From Bacteroidaceae bacterium (GTDB lineage Bacteria; Bacteroidota; Bacteroidia; Bacteroidales; Bacteroidaceae), in NCBI GenBank assembly GCA_017647975.1, contig JAGCJL010000084.1:1-62404 (forward strand): a stretch of 62,404 bases of DNA. The letters are read 5' to 3'. The position numbers and the translations under genes are program-made. The notes under the pieces are model-generated. The model saw only the letters and a list, made by a program, of their open reading frames with translations. It was not told where the DNA came from and did no database searches. Position 1 is the stretch's first letter, and each line of letters opens with the position of its first letter. Positions 1-62,404 of this stretch are shown here, piece by piece.

Positions 1-26
1 AGACCTTTAGGATGTCCTTCAAACAT
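1..26 (-). CDS. N-terminus of a POT/MFS-type peptide transporter (cut by window edge)
   Basis: On the minus strand an ATG at 26-24 opens MFEGHPKG and continues off the left edge. This short start resembles the N-terminus I know from Bacteroidales proton-dependent oligopeptide (POT) transporters of the major facilitator family, where a Phe-x-x-His-Pro-Lys-Gly stretch precedes the first membrane helix. Only eight codons are visible, so the assignment rests on that resemblance and on context: a minus-strand promoter, micro-ORFs and a terminator hairpin lie directly upstream. The opposite reading (a plus-strand gene tail ending at 48) is less convincing. Confidence 0.45.
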
Positions 27-62
27 AGATAAAAAATTAAAATGTTAATAAATAATTCACTC

Positions 63-93
63 AAAAAAACCGGATGACAAAACAGTCATCTGG
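63..93 (-). terminator. Intrinsic terminator inside the leader of the leftward gene (possible attenuator)
   Basis: On the minus strand a 9-bp stem (CCAGATGAC / GTCATCCGG, one G-U pair) with loop TGTTTT is followed at once by seven T. It lies between a minus-strand -7 box (175-182) and the start codon at 26, so it would stop transcription before the coding region unless antiterminated. Confidence 0.55.
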
Positions 94-102
94 ATTTGAT
101 TT

Positions 103-146
103 TTAAAAACGTCTTTTCATAAATACAGCACATCTGCAATTCGCAT
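103..146 (-). other. Two overlapping leader micro-ORFs (MRIADVLYL and MKRRF)
   Basis: Minus strand 146-117 encodes MRIADVLYL then TGA. That stop overlaps an ATG (120-118) which opens MKRRF and ends at TAA (105-103), about 10 nt before the terminator stem. The geometry (promoter, tiny coding region ending just before a terminator, then a real start codon) is that of ribosome-controlled attenuation. Whether either peptide is translated cannot be told from sequence. Confidence 0.35.
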
Positions 147-174
147 AATAAGCGTATTTTAGAAAAAACTTTTG

Positions 175-206
175 CGAAGATACAAAAAAAGAGGCAATAA
201 ATAAAA
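175..206 (-). promoter_or_regulatory. Candidate promoter for the leftward transporter leader
   Basis: Minus-strand TATCTTCG at 175-182 matches the -7 variant seen repeatedly in this window. A T-rich element (TTTT, 203-206) sits 20 bp upstream in the -33 position. Transcription would start near 168 and give a leader of about 140 nt. Confidence 0.4.
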
Positions 207-294
207 GTTTAGGGGTTAAAATGAACAAAATAAAAGAAAGTTTATTTTTTAATTTAGATATATTATAAAATATTATTTAAACAAGCCATTATAA

Positions 295-326
295 TTTGCC
301 TTTTCGCAAGGATTATATTATCTTCG
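295..326 (+). promoter_or_regulatory. Candidate promoter for purM
   Basis: TTTG at 295-298, 20 bp, then TATCTTCG at 319-326. This fits the Bacteroidales primary sigma pattern and leaves a leader of roughly 30 nt before the purM ATG. The rest of 183-294 is AT-rich with no coding potential that I can see. Confidence 0.5.
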
Positions 327-361
327 CAGAATAATAAAGGATAATCTTAAACAACTATACA

Positions 362-1528
362 ATGAGTGACCAGAGATACATGATGCGTGGTGTTTCAGCA
401 TCAAAAGAAGACGTTCACAATGCGATTAAGAACATTGACAAGGGACTTTACCCAAAAGCTTTCTGCAAAATCATTCCCGACATATTGGGAGGAGACCCTG
501 AGTATTGTAACATTATGCACGCCGATGGTGCAGGTACAAAATCATCATTGGCTTATCTTTATTGGAAAGAGACTGGCGACATCAGTGTCTGGAAAGGTAT
601 CGCACAAGATGCTTTAATCATGAACATTGATGACCTCCTATGCGTTGGTGCAACCGACAACATTCTTGTTTCATCAACCATTGGACGTAACAAGTTGCTT
701 GTTCCGGGAGAGGTAATTTCGGCTATCATCAACGGCACAGACGAACTACTTGCCGAATTGCGTGAAATGGGTGTTGGAGTATATGCAACAGGAGGAGAGA
801 CTGCAGACGTAGGCGACCTTGTACGCACCATTATTGTTGACAGTACTGTTACTTGCCGCATGAAACGTAGCGATGTCATCGACAACGCCAATATTGCAGC
901 CGGCGACGTAATTGTCGGTATGGCATCATACGGACAGGCGACATATGAAAAAGAGTACAACGGCGGTATGGGCAGCAACGGACTTACATCAGCACGTCAC
1001 GACGTGTTCAGCAAATACCTTGCTGAGAAATATCCTGAGAGCTACGACTGTGCAGTACCCGAGGAGTTGACATACTCAGGAGGATTGAGACTCACAGACG
1101 AGGTAGAGGGTTCACCACTCGACGCAGGAAAATTGGTATTGTCACCAACCCGCACATATGCACCTATTGTAAAGAAAATGCTCGATGCATTACGCCCCGA
1201 AATCCATGGTATGGTACACTGTTCAGGCGGTGCACAGACAAAAGTAATGCACTTTGTAGAGAACAAGAGAGTTATAAAGGATAACCTATTCCCTATTCCA
1301 CCTCTTTTCAAGACAATCAAAGAGCAGAGCGGAACTGATTGGGCCGAGATGTACAAGGTGTTCAATATGGGACATCGTCTTGAGGTTTATGTAAAGCCAG
1401 AACATGCCGAGGAGATTATTGCAATAAGCAAGAGTTTCGGTGTTGACGCTCAAATCATCGGACGTGTAGAGGCTGCTGAAAAGAACGAACTTATCATTGA
1501 AAGCCCCTACGGTACATTCAAATATTAA
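362..1528 (+). CDS. purM: Phosphoribosylformylglycinamidine cyclo-ligase (AIR synthase), Bacteroidetes-type
   Basis: PurM closes the imidazole ring of 5-aminoimidazole ribonucleotide in cytosolic purine synthesis, using ATP and FGAM. The 388-aa protein has an AIR-synthase N-terminal half with the nucleotide-binding ADGAGTK motif (residues 54-60), followed by GGETADVGD-like and HCSGGAQTK-like segments of the C-terminal half. It is divergent from the enterobacterial enzyme but matches the longer version usual in Bacteroidetes. The ATG is about 30 nt from the predicted transcription start. prfA follows after 38 nt and may be co-transcribed. A paralogous AIR-synthase-related role cannot be excluded without knowing whether the genome has a second purM. 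Confidence 0.85.
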   Translation: MSDQRYMMRGVSASKEDVHNAIKNIDKGLYPKAFCKIIPDILGGDPEYCNIMHADGAGTKSSLAYLYWKETGDISVWKGIAQDALIMNIDDLLCVGATDNILVSSTIGRNKLLVPGEVISAIINGTDELLAELREMGVGVYATGGETADVGDLVRTIIVDSTVTCRMKRSDVIDNANIAAGDVIVGMASYGQATYEKEYNGGMGSNGLTSARHDVFSKYLAEKYPESYDCAVPEELTYSGGLRLTDEVEGSPLDAGKLVLSPTRTYAPIVKKMLDALRPEIHGMVHCSGGAQTKVMHFVENKRVIKDNLFPIPPLFKTIKEQSGTDWAEMYKVFNMGHRLEVYVKPEHAEEIIAISKSFGVDAQIIGRVEAAEKNELIIESPYGTFKY

Positions 1529-1566
1529 AAATACTCAAGGCTCTGCCTTTGAAAAAACGTCAATAG

Positions 1567-2676
1567 ATGGAAAACAACTCACTACTGAGTAAACTGAATG
1601 ACCTTGAAGCACGCTTCCAAGAGGTTTCAACGCTGATAACCGACCCGGCTGTCGTGGCGGACATGAAACGCTATGTAAGGCTCAACAAAGAGTATCGCGA
1701 ACTGGAACAGATTCTTGATGCCCGTAAGCGATATGTACAGCTGCTGACATCACTATCCGAAGCAAAAGACCTGCTTGCCAATGAAAGCGACACCGAATTA
1801 AGGGAGATGGCACGCGAAGAGATTGACACATGCGAGAGAGAAATACCCTTGATTGAAGAGGAAATAAAGCTACTCCTCATTCCGGCAGACCCACAGGATG
1901 ACAAGAATGCGATTCTTGAAATACGTGGAGGTACAGGAGGCGACGAAGCTGCAATATTCGCAGGCGACCTGTTCAGGATGTACAGCAAGTATTGCGAAAG
2001 CAAAGGTTGGAGACTGGAAGTTTCAAGTTGTAGCGAAGGTACATCGGGAGGATTCAAAGAGATTATATGCACCGTTACAGGAGAGAAAGTATATGGTACA
2101 TTGAAATATGAGTCGGGAGTACATCGAGTACAACGCGTTCCAGCAACAGAGACACAAGGTCGAGTACACACATCGGCAGCATCGGTAGCCGTACTGCCTG
2201 AAGCCGAGGCTTTTGACGTTGAAATAACCGAGAGTGCCATTAAATGGGATACATTCCGTTCAAGCGGTGCCGGAGGACAGAATGTAAACAAGGTAGAATC
2301 AGGAGTACGTCTGCGTTATCCTTGGTTGAACCCGGAAACCGGACAGACCGAAGAGATACTTATTGAATGTACCGAGACTCGTGACCAACCCAAAAACAAA
2401 GAGAGAGCTTTGGCACGCTTGCGTACATTGATTTATGACCGCGAACACCAACGTTATGCCGATGACATTGCCAACAAACGCAAAACAATGGTATCAACCG
2501 GTGACCGTTCGGCAAAGATACGTACATACAACTACCCACAAGGGCGAATAACAGATCATAGAATAAACTATACGATATACAATCTCTCGGCATTCGTAAA
2601 CGGAGACATACAGGATTGTATAGACCACCTGATAATAGCAGAGAATGCCGAAAGAATGAAAGAACAAGAATTATAA
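1567..2676 (+). CDS. prfA: Peptide chain release factor 1
   Basis: Class I release factor that reads UAA and UAG in the ribosomal A site and triggers peptidyl-tRNA hydrolysis. The 369-aa protein shows the catalytic GGQ motif at residues 236-238 in an [11 protein letters not shown] context and the RF1-type anticodon tripeptide PAT at 192-194 (RF2 would carry SPF). The N-terminal about 100 residues form the coiled-coil domain of RF1. Length and motifs are normal. pyrF starts 17 nt downstream, so the two are probably in one transcript. Confidence 0.96.
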
Positions 2677-2693
2677 CAAATACAATAAAAGCC

Positions 2694-3524
2694 ATGAACA
2701 AACAAGAACTTGTAAAACAGATTAAGGAGAAACGCTCATTCCTTTGTGTAGGTCTTGACAGTGATATCAAGAAATTGCCTGCTCATCTCAAAGATAGCGA
2801 GGATGCTGTATTTGAGTTCAATAAAGCCATTATTGATGCAACAGCCCCATATACAGTTGCATACAAGCCAAACCTTGCATTCTATGAGGCTTGCGGAGTA
2901 AAAGGATGGATTAGCTTTGAAAAGACTGTAAATTATATTAAGGAGAACTATCCTGAGATTTTCATCATCGCCGATGCAAAGCGTGGTGACATAGGCAACA
3001 CATCATCATTGTATGCACGCTCTTTCTTTGAAGAGATGAAGGTTGACTCAATTACTGTTGCTCCTTATATGGGTGAGGACAGCGTTAAGCCATTCCTTGC
3101 TTACGAAGGCAGCTGGGTAATTGTTCTTGCACTTACATCAAACCCAGGCTCTCACGACTTCCAGCTTACAAAGGACGAAGAAGGCAAGATGCTCTTTGAA
3201 AAAGTTCTTGAGACATCACAAAAATGGGGAAGCGACGAGAACATGATGTACGTTGTTGGTGCCACACAAGGCAAATCATTCGAAAATGTACGAAATATTG
3301 TTCCAAACCACTTCTTGCTTGTACCTGGTGTTGGTGCACAAGGCGGTTCGCTTGAAGAAGTTTGCAAGTATGGTATGAATGATGAATGTGGTCTTTTGGT
3401 TAATGCAAGCCGTGCAATCATCTTTGCCGATGGTAGCGAGGATTTCGCCAAGGTTGCGGCAGAAAAAGCTCATGAATACCAATTGCAGATGGAGCAAGAA
3501 TTAAAAACAAAAAACATTATTTAA
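2694..3524 (+). CDS. pyrF: Orotidine 5'-phosphate decarboxylase, type 2
   Basis: Last step of de novo UMP synthesis: decarboxylation of OMP. The 276-aa protein carries the catalytic DAKRGD motif (residues 94-99) followed by IGNTS, and the phosphate-gripping VGAT and PGVGAQGG segments typical of the longer type 2 subfamily. I chose the ATG at 2694 because [16 protein letters not shown] is the normal start; an upstream in-frame ATG at 2616 lies inside prfA and adds unrelated residues. It follows prfA closely and is followed by a weak hairpin at 3525-3552. Confidence 0.95.
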
Positions 3525-3552
3525 TAAAAGATTGTTGATATAACATCTTTTA
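3525..3552 (+). terminator. Weak AT-rich hairpin after pyrF
   Basis: TAAAAGAT pairs with ATCTTTTA and, after one bulged base, GTT pairs with AAC around a GATAT loop. It ends in a short T-run. It could be a modest terminator separating pyrF from the lpx genes. Confidence 0.4.
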
Positions 3553-3596
3553 ATATAAAATATACAATTTTACAACTTTATATTAAGCCAATCAAC

Positions 3597-3604
3597 TATC
3601 TTAG
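3597..3604 (+). promoter_or_regulatory. Candidate promoter (-7) for the lpx operon
   Basis: TATCTTAG at 3597-3604 resembles the -7 variant TATCTTCG used elsewhere in the window and lies 24 nt before the lpxD ATG. The -33 element is weak (a TTTA-like stretch about 17-20 bp upstream). Confidence 0.35.
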
Positions 3605-3627
3605 CAAAATAATCAAAGTCATAAATT

Positions 3628-4659
3628 ATGATTTTTACAGCAAAACAGATAGCATCATTCGTCAACGGTGAAGTTGTCGGCAATGAAAATGCCGAAGTTT
3701 TTACCTTTGCAAAAATAGAGGAAGGAGTACCCGGTGCTTTGTCTTTTTTGGCAAACCCCAAATACACCGAATATATATACACCACTCTATCATCGGTAAT
3801 TCTTGTAAACCGCGACTTTGAGCCAAATAAGGAACTTGATGTAACACTAATCAAAGTTGACAATGCATATGAAAGCCTTGCCAAACTAATGATGATGTAC
3901 GAAGCAAGCAAACCCAAGAAAGAGGGAATAAGTTCACTTGCTTCAATATCGAAAAGTGCAAAGATTGGCAACAACTGTTATATAGCACCATTCGTTGTTA
4001 TTGGCGATGGTTGTGAAATTGGAGACAACTGTATCATCCATGAAGGAGTTTCCATTGGAGACGGTGCAAAGATTGGAGATAATTGTCTGCTCTATGCCCA
4101 TGCTACAGTGTATCATGAATGTAGAATAGGAAATAATTGTATTTTGCATAGCGGTTGTGTTATAGGTGCCGATGGTTTCGGTTTTGCACCAACTGCAGAC
4201 GGATACAACAAGATTCCACAGACAGGCATTGTAGTGATAGAGGATGATGTAGAGGTTGGTGCCAACACATGTATCGATCGTGCCACTATGGGATCAACAA
4301 TCATCAAGAGTGGCGTAAAGCTTGACAACCTTATACAAATAGCACACAACTGCAATATTGGAAACCATACAGCAATGGCAGCACAAGTCGCTATTGCAGG
4401 AACAACAAAGGTTGGAGAATGGTGTATCTTTGGAGGACAAGCCGGTGTATCGGGACACAGCACTATAGGTGACCGCACTACAATAGGTCCTCAATGCGGA
4501 ACAATTGGAAACACAAAAGGTGGAGAGAGATTACTCGGTTCTCCGGCTATTGATGCACGCGAATATATACGTCTTACTGCATACATGAGACGATTACCGG
4601 CAATGGAGAAAAAGATAAAGGAATTGACCAAAGAACTCGAAGCGTTGAAGAACAAGTAA
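3628..4659 (+). CDS. lpxD: UDP-3-O-(3-hydroxyacyl)glucosamine N-acyltransferase
   Basis: Third committed step of lipid A synthesis: transfer of a 3-hydroxyacyl chain from ACP to the 2-amino group of UDP-3-O-acylglucosamine. The 343-aa protein has the uridine-binding N-terminal domain (about 1-100), a long run of hexapeptide repeats (IGDN/IGNN type, about 105-310) forming the left-handed beta helix, and a C-terminal helix. The catalytic His is H240 in the IQIAHN motif. It starts a tight operon, with the LpxC-FabZ gene 4 nt downstream and lpxA after that. Confidence 0.95.
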
Positions 4660-4663
4660 TACC

Positions 4664-6052
4664 ATGAATAAACAGAAAACACTAAACGGAAGTTTTTCAC
4701 TTTATGGCAAGGGCCTTCACACAGGTTTGATCCTGACTGTGACATTTAATCCTGCACCGGAGAACTACGGATATAAAATACAAAGAATAGACCTTCCTGG
4801 AGAGCCTATCATTGATGCTGTTGCCGAAAATGTAACAGAGACAACAAGAGGCACTGTGCTTACAAAGGGTGAGGCACGTGTCAGCACCGTTGAACATGCA
4901 TTGGCTGCACTGTTTGCATCAGGTATTGACAACTGTCTCATTCAGGTCAACGGTCCGGAATTCCCTATTCTTGACGGTAGTGCAATACACTATATTGAGA
5001 ACATTGAACGTATAGGCATCAAAGAACAGACTGCCGAAAAAGATGTATTTGTAATAAAATCAAAGATTGAGATAAAGGACGGAAACTCAGGACACTCTAT
5101 AATAATACTTCCTGACGAAAAGTTCAGCCTTAATGTTCTTGTACATTACGATAGCGATTTGCTATACAACCAATATGCTACACTTGAGGACATGGCCGAT
5201 TTCAAGACAGAGATTGCTTCAAGCCGTACATTTGTCTTTGTACGCGAACTTGAGCCCCTACTCAATCTTGGATTGATTAAAGGCGGTGACCTTGACAATG
5301 CCATTGTAATATATGAGCGTGAAATGCCTCAGGAGCAATATAATCGTATTGCAGACGTACTTGGAGTACCTCACATGGATGCCAAGAAACTCGGATACTT
5401 AAATCACAAGCCTCTTGTATGGAACAACGAGCCGGCACGTCACAAACTGCTTGATATCATAGGCGACCTTGCACTTATTGGCAAGCCCCTACAAGGACGC
5501 ATCATTGCTACTTGTCCGGGACACACCATAAACAACAAGTTTGCCCGTGCCATGCGTAAGGTTATACGTGAACATCAGATACAGGCACCTATATACGACC
5601 CAAACCGTACTCCGGTAATGGACATTATACGTATTAAGGAACTTTTGCCGCATCGTAGTCCGATGCTTATGGTTGACAAGGTAATTGAGTTAGGTTCAAA
5701 CTACATTGTGGGTACAAAGAACATCACAATGAATGAGCCATATTTCGTTGGACATTTCCCCGAAGAACCGGTAATGCCGGGAGTGCTGTTGGTAGAGGCT
5801 ATGTCGCAATGTGGAGCGTTGCTTGTAATGAACATGCTTGATGAACCACAAAAATATTCAACATATTTCCTAAAAATAGACAAGATTGTATTCCACAAAA
5901 AAGTAGTTCCTGGCGATACACTTGTATTCAAAGTTGAACAACCCGGTGCCCTACGTCATGGAATAACAATGATGAAGGGATATGCCTTTGTTGGTGAAAA
6001 ACTTGTTGCTGAAGCACAATTTACAGGTCAAATAATAAAGAACAAAGAATAA
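4664..6052 (+). CDS. lpxC/fabZ: Bifunctional UDP-3-O-acyl-GlcNAc deacetylase / 3-hydroxyacyl-ACP dehydratase
   Basis: A fusion known in Bacteroidetes that joins the committed lipid A step (LpxC, zinc deacetylase, residues about 1-305) to the fatty-acid elongation dehydratase FabZ (about 318-462), two enzymes that compete for 3-hydroxyacyl-ACP. LpxC zinc ligands are visible as H78 (STVEHAL), H260 and D264 (RHKLLD), with H287 as the probable catalytic His. FabZ shows LPHRSPML and the active-site pair H364 and E378 in GHFPEEPVMPG...EAMSQ. It lies between lpxD and lpxA, so three lipid A steps are expressed together. Confidence 0.95.
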   Translation: MNKQKTLNGSFSLYGKGLHTGLILTVTFNPAPENYGYKIQRIDLPGEPIIDAVAENVTETTRGTVLTKGEARVSTVEHALAALFASGIDNCLIQVNGPEFPILDGSAIHYIENIERIGIKEQTAEKDVFVIKSKIEIKDGNSGHSIIILPDEKFSLNVLVHYDSDLLYNQYATLEDMADFKTEIASSRTFVFVRELEPLLNLGLIKGGDLDNAIVIYEREMPQEQYNRIADVLGVPHMDAKKLGYLNHKPLVWNNEPARHKLLDIIGDLALIGKPLQGRIIATCPGHTINNKFARAMRKVIREHQIQAPIYDPNRTPVMDIIRIKELLPHRSPMLMVDKVIELGSNYIVGTKNITMNEPYFVGHFPEEPVMPGVLLVEAMSQCGALLVMNMLDEPQKYSTYFLKIDKIVFHKKVVPGDTLVFKVEQPGALRHGITMMKGYAFVGEKLVAEAQFTGQIIKNKE

Positions 6053-6059
6053 TATAGAT

Positions 6060-6830
6060 ATGATAAGTCCGTTAGCACATATTCATCCGAATGCAAAACT
6101 TGGAGAAAATTGCATTGTTGAGCCATTCGTTATTATAGAAGAAAATGTTGTTATTGGTGATAACTGTCACATAATGGCACACTCTTCAGTACTTAACGGA
6201 ACACGTATGGGAAACAACAATAAGGTTTTTCATGGTGCGGTTGTAGGAGGTATTCCACAAGATTTGAAGTTCAAGGGTGAAGAGACCACACTTGAAATTG
6301 GTGATAACAATCTTATACGCGAGAATGTGACTCTTAACCGCGGTACTGCCTCAAAGGGCAAGACCGTAATAGGCAGCAACAACCTCTTTATGGAGAACTG
6401 TCACATTGGTCACGACTGTGTAGTAGGAAGTGGATGTATCATAGGTAACTCTTCAAAAATTGCCGGCGAGGTGACTATTGATGACTTTGCAATACTTAGT
6501 GCCTGCGTTCTTGTTCATCAGTTCAATCACATAGGCAGTTACGTAATGGTACAAGGCGGCAGCCGTTGCAGCAAGGATATTCCACCTTATATAATAGTGG
6601 GACGTGAACCTGCAAAGTATTGCGGTTTGAACCTTATAGGTCTTCGTCGTAGAGGGTTCAGCAATGAAACCATATCAAACATACATAATGCTTATCGTTT
6701 GATATACGAAAGAGGACATAATGTAACAAACGCATTGGCTTTGATAAAAGAGAGTATTCCAATGATACCCGAAGTAGAATATATTGTAAGATTCATTGAA
6801 AAAGAATCAACAAGAGGTATTGTGGGATAA
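6060..6830 (+). CDS. lpxA: Acyl-ACP--UDP-N-acetylglucosamine O-acyltransferase
   Basis: First, reversible step of lipid A synthesis: 3-hydroxyacyl transfer from ACP to the 3-OH of UDP-GlcNAc. The 256-aa protein is a hexapeptide-repeat beta helix (about 1-190) with a C-terminal helical domain. H118 in CHIGHDC matches the catalytic His of the family, and the VHQFNHIG and KDIPPY segments are typical. It starts 7 nt after the LpxC-FabZ stop; normal length. Confidence 0.95.
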   Translation: MISPLAHIHPNAKLGENCIVEPFVIIEENVVIGDNCHIMAHSSVLNGTRMGNNNKVFHGAVVGGIPQDLKFKGEETTLEIGDNNLIRENVTLNRGTASKGKTVIGSNNLFMENCHIGHDCVVGSGCIIGNSSKIAGEVTIDDFAILSACVLVHQFNHIGSYVMVQGGSRCSKDIPPYIIVGREPAKYCGLNLIGLRRRGFSNETISNIHNAYRLIYERGHNVTNALALIKESIPMIPEVEYIVRFIEKESTRGIVG

Positions 6831-6864
6831 TAAATTAAACCGAAATAAAATAAACTCTAATATT

Positions 6865-7428
6865 ATGGTATATAAATTTAGATTATTATCAGACGAGGTA
6901 GAAGATTTTAGACGTGACATTGAAATTGATTCCGATGCAACATTTTTGGAACTCAATAAAGCTATTTTGGAGTCTGTAAACTACCCCGATGACCAAATGA
7001 CATCATTCTTTATCTGCACCAATAACTGGATAAAGGAGGTTGAGATCACACGCGAAGACATGGGTGGTATGTCCGAAGACGAGAACTATATAATGGCTGA
7101 GACCGTTATTGGTGACCTCATTGAAGAGGAAAAACAAAAACTCATGTATGTATTTGACCCACTGGGTGACCGTGCATTTTTTATGGAGTTGAGCAAGATC
7201 GAGTTCGGCAAGAGTGCCGATGAAGCAACATGTGTAAAATCGATTGGTGAAGCTCCAACACAATTGCAGGACATCAACGAATTGTTGAATTCAAGTACAA
7301 CAACTGCATCCGAGGAATTCAATGAGGATTTCTATGGCAGTGAAGAATACAATGAAGATGATATTGACCTTGACGGCTACGACATTAACGACATCGCCGA
7401 TATAAGTTCAATAGATGACATCTATTAA
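6865..7428 (+). CDS. pRiA4b ORF-3-like protein with acidic tail
   Basis: The 187-aa product resembles the pRiA4b ORF-3 / IS1096 TnpR-like passenger family (MVYKFRLLSDEVEDFRRDIEI, then a DDQMTSFFICTNNW-like core and a YVFDPLGDRAFFMEL stretch). Residues from about 145 on are strongly acidic (Glu, Asp, Asn, Tyr), ending IDDIY, and look disordered. Function is unknown. I chose the ATG at 6865 because the upstream in-frame ATG (6796) lies inside lpxA. It sits 34 nt after lpxA and 21 nt before miaA, with no transposase or inverted repeats nearby, so it appears to be a resident cellular gene. Confidence 0.75.
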   Translation: MVYKFRLLSDEVEDFRRDIEIDSDATFLELNKAILESVNYPDDQMTSFFICTNNWIKEVEITREDMGGMSEDENYIMAETVIGDLIEEEKQKLMYVFDPLGDRAFFMELSKIEFGKSADEATCVKSIGEAPTQLQDINELLNSSTTTASEEFNEDFYGSEEYNEDDIDLDGYDINDIADISSIDDIY

Positions 7429-7449
7429 ATCCTCGTTCATAAATAAAAG

Positions 7450-8349
7450 ATGAACAATCTAGTTGTACTGATAGGTCCAACAGCTGTAGGCAAAACAGAG
7501 ACAAGTTTTGCAATAGCCAAGAAATTTGGATGTCCCATAATATCGGCCGACTCAAGGCAGATGTATAAGGGTATGGAGATTGGTACAGCTATGCCAAATA
7601 AAGAGGAGTTAGCCCGATATAAGCACTATTTTGTCGGGCAACTTTCTCCGGGCGATTACTACAGTGCCGCACGATACGAAGAGGAGGTGTTGGCAGTGCT
7701 TGAAAAAGAGTTCCCTCACCACCCTACAATGCTCATGTCGGGAGGTTCAATGATGTATATCGATTCCGTTTGTAAAGGTATTGATGACATTCCCACTGTC
7801 GATGAAGAGACAAGAGCTTTGGTACTTGCCAAATATGAACAAGAAGGACTTGAACAGTTGGCAGCAGAATTACGTCTGCTTGATCCCGATTATTACAACG
7901 AAGCCGATATAAAGAATCCCAAACGTGTCATGCATGCACTTGAAATATGCTACATGACCGGTCAGACATATAGTTCATTTCGTAAACGCCAAGAGAAACA
8001 ACGCCCTTTCAACATCATAAAAGTAGGACTGCAACGTGAACGCGAAGAACTATACGACCGTATAAACAGGCGAGTTGACATGATGATTGAACAAGGTCTG
8101 ATAGATGAAGTGAAGAAATTCGCACACCTAAAGCAACACAACTCCTTGAACACAGTTGGTTATAAAGAGATTTTCAAATACCTTGACGGAGAGTGGACAC
8201 TTGACTTCGCTATTGAAAAAATAAAGCAGAATACACGTATATATTCACGCAAACAGGTGACATGGTATAGAAAAGATACCGAAGTCACATGGTTTCATCC
8301 CGATAATGTGGAAGAAATCCTTAGACATATATCTGCATCATTGAAATAA
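7450..8349 (+). CDS. miaA: tRNA dimethylallyltransferase
   Basis: Adds the dimethylallyl group to N6 of A37 in tRNAs that read UNN codons. The 299-aa protein has the P-loop GPTAVGKT (residues 9-16), the [14 protein letters not shown] signature, and the [12 protein letters not shown] and NTVGYKEIF segments that contact the tRNA and substrate. Last gene of the lpx-miaA run. The next gene is convergent with only 7 nt between, so any transcript must end inside it. Confidence 0.95.
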
Positions 8350-8356
8350 TATAGTT

Positions 8357-9286
8357 TCAGACAGCGTATAACCGCCCTTGCCACGTACCACGCTCACGCA
8401 TACGCTTTTTGACTTTATCAACAAGTTCATGATTCTTTATACCCCAGTCGGGTGCTATCAGTAACTCTTTGGGTGACTGTGAAGCAAAACGCTCAAGAAC
8501 AATATCGGGACGCAAACGTTCAATATAATCTATAACAGTTTCAATATAATCATTTAAATCAAAAAGGGAGAAATCAGTCGGATTATCAAAAAACTCCTCT
8601 GCCATTCTAGTACCCTTGATAAGTTGAAGCTGATGCAATTTAAGTGTCGTCAACGGCAACTGTGATAACAGAGATGCCTGTTTCATTATGTCACTACGCG
8701 TTTCACCGGGAAGTCCCAATATTATATGTGCCCCAACAGGAATACCACGTCGGGCAGTACGATGCACAGCATCAACGGCACAAGCATAATCATGTCCTCG
8801 GTTTATACGTACAAGTGTTTTGTCATCAGTACTTTCTATACCATATTCCACAAGAACAAATGTACGTTTCTGTAATTCCACAAGATAATCAAGAAGTTCT
8901 TCGGGCATGCAATCAGGACGTGTACCAATGACAATGCCCAGGCAACCGTCCACTGCGATAGCCTCTTCATATCTCGCTTTCAAGTTTTCAAGAGAATCAT
9001 AAGTATTGGTATATGCCTGAAAGTATGCAAGATACTTCATATCGGGATATTTATGCGAGAAAAATGAAATTCCTTCCCTCATCTGTTCACTTACAGGCAA
9101 ATGCTTATGACAATATGCCGGATTAAAAGTCCTGTTATTACAATACGTACAACCGCCACGGCCTTTACTTCCATCACGGTTAGGACATGTAAAGCCACCA
9201 TCAAGAGTTATCTTCTGCACCTTGCAACCAAACAGGCTACGCAGATAAGAACCGAAATCATTATAATAAAAAATATCCTCGCTCAT
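8357..9286 (-). CDS. TIGR01212/YhcC-type radical SAM protein
   Basis: A radical S-adenosylmethionine enzyme with Elp3-like core. The 309-aa protein begins FYYNDFGSYLRSLFG and carries its Fe-S cysteines in C34-x11-C46-x2-C49 (CPNRDGS...GGCTYC), the unusual spacing of the TIGR01212 family. IIVLGLPGET-like and EYGIESTDD motifs follow. The family is uncharacterised in biochemical detail; E. coli YhcC is its best-known member. It is convergent with miaA. Confidence 0.88.
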   Translation of the reverse strand: MSEDIFYYNDFGSYLRSLFGCKVQKITLDGGFTCPNRDGSKGRGGCTYCNNRTFNPAYCHKHLPVSEQMREGISFFSHKYPDMKYLAYFQAYTNTYDSLENLKARYEEAIAVDGCLGIVIGTRPDCMPEELLDYLVELQKRTFVLVEYGIESTDDKTLVRINRGHDYACAVDAVHRTARRGIPVGAHIILGLPGETRSDIMKQASLLSQLPLTTLKLHQLQLIKGTRMAEEFFDNPTDFSLFDLNDYIETVIDYIERLRPDIVLERFASQSPKELLIAPDWGIKNHELVDKVKKRMRERGTWQGRLYAV

Positions 9287-9338
9287 AGAGAGCGAAGATA
9301 ATAAAAAGCACAGAAAGCGACAAACACATAAATCTATT

Positions 9339-10175
9339 TTATCTGTTCTTTCTGAAATCAGTGGGAGTCATTCCTGTCAATCTCTTATAATAACGACTAA
9401 AATAAGATTGGCTGGGAAAATTAAACTCATCGGCAAGTTCCTGAATACTTTTGGTTGTATATAACAACTCATACTTCAGGCGTGCAGCAACAGCAGAATC
9501 AATTATCTCTTTGGCCGAATGATTGGAAATCTCATTACACACCTCATTCAAATAGCCACAGCTGACACCAAGTTCATTGGCATAATAAAGCACCTCTCTT
9601 GACAATGAATGTGAATCCATCACCGACTTTATAAATTTCCTGAACAGTTCCTTCTTGCGTGACATATACTCACGGAAATTCGTGTTATAGTCATCACATG
9701 AGCTATAAAACTGTTGCTGAACATAAAACATGGCTGCAATAGTCTTTATAACTATTTTTTCAAAGTTATCATAAGTAACAATCTGCCGTGCTGTCTGGAT
9801 AAGTTCAAATGACTGCTTTATATAAGTAAGGTATTCGTCACCGAAGAATATCAACGGATTGCGTTTTACATAATCATAATGTGATAGATTCAACTCACCT
9901 AATATTGGTGTGAAAGCCGATGAGGGCAATACCAATGCATCACACACAAAATCATCACTGCCCTTTTTCAAACATACAATATCAAGTGGATGAACAGACA
10001 AGAATGCATCGGCTTTCAATATATGATTCACATAATTTATTTCAATAGAAGCCTCACCACTCTTGCATAATATCATAACCAAATGACTGCAGCGTACAGG
10101 CTCATAATATTGGGGAATAAGATTCAGTTCCGTATAAATGATACGATCATCCATAAAGTCATTAGTCGTTTTCAT
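9339..10175 (-). CDS. AraC-family transcriptional regulator
   Basis: The 278-aa protein has an N-terminal cupin-like sensing region (about 10-130), a linker with an alpha-helical stretch, and a C-terminal AraC double helix-turn-helix (about 180-278) ending SYFSRYYKRLTGMTPTDFRKNR. I chose the ATG at 10175: the promoter-like TACTTTTG at 10193-10200 would make an upstream ATG at 10223 untranscribed. It is divergent from aspT, which makes it a candidate regulator of aspT-aspD; the effector is unknown. Confidence 0.85.
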   Translation of the reverse strand: MKTTNDFMDDRIIYTELNLIPQYYEPVRCSHLVMILCKSGEASIEINYVNHILKADAFLSVHPLDIVCLKKGSDDFVCDALVLPSSAFTPILGELNLSHYDYVKRNPLIFFGDEYLTYIKQSFELIQTARQIVTYDNFEKIVIKTIAAMFYVQQQFYSSCDDYNTNFREYMSRKKELFRKFIKSVMDSHSLSREVLYYANELGVSCGYLNEVCNEISNHSAKEIIDSAVAARLKYELLYTTKSIQELADEFNFPSQSYFSRYYKRLTGMTPTDFRKNR

Positions 10176-10192
10176 AATATTTGATTTTGAAA

Positions 10193-10223
10193 CAAAAGTA
10201 ATAAAAAACCGGCATATAACCAA
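10193..10223 (-). promoter_or_regulatory. Candidate promoter of the araC-type gene
   Basis: Minus-strand TTG at 10221-10223, 20 bp, then TACTTTTG at 10193-10200, an exact TAnnTTTG -7 box. The leader would be only about 12 nt, which supports the start at 10175. I found no convincing plus-strand box for aspT in 10224-10411. Confidence 0.5.
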
Positions 10224-10411
10224 TGAATAGATTAAAAAAAGGACAACATCGGTAGAGCAATGGAAATAACATTAACTAATATTTATTATAATTCAACATT
10301 TTTATTTTAATAATGTAAATATTGGTAAAAAAGAATTGAAAAACACTAAATACCATTCAGGCAGTTGATTAACAAAAAGAGTGCTTTATGTGTTATGTAA
10401 GAAAAAATATT

Positions 10412-12130
10412 ATGGAGTGGATAACAGATTTATTGCGTTCGCACCCTGAACTTGCCATATATTTCACATTGGGTGCAGGTTTTCTCATTGGTAAAATACA
10501 TTACAAAGGATTTGGTCTTGGAATCGTTACAAGCGTATTGCTCGTAGGTGTTGTTGTAGGACAACTTGAAATCCCAATGACAGGAGCTTTGAAACAGACC
10601 GCTTTCCTTTTATTTCTTTTTGCTATTGGCTACAAAGTCGGTCCGCAATTCTTTGCTGGACTAAAAAAAGAGGGATTACCCCAAGTGCTGTTTGCAGTAG
10701 TAATGTGTGTCATAATATTATTGACAACATGGGCCGTAGCACTTGCTATGGGATATAATGCAGGAGAGGCAGCCGGTCTGCTTTCCGGTTCACAGACTAT
10801 CAGTGCTGTAATTGGTGTAGCCGATGATACAATTAGAGGTCTTGGATTGTCACAAGATGAAATGCAAAAGATGATTGACATAATACCTGTTGCCTATGCC
10901 GTAACTTACATCTTCGGTACTGCCGGGTCGGCATGGATATTGTCAAAATTAGGCCCTAAGATGCTTGGTGGCATTGAGAAGGTAAAACAGGCATGTCGCG
11001 AACTTGAAAGCAATATGGGTAATGATGAAGTTGATAAGCCCGGATTTATGGATGCCAAACGCGAAGTCGAGTTCCGTTGTTATCTCATAGAAAATGAATG
11101 GTTCAAAGAAAAACGTACAGTCAGTGACCTGGAAACATTTTTCGGAAAACAGAAAAAACGGCTTTTTGTAGAACGTATCCGCAAAGGAAAGCGTATCATA
11201 GACAATATAATGCCCTATGAAGTATTACATATTGGTGATGAGGTCGTTCTTAGTGGCAGACATGAATTCACCATTGGCGAAGAGAAATGGATTGGTACTG
11301 AAATTGAAGACAACGAACTTTCAAGTTTTCCGGTGATGATGATAAAAGTTACAGTAGCCAGTAAAAGCAAGAAACGGGAAATGCCTATAGACGGGAAAAA
11401 TATCAGAGAACTAAGATTACAGAAATTCATGCATGGAGTCAGCATACAGAAGATACGCAGAACAGGAGTCAACATTCCAGTATTCCCCGAAACAAAACTG
11501 AATACAGGCGACACTGTTGAACTCGTTGGTAAAAAAATCGATGTCATGACAGCGGCTAAAGAGATTGGTTACCCCGACCCTGCAACAAATGAAACCGATA
11601 TAATCTATCTCTCTGCCGGAATACTCATAGGTGCAATAGTCGGCAGCCTCGCACTGCACATCCATGGTATCCCCATTAGTCTAAGTACAAGTGGCGGAGC
11701 ACTGATTGCCGGCTTGGTATTCGGTTGGTGGCGTGCCCACCGCCCTACAATGGGTGTAATACCCGATGCCGCACTATGGATATTCAACAACATGGGACTA
11801 AACATTTTCATTGCTATAATAGGCATATCGGCCGGTCCGGGGTTCATTACCGGATTCCGCGAAATAGGTCTGTCACTATTCATTGCCGGAATACTTGCCA
11901 CATCAATTCCCTTGATTATCGGTATCTTCATTGCCACCCGATGGTTCAAATTTCACCCTGCAATCGCTTTAGGCTGTTGTGCAGGAGCAAGAACAACCAC
12001 TGCAGCCATTGGAGCATTGCAGGAGACATTAGGTAGCGAAACACCGGCTTTAGGCTACACCATTACCTATGCTGTCGGTAACACGTTGCTTATTCTTTGG
12101 GGAGTATTCATAACACTCATGATTGCATAA
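10412..12130 (+). CDS. aspT: Aspartate:alanine antiporter (AspT/YidE family)
   Basis: Inner-membrane exchanger of the aspartate:alanine exchanger family. The 572-aa protein has two homologous membrane halves (about 1-190 and 390-572, each with five to six hydrophobic segments and Gly-rich [13 protein letters not shown] / [13 protein letters not shown] motifs) around a cytosolic region with two RCK_C-like domains (about 210-375). The ATG at 10412 starts [16 protein letters not shown]; an earlier in-frame ATG at 10388 is less likely. aspD follows 20 nt later, so AspT probably imports aspartate in exchange for the alanine that AspD makes. Confidence 0.9.
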
Positions 12131-12150
12131 CAGATAAAAAAACAGTAATA

Positions 12151-13794
12151 ATGGAAAAACTTTTGAATGACCATAGTATGGTTGACACATCGAACAAAAA
12201 TTTGGAGAAAATAAGTCCTTTTGAACTCAAGGATCGACTTATCAAGTTAGCCCATGAGAGCATAGAAAAGACAACCCGTACATTGCTTAATGCCGGACGA
12301 GGCAATCCCAATTGGATTGCCACAGTGCCCAGGGAAGCATTTTTCATTCTCGGTAAATTCGGCATTGAGGAGTGCAAACTCGAATGGTACACTGCAGAAG
12401 GGCTTGCAGGAATTCCCAAAAAGAAAGATATATCATTACGCTTCGAGAAATTCCTGCAGGAAAACCATAAAGATAATGGAGCTGTGTTTCTTGAAAAATG
12501 CTACAGATATATGCTCGAAGAACATAAAGCCGATGCCGATGAACTTGTACATGAATGGTGTGAAGGTATCATTGGAAACCAATATCCTGTACCCGGACGC
12601 ATACTTAAATATACTGAAATTGCCGTACGTGACTACATAGCTCAGGAGCTATGTGACGGCCGTCCACCACAAGGAGAGAGTGACCTCTTTGCTACAGAAG
12701 GAGGAACTGCTGCCATGTGTTATATATTTGACACCCTGCAGGAAAATTTCCTTTTGGAGAAAGGCGACAAAGTTGCACTCTTCACACCGGTATTCACTCC
12801 TTACATTGAAATACCAATGCTTGAGAGATACAAATTTGATGTCGTTCACATACCTGCAAGCAGAATGACCGGCGATCACCAGCATCTGTGGCAATACGAC
12901 GAGAAAGATGTGAACAAGTTAAGAGATACATCGTTCAAGGCAGCTATCATAGTAAACCCAAGCAACCCGCCTAGCTACATGTTATCAAAAGAGATCACAG
13001 AGATGATTGTTGATATTGTAGAGCGTTGGAACAGCAATATGATGATAATTACAGACGATGTATATGCCACATATGTACGCGGATTCCAGTCCTTAGTGGC
13101 ACGTCTGCCTCGCAATACACTCTGCATATATTCTTTCTCTAAATATTTTGGTGCTACAGGCTGGAGAAATGCAGTAATATCATTGCATCGCGACAATATT
13201 TTTGACGATATGCTAAAGCGTTTGCCACGCAAACGCAAGGGTGAACTGCAGCGTCGCTATGGAAGTATCCGCAGCGATGTAGAAAACATGAGTTTCATTG
13301 ACCGCATGGTTGCCGACAGCCGTCAGGTAGCAATAAACCACACAGCCGGACTATCGTTGCCACAACAAATACAAATGACATTCTTTGCATTATTCTCACT
13401 AATAGACAAACGTGAAGGAGATGCATTCCGCGAAAAAATGTTACAGATTATTAGAGAACGCCTTGAAACATTATGGTCAAGCATGGGATTCACACTGTTG
13501 CCTGATTCTCTTCGTGCAGGATATTATTCCGAAATAGACCTGCTTGTTTGGGCTGAACGCTTTTATGGAAAGGATTTTGTAGAATGGTTGACCCACAACT
13601 ACACACCGTTGGATGTTGTATTCCGTCTTGCAACAGAGACATCATTGGTTGTGCTTAATGGTGGAGGTTTTGACGGTCCCCAGTGGAGTATCAGAGTTTC
13701 ACTTGCCAACCTAACCAAAGACAACTACACCACTATTGGGCATCATATAAGAGAGATTCTTGACTCTTATGCCGATAGATGGAAGAGCAGATAA
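12151..13794 (+). CDS. aspD: Aspartate 4-decarboxylase / aspartate aminotransferase (AspD)
   Basis: PLP enzyme of fold type I that converts L-aspartate to L-alanine and CO2, with an aminotransferase side activity. The 547-aa length is that of AspD, longer than usual aminotransferases. The PLP lysine is K331 in YSFSKYFGATGWR; NPSNPPS (269-275) and TDDVYATY (301-308) are the cofactor-site motifs. With AspT it forms the known proton-motive cycle: aspartate in, proton consumed by decarboxylation, alanine out. An ATG at 12097 in frame lies within aspT and was rejected. A strong palindromic terminator follows. Confidence 0.93.
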   Translation: MEKLLNDHSMVDTSNKNLEKISPFELKDRLIKLAHESIEKTTRTLLNAGRGNPNWIATVPREAFFILGKFGIEECKLEWYTAEGLAGIPKKKDISLRFEKFLQENHKDNGAVFLEKCYRYMLEEHKADADELVHEWCEGIIGNQYPVPGRILKYTEIAVRDYIAQELCDGRPPQGESDLFATEGGTAAMCYIFDTLQENFLLEKGDKVALFTPVFTPYIEIPMLERYKFDVVHIPASRMTGDHQHLWQYDEKDVNKLRDTSFKAAIIVNPSNPPSYMLSKEITEMIVDIVERWNSNMMIITDDVYATYVRGFQSLVARLPRNTLCIYSFSKYFGATGWRNAVISLHRDNIFDDMLKRLPRKRKGELQRRYGSIRSDVENMSFIDRMVADSRQVAINHTAGLSLPQQIQMTFFALFSLIDKREGDAFREKMLQIIRERLETLWSSMGFTLLPDSLRAGYYSEIDLLVWAERFYGKDFVEWLTHNYTPLDVVFRLATETSLVVLNGGGFDGPQWSIRVSLANLTKDNYTTIGHHIREILDSYADRWKSR

Positions 13795-13834
13795 AACATC
13801 AAAAGCACCTGCATGCAGGTGCTTTTGATGTTTT
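13793..13834. terminator. Bidirectional terminator, perfect 42-bp palindrome
   Basis: 21-bp arms meet without a spacer at GCATGC (13811-13816); the GC core is GCACCTGC and the outer arms are A-rich and T-rich. It serves aspD on the plus strand and the convergent DUF4301 gene on the minus strand. Confidence 0.85.
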
Positions 13835-13849
13835 TATTTATAAAGATTT

Positions 13850-15364
13850 TTACTGATGTACATCACGTAACAAATCGTTTACAGTTTTTACAGGATTGAA
13901 TGTAATCAAAGGCACTTCAACAAAAATTGTATTCCAATCACTCATAGCACCATTCCACAATCCGGGAAGCTCCATAGCCTTCAATTCACGGCCATTCTTT
14001 GATTTATGCGATATGAATCCGGTATTCTTGTCAACATATTGTGGCAAATTGAATTTCTCACCCTTATAGTTCTTGACAGCACATACCAAGTCCACCGGAT
14101 TGAAGTGTGTACCATTCTCAAACATTGATTTTGCAGCCTCGTTGTTCATGTCAATCTGTGAGCTTTCAAGAATCTGCAACGAAACAGTACCGTCCTGATT
14201 ATATGCACGGAAAGGACCACCACCAGGCTCGCCTACATTCTTTACCATACCGCAAACACGCATAGGACGATTCAATTTATTACGTAAGTAAATGATAAGC
14301 TCACCATCCTCCATATCTTTGATATCATAATTACGACACTGCAAGTCACGTTGCAAGAAATGTATCATCTCTTCAATCTGCTCATGTGTATATGCACCGC
14401 TATCAATAAGCTCAAGATATTCAAACGCTTTCTTTTGCTTTGCAACCAAAATACCGGCAAGAAGTTTCTTATATGTAACAGTATCTGACTTCAAACGGTC
14501 AGGAACGACATTGTCTATGTTCTTTATAAAAATAACATCGGCATCAATATCATTCAAGTTCTCGATAAGAGCACCATGACCTCCTGGACGGAATACAAGA
14601 GCACCGTTCTCACGGAATGGAGCATTGTCGGCATCAACAGCAATAGTATCGGTACACTGCTTCTGTTCCGAGAATGATATATCATATTTCACACCAAACT
14701 TATCCTCGTAATAAGCCTTACGTTCTGCAACAAGTTCTTCAAAAAGTGTTCTGTGATTAGGAGAAACTGTAAAATGTAATTTTACAACACCATCAGTAGC
14801 AGCATACAAGGCACCTTCAACAAAATGCTCTTCGGCCGATGTTCTTGCGTCATCGCCATAGGTATGGAACTTTAACAAGCCTTTTGGCAATGAACCGTAG
14901 TTCATACCGGTAAAGTCAAGAAGATTGAATACAACTGCCTTGTAATCCCCCTTTGCAACAAGCTCGGCTATTGTAGCATTGTTGTTCTTTACACACATTG
15001 CATTGAGGTCGCCAAAGAATGCAAACTTCTCAATGTTTGCAAAGAAATTCTTTTCAAAATCAGTAGTTGGGACATCATATTCTGCACTAAGGAACGAGAA
15101 CAGATCCTTAAACATGCGACTTGCAGCCCCCGAAGCAGGAACGAATTTCAGAATAGCATTGCCTTGCGAGCAATAACCATCCCAATATTTTATAATATTT
15201 TCCTCTTCCTCGGAAGATACTCTTAAAATACCGTTCTCAATAGTTGCCGCATCTTCAATCTTAAGATATGGAAAACCTTTTTTGAATGTCTCCAACTGTT
15301 CGGCAACTTTTTCGGCCGAAATTCCTTTCTTTACAAGAAGGGCTTGATCTGCTTTACTAATCAT
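13850..15364 (-). CDS. DUF4301 family protein
   Basis: The 504-aa protein matches the DUF4301 family as I know it from Bacteroidetes (start MISKADQALLVKKGISAEKV; internal VPASGAASRMFKDLF and FRPGGHGALIENLND motifs). The Gly/Ser-rich motifs suggest a nucleotide- or sugar-phosphate-binding fold, but function is unknown and I do not assign one. No signal peptide, so cytoplasmic. It is divergent from the (p)ppGpp synthetase gene and convergent with aspD. Confidence 0.8.
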   Translation of the reverse strand: MISKADQALLVKKGISAEKVAEQLETFKKGFPYLKIEDAATIENGILRVSSEEEENIIKYWDGYCSQGNAILKFVPASGAASRMFKDLFSFLSAEYDVPTTDFEKNFFANIEKFAFFGDLNAMCVKNNNATIAELVAKGDYKAVVFNLLDFTGMNYGSLPKGLLKFHTYGDDARTSAEEHFVEGALYAATDGVVKLHFTVSPNHRTLFEELVAERKAYYEDKFGVKYDISFSEQKQCTDTIAVDADNAPFRENGALVFRPGGHGALIENLNDIDADVIFIKNIDNVVPDRLKSDTVTYKKLLAGILVAKQKKAFEYLELIDSGAYTHEQIEEMIHFLQRDLQCRNYDIKDMEDGELIIYLRNKLNRPMRVCGMVKNVGEPGGGPFRAYNQDGTVSLQILESSQIDMNNEAAKSMFENGTHFNPVDLVCAVKNYKGEKFNLPQYVDKNTGFISHKSKNGRELKAMELPGLWNGAMSDWNTIFVEVPLITFNPVKTVNDLLRDVHQ

Positions 15365-15396
15365 AATATGTTAAGTTAAAAAGTTTTTTCTTATGG

Positions 15397-15428
15397 CGAA
15401 AATAGAAATAATTTTCATAAAAGGCAAA
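15397..15428 (-). promoter_or_regulatory. Candidate promoter of the DUF4301 gene
   Basis: Minus strand: TTTG at 15425-15428, 20 bp, TATTTTCG at 15397-15404; leader about 25-30 nt. On the other strand TAACTTCG at 15457-15464 could be the -7 box of the (p)ppGpp synthetase gene. Confidence 0.45.
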
Positions 15429-15491
15429 AAAATGCCAATATTTAAAATAGAAAAGTTAACTTCGCAACTGAGAATAAAGAAAATAGAAGGT

Positions 15492-17696
15492 ATGGAGGAT
15501 TTTTTCACAATCACAGCTGAGGAAAAGAGAGAGATTCTGGAGCTCGCAAGAGTTATTGGAAAGAACGTTGAAAGAGAAACTCTGACAAGCGGATATAAGT
15601 TTATAAAAGAAAAAATTACAACTGCGATATCCGAAGGCAAGATAACACGTGACACCCTTGGGCTTAATCCAATATTAACCGATATGAGAACAGCATCTCT
15701 TGTTGGACAAGAGATCGGTTTCCAAAATGAGATAATCATCAGTATTCTGCTGAACCGTTGCATACAGGCCGGAACAACAAATATTGATGAGATAAACATG
15801 CTTTTTGGTGAAAACACCTCAAAAATACTCTCGAACCTCATGCAAATAAACTCCTTATATGCCAAGAGCCCTACTATTGAGACCGAGAATTTCCGTAACC
15901 TTCTCTTGTCATTCACAAACGACATGCGTGTTATTCTCATTATGATAGCAAGCCGTTTGGTAATGCTCCGCAGCCTCTTCGGCAGTGATGATGAAAACGC
16001 ACGCCGCATGCTTGCTGGTGAGGCATCCAAACTATATATTCCCCTTGCACACAAGCTCGGTTTCTACAAGTTAAAATCAGAAATGGAGGATTTTGCTTTG
16101 AGATATACCGAGAGTGAGATTTATGCAGAACTAAGCCGCAAGCTCGAAGAGACAGCAGCTTCACGTGAAGACTACATAGCCTCATTCATCAAACCTATTG
16201 AAAGGGAACTCAAAAAGCAGCCCCATATAAAATACCGCATCAAAGGACGCACAAAATCCATCAACTCCATATGGCAGAAGATGAAGAAACAACAACGTCC
16301 ATTTGAGCAGATTTATGACCTTTTTGCCATTCGCATTATTATAGACAGCGAACCCAAGAATGAAAAGAGTGAATGTTGGCAAGTATATTCAATGGTTGCC
16401 GACATGTACACCCCCAACCCTCACCGTCTGCGTGATTGGCTTTCTGTACCCAAAAGCAACGGTTACGAGTCACTGCATACAACAGTTATGGGCCCCGAAG
16501 GACGTTGGGTCGAAGTTCAGATACGTACCGAGCGTATGGACGCTGTTGCCGAACATGGTCTTGCCGCACACTGGCGATACAAAGGCATACAGAGCGAGAA
16601 AGGACTCGATAACCTCTTGGCTTCAATACGCGACACATTAGAGAATCTCAGCGAAGAGAATGCCACCGAGAACAAATTCAAGATGGAACTTTACAAGGAC
16701 GAGATATTCATCTTCACTCCCAAAGGCGATCTCTACAGACTGTCCAAAGGAGCGACAATACTCGACTTTGCATTCTCAATACACACCAACCTTGGTTGCA
16801 AATGCACCGGAGCACTAGTCAACGGACGCAATGTTCCCATACGCCATGTATTGAACAACGGTGATCAGGTAGAGATTATAACTTCAAACAGCCAGTCACC
16901 AAAACAAGCATGGCTAAACATAGCCCAAACAGGCAGGGCACGTACCAAGATACGTCAGGCACTCAAAGAAATGAGTGCTAAGCAAGCCGATATGGGACGT
17001 GAAGCCATTGTACGCAAACTAAAGAATCACAAGATAGAATGTGATGAGGGAATCATGGATAATCTCATTCGCAAGATGGGTTTCAAACGTCTGACCGATT
17101 TCTACCAGAAGGTTGCCGAAGGAGCTATAGACATGGCCGATATTCTAAAGAGATACCAGTCATTCCTAAACCCCGAAAGCGAGAACACCGAGAACCGCAG
17201 TGCCGACGGCTACCAATACAGTAACACCGAAGGCGGTAGCTCACCCGATGTACTTGTCATTGAACGTAACCTCAAAGGAGTCGATTACAAACTCTCAAAA
17301 TGCTGTGCACCAATCTTCGGCGATGATATATTTGGTTTCGTAACCATTTCGGGTGGAATATCAATACACCGTAAAGACTGCTGCAATGCTAAACAGTTAC
17401 AGGAACGCTTCCCCTACCGCATAATAGAAGCACGTTGGAGCGAGATGGATAACAACACTGCCCTATTCCCTGTGACACTACGCATCGTTGGACACGACGA
17501 TATAGGAATTGTAAACAACATTACATCAATAATCTCGCAAGAGAAAGGCACAATGATGCGTGGTATAAACATTGAATCGCACGATACACTCTTTTCGGGT
17601 ACACTATCACTGCTCATCAATGACAAACTGAAACTGAACAAACTAATTACAAAGATAGAAGGAATAAAAGGCGTTAAACAAGTAAAGAGAATTTAA
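15492..17696 (+). CDS. relA: RelA/SpoT-family (p)ppGpp synthetase with degenerate hydrolase domain
   Basis: Long RSH protein (734 aa from this start). The N-terminal HD hydrolase region (about 20-170) lacks its catalytic residues: the usual LLHD is LLNRC (86-90) and the later DRLHNMRTL-like segment reads SRLVMLRSL. The synthetase domain is intact (RIKGRTKS, PKSNGYESLHTTV, VQIRT...AEHGLAAHW) and carries RLRD at 312-315, the basic R-x-K/R-D class. TGS (about 375-440) and ACT (about 655-734) domains follow. Start: 15492 (MEDFFTI) is favoured by a -7-like box at 15457-15464; an in-frame ATG at 15393 is the alternative. A DUF1573 gene follows after 15 nt. Confidence 0.88.
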   Translation: MEDFFTITAEEKREILELARVIGKNVERETLTSGYKFIKEKITTAISEGKITRDTLGLNPILTDMRTASLVGQEIGFQNEIIISILLNRCIQAGTTNIDEINMLFGENTSKILSNLMQINSLYAKSPTIETENFRNLLLSFTNDMRVILIMIASRLVMLRSLFGSDDENARRMLAGEASKLYIPLAHKLGFYKLKSEMEDFALRYTESEIYAELSRKLEETAASREDYIASFIKPIERELKKQPHIKYRIKGRTKSINSIWQKMKKQQRPFEQIYDLFAIRIIIDSEPKNEKSECWQVYSMVADMYTPNPHRLRDWLSVPKSNGYESLHTTVMGPEGRWVEVQIRTERMDAVAEHGLAAHWRYKGIQSEKGLDNLLASIRDTLENLSEENATENKFKMELYKDEIFIFTPKGDLYRLSKGATILDFAFSIHTNLGCKCTGALVNGRNVPIRHVLNNGDQVEIITSNSQSPKQAWLNIAQTGRARTKIRQALKEMSAKQADMGREAIVRKLKNHKIECDEGIMDNLIRKMGFKRLTDFYQKVAEGAIDMADILKRYQSFLNPESENTENRSADGYQYSNTEGGSSPDVLVIERNLKGVDYKLSKCCAPIFGDDIFGFVTISGGISIHRKDCCNAKQLQERFPYRIIEARWSEMDNNTALFPVTLRIVGHDDIGIVNNITSIISQEKGTMMRGINIESHDTLFSGTLSLLINDKLKLNKLITKIEGIKGVKQVKRI

Positions 17697-17711
17697 AAAA
17701 AATAAAATACC

Positions 17712-18134
17712 ATGAGAAAGATTATATTCATCATATTGGCACTGATATCAACAGCAGCCATGGCACAGAGTGACAAGAGAGCAAAGATTGAATTTGAAAA
17801 GACAACAATAGACCTTGGCAAGTTTGGACAGGAGAATCCAATACAAAAATGCTATTTTATATTCAAAAATACAGGCGATGCCAACCTTTATATCCATCAA
17901 ATAATAACATCATGCTCCTGCACAAGCAACAAATATCCAAAACATGCCATAGTTCCGGGAGCAAGTGATACAATCTTTGTCACATACAACGGCGAAAAGA
18001 AATCACCCCGCAAATTCAGGTCAGGCATAACAATACATAGCAATGCTACTGTTGAAATGACAAAGGTGTATATTAAGGGAGAGATGCTTCCGGCCAAAGT
18101 CGTAGAGACACCGATAATTGAAGTAGAAGAGTAA
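17712..18134 (+). CDS. DUF1573 domain-containing exported protein
   Basis: The 140-aa protein has a signal peptide (MRKIIFIILALISTAAMAQS, cut after AMA or AQ) and an immunoglobulin-like DUF1573 domain with the typical ...IQKCYFIFKNTGDANLYI...SCSCT pattern; the CSCT cysteines are the family hallmark. Location is probably periplasmic or outer-membrane associated. Function is unknown. It follows relA by 15 nt and is probably co-transcribed. No clear terminator between it and the convergent LysR gene. Confidence 0.85.
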   Translation: MRKIIFIILALISTAAMAQSDKRAKIEFEKTTIDLGKFGQENPIQKCYFIFKNTGDANLYIHQIITSCSCTSNKYPKHAIVPGASDTIFVTYNGEKKSPRKFRSGITIHSNATVEMTKVYIKGEMLPAKVVETPIIEVEE

Positions 18135-18220
18135 TTACATAGTATCTCGGTGTAGAAAACAACGTAGAAAGAGACAGGGCAAAGTTCGCGAATTTAACGT
18201 ATGCGACAGGCATCTATACT

Positions 18221-19123
18221 CTAAAAAACATTTATCAGTCGGCGTTTTACAGCTTCTGTTTCAAGAAGGATTTTAATGAACTCCTTTGCTGCAGCTTTCT
18301 GATATGTTCCTTTAAGGCTCAGCAGCGATGCTTCCATAACATTACCCTCTTCGTCAAGAGGAATGGCCTTGAAACGTGTCTTGCCAAAAACTGCCGATGT
18401 TGAAAGAATTGTTGCGAAATTGCCTGTAGATACAAGTTGTAAAAGGATATTTGTTTCGTTAAGTTCTAATTTTGAGGATAGCGTGATACCCTTATGCTCC
18501 ATGAGACGATCAAGCATCATGCGTGCCTGCAATCCCTTTGAAGGCAGAATAAGTTGACGTCCTTCAAGCTCATGCAGTTTTATATTCTTTCTCTCGGCAA
18601 GCGGATGCTCCTTGCACACCACCACAGCCAAAGAGTTCTCGAATAAGGTCATGGAATTGATATCGGGAGCATCATTGAGTGGTTTATATGATAGGATAAA
18701 ATCGAGTTTGCGATCACGCAAGAGTGAGAGCAGTTCATCAACAGTCTTGTAATATATCTCAAGCTTTATTCCGGGGAACTCCTTCATGAAACTTATGACA
18801 CCTTCGGTGAGCACTGTACTTAGGCTGTATGTCACTCCCACACGCAGTGTACCAACCTTGACATGCTGCAGGTCGTGCAGACGCTGCACTGCATCCTCGG
18901 CATCATCTATTGTCTTGCGTGCGAAAGGCAGAAACTCCTCGCCGGCCTCGGTTAGCGATATATGACGGCTGTTACGCAAGAAGAGTTCAAAGCCCAGTTC
19001 AAATTCTAGTTGCTTTATCTGCTGTGACAAAGTACTTTGTGTTATATACAGATGCTTTGCAGCAACCGAGAAATTAAGATACTCGGCACTCTTGACAAAA
19101 TATTTCAGCTGGCGTAGTTCCAT
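18221..19123 (-). CDS. LysR-family transcriptional regulator
   Basis: The 300-aa protein has the N-terminal winged helix-turn-helix (residues 1-60, SVAAKHLYITQSTLSQQIKQLE with the usual arrangement) and a periplasmic-binding-protein-like effector domain (about 90-295). It lies downstream of, and in the same direction as, the DASS transporter, separated by a terminator hairpin and its own promoter, so it may regulate that transporter; the ligand is unknown. Confidence 0.9.
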   Translation of the reverse strand: MELRQLKYFVKSAEYLNFSVAAKHLYITQSTLSQQIKQLEFELGFELFLRNSRHISLTEAGEEFLPFARKTIDDAEDAVQRLHDLQHVKVGTLRVGVTYSLSTVLTEGVISFMKEFPGIKLEIYYKTVDELLSLLRDRKLDFILSYKPLNDAPDINSMTLFENSLAVVVCKEHPLAERKNIKLHELEGRQLILPSKGLQARMMLDRLMEHKGITLSSKLELNETNILLQLVSTGNFATILSTSAVFGKTRFKAIPLDEEGNVMEASLLSLKGTYQKAAAKEFIKILLETEAVKRRLINVF

Positions 19124-19151
19124 TTTTTATATACTCTTGCGTTTGCAGATG

Positions 19152-19182
19152 CGAATATAAGAAATCTGCTCCACATAACGAA
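19152..19182 (-). promoter_or_regulatory. Candidate promoter of the lysR-type gene
   Basis: Minus strand: TTCG at 19179-19182, 19 bp, TATATTCG at 19152-19159. The -33 element falls in the loop of the upstream transporter terminator. Confidence 0.4.
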
Positions 19183-19196
19183 TTATGCGGAGCAGA
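19165..19196 (-). terminator. Terminator-like hairpin after the DASS transporter
   Basis: TCTGCTCC (19165-19172) pairs with GGAGCAGA (19189-19196); inside, CATAA pairs with TTATG around a CGAA loop, with one A-C mismatch. The T-run is weak, so termination may be partial. Confidence 0.5.
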
Positions 19197-19223
19197 AATA
19201 TCTAAAAGTTTATTTTATCTCTA

Positions 19224-20717
19224 TTAGAAGCCGATGAAAATCAACATTGCGTAACCAAGTACAAGACCAAGGAGACCAATGATGATACCAACCTTCATCA
19301 TATCCTTCTGCTCAATGAAACCTGTTGAGTGAGCAATGGCATTAGGAGGTGTAGAGATTGGAAGAATCATTGAAACAGAAGATGCGATAGCGATACCTAC
19401 CAACATTGCCTGAGGACCACCAACACCATCAAGAGCTGTACCAAGACCGCTTGCTACCACACCGAGTACTGGAACCAACAATGATGTTGCAGCAGAGTGA
19501 GAGATGAAGTTAGAGAAACCGAAGCAGATGAGACCTGCAAGAATCATAACTACAAGTGGTGAGAAGTTACCGAATGGTACTGACTCAACGATTAGACTGC
19601 TCAAGCTCTGTGAGCCTTCGCCCTTGTAGTTAAGTGCAACACCGAGTGCAAAACCACCGGCTACCATCCAAAGAACACTCCAGTTGATTTCCTCAAGGTC
19701 ACGACGTGTAAGGATACCTGTTGCACAGAATATTGCTATAGGAATCATAGCCACAACATTGGTATCGATACCCCACATGTCTGTACCGAACATCCACATG
19801 AAGATTGTCACAACAAAGGCTACAACAACTGACCATGTCTTGAAATCCCAACGGATGTTACCTTCAATCTCAATCTTGATATTCTTCTGCTTGAATGGGA
19901 ACATGAAGCGGAGCAACAACCATGCAAGTACAAGAAGTACAATCACGAATGGAGCCATTTTTATTGTCCAGTCAACGAAACTGATACCCATATCCTGTGA
20001 AGCAAGGTAGTCAAGAGCAATCATGTTAGGAGGTGTACCGATAGGAGTAATCATACCACCAAGGTTTGCACCTACAGGAATAGCCAAAGCCAATGCAATA
20101 CGGCCTTTACCGTCAGCAGGCAAAGAACGGAGTACAGGAGTAAGGAATGCCAACATCATAGCAGCTGTAGCAGTGTTGCTAACGAAAGCCGAGAAGATAG
20201 CTGTTACAAGTATAAAACCGAGCAACACAACCTCTGAACGTGTACCGAAAGGCTTCAAAAGCACACGTGCCAAAGCAACGTCGAGCTTAACCTTTGTCAA
20301 ACCGATTGCAAGCACGAAACCACCGATGAATAGCATGATTGTTGGGTTTGAGAAACAAGCAAAGATGCTCTTGAAAGGTACCAAACCAACATTACCCTCG
20401 GGACGGAGGAAACTGAATGAACTTGTAGATACGGTAAACAACATAATTGTAACCACAATCATTGAGGTAACCCACGAAGGCATAGCCTCAGTAAGCCACA
20501 TGAGTGCAGCAAACACAAAAAGAGCAATGATGCGTTGGTGAACAACAGTAAGACCTTCGATACCGAAAGACTCTGTAGGCAACATTGCAACTACCATAGA
20601 AATTACTGCAATAAAAATAAGTTTTATTGCATTGAGAGGAAGTTTTCTCTCTCTCTTGTGGGATTTGTTCTTCTGAATTTTCTCAAGAACGCTGTAACCC
20701 GGAAAGTTTTTAAACAT
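19224..20717 (-). CDS. DASS (SLC13)-family anion:sodium symporter
   Basis: Inner-membrane carrier of the divalent anion:Na+ symporter family, which takes up dicarboxylates or sulfate. The 497-aa protein has about 12 hydrophobic segments. The first SNTxT substrate and sodium motif is SNTATAAMM; in the second repeat the equivalent site reads SHSAATSLLVP. NLGGMITPIGTPPNMIA and PISTPPNAIAHSTGF are family motifs. Substrate cannot be decided; in an anaerobe, succinate, fumarate or malate is likely. The LysR gene downstream may regulate it. Confidence 0.88.
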   Translation of the reverse strand: MFKNFPGYSVLEKIQKNKSHKRERKLPLNAIKLIFIAVISMVVAMLPTESFGIEGLTVVHQRIIALFVFAALMWLTEAMPSWVTSMIVVTIMLFTVSTSSFSFLRPEGNVGLVPFKSIFACFSNPTIMLFIGGFVLAIGLTKVKLDVALARVLLKPFGTRSEVVLLGFILVTAIFSAFVSNTATAAMMLAFLTPVLRSLPADGKGRIALALAIPVGANLGGMITPIGTPPNMIALDYLASQDMGISFVDWTIKMAPFVIVLLVLAWLLLRFMFPFKQKNIKIEIEGNIRWDFKTWSVVVAFVVTIFMWMFGTDMWGIDTNVVAMIPIAIFCATGILTRRDLEEINWSVLWMVAGGFALGVALNYKGEGSQSLSSLIVESVPFGNFSPLVVMILAGLICFGFSNFISHSAATSLLVPVLGVVASGLGTALDGVGGPQAMLVGIAIASSVSMILPISTPPNAIAHSTGFIEQKDMMKVGIIIGLLGLVLGYAMLIFIGF

Positions 20718-20775
20718 AGTTGATTATTATTAAATGAAAAATTATCTAAAAAAAGTCGTTTTTCACAAATCTTTG

Positions 20776-20783
20776 CAAAATTA
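20776..20783 (-). promoter_or_regulatory. Candidate -7 box of the DASS transporter
   Basis: Minus-strand TAATTTTG matches TAnnTTTG exactly; it lies about 60 nt before the start codon. No good -33 element was found. Confidence 0.35.
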
Positions 20784-20910
20784 CAACCTAATTATTATTA
20801 TAAATAATAAGCATCTATCTGTTTTTACGATAACAACTATAGATGACATCAATACATAATAAAAATATGTCACCCAAAGCAAAGAAAAAGATACATTATA
20901 GTATAATATA

Positions 20911-20942
20911 TGTGCCAATATGTAAGAAAATAGTTATATTTG
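20911..20942 (+). promoter_or_regulatory. Candidate promoter of fabD
   Basis: TGTG at 20911-20914, 20 bp, TATATTTG (exact -7 consensus) at 20935-20942, about 26 nt before the ATG at 20969. This supports 20969 over the in-frame ATG at 20843, which is upstream of the promoter. Confidence 0.5.
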
Positions 20943-20968
20943 CAATTATTTATAGAGAAAAAAACGAC

Positions 20969-21841
20969 ATGAAAGCTTTTGTTTTTACAGGTCAGGGTTC
21001 ACAGTTCAGTGGAATGGGAAAGGATTTGTATGAGAACAATTCCTTGGCCAAAAAGTATTTTGAAAAAGCCAACGAAATATTAGGATTCCGTATCACTGAT
21101 ATCATGTTTAACGGCAGTGACGAGGAGCTACGTCAAACCAAAGTCACACAGCCTGCAGTATTTATACATTCTGTAATATCGGCACTTGCTCTTGGTGATG
21201 AGTGCAATCCACAGATGGTTGCCGGGCACTCGTTAGGAGAGTTCTCGGCACTTACCGTTGCCGGAACATTAAGTTTTGAAGACGGTTTGAAACTTGTTTA
21301 TCAGCGTGCTCAGGCCATGCAGAAGGCTTGCGACATCCAGCAATCAACAATGGCTGCGATATTGGGACTTGACGATGAAATTGTAGAAAACGTCTGCAAT
21401 GAAATTAGTTCAAAAGGCAAAATTGTTGTAGCAGCCAACTTCAACTCTCCGGGGCAGGTTGTTATCTCGGGCGAGATTGATGCGGTGAACGAGGCTTGTG
21501 AAGCACTGAAAGCCGCGGGAGCAAAACGTGCATTACCATTGAGTGTAAGCGGAGCCTTCCACTCACCTCTAATGCAACCGGCAAAGGAAGAACTTGAAAA
21601 AGCTATTGCCGAAACAACATTCAATACACCTTCGTGTCCCGTATATCAGAATGTTGATGCCAAGCCACACACCAATCCACAGGAGATAAAGAAAAATCTC
21701 ATAGCCCAACTGACTGCACCTGTACGTTGGACCGAGACTATCAAACTTATGATTTCCGACGGAGCAACAGACTTTGTAGAGTGTGGACCTGGAAATGTAC
21801 AGCAGGGACTTATAAAGAAAATCAAATCATCATTAGAATAA
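20969..21841 (+). CDS. fabD: Malonyl-CoA:ACP transacylase
   Basis: Loads malonyl groups onto acyl carrier protein for fatty acid elongation in the cytosol. The 290-aa protein starts MKAFVFTGQGSQFSGMGK, carries the nucleophile S88 in GHSLGE, and the catalytic His in SGAFHSPLM. Normal length with the start at 20969. The GH13 gene follows 15 nt later without an intervening terminator and is probably in the same transcript. Confidence 0.95.
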   Translation: MKAFVFTGQGSQFSGMGKDLYENNSLAKKYFEKANEILGFRITDIMFNGSDEELRQTKVTQPAVFIHSVISALALGDECNPQMVAGHSLGEFSALTVAGTLSFEDGLKLVYQRAQAMQKACDIQQSTMAAILGLDDEIVENVCNEISSKGKIVVAANFNSPGQVVISGEIDAVNEACEALKAAGAKRALPLSVSGAFHSPLMQPAKEELEKAIAETTFNTPSCPVYQNVDAKPHTNPQEIKKNLIAQLTAPVRWTETIKLMISDGATDFVECGPGNVQQGLIKKIKSSLE

Positions 21842-21856
21842 TATTAAAAACAAACA

Positions 21857-23542
21857 ATGTCCAAAATAATAATATACCAGTTATTGCCAAGACTATTTGG
21901 CAACAGTAACGAAAACTGTATTCAAGGAGGCACTATTGAACAGAACGGTTGTGGCAAGTTCAACGACATTTCGACTAAGGCACTTAACGCCATTCGTGGC
22001 ATTGGTGCAACTCATGTATGGTACACAGGTGTCATAGAACACACCACACGTACCGACTACACAGCCTATGGCATACCGGCCGACCACCCCGCTACAGTAA
22101 AGGGTGAGGCTGGTTCACCCTATGCCATCAAGGATTATTACGACAACGACCCTGACCTTGCTGTTAATGTAGAGAAACGTCGCGAGGAGTTCAAGGCACT
22201 TATAGACCGTACACACAAAGCCGGACTTAAGGTTATTATAGACTTTATCCCCAACCATGTTGCACGCCACTACCATAGCGACAACACACCAAAGGGTACA
22301 TACAGTTTTGGCGAGCACGATGACAAGAGCCTGTTCTTTGTAGGACATAACAATTTCTACTATCTTGGCGAGAGAGAGTACGGCTGCAACATTGACGCAA
22401 AGGATTGTGCCGACAGCGAATACACCGAATCTCCATTGCGTGCCACAGGCAACGACTGCTTTGGTTCTCCCGGACGTAACGATTGGTACGACACCGTAAA
22501 GCTCAACTACGGTATTGACTACCGCACCGGTAACCGTCAGTTCTCACCAGTTCCCAACACATGGGTAAAGATGCTCAAAATTCTAAGATATTGGGCATCA
22601 CAAGGCATTGATGGATTCCGTTGCGACATGGTAGAGATGACCCCTGTAGAATTCTGGAGTTGGGCTGTGCCAAAGATTAAGGAGGAATTCCCAGGCATAA
22701 TCTTCATTGGTGAGATATATCAGCCACATATATACCGCTCATTCATCAAGGATGGACACTTTGACTACCTCTATGACAAAGTGGGACTTTATGACACGCT
22801 CCGTGGAGTGATGAACGGCCAGACATCGGCAAACGAAATCAGCTATGCACTGCAGAGTACTGCCGATATACGCCAGCACATGCTCACATTCCTTGAAAAC
22901 CACGATGAACAGCGTATAGCATCGGATTTCTTCGCGGCAAAAGCCGAGCGTGCACTGGCATCGCTCATTATCTCTGCGACAACAGGAACAGAACCTTTCA
23001 TGCTTTATGCAGGACAGGAGTTCGGAGAAAAAGGTATGGACAAGGAAGGCTACAGCGGTGTCGATGGAAGAACAACCATCTTTGACTACTGGAGCGTCGA
23101 TACGCTCAGACGCTGGAAAGGCGACGGCAGCTATTCTGGTGAAAATCTTACCGAAGAGGAGAAGGCATTGCAAGCATTCTATTCACACCTGCTTAACCTA
23201 TGCAACAAGGAAGAGGCACTCACAAGAGGAACATTCTACGGCCTGCAATATGCCAACCCACACAGTGAGGTATATGACAGCAATCACACATTCGCATACC
23301 TTAGAGGAACAGACAAGGAGCTGTTGCTCATTGTCACCAACTTCAACGATCACGACAGAATGTGCGAGGTGACAATACCCGAGGAGGCATTCGCATTCTT
23401 TGGTGTTACATGCAGCGACAAACCACAGAAAGCAACAGAACTGTTGAGAAACGAAAAACTTGAATTACAGTTGAACTCTTTTGACAAGATTGCTGTTAAT
23501 ATACCGGCAAACAATGGAGTTATACTGAAATTCAAGATTTAA
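21857..23542 (+). CDS. GH13 alpha-amylase-family glycosidase, cytoplasmic
   Basis: The 561-aa protein is a (beta/alpha)8 glycoside hydrolase of family 13 that probably acts on alpha-glucans. Catalytic residues are D257 (DGFRCD, nucleophile), E286 (IGEIYQP, acid/base) and D350 (ENHDEQR, transition-state stabiliser); VIIDFIPNHVAR is conserved region I. There is no signal peptide, so it should act in the cytoplasm on stored glycogen or imported oligosaccharides. The C-terminal about 90 residues form a beta domain. It overlaps the next gene by one base (TAATG). Confidence 0.9.
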   Translation: MSKIIIYQLLPRLFGNSNENCIQGGTIEQNGCGKFNDISTKALNAIRGIGATHVWYTGVIEHTTRTDYTAYGIPADHPATVKGEAGSPYAIKDYYDNDPDLAVNVEKRREEFKALIDRTHKAGLKVIIDFIPNHVARHYHSDNTPKGTYSFGEHDDKSLFFVGHNNFYYLGEREYGCNIDAKDCADSEYTESPLRATGNDCFGSPGRNDWYDTVKLNYGIDYRTGNRQFSPVPNTWVKMLKILRYWASQGIDGFRCDMVEMTPVEFWSWAVPKIKEEFPGIIFIGEIYQPHIYRSFIKDGHFDYLYDKVGLYDTLRGVMNGQTSANEISYALQSTADIRQHMLTFLENHDEQRIASDFFAAKAERALASLIISATTGTEPFMLYAGQEFGEKGMDKEGYSGVDGRTTIFDYWSVDTLRRWKGDGSYSGENLTEEEKALQAFYSHLLNLCNKEEALTRGTFYGLQYANPHSEVYDSNHTFAYLRGTDKELLLIVTNFNDHDRMCEVTIPEEAFAFFGVTCSDKPQKATELLRNEKLELQLNSFDKIAVNIPANNGVILKFKI

Positions 23543-24183
23543 TGAAAAGAATATTCGTTGCAATAGCACTGCTTACAACACTATTTACAACAAACGCCCA
23601 AGCAAAGCTTGAGCTTGCGACAATAGAAGATATTGTAAATAACGAGAAGTACTATTTCAACGACATTGTAGAAATATACAAGAGCGATGACCCATACCTG
23701 CGTATGGATGACATCGCTCTTGTATATTATAGTCAGGCATTCAAGGCTGCCGACAAAGATAGCGAGGAAAACAATAAATTGCTTAAACAGTATTATAATG
23801 AAAACGAGTTCAAGAAACTGTATGCAGTTGCAACAAGAGTTCTTGAACAGAAACCGGCAAACCTCAACGCCCTATTCTATGCTTGGGTAGCAGCAAAAGA
23901 GATTGGTAAGAGCAATGAGGAGATTCTCTCGTATGTAAACAAGTTCAACAGAATAGTACAGATGATTACAGAGTATGGCGATGGCAAAAGTTGCGAATCC
24001 CCGTTCTGTATAGTACACCCCGACGACCAGACTTTTATAATCTCGACATTGGAGGTAGAGAGCATCTCGGACAAATTCGATATAGAGACACTCTGCAATA
24101 TACATACAATAAAGCCAACTAAAAGATTCCGCTCAGGCGTACTCTATTTTGATTTGAGTTTATTCCTTAAACAGAAAAAGTAA
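23542..24183 (+). CDS. Exported DUF4919-like protein
   Basis: The 213-aa product has a signal peptide (about 1-21, ...LLTTLFTTNAQA) and a predominantly alpha-helical mature part with tetratricopeptide-like spacing (KLYAVATRVLEQKPANLNALFYAW). It resembles the DUF4919 family found in Bacteroidales; that assignment is from memory. Function is unknown. Its ATG overlaps the GH13 stop, so it is translationally coupled to it. Confidence 0.65.
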   Translation: MKRIFVAIALLTTLFTTNAQAKLELATIEDIVNNEKYYFNDIVEIYKSDDPYLRMDDIALVYYSQAFKAADKDSEENNKLLKQYYNENEFKKLYAVATRVLEQKPANLNALFYAWVAAKEIGKSNEEILSYVNKFNRIVQMITEYGDGKSCESPFCIVHPDDQTFIISTLEVESISDKFDIETLCNIHTIKPTKRFRSGVLYFDLSLFLKQKK

Positions 24184-24210
24184 AATAAAAAACATTTTTA
24201 TCAAAAATAC

Positions 24211-24241
24211 TTGTCAATATGTAAAGTTTACATTACATTTG
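24211..24241 (+). promoter_or_regulatory. Promoter with palindromic operator for the membrane-protein/Xre pair
   Basis: TTG at 24211-24213, 20 bp, TACATTTG (24234-24241). Between the two boxes lies the 15-bp palindrome ATGTAAAGTTTACAT (24219-24233). A repressor bound there would block RNA polymerase. The likely ligand is the 69-aa Xre protein encoded second in the operon. Confidence 0.6.
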
Positions 24242-24265
24242 TCGTGTAATTTTAAACCTACATAT

Positions 24266-24745
24266 ATGAAAACGAATTATCTTTTACCTACAGGCTTCAG
24301 AAAAGCAGTTTGGTGTATGTTTATTCCGGGAGTAATTTTAGGAATACTGTACTTGTTCGGAGAATATCCCTCATGGCTTAACCTTGGCGGTTCAAAAGCC
24401 TTCGCACTGTTTGACGGTTTCAGCGATACCCAAACCTTCTCACTGATATTCAATGACAGCTGGACCGAAGAGTTCATAATCATTCTTATTGCCACAGCAT
24501 TGCTTTTCATAGGCTTCTCACGTGAGAAGGACGAAGACGAGTGTATAGCCAACATAAGAATGAATGCCTTGGTATGGGCAATAATAGTAAACACAGTTTT
24601 ACTAATTACCGGTACATTACTGATATTCGGTTTGCCCTACTTCACTTTCATGAGTATATACATGTTCAGTTTAATGATACTGTTCATTGCAAAATACCAA
24701 TGGCTAATTTACCGTTTTAGAAAAAACAGCAGCTATGACGAATAA
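24266..24745 (+). CDS. Small membrane protein, four predicted helices
   Basis: The 159-aa protein has about four hydrophobic segments (around residues 12-30, 72-88, 100-123 and 127-150) and no recognisable catalytic motif. I do not recognise the family. I took the ATG at 24266 (MKTNYLLPTGFRKAVWC) since an upstream ATG at 24239 overlaps the -7 box. Its end overlaps the Xre gene by 11 nt, the arrangement seen for DUF2975-like membrane protein plus YozG-type repressor pairs, so the two probably act together. Confidence 0.7.
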   Translation: MKTNYLLPTGFRKAVWCMFIPGVILGILYLFGEYPSWLNLGGSKAFALFDGFSDTQTFSLIFNDSWTEEFIIILIATALLFIGFSREKDEDECIANIRMNALVWAIIVNTVLLITGTLLIFGLPYFTFMSIYMFSLMILFIAKYQWLIYRFRKNSSYDE

Positions 24746-24944
24746 CATAAGAGTTGAAAGAGCCATAAAACGCATGACCCAACAGCAGTTGGCTGAACTT
24801 GTACAGGTTAGCCGGCAGACAATAAATGCGATTGAGCAAGGTAAATATATCCCATCGACAGTTCTCGCACTGAAAATAGCAAACGTTTTTGAAAAAAAGG
24901 ACGATGATATTTTCCAGTTGGAGGAAGAAGACTGGAATAAATAA
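24735..24944 (+). CDS. Xre-family (YozG-like) transcriptional regulator
   Basis: The 69-aa protein is a minimal Cro/CI-type helix-turn-helix (MTQQQLAELVQVSRQTINAIE, with QGKYIPSTVLALKIANVF) with an acidic tail. Such tiny regulators often repress their own operon; the palindrome in the operon promoter (24219-24233) is the expected site. It overlaps the upstream membrane-protein gene by 11 nt, which implies coupled translation. A strong bidirectional terminator follows directly. Confidence 0.9.
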   Translation: MTNNIRVERAIKRMTQQQLAELVQVSRQTINAIEQGKYIPSTVLALKIANVFEKKDDDIFQLEEEDWNK

Positions 24945-24993
24945 GCAAAAAAAAACAGGCTTGTAACAGCAAGCCTGTTTTTTTTTGCTTATT
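24940..24993. terminator. Bidirectional terminator, 24-bp arms
   Basis: Perfect 24-bp arms (24940-24963 and 24970-24993) with core ACAGGCTTG and a 6-nt loop. Nine A and nine T in the arms supply a U-tract on either strand. It ends the Xre operon and the leftward sialidase gene. Confidence 0.9.
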
Positions 24994-25003
24994 TCAACGG
25001 TAA

Positions 25004-27799
25004 TCACTTGATAACCTTCTTGCCACCTACAATGTAAATTCCAGAAGCAGTAATCTCGCTTACCTTACGACCAGCAAGGTCAAAGATATGCTCTTCTGAA
25101 TCTTCTACTTCAAAATTCTCTACTGCAGTGGTATTGTCATCCTCCTTCTTGTGTGTTGAAAAATAATTTTCATTGGTTATATCCTCTATTGTCAAAGGTA
25201 CATAAACCATAGAATAACCTTTTGTGTAATCACCAGCATAACATGGTTCCTCTTCAAAGAAGAAAGCAATATCACCGTTTTGTTGCAGGCTCATTGTGCT
25301 GTAAGAACTCAAAACAGAACTTACCTGCTTACCCTCGATCCAATTTCCTGCCATATCATTTGAAGTATATGTAGCATTGGCCGAAACCTCTTTGTACCAG
25401 ATAGTAACATTTTTGCGGTCATACTGTCCGGAACCGCCCTTAGGCTGTGATTGCAGCAAAAGTTTCACGGCATCACCGTTAGAGTTCTTTGCATCAACAC
25501 ACATAATTTCACCATTGGTACCGTTATTGCCACCATTATTACAACCGTTCACAGCACTATTCCAAGTTCCGGCAGAAGTCTCCTTATTGGTATATGTAAA
25601 TATATTGAATACACGTCCACCGACACGGCGTGCACTAAGCAGAATCTGTCCGTTAGGCAAAATTTCAACTTTTGGCTCGTCACCGGCAGCAACAGGAGTC
25701 TGGCTACCACCGAGGATATTCCAATTCTTACCCAAATCGTCGCTATAGATTGCAAAGTTATTATAATTGTTTGTGCCTATTCTAACAAGAAGAGCACCAT
25801 ATATACGGGCATTTCCCGTACCGTTATAATCATGGTCAACAGCAAGTTTACCACTACCAAAGAAAGCAGAGCCACCGCTTGGGATAAGACTTGTCGCTGT
25901 TGAATACATCTTTGTTGTCATCTCCTCAATCGTCCAAGTAACACCGTTGTCACTACTGAAGACACGAGCCATTCTGTTAGGATTGCTGGTTGAACCATTA
26001 GGGAAAAGCACGTCACCGGCAGCAGCCATAACAACGACATTTTCTCCCACTGCAGCAACAGCAGCATCACCAAAAGCACGCTCATAGCTTCCTTCCTTGC
26101 TGTTATCACCGGCTGCGATAGTCTTAATTTCACTCCATGTAGCACCATTGTCATCACTTGTGCGGATAACAAGGTCTATTCTCTTTGTACCTGTACCATG
26201 ATTATCACGACCAATATCGTCCAAATTATGACGATAGTCGCTTATAGCAACGATTCTGCCTGTACTGGTTGTTGCAATGGCCGGGATACGATATGATTTG
26301 GGATCATCATTATAGAAAAGAGTAACATCACCTGTTCCGTCGGTCTTGAACTTAGCCACAACAGGAGTTCCGGCAACCAGTTTCTCTTTTTGTTCTGCTG
26401 TCAATGTTGGATTTTTTCCTAAAGCAACACCATCAAGATAGAAACCGACAAAATCAAAGCCACGATATTCGTAAGAAGATGAAAGCGTAATATTTCCCGA
26501 TAAATCGGCCAAGACATAAGCTGTCTTGTTTACATCATCAGTTGTTGCAACAACATTATTAGAAGCCAATGTTATACCGCCAAAGTGTGTATTAGGATTT
26601 TTGTTTGTCAATCCTTCAACCTCTATTTTATAATATAATTTGGTCTCAAAACCGGCAACCAAATTCTTGATATCTGCAAGGACATCAGCAGCGGCATCAC
26701 CTACTTCAAAAACGAGGTTTGAAGAACCCATATCGCCAGCTTGAGAATCCTGTGTCCAGCCGGTATCCCAAAGAAGAACACCATAGGTGTATTGAGAAGC
26801 ACTTGTATTATGATTTACAGCATGTTTCTCTATACCTATTATAATTGGATGAGTTGCCAATGTAGAAGACTTGAATTCAAGAGCCGATGTTGTGGGTTTG
26901 GTTGAAAGCGGTACAGTATTCTTGTCAGCAGAATTATATGACATAAATTTACCCACACCTACATTATACAAGTAGTTACCATCCTCTGTTGAGTAGTAAA
27001 TCCATTGACAATTCTTATTATCTTTACTTGGATTAGAATTCGTAAGCTTATTTGAATTATATACATAATCCACTCCTGCAGTTGCCATTAACCAGCCACG
27101 CTGTGTCTCAAAAGTATAGACCTTTCCGCTAACCAAATCAGCTGGTGTCTTTACAGCATTGGCAGGAAGGGTAACAGGAAAAATTTCTGCAATCTGCTCA
27201 CTTGTCAGTACCGCGTTATAAACCTTTACCATATTTATAGTTGCGTCACACAATTCATGAGCAGCACTGCTTGCCATACCACCACCAATATAGATTTTGG
27301 CATTGGGATAATCCTCTTTCACCATTTTAGGAGTAGCAATTTCATAATTATTGAAATTGCGGTTCATAACCTCAGAACCATTGACATAAATTTTGAATTT
27401 ATTGTTTGTTTTATCAAAAACATAAACAAGTTTCACACTCTCTGTGTTGTTTGGGATAGAACTTGTTGAAAAATGTTGACCATCTTTCGCTGCAGCGATA
27501 TATGCAGGAGCTTGTCCTACATGTCCACAAGCCATAAAAGAGGTGTTTGTTCCGGAAAAGTTTTCAGGAACTGGCTGATCAGGGTCGGCAACACAGAAGA
27601 AGGCACCACGACCCGACATTGTTCCTGTTGTCACCTCCATTGCAACTGTAAGATTCTGCATATCAAAAATCTTTGTAGCATCGGCATCGCTCAACAGATA
27701 AGGAGCAGTACCTATCTGGGACAACTCAACCACCGGAGTCTGTGCCATTGCAGCTATTGTCATAAACAATGATGCAATAAATAAAGTAATTTTTCTCAT
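25004..27799 (-). CDS. Multidomain secreted sialidase (GH33) with T9SS-type tail
   Basis: Exo-alpha-sialidase releasing terminal sialic acids from glycans outside the cell. The 931 residues comprise a signal peptide (1-19, ending AMA), a LamG/concanavalin-like domain (about 20-205), a ricin-like beta-trefoil (about 215-390), a beta-sandwich (about 395-490), and the sialidase propeller (about 498-880). The catalytic domain has YRIP (R504), SDYR, Asp-boxes (SDDNGATW, SSDNGVTW, SDDLGKNW) and the late YSTMSLQQNG / FFEEEP segment with the nucleophile Tyr. The last about 28 residues (IFDLAGRKV...GIYIVGGKKV) look like a type IX secretion sorting domain. It lies 77 nt after hydF on the same strand but is functionally unrelated. 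Confidence 0.88.
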   Translation of the reverse strand: MRKITLFIASLFMTIAAMAQTPVVELSQIGTAPYLLSDADATKIFDMQNLTVAMEVTTGTMSGRGAFFCVADPDQPVPENFSGTNTSFMACGHVGQAPAYIAAAKDGQHFSTSSIPNNTESVKLVYVFDKTNNKFKIYVNGSEVMNRNFNNYEIATPKMVKEDYPNAKIYIGGGMASSAAHELCDATINMVKVYNAVLTSEQIAEIFPVTLPANAVKTPADLVSGKVYTFETQRGWLMATAGVDYVYNSNKLTNSNPSKDNKNCQWIYYSTEDGNYLYNVGVGKFMSYNSADKNTVPLSTKPTTSALEFKSSTLATHPIIIGIEKHAVNHNTSASQYTYGVLLWDTGWTQDSQAGDMGSSNLVFEVGDAAADVLADIKNLVAGFETKLYYKIEVEGLTNKNPNTHFGGITLASNNVVATTDDVNKTAYVLADLSGNITLSSSYEYRGFDFVGFYLDGVALGKNPTLTAEQKEKLVAGTPVVAKFKTDGTGDVTLFYNDDPKSYRIPAIATTSTGRIVAISDYRHNLDDIGRDNHGTGTKRIDLVIRTSDDNGATWSEIKTIAAGDNSKEGSYERAFGDAAVAAVGENVVVMAAAGDVLFPNGSTSNPNRMARVFSSDNGVTWTIEEMTTKMYSTATSLIPSGGSAFFGSGKLAVDHDYNGTGNARIYGALLVRIGTNNYNNFAIYSDDLGKNWNILGGSQTPVAAGDEPKVEILPNGQILLSARRVGGRVFNIFTYTNKETSAGTWNSAVNGCNNGGNNGTNGEIMCVDAKNSNGDAVKLLLQSQPKGGSGQYDRKNVTIWYKEVSANATYTSNDMAGNWIEGKQVSSVLSSYSTMSLQQNGDIAFFFEEEPCYAGDYTKGYSMVYVPLTIEDITNENYFSTHKKEDDNTTAVENFEVEDSEEHIFDLAGRKVSEITASGIYIVGGKKVIK

Positions 27800-27876
27800 A
27801 ATGATTAGTTAGAAATTTATTGTGTTCTTAAATAATATCTTTAGCAAAGAAAGTAAAAATATTGCGTAATTCAAAA

Positions 27877-29064
27877 TTACATCACAACCCTATTCAAAAT
27901 ACCTGTCAATGCAGCTATGGCAACTCCATAGTTTGTTATGGGAACACCTTGCAAAGAGGCCTGACGCAGACGATACATCACATGACGACGGGTAAACATG
28001 CACGCACCACAATGTATGACAAGATCATATCCACTAAGGTCTTCGGGAAAATCATTGCCTGAGACAACATCAATCGTCAAGCCATCGCCAAAGCGGTTAC
28101 GCAACATACACGGCAGTTTTACTCTGCCTATGTCCTCGTTCTGCGGAATATGAGAACAGGCCTCAGCTATCAAAATTTTACTGTCGCCATTTAACGAGAG
28201 TAATTTTTCAGCCCCCTGACAAAAAACAGATATATCACCTTTGTGACGTGCCATAAGAAGAGAGAACGATGTAAGTTTCGTCTGCGGCGGAATAAGTTTT
28301 TCCACAGCTACAAAAACCTGAGAATCTGTTATCACAAGCGATGGCGGATTCACAAGCGAAGAGAGCAGCTGCGGCAACTCCTCAGAAGCACAACACAACG
28401 GAATACAATGTTTGTCAAGAAGATTACGAAGCGTCTGCACCTGCGGCTGAATCAAACGTCCTTTAGGAGCCTGAGAATCCTGTGGCATAACAAGCACCAC
28501 CACATCACCGGCTTTGGCAAGCGAGTATGTCAAATCATCAGCATCATCAATACAACAGACACTCTCTGAAATCTTTTCAAGAAGTTCAGAGCATCCTTTC
28601 TTTGTTAACGAATGGACGCAAGTTACTTTTTCGCCTAAAACATTCGCCCACACGAAAGAAACAGAGGTATCTTGTTTATTATCATCGCTTAACACAACAA
28701 AAACCGTTGGTATTTCATATTTTTTAAAGAGTGCCTGCCATTCCTTTTCCAATGCGTTCTCTTTGGGATTGTCATGAAGCACAATTACGGCCACATCGGT
28801 ACGTGCAATACTCTTTCGGGTTACATCGACACGCATTACACCAAGCTCACCCGTATCATCATATCCAGCGGTATCACCTATCACAGAAGCACCAATACCT
28901 GGAAGCTCAATATTCTTCCACACCACATCGGTTGTTGTCCCTGCAACAGGGGAAACAATTGAAACCTCCTGCCCGCAAAGAGCATTGACAAGCGATGATT
29001 TGCCGACATTACGACGGCCATAAAATGTTATATGTACGCGATTGGAACGTGCTGTTTCTGCCAT
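27877..29064 (-). CDS. hydF: [FeFe]-hydrogenase H-cluster maturation GTPase HydF
   Basis: Scaffold and GTPase that assembles the diiron subcluster from HydE and HydG products and passes it to apo-hydrogenase. The 395-aa protein has the P-loop GRRNVGKS (16-23), GTTTDVVWK switch region and the C-terminal Fe-S site CSH...HCGAC, which fits the CxH-x(46-53)-HCxxC pattern of HydF. It follows the HydE-HydG fusion by 14 nt, so all three maturase activities are made from one transcript. Confidence 0.95.
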   Translation of the reverse strand: MAETARSNRVHITFYGRRNVGKSSLVNALCGQEVSIVSPVAGTTTDVVWKNIELPGIGASVIGDTAGYDDTGELGVMRVDVTRKSIARTDVAVIVLHDNPKENALEKEWQALFKKYEIPTVFVVLSDDNKQDTSVSFVWANVLGEKVTCVHSLTKKGCSELLEKISESVCCIDDADDLTYSLAKAGDVVVLVMPQDSQAPKGRLIQPQVQTLRNLLDKHCIPLCCASEELPQLLSSLVNPPSLVITDSQVFVAVEKLIPPQTKLTSFSLLMARHKGDISVFCQGAEKLLSLNGDSKILIAEACSHIPQNEDIGRVKLPCMLRNRFGDGLTIDVVSGNDFPEDLSGYDLVIHCGACMFTRRHVMYRLRQASLQGVPITNYGVAIAALTGILNRVVM

Positions 29065-29078
29065 ACTCTTTTCAATAT

Positions 29079-31544
29079 TTAAAAACGAAAATCACCTCTA
29101 CCCTTATCTATCTCATCAAGATACTCTTCTGTCTTTTGACGCACTCTTTCATTAGGTATGCTTCCGAGCAAACGACGTATCATATTCTTGCCCTTCTCAG
29201 CTGTTTCGGGCGAAGCATAATCCCTTATATACTCCTTTAAAGTAAGCAAGGCATTGGGAAGGCAGCAGTTTGATATCTGACCATTCTTAAGAAGTGTCAT
29301 GAAACGATCACCGGTACGTCCTTCGCGATAACATGCCGTACAGAAACTTGGTATGTGGTCAAGGTCAAGCAACCACCCAACAACTTCATCAAGCGAGCGG
29401 TGGTCGGCAATATCGAATTGCGAAGAGTTCTCTTCCTTACTCTCAGGAGTTACATAACCTCCAACGCTGGTACGCGAGCCGCCGCTTATCTGCGAAATAC
29501 CTAATTCAAGTAACCTCTCACGACTCTTCTCACTCTCACGCGTGGATATAATCATGCCTGTATAAGGTACTGCAATTCTTATTATTGCCACAATCCTGTA
29601 AAAGATTTCATCGGGAACAGCATTTTCAAAATCATCGGTATCCACATCGTCAGCCTTACAAAGACGTGGCACACTTATGGTATGAGGACCTACACCGTAT
29701 GTCGCCTCAAGATGTTCGGCATGCATAAGAAGAGCTACAAAATCATAGCGATAAGTCTCAAGACCGAAAAGCACTCCTATGCCCACATCGTCTATGCCAC
29801 CCTGCATTGCACGGTCCATAGCTTCGGTGTGATAGGCATAATCGCTCTTTGGGCCTGTGGGATGCAGAGCCTCATACTGCTTTTTGTTATAGGTCTCCTG
29901 AAAAAGAATATACGTACCAATACCGGCATCACGCAGACGGCGATAGTTCTCAACAGTGGTTGCAGCGATATTCACATTGACACGACGTATAGCACCGTTC
30001 TTATGCTTTATACTATAAATAGTCTTTATACTCTCAAGAATATACTCTATAGGATTCTTAAGCGGGTGTTCGCCGGCCTCGAGAGCAAGACGCTTATGTC
30101 CCATATCCTGCAACGCCATCACCTCCGCTTTAATCTCCTCCTGTGTAAGTTTTTTACGTCGTATCTGTTTATTCTTTGCATGATAAGGACAATACACACA
30201 GCCATTCACACAATAGTTCGAGAGATAAAGCGGTGCGAACATAACAATGCGATTACCATAGAAACGGTGTTTAATCTCATTGGCAAGAGCGTATATCTCA
30301 TTCACAGTCTCAGGATCATCACACTCTAGCAGAAGAGCAGCCTCACGATGAGTTAGTCCTTTGAAAGAGCGTGCCTTTTCCAAGATTTTTCCTATAAGTT
30401 CCTTATCCTTACAGTTATCACGTGCATAGTCCAGCGTCTCACATATCTCGGCATCACAGATAAATTCTGTAGCTTTGTCCGATTTTGGATTGTACATATT
30501 ATAGTCTCCTCGGGAGTAGTCTATGGCATATCCCATTCCGTTCAACAGTTCGTTGAGTGCCGAAACCTGTTCGCCCGACTCACTACCCCATCCTTTTTTA
30601 TTATTATAAATAGAATATTTATCTCTCACCGCAAGTGGTGTAAAATTAGGCATCACAACATTTGCTCCGGCAAGTATCCCCCTTTGAGTACCTTCACTAC
30701 AAAGCGTTGCAAGAGCTGTAGTTGCCGGTATCAAGGCCTTTGGGAAACGCAAGCGTAAAAGCGATATAAGCAACAGCGTATCATTGACGCTCCCCGCCTC
30801 ACATTCTGCAAACGGCGTACCTGCAGCCGGAACAAAAGGCCCTATACCTATCATTTGAGGTTTAAGTCTATCAAGAAAACAAAGGTCTGCGACAAGTTCT
30901 TCCACTCCCTGCCCCGGAGAACCAATCATCATACCACTGCCCACCTGAAAACCCAACTCCTTAAGTTTCCAAAGACAATTCTTACGATTGTCAAGACTCA
31001 TGGAAGAGGGATGAAGATGACGGTAATGCTCCTCGCTTGCCGTTTCATGACGCAGAAGATAGCGGTCGGCTCCGGCACGACGCAACATCTCATATCCGGC
31101 ATGCGAGCGTTCGCCAAGCGAGAGAGTGACAGCTTTTCCCGGAAACATTTCCTTTATTGACGAGACAACATCGGCAAGCCATTCATCGTTCATCAGCGGA
31201 TCTTCACCACCCTGCAGAACAAAAGTACTGAAGCCTAACGAAGCCGCATGAGAACAAGCATCAAGTATTTCCTCTTTTGTAAGCCTGTAACGAGAGGCAT
31301 CACGATTACCGCAACGCAAACCACAATAATAACAATTATTACAGCAATAAGAGGTTATCTCAATCAATGCACGAACATAAATCCTGTTGCCAAAATTATC
31401 AACAGCAACCTCATGAGCCCGGGAGATGATACACTCACGCTCCTCAACCGAAAGTTCGGTAAGCAAAGCCCGCCACACTTCATTAGGCACAGTCTCGGCA
31501 GCACCCAAGAGATTTATATATTCGTGTACTCTCTTTTTCTCCAT
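29079..31544 (-). CDS. hydE-hydG: HydE-HydG fusion, radical SAM maturases of [FeFe] hydrogenase
   Basis: One 821-aa reading frame joins two radical SAM enzymes normally encoded apart. Residues 1-349 are HydE (Fe-S site C67-x3-C71-x2-C74 in SYCCNNCYYCG; LQGGEDP; GSGMMIGSPGQ). Residues 350-821 are HydG, starting at MYNPKSDKATEF, with C445-x3-C449-x2-C452 and the C-terminal auxiliary-cluster cysteines in CTACYREG...SNCC. HydG makes the Fe(CO)2CN synthon from tyrosine and HydE processes it further. At the junction (ATG at 30497-30495) a GAGGAG lies 8 nt upstream, so HydG may also start internally. The start at 31544 is favoured over 31574. A one-base error hiding a stop cannot be ruled out. Confidence 0.88.
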   Translation of the reverse strand: MEKKRVHEYINLLGAAETVPNEVWRALLTELSVEERECIISRAHEVAVDNFGNRIYVRALIEITSYCCNNCYYCGLRCGNRDASRYRLTKEEILDACSHAASLGFSTFVLQGGEDPLMNDEWLADVVSSIKEMFPGKAVTLSLGERSHAGYEMLRRAGADRYLLRHETASEEHYRHLHPSSMSLDNRKNCLWKLKELGFQVGSGMMIGSPGQGVEELVADLCFLDRLKPQMIGIGPFVPAAGTPFAECEAGSVNDTLLLISLLRLRFPKALIPATTALATLCSEGTQRGILAGANVVMPNFTPLAVRDKYSIYNNKKGWGSESGEQVSALNELLNGMGYAIDYSRGDYNMYNPKSDKATEFICDAEICETLDYARDNCKDKELIGKILEKARSFKGLTHREAALLLECDDPETVNEIYALANEIKHRFYGNRIVMFAPLYLSNYCVNGCVYCPYHAKNKQIRRKKLTQEEIKAEVMALQDMGHKRLALEAGEHPLKNPIEYILESIKTIYSIKHKNGAIRRVNVNIAATTVENYRRLRDAGIGTYILFQETYNKKQYEALHPTGPKSDYAYHTEAMDRAMQGGIDDVGIGVLFGLETYRYDFVALLMHAEHLEATYGVGPHTISVPRLCKADDVDTDDFENAVPDEIFYRIVAIIRIAVPYTGMIISTRESEKSRERLLELGISQISGGSRTSVGGYVTPESKEENSSQFDIADHRSLDEVVGWLLDLDHIPSFCTACYREGRTGDRFMTLLKNGQISNCCLPNALLTLKEYIRDYASPETAEKGKNMIRRLLGSIPNERVRQKTEEYLDEIDKGRGDFRF

Positions 31545-31561
31545 TTTATGAAAGCTTATTG

Positions 31562-31738
31562 CAAAAATAGACACAAACGAGCGAGAAATACGAAACTTGT
31601 TTCAGTATTTTTCACAGCGAGTGTAGAAAATTTTAGAGATTTCTCAAAAATAGACACAAACGAGCGAGAAATACGAAACTTGTTTCAGTATTTTTCACAG
31701 CGAGTGCAGAAAATTTTAGAGATTTATCTCAAAAATAG
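31562..31738. repeat. Two tandem direct repeats (83 and 85 bp) plus a partial third
   Basis: Units start at 31562 and 31645 and differ by one T/C change and a 2-bp insertion; the first 9 bp recur at 31730. Each unit holds CAAAAATA, which on the minus strand is TATTTTTG, an exact -7 box; the inverted repeat GAAAC-TT-GTTTC; and flanking arms GAGAAATAC / GTATTTTTC. The repeat fills the hydEG-hydrogenase divergent region. Confidence 0.9.
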
Positions 31739-31767
31739 TTGAATTTGCTCTTTTTTAATTACATTTA
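31738..31767 (+). promoter_or_regulatory. Candidate promoter of the [FeFe] hydrogenase gene
   Basis: TTG at 31739-31741, 18 bp, TACATTTA at 31760-31767 (one mismatch to TAnnTTTG); leader about 25 nt. It lies just beyond the tandem repeats. Confidence 0.35.
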
Positions 31768-31796
31768 CAACGAATTTTACAAAACAACTTCATACA

Positions 31797-33218
31797 ATGA
31801 TTGTACGATACAAACTGCTGTCTCGACTTGTGTCGATGTGGAAGAGAGATGAGCTTCTTGATAAAATCGACAGTATGCCAATAGAGATGTACCCGCGTAA
31901 CCAAAAGCCTAAGGGACGTTGTTGCATACACAAAGAACGTGCCGTAGTTAAATACAAAACAATGGCGATGCTTGGTTTTACCATGAACGATGAAAAAAGC
32001 GAGATGGACAACCTGAGCTATTACGCAAAGAAGATGCTTGAACGTAAAAATGTTGACCGAACTGACGGTGCCATACTGCACGTGATGGATGAAGCTTGTT
32101 CTTCATGCGTAAAAATCAACTATGAGGTTTCAAATCTTTGTCGTGGTTGCGTAGCACGTCCGTGCTACACGAACTGTCCTAAAGATGCTATATTCTATGA
32201 CAAAGAAGGCAAAGCACACATTGACCACGACAAATGTATCAGTTGCGGAAAATGTCATCAAGTATGTCCATATCATGCTATCATCTACATGCCTGTTCCA
32301 TGCGAAGAAGCATGTCCCGTAAAAGCCATATCAAAAGACGAATTCGGCATTGAGCATATCGATCCTGAAAAATGTATCTACTGTGGCAAGTGTTTGAATG
32401 CATGTCCTTTCGGTGCTATTTTTGACAAATGTGAAGTATTCGATGTACTGAACAGAATACGTGACAACAAAAAGGTTATAGCAATGGTAGCTCCATCAGT
32501 ACTTGCACAATTCGGCAAACCTATAGCACAAGTGTATGGTGCATTGAAAGCCATTGGTTTCAGCGATATTGTAGAGGTAGCCTATGGTGCCGAGGAGACA
32601 ATCCGTCGCGAAGCCGAAGAGTTGCTTGAAAAGATTGAAGAAGGACAGCCGTTCATGACAACAAGTTGCTGCCCAGCATATGTTAATCTGGCAAAGAAAC
32701 ATATTCCCGAAATCGTCAAATATGTTTCATCAACAGGTTCTCCTATGCATTACACTGCAAAATATGTAAAAGAGAACTACGAAGAGTGTGTAACCGTATT
32801 CATTTCACCATGTGCATCAAAGAAAGCCGAAGGAACAAATGACGAGAACGTAGATTTTGTACTAACATTCCGTGAACTTGATGCTGTTATACAAGGCATG
32901 AGAATTGACATAGAGAGTTGCATACCATACACTCCCGAAAAACATGCCTCACACGACGCACACAACTTTGCCAAGACAACAGGTGTATTTACAGCCGTAA
33001 AGAACCATATAGGCAAAGAAGAACTTGAAGGTGTTGTTATTGCCGACCTTAACAAAAAGAACATAGCCCTACTTAAAGCATACGCAAAAACAGCAAAATG
33101 TCCCGGCAAATTGGTAGAGGTCATGTCATGTCCCGGAGGTTGCATAACCGGTCCATGTTCATGCAGTAATGCCGGCGAGGCAACACGCCGCTTTGAAGCA
33201 GAAATCAAGAAGATATAA
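31797..33218 (+). CDS. Monomeric group B-type [FeFe] hydrogenase
   Basis: Cytosolic enzyme that probably reduces protons with electrons from ferredoxin. The 473-aa protein has an N-terminal region of about 85 residues, a cysteine-rich ferredoxin section (about 93-220: CRGCVARPCYTNCP, CISCGKCHQVCP, CIYCGKCLNACP), and the H-cluster domain. H-cluster motifs are TSCCP (289-293), SPCASKKAE (337-345, C339) and MSCPGGC (443-449). The P2 and P3 forms are those of group B rather than the TSCCPxW/MPCxxK group A enzymes. It is divergent from hydEG-hydF. Confidence 0.9.
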   Translation: MIVRYKLLSRLVSMWKRDELLDKIDSMPIEMYPRNQKPKGRCCIHKERAVVKYKTMAMLGFTMNDEKSEMDNLSYYAKKMLERKNVDRTDGAILHVMDEACSSCVKINYEVSNLCRGCVARPCYTNCPKDAIFYDKEGKAHIDHDKCISCGKCHQVCPYHAIIYMPVPCEEACPVKAISKDEFGIEHIDPEKCIYCGKCLNACPFGAIFDKCEVFDVLNRIRDNKKVIAMVAPSVLAQFGKPIAQVYGALKAIGFSDIVEVAYGAEETIRREAEELLEKIEEGQPFMTTSCCPAYVNLAKKHIPEIVKYVSSTGSPMHYTAKYVKENYEECVTVFISPCASKKAEGTNDENVDFVLTFRELDAVIQGMRIDIESCIPYTPEKHASHDAHNFAKTTGVFTAVKNHIGKEELEGVVIADLNKKNIALLKAYAKTAKCPGKLVEVMSCPGGCITGPCSCSNAGEATRRFEAEIKKI

Positions 33219-33228
33219 TTAAGAGAGT

Positions 33229-33285
33229 TACATATAACACAAAAAGAAGTTGCACTGAGTGCAACTTCTTTTTGTGTTATATGTA
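33229..33285. terminator. Bidirectional terminator, 28-bp perfect arms and 1-nt loop
   Basis: Arms 33229-33256 and 33258-33285 around G33257, core GTTGCACT / AGTGCAAC flanked by A5 and T5 runs. It lies between the convergent hydrogenase and glmM genes. Confidence 0.88.
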
Positions 33286-33294
33286 TGTTGATTA

Positions 33295-34683
33295 TTACAT
33301 CAAACTGTTTGCAAGAGCAAGAATCTCTTCACCGATAGCATCTGCAGCCTCCTGTGTAGGACCTTCAGAATAGATACGGATGATAGGCTCTGTATTACTC
33401 TTACGCAAGTGTACCCATGTCTCAGGGAAGTCGAGCTTAACACCGTCAACAGTATTTATTTCAGCTTTACCTGCGTATGTAGCCTTAATCTTTTCAAGGA
33501 TAGCATCAACATCACAACCAGGTTTGAGGTCAATACGGTTCTTACCCATGAAATAAGCAGGATATGTAGCACGCAACTCGCTTACAGTCTTTTTCTCATG
33601 AGCAAGGTGGCTCAAGAACAAGCAGATACCTACCAAAGCGTCACGACCGGCATGGCAAGTAGGATAGATAACTCCACCATTACCCTCACCACCGATGATA
33701 GCATTTGTCTCACGCATCTTAGTAACAACATTTACCTCACCTACTGCAGAAGCAGTGTATGTGCAACCATGAGCATTAGTAACGTCACGCAAAGCACGTG
33801 TAGAACTGAGGTTTGAAACAGTGTTACCCGGAGTATGTTTCAAAACATAATCAGCAACAGTTACAAGAGTATATTCCTCGCCGTACATCTCACCGTTTTC
33901 ACAGATGATAGCCAAACGGTCAACATCGGGGTCAACAACGAAAGCAACATCGTTACCACCCTTAGCCATAAGTCCCATGATATCACCAAGGTTCTTTGCA
34001 AGAGGCTCAGGATTGTGCTGGAAGTCACCTGTAGGCTCACAATAAAGCTTATCAACCTTTGTGATACCCAACTTCTCGAACAACTGAGGAAGAATTACAC
34101 CACCTACAGAGTTTACGCAGTCAATAGCAACCTTGAAACCGGCAGCCTTGATAGCCTCTACATCAACAAGTGGCAATGCAAGAACTGCATCAATATGTTT
34201 TTCATTATAGGTTTCGTCAAGACGATATTTACCAAGTGTTTCAACATCGGCATAATCGAACTCCTCGGCAGCAGCGATACGGAGTACCTCCTGACCTTCG
34301 GCAGCATTCAAGAACTCACCCTTCTCGTTAAGAAGTTTTAGAGCGTTCCACTGACGTGGATTGTGGCTTGCTGTAAGAATGATACCGCCACATGCCTCTT
34401 CCATAGTAACAGCGACCTCTGTTGTAGGAGTTGAAGCCAAACCTATGTCAACAACATCAAAGCCCATACCCATGAGAGTACCGCAAACAATTTTGTTCAC
34501 CATGTCACCCGACAAACGAGCGTCACGACCCACAACAATTTTGTTTGTGGTCTTTGTAGTTGTCTTACGTATCAACGCTGCATACGCTGATGTCAATTTT
34601 ACCACGTCCAATGGAGTTAAGCCTTCATCTGCTCTACCACCAATGGTACCTCTGATACCTGAGATTGATTTAATTAGTGTCAT
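33295..34683 (-). CDS. glmM: Phosphoglucosamine mutase
   Basis: Interconverts glucosamine-6-phosphate and glucosamine-1-phosphate for peptidoglycan and LPS precursors. The 462-aa protein has the four-domain phosphohexomutase layout: phosphoserine S106 in TASHNPRQWN, metal-binding DPDVDRLAI, the sugar-binding GGEGNGGV loop and the C-terminal phosphate-binding RKSNTEPIIRIYSEG. The family also contains phosphomannomutases; the Bacteroides-type sequence and DUF4827 neighbour favour GlmM. Confidence 0.87.
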   Translation of the reverse strand: MTLIKSISGIRGTIGGRADEGLTPLDVVKLTSAYAALIRKTTTKTTNKIVVGRDARLSGDMVNKIVCGTLMGMGFDVVDIGLASTPTTEVAVTMEEACGGIILTASHNPRQWNALKLLNEKGEFLNAAEGQEVLRIAAAEEFDYADVETLGKYRLDETYNEKHIDAVLALPLVDVEAIKAAGFKVAIDCVNSVGGVILPQLFEKLGITKVDKLYCEPTGDFQHNPEPLAKNLGDIMGLMAKGGNDVAFVVDPDVDRLAIICENGEMYGEEYTLVTVADYVLKHTPGNTVSNLSSTRALRDVTNAHGCTYTASAVGEVNVVTKMRETNAIIGGEGNGGVIYPTCHAGRDALVGICLFLSHLAHEKKTVSELRATYPAYFMGKNRIDLKPGCDVDAILEKIKATYAGKAEINTVDGVKLDFPETWVHLRKSNTEPIIRIYSEGPTQEAADAIGEEILALANSLM

Positions 34684-34703
34684 ATAAGTTTTATATTAGG
34701 TTG

Positions 34704-35354
34704 TTAGTCAAATAAATTTTCCGGGAACAAGTTTTCGGGTTGGAATGTTATTTGGTAAAAACATGGATAAACATAGGTTGTTGCAGTTACCGTGCCATGT
34801 TTGTGCGGAACAATGAGATTCACCTTTGCCAACTGTGACTGGTGGCGTGTGAAATAGAGGTATGTAAACGGAATGAGCCAACCCGAAGGAACTGCATTAC
34901 CATAGACACTTGCCATTACGCCTGATGTAAATGTTGCCGAATAGGTACCACTGGTATTTGTAACAAGCATTTCATCTGACACGCCCAGAGTGCTGGCCGA
35001 AATTGTATCATCATCCTGAATGTTGTATTCGTAATATTTTATCAATATGTTACGAGTCTCGCCATCATTTATACGACGGGCATCAGGTGCATTCTTTGGA
35101 TTTCTCACAATTTGCATATAAACGCCGTCTATCTCAACAAATTCATTTTTAGCGACATCTGTAACAGAATCATTCGCAATGAAATCATCGTATGAGATAA
35201 TATTTATGCCCTTTTCCTTAATGAATTCCTTTACCGATTCACGTTCTTTCTCCTGCATTTCGGAATATGTGACAGTTTCATCACATGCCTGAAACAAGCA
35301 TGCAAAAAGAAGCAAAAGAGTAATGTAAATAAAATTGTTTCTAATCATAATCAA
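34704..35354 (-). CDS. DUF4827 lipoprotein
   Basis: The 216-aa protein has a lipoprotein signal (hydrophobic about 8-22, Cys at C24 in FQACDE; M3 is an alternative start) and a mature domain with an EKGINIISYDDF motif and FKBP-like beta pattern (IPFTYLYFTRHQSQLAKVNLIVPHKHG). It matches the DUF4827 family next to glmM in Bacteroidales. Function is unknown; peptidyl-prolyl isomerase-like folding is conceivable. glmM follows 20 nt downstream. Confidence 0.8.
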   Translation of the reverse strand: MIMIRNNFIYITLLLLFACLFQACDETVTYSEMQEKERESVKEFIKEKGINIISYDDFIANDSVTDVAKNEFVEIDGVYMQIVRNPKNAPDARRINDGETRNILIKYYEYNIQDDDTISASTLGVSDEMLVTNTSGTYSATFTSGVMASVYGNAVPSGWLIPFTYLYFTRHQSQLAKVNLIVPHKHGTVTATTYVYPCFYQITFQPENLFPENLFD

Positions 35355-35389
35355 ATCTCAAAAAATCATCATCTCCCATTAGGGATTCT

Positions 35390-35421
35390 CAAAAATACAA
35401 TATTGTCGCGAAGATAGCAAA
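35390..35421 (-). promoter_or_regulatory. Candidate promoter of the DUF4827-glmM pair
   Basis: Minus strand: TTTG at 35418-35421, 20 bp, TATTTTTG at 35390-35397. A second -7-like TATCTTCG at 35409-35416 may give an alternative start. Confidence 0.5.
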
Positions 35422-35522
35422 AGAAATTGTAAAAAAGATAATTATTATTATAATTATTATTAAACTCTGTGAACAATTTACATCAACACAAAAAACATCT
35501 GTATTCTGTTATCAGCACCCTA

Positions 35523-36560
35523 TCATCCGTTATCTGTCAGTTCTGCCTTAAAGTCCTGCAACGCTTTTGAAAAAAGTTCCACAGCCTCCTTCATAGTGCA
35601 ACGCAGTTCACCGCCCGAGGCATTCTTGTGTCCACCGCCATTGAAAAACTTTGCAGCAACAGCATTGCATGGAAAATCATCAACACTACGGAGCGATACA
35701 TTGATTTTACCCGGCTGTTCCTCACGCAAAAAGCACGAGAACCTCATACCCTTTATCTGCAAAGGCATATTGACAAGCCCTTCCGTATCACCCTTTACAA
35801 CATAAAACCTCATAAGTTCGTCGTGTGTGAGAGTAATCAACGAAGCGTTGTATTTATTATATACCTTTAGTTTTTCATTCATTACATAGCCAAGCAAACG
35901 CATACGCGATAAAGAGTAGTTGTAAAAGACACGACGATAGATTTTATCTTTGTCAATACCTTTTGCAAGCAGTTCTGCTATTATCAGATAAATATCCTTT
36001 CGGGTTGAGGCGTATGCAAAAGCACCTGTATCTGTCATCATACCGGTATAAATGCATTGGGCAACATCATACGTTACCGCATCAATGCCATATAAAGATG
36101 TCACAAGACGATAAACAAGTTCCGATGTAGAACAAGCATCGGGATGCGACATTGATACACAAAATTCATCCGAGGGGAAAGGATGGTGATCAAGGAGAAC
36201 TTTCACAGCATTACTTTCTGCAATAACAGGGGCAGCATCACCGGCACGCGAAAGAAGATTGAAATCAAGACAGAAAATCACATCGGCCGACATAAACAAT
36301 TCACAGGCACGTTCCTTTTCTGTATCATAGAACAAGACATCGGCCGACGAAGGCAGCCATGACAAGAACTCAGGGAAAGCATTTGGTAAAACAACATCGA
36401 CATTCTTCCCTGCATTTTTCAAGCAATGATACAACGCAAGTGACGAACCCACAGCATCACCATCGGGATTCTTGTGCGAAACAATCACAATTCGGCCACT
36501 CTTGTCAAGCAAATCCCTGACTGTGGCTATATTATTGATGGAAATCATCTCTTCAAGCAT
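35523..36560 (-). CDS. nrnA: DHH-family oligoribonuclease / pAp phosphatase
   Basis: The 345-aa protein has the DHH phosphoesterase N-domain (SHKNPDGDAVGSS at about 29-41, a D-containing FCLDFN motif, and LLDHHPFP) and the C-terminal DHHA1 domain with GGGHKNASGG. NrnA degrades short RNA oligonucleotides and dephosphorylates 3'-phosphoadenosine 5'-phosphate in the cytosol. Normal length. It follows comEC on the same strand but has its own candidate promoter (TTTG 36605-36608, 17 bp, TATCTTCG 36580-36587). Confidence 0.9.
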   Translation of the reverse strand: MLEEMISINNIATVRDLLDKSGRIVIVSHKNPDGDAVGSSLALYHCLKNAGKNVDVVLPNAFPEFLSWLPSSADVLFYDTEKERACELFMSADVIFCLDFNLLSRAGDAAPVIAESNAVKVLLDHHPFPSDEFCVSMSHPDACSTSELVYRLVTSLYGIDAVTYDVAQCIYTGMMTDTGAFAYASTRKDIYLIIAELLAKGIDKDKIYRRVFYNYSLSRMRLLGYVMNEKLKVYNKYNASLITLTHDELMRFYVVKGDTEGLVNMPLQIKGMRFSCFLREEQPGKINVSLRSVDDFPCNAVAAKFFNGGGHKNASGGELRCTMKEAVELFSKALQDFKAELTDNG

Positions 36561-36579
36561 AATAATAAGTTTTATCTTA

Positions 36580-36608
36580 CGAAGATAATGAAAATAGTGT
36601 AAAACAAA
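36580..36608 (-). promoter_or_regulatory. Candidate promoter of nrnA with small palindrome
   Basis: TTTG (36605-36608), 17 bp, TATCTTCG (36580-36587), minus strand. TTATCTT-ACG-AAGATAA around 36572-36588 is a perfect inverted repeat over the -7 box. Confidence 0.35.
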
Positions 36609-36622
36609 GATTGTTCACGAAT

Positions 36623-38725
36623 TTATTTTCCACGCATACCAATAAACTCAAAAGAATCTTCGTTTGGCAACAACATCAAAGCACCTATTTCCGAGACATC
36701 CAATACATCTACATCCAACGCTGCACACTCACGCATTATCCTTTTACGGCTACGTTTGTAAAGTGACGCATCCAATACAAGACATTCTGTAGGATAGACA
36801 TCCAGCAAATCTTTCATACTACCAAGAAATCCGCGACAAAGAATAACCACATCGGCAGGTTCAGAATAGATATTATCCGCCCAAAAAGCATTATCCACAA
36901 GACGTATCTTTAATCCCGAATAAGACAACAATCCATACTCAAGCGTCAGCAAGGAGTCGCTATACCCATATTCCACCCATACAGGTTCATCCAAACCCTC
37001 ACGTTTGACATAAGGAGCCGAAGAATACTCATACTCGGCATCCAACTGTGGAACGGTCGATAACAAATAATTTGCTTTTCCATTCACCACATGCAAAAGA
37101 GGATTTTTCCTGTTGTTGTATATCAAAAGATAGTTTCCGGCTTTTACTTCATTGCCTGTAAAATGATATACACCAAGCAGTACTGCAACCATAACAGATA
37201 TAAGAAGCAACAAACGCCATTTACGTCCTGCTAAAGAGTAGATTATAATTGCAGCGAGAAGAAAAACAACAAGAATTTCCAACACCCCCAATTCAGGTAA
37301 TGCCAACGAAGCACCGGGCAATGAAGCAACCCACCCCACCGTTGTATTCATAAAGGAGACAACACCGCTCAAGAGCCATGATACCATCTGCGACAAAAAA
37401 GCAACAGGAGTAACAATCCACAATGACACAGCAAGCAACATCACAACAAAAGCCAATGGCACCACCACGATATTAGTCAAAAGAAAATAAATTGGGAATA
37501 CCCCAAAATGATACCACACAAAAGGAAGTGTTCCAACTTGAGCCACAAGAGATAAAATGAGTAAATTTGCAATATAGCCTCCCACTACTCCATATCTATG
37601 AACCTTCAAAGCCTCGCTTAGCGGTGGTACTAAAAGCAGTATTGCCAAAACAGCTGAAAACGACAGCTGAAAACTCACGTCAAACAAAAGATGTGGATTA
37701 AACACAAGCATAGCCAACGCCGCAAAAGACAACGAACTCAACGAAGAGACATCGCGACCAAGACAACGGGCAAGCGACATCAGAGTAAAGAGAATTGCAG
37801 CACGAACAACCGAAGGTGACAAACCTGCAATAAATGCAAAGACCCACAAAGCCGACACTATAAGCAATTCGCGAAAAATAATTACACCACGTCTTCTACC
37901 GCGATAAGGAACAAAGAACGACAGCAGCATATAAAAAATGCCTAAATGCAAACCCGACAAAGCAAGCACATGACTTGCTCCGGCAATAGAATAATTCTCT
38001 TTCAGTTCCTTTGGGAAATCGCGTTTTTCGCCAAGAGTCAACGCTGTGAGCAACGCAAGAGAGTTTTCATCAAACCCGCTACGTTTATAAAGAGTAACAA
38101 CATGCTCCCTTGCACGCAAGGCCAATGTAAAAACATCATGTTCACCACGCCTCAACAAGTTCCACTTGCCATTGGGTACAAAAACGGTTCCCGAGAGATT
38201 TTTTACATAGTAATACTTTTTAACATCAAATTCAGCAGGATTACCCCGATTTTCAGGTGGAGAAACAGAGCCCTCAAAAGTTATTACGTCTCCAATATGC
38301 AATGTTTCTGTTTCAACTGTAGGAGTAAAATAGAGATAGACAAGACCTTTATTTCTGCCTACACCCGACAAGAGAGTGTCCGGCAAAGAGAGTTCGGCAA
38401 GCACCTTGATATTCGTTCCACGCATAAGCGGAACTTCTACAATACGTGCTCTATATTCACATTTGTCAGCACCCCATTGTTGTTCCTTTTCATTACTTTG
38501 CAAGCACTCTGTCAATAAACCAAGCGAAAACATAACTCCCACCACTCCAACACCAAACAAGAGTTTCCATTTGGGGGCAATATTAAAAAAACTCAACAAA
38601 AGGAGAACAAACGATAATGCCAAAGAACAGCATATATACAACAAAGAGATGTTGCAATACCACCCAAGTGCAATGCCGCCAACAAACGGCAAAGCAATTT
38701 TAAGCAAAGGGGTCGATTTAAGCAT
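36623..38725 (-). CDS. comEC: ComEC/Rec2-family inner-membrane protein
   Basis: Predicted DNA-uptake channel protein. About 700 aa with an N-terminal DUF4131-like section (two to three helices and a beta-rich periplasmic part, about 30-190), the Competence domain core (about 200-500: LALSGLHLGIFYMLLSF, about ten helices), and a C-terminal soluble part. The HxHxDH metal-binding signature of the usual C-terminal metallo-lactamase domain is not visible. The start at 38725 lies 4 nt after the rpe stop; ATG 38740 (overlap) is an alternative. Whether this organism takes up DNA is not known. Confidence 0.85.
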   Translation of the reverse strand: MLKSTPLLKIALPFVGGIALGWYCNISLLYICCSLALSFVLLLLSFFNIAPKWKLLFGVGVVGVMFSLGLLTECLQSNEKEQQWGADKCEYRARIVEVPLMRGTNIKVLAELSLPDTLLSGVGRNKGLVYLYFTPTVETETLHIGDVITFEGSVSPPENRGNPAEFDVKKYYYVKNLSGTVFVPNGKWNLLRRGEHDVFTLALRAREHVVTLYKRSGFDENSLALLTALTLGEKRDFPKELKENYSIAGASHVLALSGLHLGIFYMLLSFFVPYRGRRRGVIIFRELLIVSALWVFAFIAGLSPSVVRAAILFTLMSLARCLGRDVSSLSSLSFAALAMLVFNPHLLFDVSFQLSFSAVLAILLLVPPLSEALKVHRYGVVGGYIANLLILSLVAQVGTLPFVWYHFGVFPIYFLLTNIVVVPLAFVVMLLAVSLWIVTPVAFLSQMVSWLLSGVVSFMNTTVGWVASLPGASLALPELGVLEILVVFLLAAIIIYSLAGRKWRLLLLISVMVAVLLGVYHFTGNEVKAGNYLLIYNNRKNPLLHVVNGKANYLLSTVPQLDAEYEYSSAPYVKREGLDEPVWVEYGYSDSLLTLEYGLLSYSGLKIRLVDNAFWADNIYSEPADVVILCRGFLGSMKDLLDVYPTECLVLDASLYKRSRKRIMRECAALDVDVLDVSEIGALMLLPNEDSFEFIGMRGK

Positions 38726-38729
38726 CGAA

Positions 38730-39380
38730 TCACATACCACGCAAAGCGTCGATTATAGCATGAGGATTAGCATCCTTAAATACCGCATTACCGGCCACAA
38801 GAGCATCAGAGCCTGCCTCTACAAGCAATTTTGCGGTCTCAACATTAACACCGCCATCAACCTCAATGATAGCCTTTGAGCCTGCAGCATCAATCATCTC
38901 ACGCAACTCACGCACCTTGTTTACTGTGTGAGGAATAAACTTTTGACCACCAAAACCAGGATTTACGCTCATAAGCAGTACAAGATCCAGTTCTTGAATA
39001 ATATCCTTGAGCAGGCACACGGGTGTAGATGGATTGAGAGTGACACCAGCCATCATACCGGCATCCTTTATCTGTGTAACCGCACGGTGCAGGTGAGTAC
39101 AAGCCTCATAATGGATATTCATTATACGGGCATTGAGTTCCTTGACCGCAGGCAGATAGCTCATTGGATTCACCACCATAAGATGCACGTCGAGAGGCTT
39201 TTCACAAAGCTCGGCAACATATTTGAGTACAGGAGGTCCAAAAGAAAGATTAGGAACAAAAACGCCGTCCATTATATCAATGTGCAACCAGTCGGCATTA
39301 CTGCTGTTTATCATTTTCAAATCCTCCTGCAAATTACCGAAATTCGCAGACAACAACGATGGTGATACTATCTGACTCAT
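38730..39380 (-). CDS. rpe: Ribulose-phosphate 3-epimerase
   Basis: TIM-barrel enzyme of the pentose phosphate pathway interconverting ribulose-5-phosphate and xylulose-5-phosphate. The 216-aa protein shows HIDIMDGVFVPNLSFGP (catalytic Asp and metal ligand), HLMVVNP, MSVNPGFGGQKFIP and the phosphate-binding VDGGVN...AGNAVFK motifs. First gene of the rpe-comEC unit with a candidate promoter at 39408-39438. Confidence 0.96.
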   Translation of the reverse strand: MSQIVSPSLLSANFGNLQEDLKMINSSNADWLHIDIMDGVFVPNLSFGPPVLKYVAELCEKPLDVHLMVVNPMSYLPAVKELNARIMNIHYEACTHLHRAVTQIKDAGMMAGVTLNPSTPVCLLKDIIQELDLVLLMSVNPGFGGQKFIPHTVNKVRELREMIDAAGSKAIIEVDGGVNVETAKLLVEAGSDALVAGNAVFKDANPHAIIDALRGM

Positions 39381-39407
39381 ATTTTACTTTATTTTTAAAA
39401 CTAAATG

Positions 39408-39438
39408 CGAAGATAAAACATTCTGCGAGCAAAAGCAA
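39408..39438 (-). promoter_or_regulatory. Candidate promoter of rpe-comEC
   Basis: Minus strand TTG at 39436-39438, 20 bp, TATCTTCG at 39408-39415; leader about 22 nt. Confidence 0.5.
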
Positions 39439-39520
39439 GATTAAACAAAATAAAAAGTTCGTTTAACCCCATGCAGGTAAATTACACCTAAAAAATAACA
39501 TATATTCAATATATATTACA

Positions 39521-39528
39521 TATATTTG
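39521..39528 (+). promoter_or_regulatory. Candidate -7 box of the first tandem sialidase
   Basis: TATATTTG matches TAnnTTTG exactly, about 57 nt before the ATG. The -33 region is AT-rich without a clear TTTG. Confidence 0.4.
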
Positions 39529-39585
39529 CAAGATATATTACATTTATAACAAAAGAGATTTATATTTATTAAACTTAATATCTTT

Positions 39586-42500
39586 ATGAAAAACTTTAAA
39601 TTAACCATTTGCATGTTCTTGCTTTCAATGGTAAGCACAAGCATTTTTGCCTTAGGCAATGCATTACCCAAAGGTACTTTGCCCGAATCTGGCAAGATGT
39701 ATTACATCTACGCCGACACCTATTCAGGCGGACAGTATGTTAATCGTTATTTGTACAACAACAATGGTACATTAGCACTTAACACAACTGTAAACGAAGA
39801 GAGCGACCACTACATTTGGATTTGTTCCGAAGCCAATGGTAAATACACATTCCAAAATGCCGGTGACAACACAAAATATCTGGCACACAAAACACTTGAC
39901 ACATCACCATACAACTTCACACTTGGCAAAGCCGAAGCAACTCACGCAGGTATAACTATCTGGTCCGATAAAGCAGACCGTTACTTTGTAACAAAGAACG
40001 ACGGTACAGCATTTGACCAAGCTAATAAAACATATAATCAAGCAAATGAAGATTGGTGTACCGACTATGTATTCATTCCATATTCTGCACCAACCGGCAA
40101 TAGCATGAGAATCAACACTAACATTTCAGATGCCGGCCGCATCATTGTAAATGGAATAAAAAAACCACTCCCCTACACTATTTGGGAAAGCAATTTTGAA
40201 GCACCATACACAATTACCGCCGAAGCGAACGGTTCTTACACATTCTTGGGTTTCTATGATGGCGAAACACTTGTTGGCGAAACGCTTGAACTAACAGCTA
40301 TTGAAGACCAGAAATTATATGAGGCACGCTTCGAGGCTAAAAATATTTTCTCTACAACAGAAAATCTTATTCCCGTACACATTGACAGCAACCGTCGTAA
40401 CGGTTATTGCATCCGCATGAACAGCAAGGAGAACTATAGCACTGTAAACAGCGGTTCTGCCACATATGAAGAGAATGAGATATGGTATCTTGTAGGTGAG
40501 GAATCTTCATTCAAGTTATACAACAAACTCACCGGCATGAACCTTGCATTGACATTGGCCGGAAACGGACGAGATTCAGCAGCATCTTTAACAGAAGAAG
40601 GTACAGAGCTCTGCCTGGTTGCACAAGAGGACGGCAGCTATGGTATCTGCCCTGTAGGTGCTACAGGACAGAGTCTTAACATGCATGGAGGCAATGGCAA
40701 GGACATCAAGCTCTATGGCATAACCGACGATGCTTCTAAATGGTTGTTCAGCATTGTTTCAAGCAACCCGCTAACAATCAACTACAACACAAACACCGAA
40801 GGTGCTTATGAGACAAATTACAAGATTGGAGAGCTTACAATAAGCCTTAATGGTACAACAAGCACATCAATGCTTGAAATGAACAACCTCCCAACATCAA
40901 GCAAACTTTACTTTCCCGAAGGTTCAGCAACATTCGGTATGTCAGTAGGAAACATTCTCCGTGGTTGGAAAATGGACATTAACGGTGGTACAAGCATCGA
41001 AAACCAGGAAATCACAGAATCGGGCCTTGAAGTGAATGTAAACATCGCTGTTGACAAGGAGAACAAATACCAGTACCTCTATTACTCACCAGGACCAAAC
41101 GGCAAGCCTTACCGTATCCCCGCTATTGCCACAACAGCAAACGGCTATGTGTTCGCAATCAACGACTACCGTCCTTGCGGAAATGACATCGGCTATGGAG
41201 AAGTTGACCTTGTGATGCGTCACAGCACTGCTGCCGGTGACGAATGGGACGGTCATTCATGGACCGACGAAATAAAGATTGCCGACGGTTTGGGAAATAC
41301 TTCAGAAGGAATTTGGAAAGTTGGTTTCGGTGACCCCGCTATTGTCGCCGACCGCGAGAACAACGAAATCCTCGTCATGAGCGTATGCGGTAACCGTACA
41401 TGTTGGGACGGCAATTATGGCGAAGGCGGCGAAAACGAAAACCCAAACCGTATGGCACGCATACGTATCAAGTTCAACGAAACAGAAAAAAAGTGGGAAG
41501 TAGGCCAGCCCGAAGAGGTTACTTACGATATTTACCCATTGTTCAAAGATGAGAACGGTAATGTACATGCAGCATCAATGTTCATTGGTGCAGGACGTAT
41601 TGCACAGAGTTCTAAGATCAAGGTTGGTACACACTACCGTATCTATTGTTCAGTATGGACAGTAACCAAGGATATACGCCAACACCACAACTATGCATTA
41701 TATTCTGATGACTTCGGTGAAACATGGCATCTGCTTGGTGAACTTGGTTACGAGAATAGCCCCGCAAAATACGGTAATGAGCCTAAGTGCGAGGAACTCC
41801 CTGACGGAAGTGTACTTTTGAGCAGTCGCAAGGGCTACGGACGTTACTTCAACGTATTCCGCTATACCGACTTTGAAAAAGGCGAAGGTGCATGGATGGG
41901 CGAAGTTTCAACAGATGTGGCAGGTAACCTCAAATGGGGCGGAAACTCCACCAACGGTGAGCCATTGCTTGTAGGCAACGTATTGTTCCAGTCGGCACCA
42001 ACAGGTAACAACCGTAGCGACGTTGCTGTATTCTACAAGATACTAAGCAACAACTCTTCCGACTATACACCAGAAAAACTTTCTAACGGTTGGACAAAAA
42101 TTGCCATAACCGACAAAGAATCAGCATATTCTTCTATGTGTATTCTTCCCGGTAGAGAAGAAATTGGTTTCTTCTACGAAGAAGTTCCCGGCGGTTACTC
42201 AATGGTTTATTTGCCTTTGACACTCAAGGATATCTTGTCCGAAGAGGCTTACAACGCTACAAAACTGCAACCAGAACCATTCGCACATGACAAAGGCCTT
42301 CTATACACTTACACTAATTTATTAGAAGAAGCTGTAAAAAACTCAAAGAAAGAAAATTTCAATGCTCTGCAGTTGCAAACAAGCAATACCAATGAAGCGT
42401 ATTATCTTTCAACCAACGCACAGGAAGATTCAGAAGGACCTATTGCAAACCTAATTGACGGTAATTACGATACACACTTCCACTCTGAATACAAGACAAA

Positions 42501-43155
42501 CGTAGGAGAGAACCACTATATACAGGTAAATTTGGGCAATGGCAACGAATTGTCTAAATTTGGTTTCAGATATGCTACACGTAAGGCCGAGACCGATTTC
42601 CCAGCTGTTATTGATGTTTATGGCAGCACAGACGGAAATAATTTCACAAAAATAACTACAATAAAAAACCTTCCTGGTGGAAATAGCAGTACAACAGTAA
42701 TATATACTTCGGAAGAAATTGTTTGCGACGAGGCATACTCTTATCTGCGTTTCACTGTTACAGCAAACAATTCAAACAAGGTAGAGGATGGAAACCACCC
42801 ATTTTTCCACATGGCAGAATTCTATCTATTGACAGCAACAGAACTTTCCGAAGAGCTTTTAGCAGCAATAGAAGCAGCGAACAACGCTATATCAGCTGCA
42901 AAAAACACATACGAAACAGCCCAAACTACCGATGAGTTCAAAACAGCTGTTGATGAAATAAAGTATGCATATAAGGCTTTCCTCGCAGCAACAGGCAACG
43001 ACAAAGAGGAGGAAGATAACGAGAACACTACTATTGAAACTCCAGAAATAACCAATGACAAAGTTATTATCTTTGACCTTGCAGGCCGTAAAGTCAAGAA
43101 CATTACAGCAGCCGGTATTTATATTATAAACGGTAACAAAGTTTTGGTCAAGTAA
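39586..43155 (+). CDS. Large secreted sialidase (GH33) with discoidin domain and T9SS-type tail
   Basis: The 1189-aa product has a signal peptide (about 1-22), an N-terminal beta-rich region (about 25-255), a domain shared with the downstream paralogue (about 260-500), and a GH33 catalytic domain (about 505-890). Catalytic signs are YRIP (R510), NDYRPCG, one clear Asp-box (SDDFGETWH), LPDGSVLLSSRKGYGR and AYSSMCILPGRE / FYEE. A discoidin/F5-8C-like carbohydrate-binding domain (about 925-1065, LIDGNYDTHFHSEY), a helical FIVAR-like segment (about 1080-1130) and a T9SS-like tail (IFDLAGRKVKNI...GIYIINGNKV) follow. It is likely surface-exposed, removing sialic acid from host glycans. Confidence 0.88.
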   Translation: MKNFKLTICMFLLSMVSTSIFALGNALPKGTLPESGKMYYIYADTYSGGQYVNRYLYNNNGTLALNTTVNEESDHYIWICSEANGKYTFQNAGDNTKYLAHKTLDTSPYNFTLGKAEATHAGITIWSDKADRYFVTKNDGTAFDQANKTYNQANEDWCTDYVFIPYSAPTGNSMRINTNISDAGRIIVNGIKKPLPYTIWESNFEAPYTITAEANGSYTFLGFYDGETLVGETLELTAIEDQKLYEARFEAKNIFSTTENLIPVHIDSNRRNGYCIRMNSKENYSTVNSGSATYEENEIWYLVGEESSFKLYNKLTGMNLALTLAGNGRDSAASLTEEGTELCLVAQEDGSYGICPVGATGQSLNMHGGNGKDIKLYGITDDASKWLFSIVSSNPLTINYNTNTEGAYETNYKIGELTISLNGTTSTSMLEMNNLPTSSKLYFPEGSATFGMSVGNILRGWKMDINGGTSIENQEITESGLEVNVNIAVDKENKYQYLYYSPGPNGKPYRIPAIATTANGYVFAINDYRPCGNDIGYGEVDLVMRHSTAAGDEWDGHSWTDEIKIADGLGNTSEGIWKVGFGDPAIVADRENNEILVMSVCGNRTCWDGNYGEGGENENPNRMARIRIKFNETEKKWEVGQPEEVTYDIYPLFKDENGNVHAASMFIGAGRIAQSSKIKVGTHYRIYCSVWTVTKDIRQHHNYALYSDDFGETWHLLGELGYENSPAKYGNEPKCEELPDGSVLLSSRKGYGRYFNVFRYTDFEKGEGAWMGEVSTDVAGNLKWGGNSTNGEPLLVGNVLFQSAPTGNNRSDVAVFYKILSNNSSDYTPEKLSNGWTKIAITDKESAYSSMCILPGREEIGFFYEEVPGGYSMVYLPLTLKDILSEEAYNATKLQPEPFAHDKGLLYTYTNLLEEAVKNSKKENFNALQLQTSNTNEAYYLSTNAQEDSEGPIANLIDGNYDTHFHSEYKTNVGENHYIQVNLGNGNELSKFGFRYATRKAETDFPAVIDVYGSTDGNNFTKITTIKNLPGGNSSTTVIYTSEEIVCDEAYSYLRFTVTANNSNKVEDGNHPFFHMAEFYLLTATELSEELLAAIEAANNAISAAKNTYETAQTTDEFKTAVDEIKYAYKAFLAATGNDKEEEDNENTTIETPEITNDKVIIFDLAGRKVKNITAAGIYIINGNKVLVK

Positions 43156-43176
43156 TTGACAACACTTTGATATTAT

Positions 43177-43214
43177 AAAAACAAAAGTCGCAACATGTTG
43201 CGACTTTTGTTTTT
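43177..43214 (+). terminator. Palindromic terminator between the two sialidases
   Basis: AAGTCGCAACA / TGTTGCGACTT palindrome with A-rich and T-rich flanks, ending in nine T on the plus strand (43210-43217 region). It should largely separate transcription of the two paralogues. Confidence 0.85.
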
Positions 43215-43264
43215 TTTCACTATTTTCGTTTTTTGAGAAATATTGAATAAATAAACACTAAAAT

Positions 43265-45271
43265 ATGAAACCGAATTTTAAGATTTTATTATTTATCATT
43301 GCTGCAACAACATGCATGCAAGGTATAGCACAAAGCGTGGAACATTATTTTTCCGAATCGTTCAAGAAAGGCATTCCGGTACACATCACCAATAACCGCA
43401 ATAAGGATTATGCCTTAAAGCTAAATGGCAAGATTACTGGAGGAGAGGCTGTAAACAGCGGCAGTGCCAACTATGAGATGAACGAGATATGGTATCTTAT
43501 TGGCAACGCCAAAGAGTTCAAAATGTACAACCACGTTGCAGGCAAGAAATTCGCATTGAAACTATCCGGCACTGAAAGCGGTTCCGAAGCAGTAATGGTT
43601 GCAGCGAATGATGCTACCCTACTAAAAATTACCGAGCAAGAAGATGGAAGCTTCACAATATCACCCAAGGAGGAGACAGCCGTAAGCTTCAATATGTTCG
43701 GCGGTGCAGGAAGAGACATAAAGCTATACAACAGCAACGATGACGGCGGACATTGGAATATAAAGCATATTGATACCCAAAAGGCTCTTGAAATAAAATA
43801 CAACATTGATGCACAAGGAGGCTTTGACACCAATTATAAGATTGGCAATATTGCTATTACCGTAGATGGTAACAGAAGCAACATAACTCTCGACAAGAAC
43901 AGTTTGCCTTCAACAGCAAAATACTACCTACCAAAAAATGCAAAGGTCAGCGTTGACGCAGGCGAAGCTTTTCATGGTTGGAACATTGGTGTCGTAGGTA
44001 GCATTAAAGAGCAAGAACTTCCCGAAAACGGAACACAAATTGTAGTAAATATCACCGTAGATAAAGAAAACATATATCAATACCTCTACTATTCTCCCGA
44101 CGAGAAAGGTGTCCCCTACCGTATTCCCGCTATTGTCACAACGGCTAACGGATATGTTTTTGCCATAAACGACTACCGTCCTTGCGGAAATGACATAGGA
44201 TTTGGAGAGGTTGACCTTGTGATGCGTCACAGCGTTGCTGCAGGCAGTGAATGGGACGGTCATTCATGGACAGAACCTATAAAGATTGCCGACGGATTAG
44301 GCAATTCTGCACCTGAAACATGGCTTGTGGGCTTTGGAGACCCCGCCGTTGTTGCCGACCGCGAAAAAAACGAAATTCTCGTGATGAGCGTTTGCGGTAA
44401 CCGTCTCTGCTGGCATGGTAACTACGGTGCAGGAACACCAGAAAACCCGGAAAACCCCAATCGCATGGCACGTCTGCGTATCAAGTTCAACGAAGAGACC
44501 AAGCAATGGGAAGCAACACAGCCCGAAGAGGTTACATACGACATTTACCCACTGTTTAAAGATGCCGATGGCAAAGCCCACGTAGGTTCAATGTTCATTG
44601 GTGCGGGACGCATGGCACAGAGTTCAATGATTAAAGTTGGAGATTACTATCGTATCTACTGTGCCGTATGGGCTGTGGAGACCGGAAAGGGCCGCCACCA
44701 CAACTATGTAATATACTCCGATGACTTTGGTGACAGCTGGAACCTTCTTGGAGAACTTGGCAAGGATTTCAACGACAGCCCTGCCCCCTATGGCAATGAA
44801 CCAAAATGTGAGGAGCTACCCGACGGCAGCGTACTACTAAGCAGCCGTAAGGGATATGGACGTTATTTCAATGTATTCCACTACAGCAACTTTGAAAAAG
44901 CCGAGGGATATTGGGACGGAGTTGTTTCTACCGACCGTACAGGTAACCTCAAATGGGGTGCAAATGACACCAACGGCGAAGTGATACGTATTGGCAACAC
45001 ATTGTTCCAATCGGCACCAACAGGAAACAGCCGTAGCAATGTAAAAATTTTCTATCGTCACCTGAGCGATGACGCAACCACATACACCCCCACAGAACTT
45101 TCAAAAGAGTGGAAAGAGATACCTATATCCGACAGAGGGTCGGCATACTCTTCAATGTGTATCCTGCCCGACGGAGAGAGCATTGGAATATACTATGAAG
45201 AAGAACCCGGCGGATACTCCATGGTATATCTCCCGGTGAATATAAAGAAGTATCTCAAAACCGAAGAATAA
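43265..45271 (+). CDS. Sialidase (GH33) paralogue without sorting tail
   Basis: The 668-aa protein has a signal peptide (about 1-22, ending GIAQ), then a domain matching residues 260-500 of the upstream sialidase, and the GH33 catalytic domain with YRIP (R286), NDYRPCG, Asp-box SDDFGDSWN and AYSSMCILPDGESIGIYYEE. It lacks the upstream protein's N-terminal region, discoidin domain and T9SS-like tail, ending IKKYLKTEE. It is therefore probably periplasmic, or released by another route. Shared stretches of near-identical DNA show a tandem duplication. No lipobox is seen. Confidence 0.88.
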   Translation: MKPNFKILLFIIAATTCMQGIAQSVEHYFSESFKKGIPVHITNNRNKDYALKLNGKITGGEAVNSGSANYEMNEIWYLIGNAKEFKMYNHVAGKKFALKLSGTESGSEAVMVAANDATLLKITEQEDGSFTISPKEETAVSFNMFGGAGRDIKLYNSNDDGGHWNIKHIDTQKALEIKYNIDAQGGFDTNYKIGNIAITVDGNRSNITLDKNSLPSTAKYYLPKNAKVSVDAGEAFHGWNIGVVGSIKEQELPENGTQIVVNITVDKENIYQYLYYSPDEKGVPYRIPAIVTTANGYVFAINDYRPCGNDIGFGEVDLVMRHSVAAGSEWDGHSWTEPIKIADGLGNSAPETWLVGFGDPAVVADREKNEILVMSVCGNRLCWHGNYGAGTPENPENPNRMARLRIKFNEETKQWEATQPEEVTYDIYPLFKDADGKAHVGSMFIGAGRMAQSSMIKVGDYYRIYCAVWAVETGKGRHHNYVIYSDDFGDSWNLLGELGKDFNDSPAPYGNEPKCEELPDGSVLLSSRKGYGRYFNVFHYSNFEKAEGYWDGVVSTDRTGNLKWGANDTNGEVIRIGNTLFQSAPTGNSRSNVKIFYRHLSDDATTYTPTELSKEWKEIPISDRGSAYSSMCILPDGESIGIYYEEEPGGYSMVYLPVNIKKYLKTEE

Positions 45272-45320
45272 GTTTTTATGCCAAAATGTCGCTCAAAACG
45301 ACATTTTGGCATAAAAACTT
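45270..45320 (+). terminator. Long hairpin after the second sialidase
   Basis: 22-bp arms (45270-45291 and 45299-45320; core TGCCAAAATGTCG) with loop CTCAAAA. It lacks a plus-strand U-run after the stem, so it may be a weak terminator or mRNA-end stabiliser. Confidence 0.6.
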
Positions 45321-45339
45321 CATTGGTATCCTATTTGTT

Positions 45340-45369
45340 ATATTGTCAATGAAAGGAGATTGACAATAT
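45340..45369 (+). promoter_or_regulatory. Inverted repeat enclosing the clpB ribosome binding site
   Basis: Perfect 11-bp arms ATATTGTCAAT (45340-45350) and ATTGACAATAT (45359-45369) flank GAAAGGAG, the likely Shine-Dalgarno element. The right arm includes the first two bases of the clpB ATG (45368). As RNA the start codon would be base-paired; as DNA it is a classic repressor operator. It is not the CIRCE sequence. Confidence 0.7.
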
Positions 45370-47959
45370 GAACTTCAACAAATTCACAAACAAAGCCCAA
45401 GAGGCTGTACAGGAAGCTGTAAACATAGCCCAAGAGCATGGACAGCAAGTTATTGAACCTGCCCACATCATGGGAGGAATAATAAAGAGCGACAACCGCA
45501 TTGTATCATTCCTCTTTCAGAAATCGGGTGCTAACCTGAGCAACATAGTGACAGGTATCGAGAGTATCATAAAATCGTTGCCCAAGGTAAGTGGTGGCGA
45601 ACCCTACCTAAGCCGTGAGAGCAACAAAGTATTAACAGAAGCAGAAAACATCGCCAAAAAGCTGGGCGACGAATATGTGTCGATAGAACCACTGCTACTC
45701 GCACTGACAATAGTCGACAACCCGGTGGCGACACTGCTCAAGAACAACGGCGTAAGACGCGAAGAGATAGAGAAAGCTATCAGCGAACTACGCAAAGGCG
45801 AGAAGGTTACATCACAAAGTGCCGAAGAAAGCTATCAGGCACTTTCACGTTATGCAATAAACCTCAACGATGCAGCACGCAGTGGAAAGCTCGACCCTGT
45901 AATAGGACGCGATGATGAAATAAGACGCATATTACAGATTCTGAGCCGCAGAACAAAGAATAATCCAATTCTCATAGGAGAACCGGGAACGGGAAAGACA
46001 GCCATCGTAGAAGGACTTGCACACCGCCTTATAAGAGGCGATGTACCCGACAATCTACGTGACAAGCAGATATATTCACTTGATATGGGTGCTTTGGTTG
46101 CCGGTGCAAAATACAAGGGTGAATTCGAAGAACGCTTGAAAGCGGTCATAAACGAGGTGATGAAATCAGATGGCGGAATAATCCTATTTATAGACGAGAT
46201 ACATACACTTGTAGGTGCAGGTAAAGGCGAAGGTGCCATGGATGCGGCAAATATTCTCAAACCGGCATTGGCACGTGGCGAACTACGTTCTATTGGTGCA
46301 ACAACTCTTGATGAATACCAAAAATATTTTGAGAAAGACAAGGCTCTTGAACGACGCTTCCAAAGCGTGATGGTAAACGAGCCCGACAAGATGAGCACCA
46401 TATCAATTCTTCGCGGACTGAAAGAACGCTACGAAAGCCATCACAAGGTTCGCATACAGGACGATGCACTCATCGCCGCAGTAACACTTAGTGACAGATA
46501 CATCACCGAGCGATTCCTTCCCGACAAAGCAATTGACCTAATAGATGAAGCCGCAGCAAAGTTACGTATGGAACGCGACTCGCTACCCGAGGAACTCGAC
46601 GAAATTTCACGACACATCAAACAGTTGGAAATAGAACGCGAGGCAATAAAACGCGAGAAAAACGAACCTAAACTTGAGAGTCTGAACAAAGAGATATCAT
46701 CGCTCAAAGAAGAAGAGAAGAGCAAACGTGCAAAATGGCAACAAGAAAAAGAACTGGCCGACCGCATACAGAATGCCAAACACGAAATAGAAGAGTTGAA
46801 ATTTGAGGCCGAAACAGCCGAAAGAGAAGGCAACTACGGACGTGTGGCAGAAATCAGGTATGGCAAGATTAAGGAACTTGAAAACGAAATCGAGAACCTT
46901 AAAACAAAGCTACGCGAAGCACAGGACAACAACGCCATGATAAAGGAAGAGGTTACCGCAGAAGACATTGCCGATGTTGTTTCACGCTGGACCGGTATCC
47001 CTGTGAGCAAGATGCTGCAGAGCGAAAGAGAGAAACTGCTCACACTTGAAGAGGAACTGCACAAAAGAGTTATTGGACAAGACGAGGCTATACAGGTTGT
47101 AAGCGATGCTGTACGCCGTAGCCGTGCAGGCTTGCAAGACCCCAAACGCCCTATCGGCTCATTCATATTCCTTGGAACAACCGGTGTGGGAAAGACCGAG
47201 CTGGCAAAAGCCCTTGCAACATATCTATTCAATGACGAGAGCCTGATGACAAGAATAGACATGAGCGAATATCAGGAGAAATTCTCCGTCTCACGCCTGA
47301 TAGGTGCTCCTCCAGGATACGTGGGATATGACGAAGGCGGACAGTTGACCGAAGCTGTACGACGCAAGCCTTACTCTGTCGTGCTTTTTGACGAGATTGA
47401 GAAAGCTCACCCCGATGTGTTCAATATCTTGCTGCAAGTTCTTGACGATGGCCGACTCACCGACAATAAAGGTCGTGTGGTAAACTTCAAGAACACCATA
47501 ATAATAATGACAAGCAACATGGGCAGTGCTTATATACAAGAGCAGTTCGACAAGATGAGCGACAGCAACAAGGATAAGATTCTTGAGGAGACAAAGGCAA
47601 CAATCCTTGAAATGCTCAAGAAGAATGTACGCCCCGAGTTTTTAAATCGCATAGATGAGATTGTGATGTTCACACCACTCAACAGCGAAGAAATAGAACA
47701 GATTGTACGCTTGCAGGCAAATGGTGTCACCGAAATCCTTTCAGAGAATGGTGTCGAATTAGAAATTGCCGACAGTGCTATAAAATTCATTGCACAAGCC
47801 GGATTCGACCCCGAATTCGGAGCCCGCCCTGTAAAGCGAGCAATGCAACGTTACTTGCTCAACGACCTATCAAAACAGTTACTAGCCGGCAGCGTCGATA
47901 AGAGCAAGCCTATAAAAGTAACAGCAGAAAATGGTATGCTGACATATACAAACAGCTAA
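45368..47959 (+). CDS. clpB: ATP-dependent disaggregase ClpB
   Basis: Hexameric AAA+ chaperone that extracts proteins from aggregates together with DnaK. The 863-aa protein has the Clp N-domain (about 1-150), NBD1 with Walker A GEPGTGKT (204-211), the coiled-coil middle domain (about 405-530, rich in E and K) that marks ClpB rather than ClpA or ClpC, NBD2 with GTTGVGKT (603-610), and the small C-terminal domain. Full normal length. Heat or stress control is expected, and the inverted repeat over the start site is the obvious candidate element. Confidence 0.96.
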
Positions 47960-47996
47960 AATTCCAATTACCTTGACTAATCAATAATTGGAAAAA

Positions 47997-48036
47997 ACAA
48001 AAAATAGGCTGCTAAATTTAGCAGCCTATTTTTTGT
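47997..48036. terminator. Bidirectional terminator, perfect 40-bp palindrome
   Basis: 20-bp arms meeting at TAAATTTA with core AGGCTGC and a T6 run on both strands. It lies between convergent clpB and glnN. Confidence 0.9.
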
Positions 48037-48045
48037 CATATTCTT

Positions 48046-50229
48046 TTATACTATAAACAAGAGTTCTCTGTACTTTGGCAAAGTCCACAACTCATTATCC
48101 ACCACAAGTTCAAGCTGGTCGATGTGATTACGGATATCTTCAAGCATAGGAGCAACTGTGTCGTGATAAGCTATTGCCTTGTCACGTTCACTAATTATGC
48201 GGTTAGCAACTTTGCGACGCTCGATAAGTTCCGCTACAAGACGGCGTATCTCGGCTACATGCTGTGCCATCTGTTTAACAAGTTCTATATTTTCAGCCGA
48301 GAGACGGTCGCCCTCCTCCTTGCCAATAACCTGCTCCATTTTAATTACATTATCAAGCAATGAACTTTGATACTTTGTAGCAGTTGGAATAATGTGGTTA
48401 AGAGCAAGATCACCAAGAACACGAGCCTCAATCTGTATCTTTTTGGTGTACATTTCCCACTTTATCTCATTGCGGGCACGAAGTTCCGTTTCGGTCATCA
48501 CATCCATCTCGCGGAACATTTGAACGCTCTCCTTATCAAGATAACGGTCAAAGACAATTGGAGCACTTGCCTCACAGTCAAGACCGCGATGCATTGCCTC
48601 ACGTCGCCATTCATCGCTATAGCCGTTACCATCAAAGCGTACAGGCTTGCTATACTTGATATATTTGCGGATAATCTTGACAAGAGCATCCTCTTTAGCC
48701 ATGCCTTTTTCAATTAAAGTATCTACCTCACGTTTAAATATCGTAAGCTGTTCAGCCATGGCTGTATTCAAAGCAATCATAGCCGATGCACAGTTAGCTT
48801 CGGCACCCACTGCACGAAACTCAAAACGGTTACCGGTGAAGGCAAAAGGCGAAGTACGGTTACGGTCCGTATTGTCTATCATCAATTCCGGAATGAACGG
48901 AATATTAAGTCTTAATTCACGTTTACTGAGAATTTTCACAACATCATCAGTTGTTTCCATGTGGTCAAGCACCGATGACAGGTGCGAACCCAAGAAACTT
49001 GAAATTATGGCAGGAGGAGCCTCGGCAGCACCCAAGCGGTGAGAATTTGCCGCAGACATGATACTCGCCTTGAGGAGACCATTATGACGATATATAGCAG
49101 CAAGAGTATTCACCACGAATGTTATGAAACGTAGGTTATCCTTATCGTTCTTTCCCGGTGCCATAAGAAGCACGCCGGTATCTGTTCCCAAAGACCAGTT
49201 ATTATGCTTTCCCGAACCATTGACACCCTTAAAAGGCTTTTCATGCAAAAGAACTCTAAAGCCATGACGGCGTGCAACCTCTTTCATCAACGCCATTATA
49301 AGCATGTTATGATCGACAGCAAGATTACACTCCTCATATATTGGAACAAGTTCAAACTGATTAGGAGCAGCCTCGTTATGACAAGTCTTGGTAGGGATAC
49401 CAAGTTTCATAGCCTCAATTTCAAGTTCCTTCATGAATGCAGCGACACGCTTTGGAATAGAGCCAAAATAGTGATCCTCAAGCTGCTGATTCTTGGCACT
49501 GTCATGTCCCATAAGTGTACGACCGGTCAACAAGAGGTCGGGACGTGCAAGAAGCATACCTTCATCGACAAGAAAATATTCTTGTTCCCAACCGAGATAT
49601 GTAGTAACCTTTTTCACATTCTTGTCAAAGTAACGACATACATCGGTAGCAGCCTTATCTACTGCACGAAGCGATTTCAAGAGTGGAGCCTTATAGTCGA
49701 GAGCCTCACCCGTATATGATATAAAGACTGTTGGAATACAAAGCGTATCATCGATAAGGAATGCCGGAGATGTAGGATCCCACGCACTATAACCGCGAGC
49801 CTCGAAAGTACTGCGAATACCACCGTTAGGAAAAGAAGAGGCATCAGGCTCCTGTTGAACAAGCAATTTACCAGAAAATTCCTCAAGCACACCACCCTTA
49901 CCATCATGTTCAATAAAGGCATCGTGTTTTTCGGCAGTAGTTTCAGTCAGCGGATGAAACCAGTGGGTATAATGTGTAGCACCATGCTCAATAGCCCAAC
50001 GCTTCATACCGTCGGCAACACTGTCTGCAATAGAACTATCAAGCGGAGCATCATTATCGATTACATCAATCAGTTTGTTGTAAACCTCTTTGGGAAGATA
50101 CTTGAACATCTTCTCACGATTAAAGACTTTTGCACCATAATAGTCTGTAGGGCGGACAGCACTGTTAGGAACATCAACCGCTTTCTTACCAAATGCGGCA
50201 GAAACAACTTCAAAACGTAGCTTTGACAT
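48046..50229 (-). CDS. glnN: Glutamine synthetase type III
   Basis: ATP-dependent amidation of glutamate, the nitrogen assimilation enzyme of Bacteroidales. The 727-aa length is that of GSIII (about 730), much longer than GSI. It shows the GSIII N-terminal region, THWFHPLTETTAEKHDAF, KTCHNEAAPNQFELVPIYEE, VNGSGKHNNWSLGT and NRTSPFAFTGNRFEFRAVG. It has a near-perfect promoter (50359-50389) and a leader of about 120 nt in which I see no clear attenuator. Confidence 0.95.
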   Translation of the reverse strand: MSKLRFEVVSAAFGKKAVDVPNSAVRPTDYYGAKVFNREKMFKYLPKEVYNKLIDVIDNDAPLDSSIADSVADGMKRWAIEHGATHYTHWFHPLTETTAEKHDAFIEHDGKGGVLEEFSGKLLVQQEPDASSFPNGGIRSTFEARGYSAWDPTSPAFLIDDTLCIPTVFISYTGEALDYKAPLLKSLRAVDKAATDVCRYFDKNVKKVTTYLGWEQEYFLVDEGMLLARPDLLLTGRTLMGHDSAKNQQLEDHYFGSIPKRVAAFMKELEIEAMKLGIPTKTCHNEAAPNQFELVPIYEECNLAVDHNMLIMALMKEVARRHGFRVLLHEKPFKGVNGSGKHNNWSLGTDTGVLLMAPGKNDKDNLRFITFVVNTLAAIYRHNGLLKASIMSAANSHRLGAAEAPPAIISSFLGSHLSSVLDHMETTDDVVKILSKRELRLNIPFIPELMIDNTDRNRTSPFAFTGNRFEFRAVGAEANCASAMIALNTAMAEQLTIFKREVDTLIEKGMAKEDALVKIIRKYIKYSKPVRFDGNGYSDEWRREAMHRGLDCEASAPIVFDRYLDKESVQMFREMDVMTETELRARNEIKWEMYTKKIQIEARVLGDLALNHIIPTATKYQSSLLDNVIKMEQVIGKEEGDRLSAENIELVKQMAQHVAEIRRLVAELIERRKVANRIISERDKAIAYHDTVAPMLEDIRNHIDQLELVVDNELWTLPKYRELLFIV

Positions 50230-50358
50230 ACTCTTATGTTAAATAATACCTTAATTATATATTCTTGTGGTTGTACAAAATGACAGCAACCTACGGCAAT
50301 GAGCAACATTAGTCAATAAAACATTTTATTAACTTTTTGTAAAATTCAAAAACCAATG

Positions 50359-50389
50359 CAAATATAACACCATACCACTCAAAAACAAA
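50359..50389 (-). promoter_or_regulatory. Consensus promoter of glnN
   Basis: Minus strand TTTG at 50386-50389, 19 bp, TATATTTG at 50359-50366: an exact match to TTTG-N19-TAnnTTTG. The rest of the gene-free stretch 50390-50580 is A-rich with nothing recognisable. Confidence 0.65.
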
Positions 50390-50581
50390 GCTTAAAAGAA
50401 AAAAGAGAAGAAACAGAGGGAACTTTTTTCATTTAACGGAGTGTTAAAACAAAAAAAGGAAGTAAAAAACAAGACAAAATCTCTAAAGCAATACATGTAT
50501 TAGAAAAATATATCTTTTACATCGAAATAACATTTTGTAAGCAAAATCAAAGAAAATACTTTCATTTTGACATAAAACAAT

Positions 50582-50615
50582 AAAAAAAAGTGACCGCAGA
50601 TTATCTGTGGTCACC
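50582..50615 (-). terminator. Terminator of the SRP RNA gene
   Basis: On the minus strand GTGACCACAGA pairs with TCTGCGGTCAC (one A-C mismatch) around a TAA loop, followed by eight T. Confidence 0.8.
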
Positions 50616-50720
50616 TATGGGTGGGTAAGCTACCTACATCGCGCCGCTACAACCAACTACCTTTGCTGCGGTCAAGCCCTGGAGGATTCATTAGGAGCTG
50701 GCCGTACAGGACTTACCCAT
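50616..50720 (-). ncRNA. ffs: Signal recognition particle RNA, small bacterial type
   Basis: On the minus strand the ends pair (GGGTAAG at 50718-50712 with CTTACCC near 50622-50628), forming the long SRP hairpin. The apical region (50660-50680) reads GGGCTTGACCGCAGCAAAGG, which has the conserved AGCA internal-loop side of helix 8 that binds Ffh. The tetraloop reads TGAC (URRC type) rather than GGAA. The RNA has its own -7 box and terminator. Exact 5' end is uncertain; transcription may begin near 50760. Confidence 0.82.
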
Positions 50721-50766
50721 ATTTCAGTTTGTTCAAATCAAATTCAGGTTTGCTTGAAACCTGATG

Positions 50767-50796
50767 CAAAGATACTACTTTTTTCTCATTTCACAA
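50767..50796 (-). promoter_or_regulatory. Candidate promoter of the SRP RNA
   Basis: Minus strand TTG at 50794-50796, 19 bp, TATCTTTG (exact TAnnTTTG) at 50767-50774. Confidence 0.55.
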
Positions 50797-50832
50797 GCGT
50801 TGAAACATTTTTTATTGTTCTTTTCGCAAAAT

Positions 50833-51636
50833 TCAACCTTGACGACAAACAAATTCCTCTGCCGGTTTCAGAGCATCGAGCTTTCCCACATCAATAAACT
50901 CCAAATCCTTTGCAACAACACCATATACAGGATATTTTGCAGCCAGCCACATGTAAAAACTCATAATAGGGAAACGTACACCCTTTACATCATCAAGCGG
51001 CAGTTCCTTAATTTTTACATACTCTTCCATTAAAGCCAGAACCTTATCACTAAGAATGTGTATTCCCGAAAAAGCCAAACGACGACAGTCGTTGGGGTGA
51101 ATATCGGGCGAGGTGACATGATAGTCACCACTATCGGTGTTCATCCAGCCCACAAGTTGCATTGTATCGGGTGCAAAAAGCAAGAAACGTGTAGTCTCAC
51201 GTTCGCTGACCAAAAGAGTTGCAAGAGCATCTTCACACACTTGAGACTCAAACCACTTTATATCGCAATTAGAAAGAATATCAACATTATGTATGAGGAA
51301 ACGGCCACACCCCTCAAGATAACGACGTGCATGAAGCACAGCACCGCCGGTCTCTAAAAGCAAAGCACGTTCATCACTTATCTCCATAAGCATATTACCG
51401 GCCGAAAGATTTTCCTTTTTATCAACAATCCAAGACTGCTCTTTAACCCACTGCTCCACCTTGTCGGCAAAATAATGAATATTAACAACAGCCTCATTTA
51501 TTCCAAGCGAAAGTAATTTTCGTGCAACATGTTCAATAAGAGGCTTTTCACAAACCGGTACAAGAGCTTTGGGAAGAGTATCTGTAATTGGTTTAAGACG
51601 GGTTCCCAACCCCGCCGCAAAAATCATCGCTTTCAT
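50833..51636 (-). CDS. Sugar-phosphate nucleotidyltransferase (MurU/mannose-1-P guanylyltransferase type)
   Basis: The 267-aa protein begins MKAMIFAAGLGTRLKPITD with PKALVPVCEKPLIEH, the GxGTRL(x)n-PK signature of nucleotidyl transferases, and has the metal-binding HNVDILSNCD segment. It would activate a sugar 1-phosphate with an NTP; the sugar is undecided (N-acetylmuramate for cell-wall recycling and mannose are the usual options). The start at 51636 gives the standard N-terminus; ATG 51666 adds ten unrelated residues. It is upstream of the SRP RNA on the same strand. Confidence 0.85.
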   Translation of the reverse strand: MKAMIFAAGLGTRLKPITDTLPKALVPVCEKPLIEHVARKLLSLGINEAVVNIHYFADKVEQWVKEQSWIVDKKENLSAGNMLMEISDERALLLETGGAVLHARRYLEGCGRFLIHNVDILSNCDIKWFESQVCEDALATLLVSERETTRFLLFAPDTMQLVGWMNTDSGDYHVTSPDIHPNDCRRLAFSGIHILSDKVLALMEEYVKIKELPLDDVKGVRFPIMSFYMWLAAKYPVYGVVAKDLEFIDVGKLDALKPAEEFVCRQG

Positions 51637-51738
51637 GTGAGAAATAAAAATAAATTTTAAATTCAAGCAAATTTATAAAAAAAGAGAGAAAAATAAGAAT
51701 TAAACCACATTAAAATAGTTTATTTCATAAAAACGACA

Positions 51739-51746
51739 TACCTTTG
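51739..51746 (+). promoter_or_regulatory. Candidate -7 box for the secreted DUF6359 protein
   Basis: TACCTTTG, exact TAnnTTTG, 56 nt before the ATG; a TTTA-like element lies about 17 bp upstream. Confidence 0.4.
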
Positions 51747-51802
51747 TGAAAATTCTTCATAGTAAAAAATAAATTTTAAATATTAATCTTAAAATCAAAT
51801 CT

Positions 51803-53458
51803 ATGAAAAAACTTTTACTCACAGTTTTCTGTTTGTTCAGCATCATGAGTTTTGCTGTAGCAGACGAAGCTAAATTCGATTTTACTAATCCTTCAGGATT
51901 GACACCATCGATTACCGATGACAAGTTTTCAGAAACATCAACAGAAGGTGCTTACGAATTCGGCACATCTGAAACCACATTTACCAACAACGGTGTTACA
52001 ATCAACACAACAGACGGCACCACAATCTCTCGTATTTGGAAAGCAGCAAGTGGTAAATACGATTTCCGTTTGTACAAGACTGCTACAATGACCATTGCTG
52101 CACCTCAAGGCGAAACAATCACATCTATCGTTTTTGCCGGTAATGAAGTGAGCAGTTTCTCAGCAAACAACGGTACTATTAACGGTAAAAACTGGTCAGG
52201 CTCTGCAGAAGAAGTAGTATTCACTTGGGCTGATAATGCAAAAACACAGAAAATCAACACAATTACAGTTACTTTTGGTGACGGCACAGCAGAACCCGAC
52301 AACGGCGGCAATGAAGAGCCAGAGGAAGAGATGGACATTACCACCATCGACAATGTTGCCGAAGGTGCTGAATGTAAGATTCTTGGTACAGTAGTTGCTG
52401 TGAATGCAAAAAGTTTCCTCGTTGAAGACGAAACAAGCATCATTCTTGTTTACATGAACGATGTACCAGGAGTAGCAAATGGCGACGAGGTAACCGTACA
52501 AGGTACTATATCAACATACGCCGGCATGCTACAATTTTCTGAAGGATCTAAAGTTGTAAAAACAGGAAATAAGAACAATGTAACATACCCCGAAGTAACT
52601 GTTTTGAATGCAGATAAAGTTGACGAACTCTTTGCCAACCCAGACATCCAGTATGTTGAGTATAGCGGTAAATTGTCTGTCAGCGGAAACTATTACAATG
52701 TCGCTATTGAAAACACAACTGTTATATGTAGCATCACATCCCCTACAGAAGAAGAGAAAAAATCCCTAACTGACGGTTCTGTTATAACAGTAACAGGTTA
52801 CACCACAGGAGCTATTACAAGCAGTAACGGTGGTACTTACCTGAATACAATTGCAACAGAAATTGAAGTAACAGAAGCTGCTCCCGGCGGTTCTGAGGGT
52901 GACAACAACGAAGATAACAACGATTCAGATAACTCTACCGCTACTGCATATACTGTAGCAGAGGCTATTGCTGCATACGTTGAAGGCGAGAAAATCCCCG
53001 CTATCGTTACAGGTTATATTGTTGGTGCCATGAATTCAACCGGTTATGTAGCAGAATTCGGTACAACAACAGTAAACACCAACATTCTCCTTTCAGACAA
53101 TGTTGATGAGACAGACGAAGCGAACTGTATCATCGTACAGTTGCCGCAAGGTGAAATCCGCGAGAAATTGAACCTTGTTGACAACCCAAGCAAGTACAAG
53201 AAGAAGGTAGCTCTCACCGGTAGCCTTGAGAAATACTTTAACGTAGCTGGTTTGAAGAACACATCGGCTTACAAGTTCATCAATGAGAATGAGAACGGAA
53301 ACGACAATGATAACGGCAACGACAACGAGAACAGCATCAAGAGCGTCGAGGCTGAGAATGGTAACGCTGTAATCTTTGACCTTACCGGTCGCAAAGTAAA
53401 CAACATTGCAACTCCAGGCATCTACATTGTAAATGGCAAAAAGGTATTGGTTAAGTAA
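51803..53458 (+). CDS. Secreted DUF6359-containing protein with T9SS-type tail
   Basis: The 551-aa protein has a signal peptide (about 1-20, ...SFAVADE), a jelly-roll-like beta domain (about 22-160), an acidic linker, an OB-fold-like domain (about 175-350: ILGTVVAVNAKSFLVEDET, GDEVTVQGTIS), a DUF6359-like OB domain (about 375-490: AYTVAEAIAAYVEGEKIPAIVTG-like, KKVALTGSLEKYF), an Asn/Asp-rich linker and a T9SS-like tail (IFDLTGRKVNNI...GIYIVNGKKV). No catalytic motif is seen. It probably sits on or leaves the cell surface; the ligand is unknown. Confidence 0.75.
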   Translation: MKKLLLTVFCLFSIMSFAVADEAKFDFTNPSGLTPSITDDKFSETSTEGAYEFGTSETTFTNNGVTINTTDGTTISRIWKAASGKYDFRLYKTATMTIAAPQGETITSIVFAGNEVSSFSANNGTINGKNWSGSAEEVVFTWADNAKTQKINTITVTFGDGTAEPDNGGNEEPEEEMDITTIDNVAEGAECKILGTVVAVNAKSFLVEDETSIILVYMNDVPGVANGDEVTVQGTISTYAGMLQFSEGSKVVKTGNKNNVTYPEVTVLNADKVDELFANPDIQYVEYSGKLSVSGNYYNVAIENTTVICSITSPTEEEKKSLTDGSVITVTGYTTGAITSSNGGTYLNTIATEIEVTEAAPGGSEGDNNEDNNDSDNSTATAYTVAEAIAAYVEGEKIPAIVTGYIVGAMNSTGYVAEFGTTTVNTNILLSDNVDETDEANCIIVQLPQGEIREKLNLVDNPSKYKKKVALTGSLEKYFNVAGLKNTSAYKFINENENGNDNDNGNDNENSIKSVEAENGNAVIFDLTGRKVNNIATPGIYIVNGKKVLVK

Positions 53459-53477
53459 ATAAACATACTTTAAAACA

Positions 53478-53515
53478 AAAAAATCCCAAGAGGCAAAGGT
53501 CTCTTGGGATTTTTT
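53478..53515 (+). terminator. Terminator after the DUF6359 gene
   Basis: 15-bp stem (core ATCCCAAGAG / CTCTTGGGAT) with loop GCAAAGGT and six T. Confidence 0.9.
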
Positions 53516-53546
53516 ATGTAAGTTTGCAGATAATTTATACTAAATT

Positions 53547-54083
53547 ATGGAAACAGCAGACAACAATAGAGATTTCTACCAACGTTCCATGTACTACGGA
53601 ACAATGCTCGGCATTGTTTGGAGCATCATGTATATTCTGTTCTTTACTGGAATAAGTAGCATGACCGGATTGTTGGCATGTTTTTCACTATTTGTTGCTT
53701 CTCCATTCATTGCTATGTCATTTGCAAAGAAATACAGAAAAGAAGAATGCAATGACATCATGAATTTTAGAAAGGCATGGATTTTCCTTTTTTACATGTA
53801 CGTCTGTGCCGGCATGTTCAGTGCATTTGTTTCATTCATATATCTTAGATTTATTGACAATGGAACTTTCTTCATGTCAATGCAAGAAATTCTAAAGGCC
53901 GGAGCAGAACTGCCGGGTACTGACGAAGCCATGAAACAACAAATACAGGCAGCCTTGGAGGCCTTAGCAAGCATTACTCCGGGTAATTTTGTATGGCAGT
54001 TGTTGAGCAACAACATGTTCAATACATCGGTTCTGCCTCTTATTATAGCACTTTTTGTACGCAAAAACAATTTAAACAATTGA
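53547..54083 (+). CDS. DUF4199 membrane protein
   Basis: The 178-aa protein has about four hydrophobic helices (near 15-35, 40-58, 75-98 and 150-172) and matches the DUF4199 pattern of Bacteroidetes (MYYGTMLGIVWSIMYILFF). Function is unknown. It lies 7 nt upstream of a family 2 glycosyltransferase, and the pair recurs in Bacteroidales in my experience, suggesting a membrane-linked glycolipid role. A -7-like TAAGTTTG lies at 53519-53526. Confidence 0.78.
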   Translation: METADNNRDFYQRSMYYGTMLGIVWSIMYILFFTGISSMTGLLACFSLFVASPFIAMSFAKKYRKEECNDIMNFRKAWIFLFYMYVCAGMFSAFVSFIYLRFIDNGTFFMSMQEILKAGAELPGTDEAMKQQIQAALEALASITPGNFVWQLLSNNMFNTSVLPLIIALFVRKNNLNN

Positions 54084-54090
54084 TACAGCA

Positions 54091-55041
54091 ATGGATATAT
54101 CAGTTATAGTACCATTATACAACGAAGCGGAATCACTTCCTGAACTGACAGAGTGGATTGAACGCGTGATGAAAGAGAACAAATTCTCTTACGAAATAAT
54201 ATTCATCAATGACGGAAGCACAGACAATTCTTGGGACATCATAGAGGATTTAAGCAAGAAGAACAGTGCTGTTCATGGTATTAAATTTCGCCGAAACTAC
54301 GGCAAGTCACCGGCATTATACTGTGGCTTTGAGCGTGCTAAAGGCGATGTTGTCATAACAATGGATGCTGACCTGCAAGACAGCCCCGACGAGATTCCCG
54401 TTCTCTACAAGATGATAACAGACGAGGGCTACGACCTTGTTTCGGGATATAAGAAGAAGCGTTATGACCCACTAAGCAAAACCATTCCCACAAAGTTGTT
54501 CAACGCTACAGCCCGCATGGTTTCGGGAATAAAGAACCTGCACGATTTCAACTGTGGTCTCAAAGCCTATCGCAATGAGGTTGTAAAGAACATCGAGGTC
54601 TATGGTGACATGCACCGCTACATTCCGTTCCTCGCAAAGAATGCAGGTTACGACAAGATTGGAGAACTTGTTGTACACCACCAGGCACGCAAATACGGAA
54701 GCAGCAAGTTCGGCATAAGCCGTTTCTTCCACGGCTACCTCGACCTTATGTCGCTGTGGTTCCTCGCCCGTTTCAGCCGTCGCCCAATGCACATATTCGG
54801 CTTATGGGGTTCAATGATGTTTTTCTTTGGCTTCATTGCAGCCATTATCGTTGGCGGACATAAGCTAATAGCTCTTGCCAACGGCGAGGCAAGTCGTTTA
54901 GTGACTGATTCACCATATTTCTACATATCGCTCACACTTATGATTATGGGAACACAGTTGTTCCTTTCGGGATTTCTCGCTGAGCTTGTGAGCCGCAATT
55001 CACAGGAACGAAACAGATACAACATTTCCAAGGAGATATAA
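54091..55041 (+). CDS. Membrane-anchored family 2 glycosyltransferase (GtrB/DPM1-like)
   Basis: The 316-aa protein has a GT-A fold catalytic domain (about 1-225) with INDGSTDNSWDI and the metal-binding DADLQDSPDEIP (D92, D94), and two C-terminal transmembrane helices (about 230-255 and 268-292). It resembles polyprenyl-phosphate sugar transferases of the GtrB/dolichol-phosphate mannosyltransferase group, so it probably charges undecaprenyl phosphate with a sugar at the inner membrane. The next gene starts 2 nt after its stop. Confidence 0.88.
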   Translation: MDISVIVPLYNEAESLPELTEWIERVMKENKFSYEIIFINDGSTDNSWDIIEDLSKKNSAVHGIKFRRNYGKSPALYCGFERAKGDVVITMDADLQDSPDEIPVLYKMITDEGYDLVSGYKKKRYDPLSKTIPTKLFNATARMVSGIKNLHDFNCGLKAYRNEVVKNIEVYGDMHRYIPFLAKNAGYDKIGELVVHHQARKYGSSKFGISRFFHGYLDLMSLWFLARFSRRPMHIFGLWGSMMFFFGFIAAIIVGGHKLIALANGEASRLVTDSPYFYISLTLMIMGTQLFLSGFLAELVSRNSQERNRYNISKEI

Positions 55042-55043
55042 TA

Positions 55044-55538
55044 ATGAGCAAGGCGAAAACAAGCATATTAACATTGGTTCTGACAGCCGTTTCATTCCTT
55101 GTTGTAGTGGGATGCGACAGCGGTTACGACTGCAGTATTGAGAACACCGCATACAACAGAATAGGTTTCTACAATGCCGAAAACGGTACCGATGAAAAAT
55201 ATGAGTTCCCCGATGTTCTCAATGTATCGATGATGATCAATGGACACGACTCCACCGTTGTAAACCACATAACATACGCAAGTGAATTGCAACTGCCAAT
55301 GAGCTTTACACACGATTGTGACACCATTATCTTCAGTTACGAAAACAGTGCCACCGACACCATTTTTGTAAAGCATGACAACATCCCCTATTTTGTATCC
55401 ATGGAGTGTGGCACAGCAATGTATCACAGAATAACAGGAATCACACACACTACAGCCTTTATCGACTCGGTTGTTATTGTAAATGATTATATCAACTACG
55501 ACTACAATGAGAATGTTAAGTTATATCTTGTTAAGTAG
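55044..55538 (+). CDS. DUF6452 lipoprotein
   Basis: The 164-aa product has a lipoprotein signal (hydrophobic about 8-22, C24 in VVVGCDSG) and a beta-rich mature domain with CSIENTAYNRIGF and CGTAMYHRITGITHT motifs, which fit the DUF6452 family of Bacteroidales. Function is unknown. Its 3' end overlaps the following gene, which together with the adjacent DUF6048 gene suggests an envelope complex. Confidence 0.75.
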   Translation: MSKAKTSILTLVLTAVSFLVVVGCDSGYDCSIENTAYNRIGFYNAENGTDEKYEFPDVLNVSMMINGHDSTVVNHITYASELQLPMSFTHDCDTIIFSYENSATDTIFVKHDNIPYFVSMECGTAMYHRITGITHTTAFIDSVVIVNDYINYDYNENVKLYLVK

Positions 55539-56211
55539 TCTTTTACTACTTGTCCCAACAAAGAGTCTGGGCGAGGAGAAGAAAGGCGATATTGCCGAGG
55601 AGAACAATTATAAGTTTTTCTCGTTCAACGGCATGAGCCTGTCGGTAGATGCATTCGGTGCAGTCAATTACCTTATAAGCAAGAATTTAAGTTCTGAAGT
55701 TGCTTTAGAATTTAATATTGGAAACCGACTATACCCTATTGCAGAAGTTGGCTACGGACTATGCAATACAACCGATGAAACCTCGGGCATACATTACAAG
55801 ACACAAGCCCCCTACTACCGTGTTGGTTTCAACAACAATTTTTTCACAAATAAAAAAAAGCCCAACCCCAAGAACTACATCTACGGAGTAATACGTTTCG
55901 GTTGGTGCAATTTCAAATATGATGTTGATACCCCGCCAATAACCGACCCTGTATGGGGCAATAGCACGGAACTACATCTTAAAGATGTAAACGGAGCATG
56001 CATGTGGGGCGAAGTTGGTGCCGGCGTAAAAGTAAAGATTGCCAAATTCTTCCATATGGGCTGGAGCGTGAGATACAAACTTAGACTGAGCCAAAAGAAC
56101 GGCCCAAACTCAAGAATGTGGTACATACCTGGATTTGGAACAAACAAAAGCAACGGTTTCAGCGGTACGTATAACCTTATTTTCGACATACCATTTAAAA
56201 AACAACAATGA
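55507..56211 (+). CDS. DUF6048 outer-membrane beta-barrel-like protein
   Basis: From the ATG at 55507 (MRMLSYILLSSLLLLVPTKSLG) the protein is 234 aa with a signal peptide and alternating beta strands rich in aromatic residues, ending in IFDIPFKKQQ. It fits the DUF6048 family. It overlaps the DUF6452 gene by 32 nt; ATGs at 55483 and 55513 are alternatives. It ends in an ATGA overlap with apbE. Function is unknown; an outer-membrane partner of the upstream lipoprotein is a reasonable inference. Confidence 0.72.
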   Translation: MRMLSYILLSSLLLLVPTKSLGEEKKGDIAEENNYKFFSFNGMSLSVDAFGAVNYLISKNLSSEVALEFNIGNRLYPIAEVGYGLCNTTDETSGIHYKTQAPYYRVGFNNNFFTNKKKPNPKNYIYGVIRFGWCNFKYDVDTPPITDPVWGNSTELHLKDVNGACMWGEVGAGVKVKIAKFFHMGWSVRYKLRLSQKNGPNSRMWYIPGFGTNKSNGFSGTYNLIFDIPFKKQQ

Positions 56212-57218
56212 ACAGCAAACTAAGCATTTGGAAAATACTGTTCCTCATATTTCTTTTTGTAGGAACTATATATATAATTAGGAACCAGAAGCCTTATATA
56301 ACAAACAGCGGAAAGATTTTTGGAACATATTACAAGATAACATACAAAAGTGAAACCGACCTGCACGAGATTATCAAACAAAAAATGTCTGATGTTGATA
56401 ACTCACTCTCACCGTTCAACAAAAAATCAATCATTACGGCAATAAACAACAACTGCGACACTACGGTAAACGAGATGTTCACCCACGTCTTTACCCTTGC
56501 ACAAGAGATTTCGGAACAGACAAACGGAGCATTCGACATAACCGTAGCACCATTGGTAAATGCATGGGGATTCGGTTTTAAGAAAGGAACACTTCCCGAC
56601 AGCACCACTGTTGATTCCCTACGTCGCTACATTGGCTACAACACCCTATCACTCAATAATGGCAAAATAACAAAGTTGTATCCCGAAACAATGCTCGACT
56701 GCAGTGCTATTGCAAAAGGATATGGTTGCGACGCTGTTGCCACACTGCTGGAAGATAACGGTATTGCCGATTTCATGGTTGAGATAGGTGGCGAAGTTGT
56801 TACAAGAGGAAAAAACGACAAGGGAAGCAACTGGGCTATAGGTATAAGCAAGCCCAACGACAATCCCGGAATAACCGAGAATGAATTACAGGATATTATC
56901 AGTATCAGCGGCAAGAGCATGGCCACATCGGGCAACTACCGTAATTTCCGTTATGAGAATGGCAAGAAATATTCACATACAATTTCTCCGGCCACAGGAT
57001 ATCCCGTAGAACACTCACTGTTATCAGCCACAGTCATTGCCGACGATTGTGCCACAGCCGATGCATTGGCCACAGCATTCATGGTTATGGGAAAAGATAA
57101 GGCATTAGAGTTCTGCCGCAACAACGAAAATATAGAAGGATATTTCATATATGCCAACAAAGATGGCAGGTACAAGACCGCCATGAGTTCCGGGTTCGGT
57201 AAATATCTTAGAAAATAA
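56208..57218 (+). CDS. apbE: FAD:protein FMN transferase
   Basis: ApbE links FMN covalently to Thr or Ser of target flavoproteins, such as NqrB/C and RnfD/G subunits, on the outer face of the inner membrane. The 336-aa protein has an N-terminal anchor helix (about 8-24), then FGTYYKITYKS, the flavin-site SAIAKGYGCDAV, EIGGEVVTRG and the metal-binding SHTISPATGYPV. Normal length. It is translationally coupled (ATGA) to the DUF6048 gene and followed by a strong terminator. Confidence 0.93.
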   Translation: MNSKLSIWKILFLIFLFVGTIYIIRNQKPYITNSGKIFGTYYKITYKSETDLHEIIKQKMSDVDNSLSPFNKKSIITAINNNCDTTVNEMFTHVFTLAQEISEQTNGAFDITVAPLVNAWGFGFKKGTLPDSTTVDSLRRYIGYNTLSLNNGKITKLYPETMLDCSAIAKGYGCDAVATLLEDNGIADFMVEIGGEVVTRGKNDKGSNWAIGISKPNDNPGITENELQDIISISGKSMATSGNYRNFRYENGKKYSHTISPATGYPVEHSLLSATVIADDCATADALATAFMVMGKDKALEFCRNNENIEGYFIYANKDGRYKTAMSSGFGKYLRK

Positions 57219-57260
57219 CAACAAAAAAACGCATGGTGTTACATGCGTTTTTTTGTTGTT
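57217..57260. terminator. Bidirectional terminator between apbE and marC
   Basis: 19-bp perfect arms (core ACGCATG / CATGCGT, A7 and T7) with loop GTGTTA. Confidence 0.9.
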
Positions 57261-57267
57261 TCAATAT

Positions 57268-57888
57268 TTATTTGTCCGACATTATATGTATAAAGTGCAA
57301 GAGGTTTGATGTAAACAACTTCACAGAAATTGCAAGAAGAACAATTCCAAAGAATTTACGTGTAAAATAAACACCGCCCTTTCCTAACAACTTTTGCAGA
57401 TAACCTGTAAATTTCAGCATAAAGAATACTACAACTGCATTTATCAAGAGAGCGACAAATATATTTATTGTAGCATATTCAGCTTTCAATGACAACAATG
57501 TTGTAAATGTTCCGGGACCTGCCAATAAGGGAAATACCAACGGCACCATAGTTGCATTATTTGCAGCAATAGCAGAATCCTTAAAAATCTCCACATCAAG
57601 AATCATTTCAATGGCCATAAGGAAAAGAATCAACGCACCTGCAACGGCAAACGAATTTATGTCCACACCAAAGAGATTCAAAATTCTATCTCCAACAAAG
57701 AAGAATAAGAACATTAGAGTAAATGAGTAAAAAACAGCTTTAATCGGTACTATTTTCTTACCCTTTTCACGAATAGTAAGTACTATAGGCATTATACCAA
57801 TAGGGTCAATAACTGCAAAAAGTACAATAAATGCACTCAAAAACTCGACCGAACTTAACAATGAGAAAAATTCCATAATTTCATTCAA
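57268..57888 (-). CDS. MarC-family integral membrane protein
   Basis: The 206-aa protein has six hydrophobic segments in the MarC/UPF0056 pattern (FAVIDPIGIMPIVLT in helix 1; VPLVFPLLAGPGTFTTLL in the second half, with the repeated Pro-Gly motifs). The family's transport role is not established despite its name. It is a single gene with a good promoter (57905-57935) and convergent with apbE. Confidence 0.9.
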   Translation of the reverse strand: MNEIMEFFSLLSSVEFLSAFIVLFAVIDPIGIMPIVLTIREKGKKIVPIKAVFYSFTLMFLFFFVGDRILNLFGVDINSFAVAGALILFLMAIEMILDVEIFKDSAIAANNATMVPLVFPLLAGPGTFTTLLSLKAEYATINIFVALLINAVVVFFMLKFTGYLQKLLGKGGVYFTRKFFGIVLLAISVKLFTSNLLHFIHIMSDK

Positions 57889-57904
57889 TTAAAATACTAT
57901 TCTG

Positions 57905-57935
57905 CAAATCTATATTTATTAATATAAAAAAACAA
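57905..57935 (-). promoter_or_regulatory. Candidate promoter of the marC-type gene
   Basis: Minus strand TTG at 57933-57935, 20 bp, TAGATTTG (exact TAnnTTTG) at 57905-57912; leader about 12-15 nt. Confidence 0.5.
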
Positions 57936-58073
57936 GCAAAATCCCAAAACTGTTTAAAATCAGAGAACTGACACATTTGTTCAATAAAGTTGTAAAAAGT
58001 ATGCCTTTTGTACAAATTCAACGGAAAAAGACTTTTTTTATAAAAAATACGCTAAAAATTGTATATAAATGTG

Positions 58074-58081
58074 TATATTTG
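58074..58081 (+). promoter_or_regulatory. Candidate -7 box of the fimbrial locus
   Basis: TATATTTG, exact TAnnTTTG, about 68 nt before the ATG of the DUF3575 gene. I found no flanking inverted repeats that would make it an invertible promoter. Confidence 0.4.
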
Positions 58082-58148
58082 CGAATTTTGATTTTTATAG
58101 GGTTTTAATAACGGATATTGCTACGGATTTTTTTCCGAAAGATATACT

Positions 58149-59402
58149 ATGAAAAAGTGGAGGGGATTCTTATTTGTATTCTTGATGCTGCTGACATGCG
58201 GGGTTGCATCGCCTTGCAAAGGGCAAACTATGCCCGACAGCATGAGCCATGACCGATATGCCCTCTACTACTTCCAGGACCGCATTGACATCGACAGCAA
58301 GTATCTCGACAACTCCTATCAGATATACCGTATAAAGCAGATACTTGAGCATTCCACAAGAATAGACAGCATAACCATATATTCCTACGCCTCACCAGAA
58401 GGTTCACCGGCACGCAACAGATGGCTTGCCCAGAAACGTGCCGAGGCCGCACGAGACTTCATTCTCGCGAACCTTCCCGACAGCACAGTGCTGTTACCCG
58501 AGAACATCCATCTTTGCCCAATGGGCGAGAACTGGGAGGGACTTGAAAGTGAACTTGAATCAAACTACACCTTGCCCAACCGTGACAAGGTCATGCGTAT
58601 AATGCACGCCAACGTTTCTACCGAAACGAAGAAATGGCGTTTACAGAACCTTGACAACGGATATACATACAACTATATCATACGCCACCACATGCCAAAG
58701 CTGCGTCTGGCGACATGGATATGCGTGTATGCACCGTTCTCCGAGTTGCGTATAGAATTTACCGATGACTCGTTCTCTGCTCCGCAGACACTGCAGCAGA
58801 TTGAAACCGCACAGGCATATACGGTAAAACGCAGCACCATTCTTGCACTAAAGAGCAACCTGCTCTACGATGCGCTCTCGTTGGTAAACTACTCCATCGA
58901 AGTTCCTGTAACAAAACATTTCTCAGCACTGCTCTACCACCAGTTCCCATGGTGGAGATGGGGTGAAGCCAACAATGAGTATTGCATACGTTTCCTGAGT
59001 GCAGGTGCCGAAGCACGCTGGTGGTTCTACCCCATGCCAAGAACACGATACGGCCGCGAACGTGACAAGCTGATGGGACATTTCTTCGGTGTGTATGCCG
59101 AATCGGGAAAGTGGGATTTCCAGTGGGAGAGAAACATTTGCTACCAGGGCGAACACTGGAGTGCCGGCATTAGCTACGGCTACTCAATGCCTATAGGAAA
59201 ACGCCTGAACCTGGAATTTTCCGTTTCGGCAGGTTATGCCGAAATACCATTCAGAAAGTTCGTTCCCAGCAGCGACTACGAGATACTTTGGGCCGACCCG
59301 ACAAATCACGGAACATGGCACTACTTTGGCCCCACCAAGGCACAAGTATCATTGGCGTGGCCAATAACGATAAAGACCAAAAGGAAAGGAGGTAAACGAT
59401 GA
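58149..59402 (+). CDS. DUF3575 protein with OmpA-like N-terminal domain, fimbria-associated
   Basis: The 417-aa protein has a signal peptide (about 1-25), an OmpA-like domain (about 40-150: IDSITIYSYASPEGSPARN followed by the Arg/Ala-rich QKRAEAARDF, as in peptidoglycan-binding OmpA domains) and a C-terminal DUF3575 beta-barrel-like domain (about 225-417) rich in Trp and Tyr. Genes of this type often precede FimA/Mfa1-type fimbrial operons. It probably sits in the outer membrane and helps assembly or anchoring. It overlaps the DUF5119 gene by 4 nt. Confidence 0.85.
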   Translation: MKKWRGFLFVFLMLLTCGVASPCKGQTMPDSMSHDRYALYYFQDRIDIDSKYLDNSYQIYRIKQILEHSTRIDSITIYSYASPEGSPARNRWLAQKRAEAARDFILANLPDSTVLLPENIHLCPMGENWEGLESELESNYTLPNRDKVMRIMHANVSTETKKWRLQNLDNGYTYNYIIRHHMPKLRLATWICVYAPFSELRIEFTDDSFSAPQTLQQIETAQAYTVKRSTILALKSNLLYDALSLVNYSIEVPVTKHFSALLYHQFPWWRWGEANNEYCIRFLSAGAEARWWFYPMPRTRYGRERDKLMGHFFGVYAESGKWDFQWERNICYQGEHWSAGISYGYSMPIGKRLNLEFSVSAGYAEIPFRKFVPSSDYEILWADPTNHGTWHYFGPTKAQVSLAWPITIKTKRKGGKR

Positions 59403-60487
59403 GCAGCAACAAGTTCCGTCGTCACCGCCATATCCTTATGTGGTTGCCGGTATTGCTGCTCTGTTTGGGATGCGAACACCGCCCGTTGATGGAGGCATAC
59501 TGGAGCGACAACCTTTTCGTACGCGTCTACTTCAACGAAGAGATACGTAACGTCAGCTACGGATTTTATGACGAGAGCAAGAAAAGGCCCGAATACAGTT
59601 CACCCGAAGGCATACGTGTAACCATGTGCGACGAAGTCACGGGCGAAGTTGTAGCAGAACGATACCTGCATAACTGCGGCGAGGATGAAAACGGTTACTA
59701 CATAGAGGGTTACCTGACCGTACCTAACGGCAAATACAATATGCTGGCATATAACTTTGACACTCAGATTACCGAAGTAAAGCATGAGGGTTCATACTCA
59801 CAAATGGCTGCATATACAAGACCCCTTACCGAGAGCGAGACAAATAGGTTCTTCAGTTCCCGAGGTGACCAGGCTGAAGATATGCCCATATGCAAACAGC
59901 CCGACCACATGTTCGTAACCACAGTTGAGGGAGTTGAGGTAAACACTCCCGAATATTGGGAAAAGCCAGACACGCTGAAGACTGAAACAGGAATGTTCCC
60001 GACTGCAGAAACTGTTGTCAGCACCTACTACTTCCAGTTCAACGTGAAAGGCGTGGAGTATGTACGTTCGGCGGTAGCACTTATTTCGGGAATGGCGGGT
60101 TCAAAAACCCTGCACGACGGCAAGATGGTTGAAGACGATGTAGCAAGCATCTACTTTAGCTTGAACAACGGCAAGGACAGGAACCGTGCCACTGGCGAGA
60201 TTGAGGAAGCTGCCGTTGCATACGCCTCGTTCAACACCTTCGGCAAGCTGCCTCATACCGAAGGATATATTGACATAACATTCGAATTCAACACGGTGTA
60301 CAATACCGTACAGACCGAAACGTTCCGTGTAACCGACATGTTCGAGAGTGACGAGGTAAAGGAGAAACAGTGGATAATCATTGACAAGGTAATTGAAATT
60401 ATACCGCCCGAAGGTGTAGATACCGGTGGAGGCATGACGCCGGGCGTAAACAACTGGGAAGAGATTGAAGGAAGCATAACAATTTGA
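59399..60487 (+). CDS. DUF5119 lipoprotein (fimbrial accessory)
   Basis: The 362-aa protein has a lipoprotein signal with C25 in LCLGCEHR and two beta-rich domains. It fits DUF5119, found in Bacteroidales fimbrial loci and structurally comparable with Mfa2/FimB-type anchors. It ends in a Gly-rich tail (GVDTGGGMTPG). The start overlaps the DUF3575 stop (ATGA). A 56-nt AT-rich gap precedes the fimbrillin gene. Role as an anchor or chain terminator is inference. Confidence 0.8.
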   Translation: MSSNKFRRHRHILMWLPVLLLCLGCEHRPLMEAYWSDNLFVRVYFNEEIRNVSYGFYDESKKRPEYSSPEGIRVTMCDEVTGEVVAERYLHNCGEDENGYYIEGYLTVPNGKYNMLAYNFDTQITEVKHEGSYSQMAAYTRPLTESETNRFFSSRGDQAEDMPICKQPDHMFVTTVEGVEVNTPEYWEKPDTLKTETGMFPTAETVVSTYYFQFNVKGVEYVRSAVALISGMAGSKTLHDGKMVEDDVASIYFSLNNGKDRNRATGEIEEAAVAYASFNTFGKLPHTEGYIDITFEFNTVYNTVQTETFRVTDMFESDEVKEKQWIIIDKVIEIIPPEGVDTGGGMTPGVNNWEEIEGSITI

Positions 60488-60543
60488 TTTTAAATTTAAA
60501 TTTATTAACATAAACTTTTTATTAACTTTTTAATTCAATTAAC

Positions 60544-61614
60544 ATGAAAAAGATGTTATTATTGGCAGCTTTTGTAGGCGTAGCGTTTACAAGTTGTGTA
60601 AATGAGGAGATCAAGAACGAGAGTCCGTTGCAGACTTTGAGGTTTGACGTTCCTGTAATGAAACAGACAAGAGCAAATGTCAAGGGAGAAATCAACGGTG
60701 TTCATTATGACAAAAGAGAGGACTTCAAGATCTTCTGTAAGATTTACAAAGGTACATTTACCGGATGGGAGGATACAAGCACTGATATAAGGGATTACTT
60801 CAGTGCAGGCGGTGATGTAGCAGTGAACGAAGGCAACGGAAGCCAATATTGGTCAACAGCGACCACATATTACTGGCCCGATGCTGAGTACAGCCTTGCT
60901 TTTGCGGCTTACTCACCAGCAGTGTTGACAACACAGCCCACAAGTATTAAGCACGAAGCAAATGGTCTTCAGATCAAAGGATTCCAGACTGAAGCTGATG
61001 CAAACGAGCAGTATGACCTTATGTATTCTGACCGTGTAATAGACAGAACCAAGAACAACAACGGAAGCAGTGCTGTACCTTTGGTATTCCGTCACGCGTT
61101 GACATCAATCATTTTCTCATCTGAAAAAGAGGATGAAAACGTAGATTACATTATTAAATCTGCAACTCTCAGAGGTAGCTTTGTTCAGAAGGCCGATTTC
61201 AACCAGGACATTGACGAAAGTGTCAATTTGACAAATGGAGCTGCAAAGTGGGAAAATCCAGCGACTGCAACAGCAGCCAACTATGAGCCAAGCTTTACTG
61301 AATTCCACGTTACAACAACTCCTACACAGTTCACACAGGGAGAATCTGCATTGTTGCTTATACCTCAATCTGTACCCGCAGACGCTGCTGTAACAATCGA
61401 GTATGTAAAGATCTCAAGCGGTGTCGACACAGAAAATACTATAACAATCAAACTTGCCGACTTCAGACAGGAAGGCGGAACAGAGATTACAACTTGGGAG
61501 ATGGGCAAGAGATATGTTTACCGTATTGCATTCGGTCAGAACAAGAAGATCTACTTTGAGCCTAAAACCGAGGATTGGGTTCAGGAGGGTACTTTGATTT
61601 ACGAAATCCAGTAA
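60544..61614 (+). CDS. Fimbrillin-family lipoprotein (FimA/Mfa1 type)
   Basis: Probable major fimbrial subunit. The 356-aa protein has a lipoprotein signal (C18 in AFTSCVNE), a pro-segment and a QTRA site (R43) that matches the arginine cleavage expected in FimA/Mfa1 maturation, then two beta-sandwich domains with DLMYSDR and FRHALTSIIF motifs typical of fimbrillins. After lipid anchoring and proteolysis, subunits polymerise by strand exchange. A second fimbrillin-like gene begins 18 nt downstream. Confidence 0.88.
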   Translation: MKKMLLLAAFVGVAFTSCVNEEIKNESPLQTLRFDVPVMKQTRANVKGEINGVHYDKREDFKIFCKIYKGTFTGWEDTSTDIRDYFSAGGDVAVNEGNGSQYWSTATTYYWPDAEYSLAFAAYSPAVLTTQPTSIKHEANGLQIKGFQTEADANEQYDLMYSDRVIDRTKNNNGSSAVPLVFRHALTSIIFSSEKEDENVDYIIKSATLRGSFVQKADFNQDIDESVNLTNGAAKWENPATATAANYEPSFTEFHVTTTPTQFTQGESALLLIPQSVPADAAVTIEYVKISSGVDTENTITIKLADFRQEGGTEITTWEMGKRYVYRIAFGQNKKIYFEPKTEDWVQEGTLIYEIQ

Positions 61615-61632
61615 TCCGGAACAATTCAAACA

Positions 61633-62404
61633 ATGAAAAAACTCTGTCATACATATATTATGCTGACAGCGTCATTAATTTTTGCCGGCTGTGCTCAGGA
61701 AGCGGAATATCCGTTTCCTGAGCCGCTACCGGCTTCATATTACCCAATCAGCTGGAACATCAAACAGGTGCAGACACGAGCGTTGGTTGACAACAGCGTG
61801 TTAAAGGAATCGTGCAGAGTAAAAGCTGACGGAACAAACGAAAGCATTGGCGTGTGGGGACAATACACTCATGAACAGAATGGACAAAGCCGTACAGTGC
61901 AGGAGTTTGTTACAACACCACTGAACTACGGTATAAAAGAGAGTGAAAATAACGCTCTCGACCACTGGTACTACCCCGGAGATTTGCGTTATTGGCAAAC
62001 ACCTGCGGTGTATGACTTCCGTGCCTGCTATCCGCAGGAACTTATGACCGGCCTGATGACACAGATGGATGCCACAATGTTTCAGGGTGGTCCTATAAAC
62101 ACCTCTACGCTGCAGGAGGACATATTGGTTGCAGCAATACAGATAGATACAAGAAGAGCAAATCTTTCAGAACCCGTGCCTTTGAATATGCAGCATATTT
62201 TTGCCGCAATAAAGTTCAAGGTCAAGGCTGTCGATGGATTTGCACCCGCTACCGGCGAAGGTGTCACATCGTGCTGGTTGCAGAACAAGACAAATGCTAC
62301 CAACCTTTTCTCCCCCTCAGGGTATCTGGTACACTCAGGCAATGCTTTGCCCGAGATTACCTGGCACCCCTATGAATCGTCGGCAGCACCTATGTACAAA
62401 TGGA
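61633..62404 (+). CDS. Fimbrillin-family lipoprotein, 3' end beyond the window
   Basis: An open frame from ATG 61633 continues to the window edge (257 codons seen). It starts MKKLCHTYIMLTASLIFAGC, with the lipobox Cys at C20, and has a QTRA site (R49) like the upstream fimbrillin. LNMQHIFAAIKFKVKAV corresponds to the conserved FRHAL-type strand of fimbrillins. It is probably a minor or tip subunit. Being cut by the window edge, its length and C-terminal donor strand cannot be judged. Confidence 0.82.
   Translation, partial: MKKLCHTYIMLTASLIFAGCAQEAEYPFPEPLPASYYPISWNIKQVQTRALVDNSVLKESCRVKADGTNESIGVWGQYTHEQNGQSRTVQEFVTTPLNYGIKESENNALDHWYYPGDLRYWQTPAVYDFRACYPQELMTGLMTQMDATMFQGGPINTSTLQEDILVAAIQIDTRRANLSEPVPLNMQHIFAAIKFKVKAVDGFAPATGEGVTSCWLQNKTNATNLFSPSGYLVHSGNALPEITWHPYESSAAPMYKW

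Follow-up and report, generated by a model that had tools for sequence, protein, structure and literature searches.

Natural in-frame fusions between maturases of the [FeFe] hydrogenase are known as HydEF proteins from green algae, in many of which they are reported in the excerpted parts of three papers (PMC3897525, PMC8003979, PMC12924338). The HydEF of Tetraselmis contains a fused HydE part without the stop codon and the six C-terminal residues found in the separate HydE (PMC3897525, in excerpt). In the genus studied here and in the Clostridia, the HydE and HydG maturases are separate proteins whose genes follow one another in the order hydE-hydG, with a HydE stop codon wherever the junction is readable and usually an intergenic stretch before HydG. 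How the product of HydG reaches HydE is a recent question. Direct delivery to HydE of the Fe(CO)2(CN)(Cys) unit made by HydG is described in one excerpted paper, which cites earlier work (PMC11736057), and docking gave no preferred HydG-HydE interface in another (PMC6212873). No HydE-HydG fusion was reported among the matches listed in a full-text search of the open-licence literature, nor is one mentioned in the excerpted parts of PMC6212873, PMC9431212, PMC7450098, PMC4967309 and PMC8887013.

The window analysed here is the whole stretch of 62,404 nucleotides of contig JAGCJL010000084.1, which belongs to a Bacteroidaceae MAG of 1.79 Mb in 95 contigs (79.7% complete). On the minus strand of the window, positions 31544-29079 (29079..31544) form one open frame of 821 codons plus the stop (822 codons) with zero internal stops. 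The first-pass annotation, in which the strand was left unstated, had described this frame as a joined HydE (residues 1-349) and HydG (residues 350-821), and the reading of the frame and the NCBIfam matches bear this out. The HydE half (30498..31544, minus strand) is recognized by model TIGR03956 over residues 11-348 with 558 bits, above the cut-off of 254.6 (profile positions 3-340 of 340), and the HydG half, which includes the stop codon (29079..30497, minus strand), by TIGR03955 over residues 351-821 with 963 bits, above the cut-off of 312.15 (positions 1-470 of 470). Both radical SAM CX3CX2C sites and the C-terminal cluster cysteines of HydG had also been pointed out, and all of these are invariant across an alignment of 23 rows: C67/C71/C74 in the HydE half, and C445/C449/C452 along with the CX2CX22C residues C735/C738/C761 in the HydG half, where the expected spacing was taken from PMC9431212 (in excerpt). 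Four Pfam families were identified in the joined protein, among them the Radical_SAM and BATS domains, and among solved structures the best matches are HydG 4wcx (residues 351-821) and, for residues 31-318, HydE structures including 5fep. An alternative GTG start at position 31574 would add 10 residues to the HydE end. Proteins of the HydE family adenosylate the iron complex made by HydG, and those of the HydG family are tyrosine lyases that generate CO and cyanide on the dangler iron; the two halves of the window protein are predicted from their sequences to have these same activities. The mean identity to 35 relatives from the genus is 0.624 for HydE and 0.838 for HydG, within the ranges of 0.604-0.649 and 0.822-0.867 obtained when these relatives are compared with one another and with the window, and thus neither half looks decayed.

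If taken as it stands, the window gene resembles the algal HydEF in that two of the three maturases of the [FeFe] hydrogenase are naturally joined in one frame. However, the algal fusions, as far as the excerpts describe them, are eukaryotic, with HydF as the partner and, in the case of Tetraselmis, an intron where the two parts meet, whereas the partner in the window is HydG and the join is seen in a single genome. The window protein is not of the HydEF type, as HydF is encoded by a separate gene (27877-29064). Another gene for two enzymes placed end to end in one frame is found in the same window: a bifunctional LpxC-FabZ gene at positions 4664-6052, matched by NF009667 over 2-464 of 464 positions. 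This fusion has a curated model of its own, whereas no HydE-HydG model is present among the 25 NCBIfam models listed for the window fusion.

The search of the genus covered 44 genomes, including that of the window, 42 of which gave a match. The junction was readable in 36 of the 43 other genomes; the genes were apart, partial or single in five (G158, G252, G706, G707 and G711) and gave no match in two (G692 and G703). A HydE stop codon is present in every one of the 36, none of which is fused. The first-pass annotation had taken an intact stop at this site in close relatives as a sign against the fusion, and this holds only in part: the stop is indeed there in every readable relative, but the window sequence is not thereby wrong. 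The HydE tail in the relatives consists of RGD[YFC] followed by 0-12 further residues, a variation in length which suggests that this end of the protein tolerates change, and HydG starts with ATG-TAY in each of the 36. The distance from the HydE stop to the HydG ATG is from -8 to 1535 bases; gaps of more than 1.2 kb are seen in G698 (locus L170) and in G240 (locus L173), the latter with several repeated stretches rich in C+G, as judged by eye. The closest of these relatives, G701, is 68% identical in HydE and 88% in HydG, and the fusion event is therefore not dated by any near neighbour.

The residues at the window junction are Ser-Arg-Gly-Asp-Tyr-Asn followed by Met-Tyr-Asn-Pro (SRGDYN, then MYNPKS), that is, the conserved HydE tail, one extra residue and the first methionine of HydG itself. 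On the minus strand, the ATG of HydG is located at 30497-30495 and is preceded, with one base between them, by a TAA triplet (30501-30499) which is not in the frame of HydE (junction 30495..30501). In relative G694, a TAA with identical spacing is in frame and serves as the stop codon, and in relative G046, HydE terminates exactly at RGDY. Homopolymer runs at the site are at most two bases long. A single base change between the genes would be sufficient to fuse them in at least 21 of the 36 relatives, while 13 need more and two fall outside the test, so that one mutation or one assembly error could explain the join.

The first-pass annotation had also noted a GAGGAG motif 8 nt before the HydG ATG and suspected that it was a chance product of Arg-Gly-Asp codons. 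The motif is there, on the minus strand at 30506..30511, and the suspicion appears to be justified: the Arg-Gly-Asp codons of the HydE tail that spell it are kept in 36 of 36 relatives, and neither GGAG, GAGG nor AGGA is found in the 18 bases upstream of HydG in any of 37 relatives, the leaders of which are mostly rich in A. We have therefore rejected a Shine-Dalgarno role for this motif, the resemblance being probably coincidental. Apart from this, the window has retained the ATG of HydG and the six bases ahead of it, which are A or T only. In a start-context matrix built from the HydG starts of the 37 relatives, this ATG scores higher than 17 of the 18 other in-frame ATGs and 56 of the 63 other ATGs in any frame inside the gene. 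The context is nevertheless weak, as only three of the 37 HydG starts in the relatives score below it. The median score of the relatives is 2.8 for gaps of at most 6 bases (n = 12) versus 6.15 for the others (n = 24), with a Mann-Whitney p of 0.04 for a cut at 6 that was set after the gaps had been seen. Short-gap relatives thus also have weaker start contexts, and the window in this respect resembles a tight, coupled junction after the loss of the stop.

A search of broader genome samples for the architecture, as the first-pass annotation had proposed, identified the fusion in the genome of the window alone. HydG matches above the cut-off were obtained from 72 of 301 genomes of the family and 32 of 395 genomes of the phylum, with some genomes in both samples, and from 212 of 398 genomes of the phylum to which Ruminococcus bromii belongs, where the strongest 150 of the 212 were inspected. 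No second HydE-HydG fusion was found among the matches listed from these three samples, in which the longest HydG frames besides that of the window were 536 (family), 596 (phylum) and 677 amino acids (Ruminococcus phylum). Five long HydG frames were fetched and none proved to be fused to HydE. In three of these, G994 (677 amino acids), G1096 (593) and G1051 (565), HydE is located just upstream of HydG in a different frame, which means that the long HydG frame is merely its shadow. In the other two, G990 (611) and G460 (596), the sole HydE-like match overlaps HydG, as expected for two related families. The HydG-like protein of G460 (locus L177, 177-1919, minus strand) carries a C-terminal tail of eleven near-identical units of seven residues of the type EEKCHLT. 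Open frames that span both genes in G101 and G691 (855 and 898 amino acids) were likewise rejected, as TGA stops are present between the genes in the DNA of both, and a listed frame length is thus unreliable when taken by itself. Altogether 131 loci were examined, one set of relatives being 80 of 408, and 103 of these contained both genes. Two of the 103 come from the window, and the remaining 101, among which some genomes are represented more than once, are all unfused. The separate stops in the 36 relatives and the 101 unfused loci show that the fusion is not a conserved architecture, and we have rejected an established HydE-HydG family shared by more than one genome in the samples searched, but these comparisons do not show the window sequence to be wrong. 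A search of viral contigs with the junction DNA gave no match.

We consider it rather probable, taking together all readings that accept it, that the join is real in the DNA. The explanation opposed to these is that the window contains ordinary, separate hydE and hydG genes with a tight junction, and that the draft lacks one base at the stop of hydE. We assign an appreciable chance, though clearly below even, to such a sequencing or assembly artefact, as the junction is one base from the ordinary arrangement, as shown by the spacing in G694 and the HydE end in G046, and as the join is confined to one incomplete draft while the genes are unfused in every readable relative. Broken frames do occur in drafts: among 260 hydE and hydG genes, a set which includes duplicates of the same genome, two HydG frames are clearly cut early (L070 and L089) and one HydE match that starts late (L092, at residue 130) is a possible third case, whereas eight further flagged rows merely start 41-55 residues in. 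In the two HydG frames, a stop or frameshift follows 101 and 37 codons after the start of the match, and these genes may be pseudogenes or draft errors. A literature search on fusion artefacts in MAGs gave no match. Against an artefact speak the short homopolymers at the site, the ordinary divergence of both halves from the genus relatives and the state of the contig, on which 12 of 20 other proteins could be judged by family models and all have intact frames (HydF, HydA, GlmM, Rpe, a DASS transporter, a LysR regulator, LpxC-FabZ, RF1, AspT, RelA/SpoT, FabD and NrnA). The matches cover most or all of the model, although those of RelA/SpoT, LysR and NrnA do not reach the curated cut-off. The contig is thus without sign of frequent indel errors; the other eight of the 20 scanned proteins have no, partial or distant matches and are uninformative on frames. 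Furthermore, two or three breaks in 260 genes imply that a break should rarely hit the handful of bases at the junction of any particular locus, but since the finding was picked for being unusual, this low likelihood leaves room for an error.

The hypothesis that we favor, at about an even chance, is that the sequence is as read, that this one lineage has lost the stop that separated hydE from hydG, and that the maturases are made mainly as one HydE-HydG polypeptide in which both halves work. Of these points, the correctness of the base sequence, the synthesis of the long polypeptide and the activity of its two halves are inferred. A minimal change would have removed the stop: in the simplest history a single base dropped out where the stop and start codons lay close together, and in an alternative one a more extensive deletion occurred in an ancestor whose genes were further apart. 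It is also conceivable that the DNA is real but that ribosomes start at the retained HydG ATG, such that separate HydG is still made beside some of the fusion. The preservation of this ATG with its AT-only surroundings, and a context score above those of most ATGs inside the gene, would fit such internal initiation, but the context is weak among HydG starts, the Shine-Dalgarno look-alike is without counterpart in the relatives and, with the stop gone, there is no terminating ribosome to re-initiate; we therefore regard it as improbable. Finally, the fusion could have been selected as a channel for the organometallic product of HydG to HydE and have become established across a wider clade, given that the HydE step directly follows that of HydG (PMC11736057, in excerpt). 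We find this very improbable, as such a fusion is absent from all 36 readable relatives and from the matches listed for the family, the phylum and the Ruminococcus phylum. The many relatives that are one base away and still unfused argue against a strong benefit and suggest that fusion is at best neutral. We thus prefer a recent, near-neutral fusion over a selected channel.

According to our favored hypothesis of a recent fusion, the HydG half would make the Fe(CO)2(CN)(Cys) product, and the HydE half, attached through a loop of some 15 residues, would process this product further in the direction of the diiron unit destined for HydF. Each half may thereby be at a higher local concentration for its partner, though no benefit has to follow from this. 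An AlphaFold2 model computed from the 23-row alignment (mean pLDDT 85.2, pTM 0.62) consists of two folded halves, where HydE ends in a strand at residues 340-342 and the first helix of HydG begins at residue 358. The loop at 343-357 between them suggests that the join is sterically tolerable, whereas the pTM of only 0.62 leaves the position of one half relative to the other undefined, and there is no defined contact between them in the model. The reported delivery from HydG to HydE makes channelling chemically sensible, and channelling within the fused chain is possible, although the sequence itself gives no indication of it. That the window encodes a naturally occurring and functional radical SAM maturase with both HydE and HydG activity, in which Fe(CO)2(CN)(Cys) is passed between active sites in one chain to serve the group B1 hydrogenase, strikes us as unlikely. 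If it were true, this natural 1:1 tethered pair would represent a ready reagent with which to test the effect of proximity on maturation and single-chain function. If the join is an error, tight stop-start junctions of the kind seen in at least 21 of the 36 relatives can yield false fusion proteins in drafts.

The gene for the HydF maturation GTPase (27877..29064, minus strand; TIGR03918 with 490 bits, profile 2-392 of 392) is located next downstream, 14 bases from the HydG end, and the gene for a monomeric [FeFe] hydrogenase of group B1 (31797..33218, plus strand; TIGR04105 with 506 bits, PF02906) is located upstream and divergent from the maturase genes. In its own assembly, which is incomplete, the window gene is the sole HydG-family match above the cut-off and likewise the sole HydE-HydG match, and the group B1 hydrogenase is the single Fe_hyd_lg_C match in a search with PF02906. 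A divergent hydA gene is placed just upstream of hydE in 31 of the 36 genus relatives, the other five being readable over at most 0.63 kb of upstream DNA, and hydF is found 8 to 1054 bases downstream of hydG in 28 of the 36, the other eight being readable over at most 1.5 kb. The hydA neighbour is not universal, since three 10-kb loci from near relatives that are not among the 36 (L052, L090 and L093) gave no match to it within 4 kb before hydE. Two large proteins that look secreted, with stretches that by eye we take to be sialidase-like, flank the hydrogenase region at 25004-27799 and 39586-43155. Between hydE and the divergent hydrogenase gene, positions 31562-31727 hold two tandem units of 83 nt that are 98% alike. 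A 28-nt core of this unit is also present on two more contigs of the same genome, once on C78 and twice, 83 nt apart, on C92, and the unit thus appears to be a dispersed repeat that sometimes occurs in tandem.
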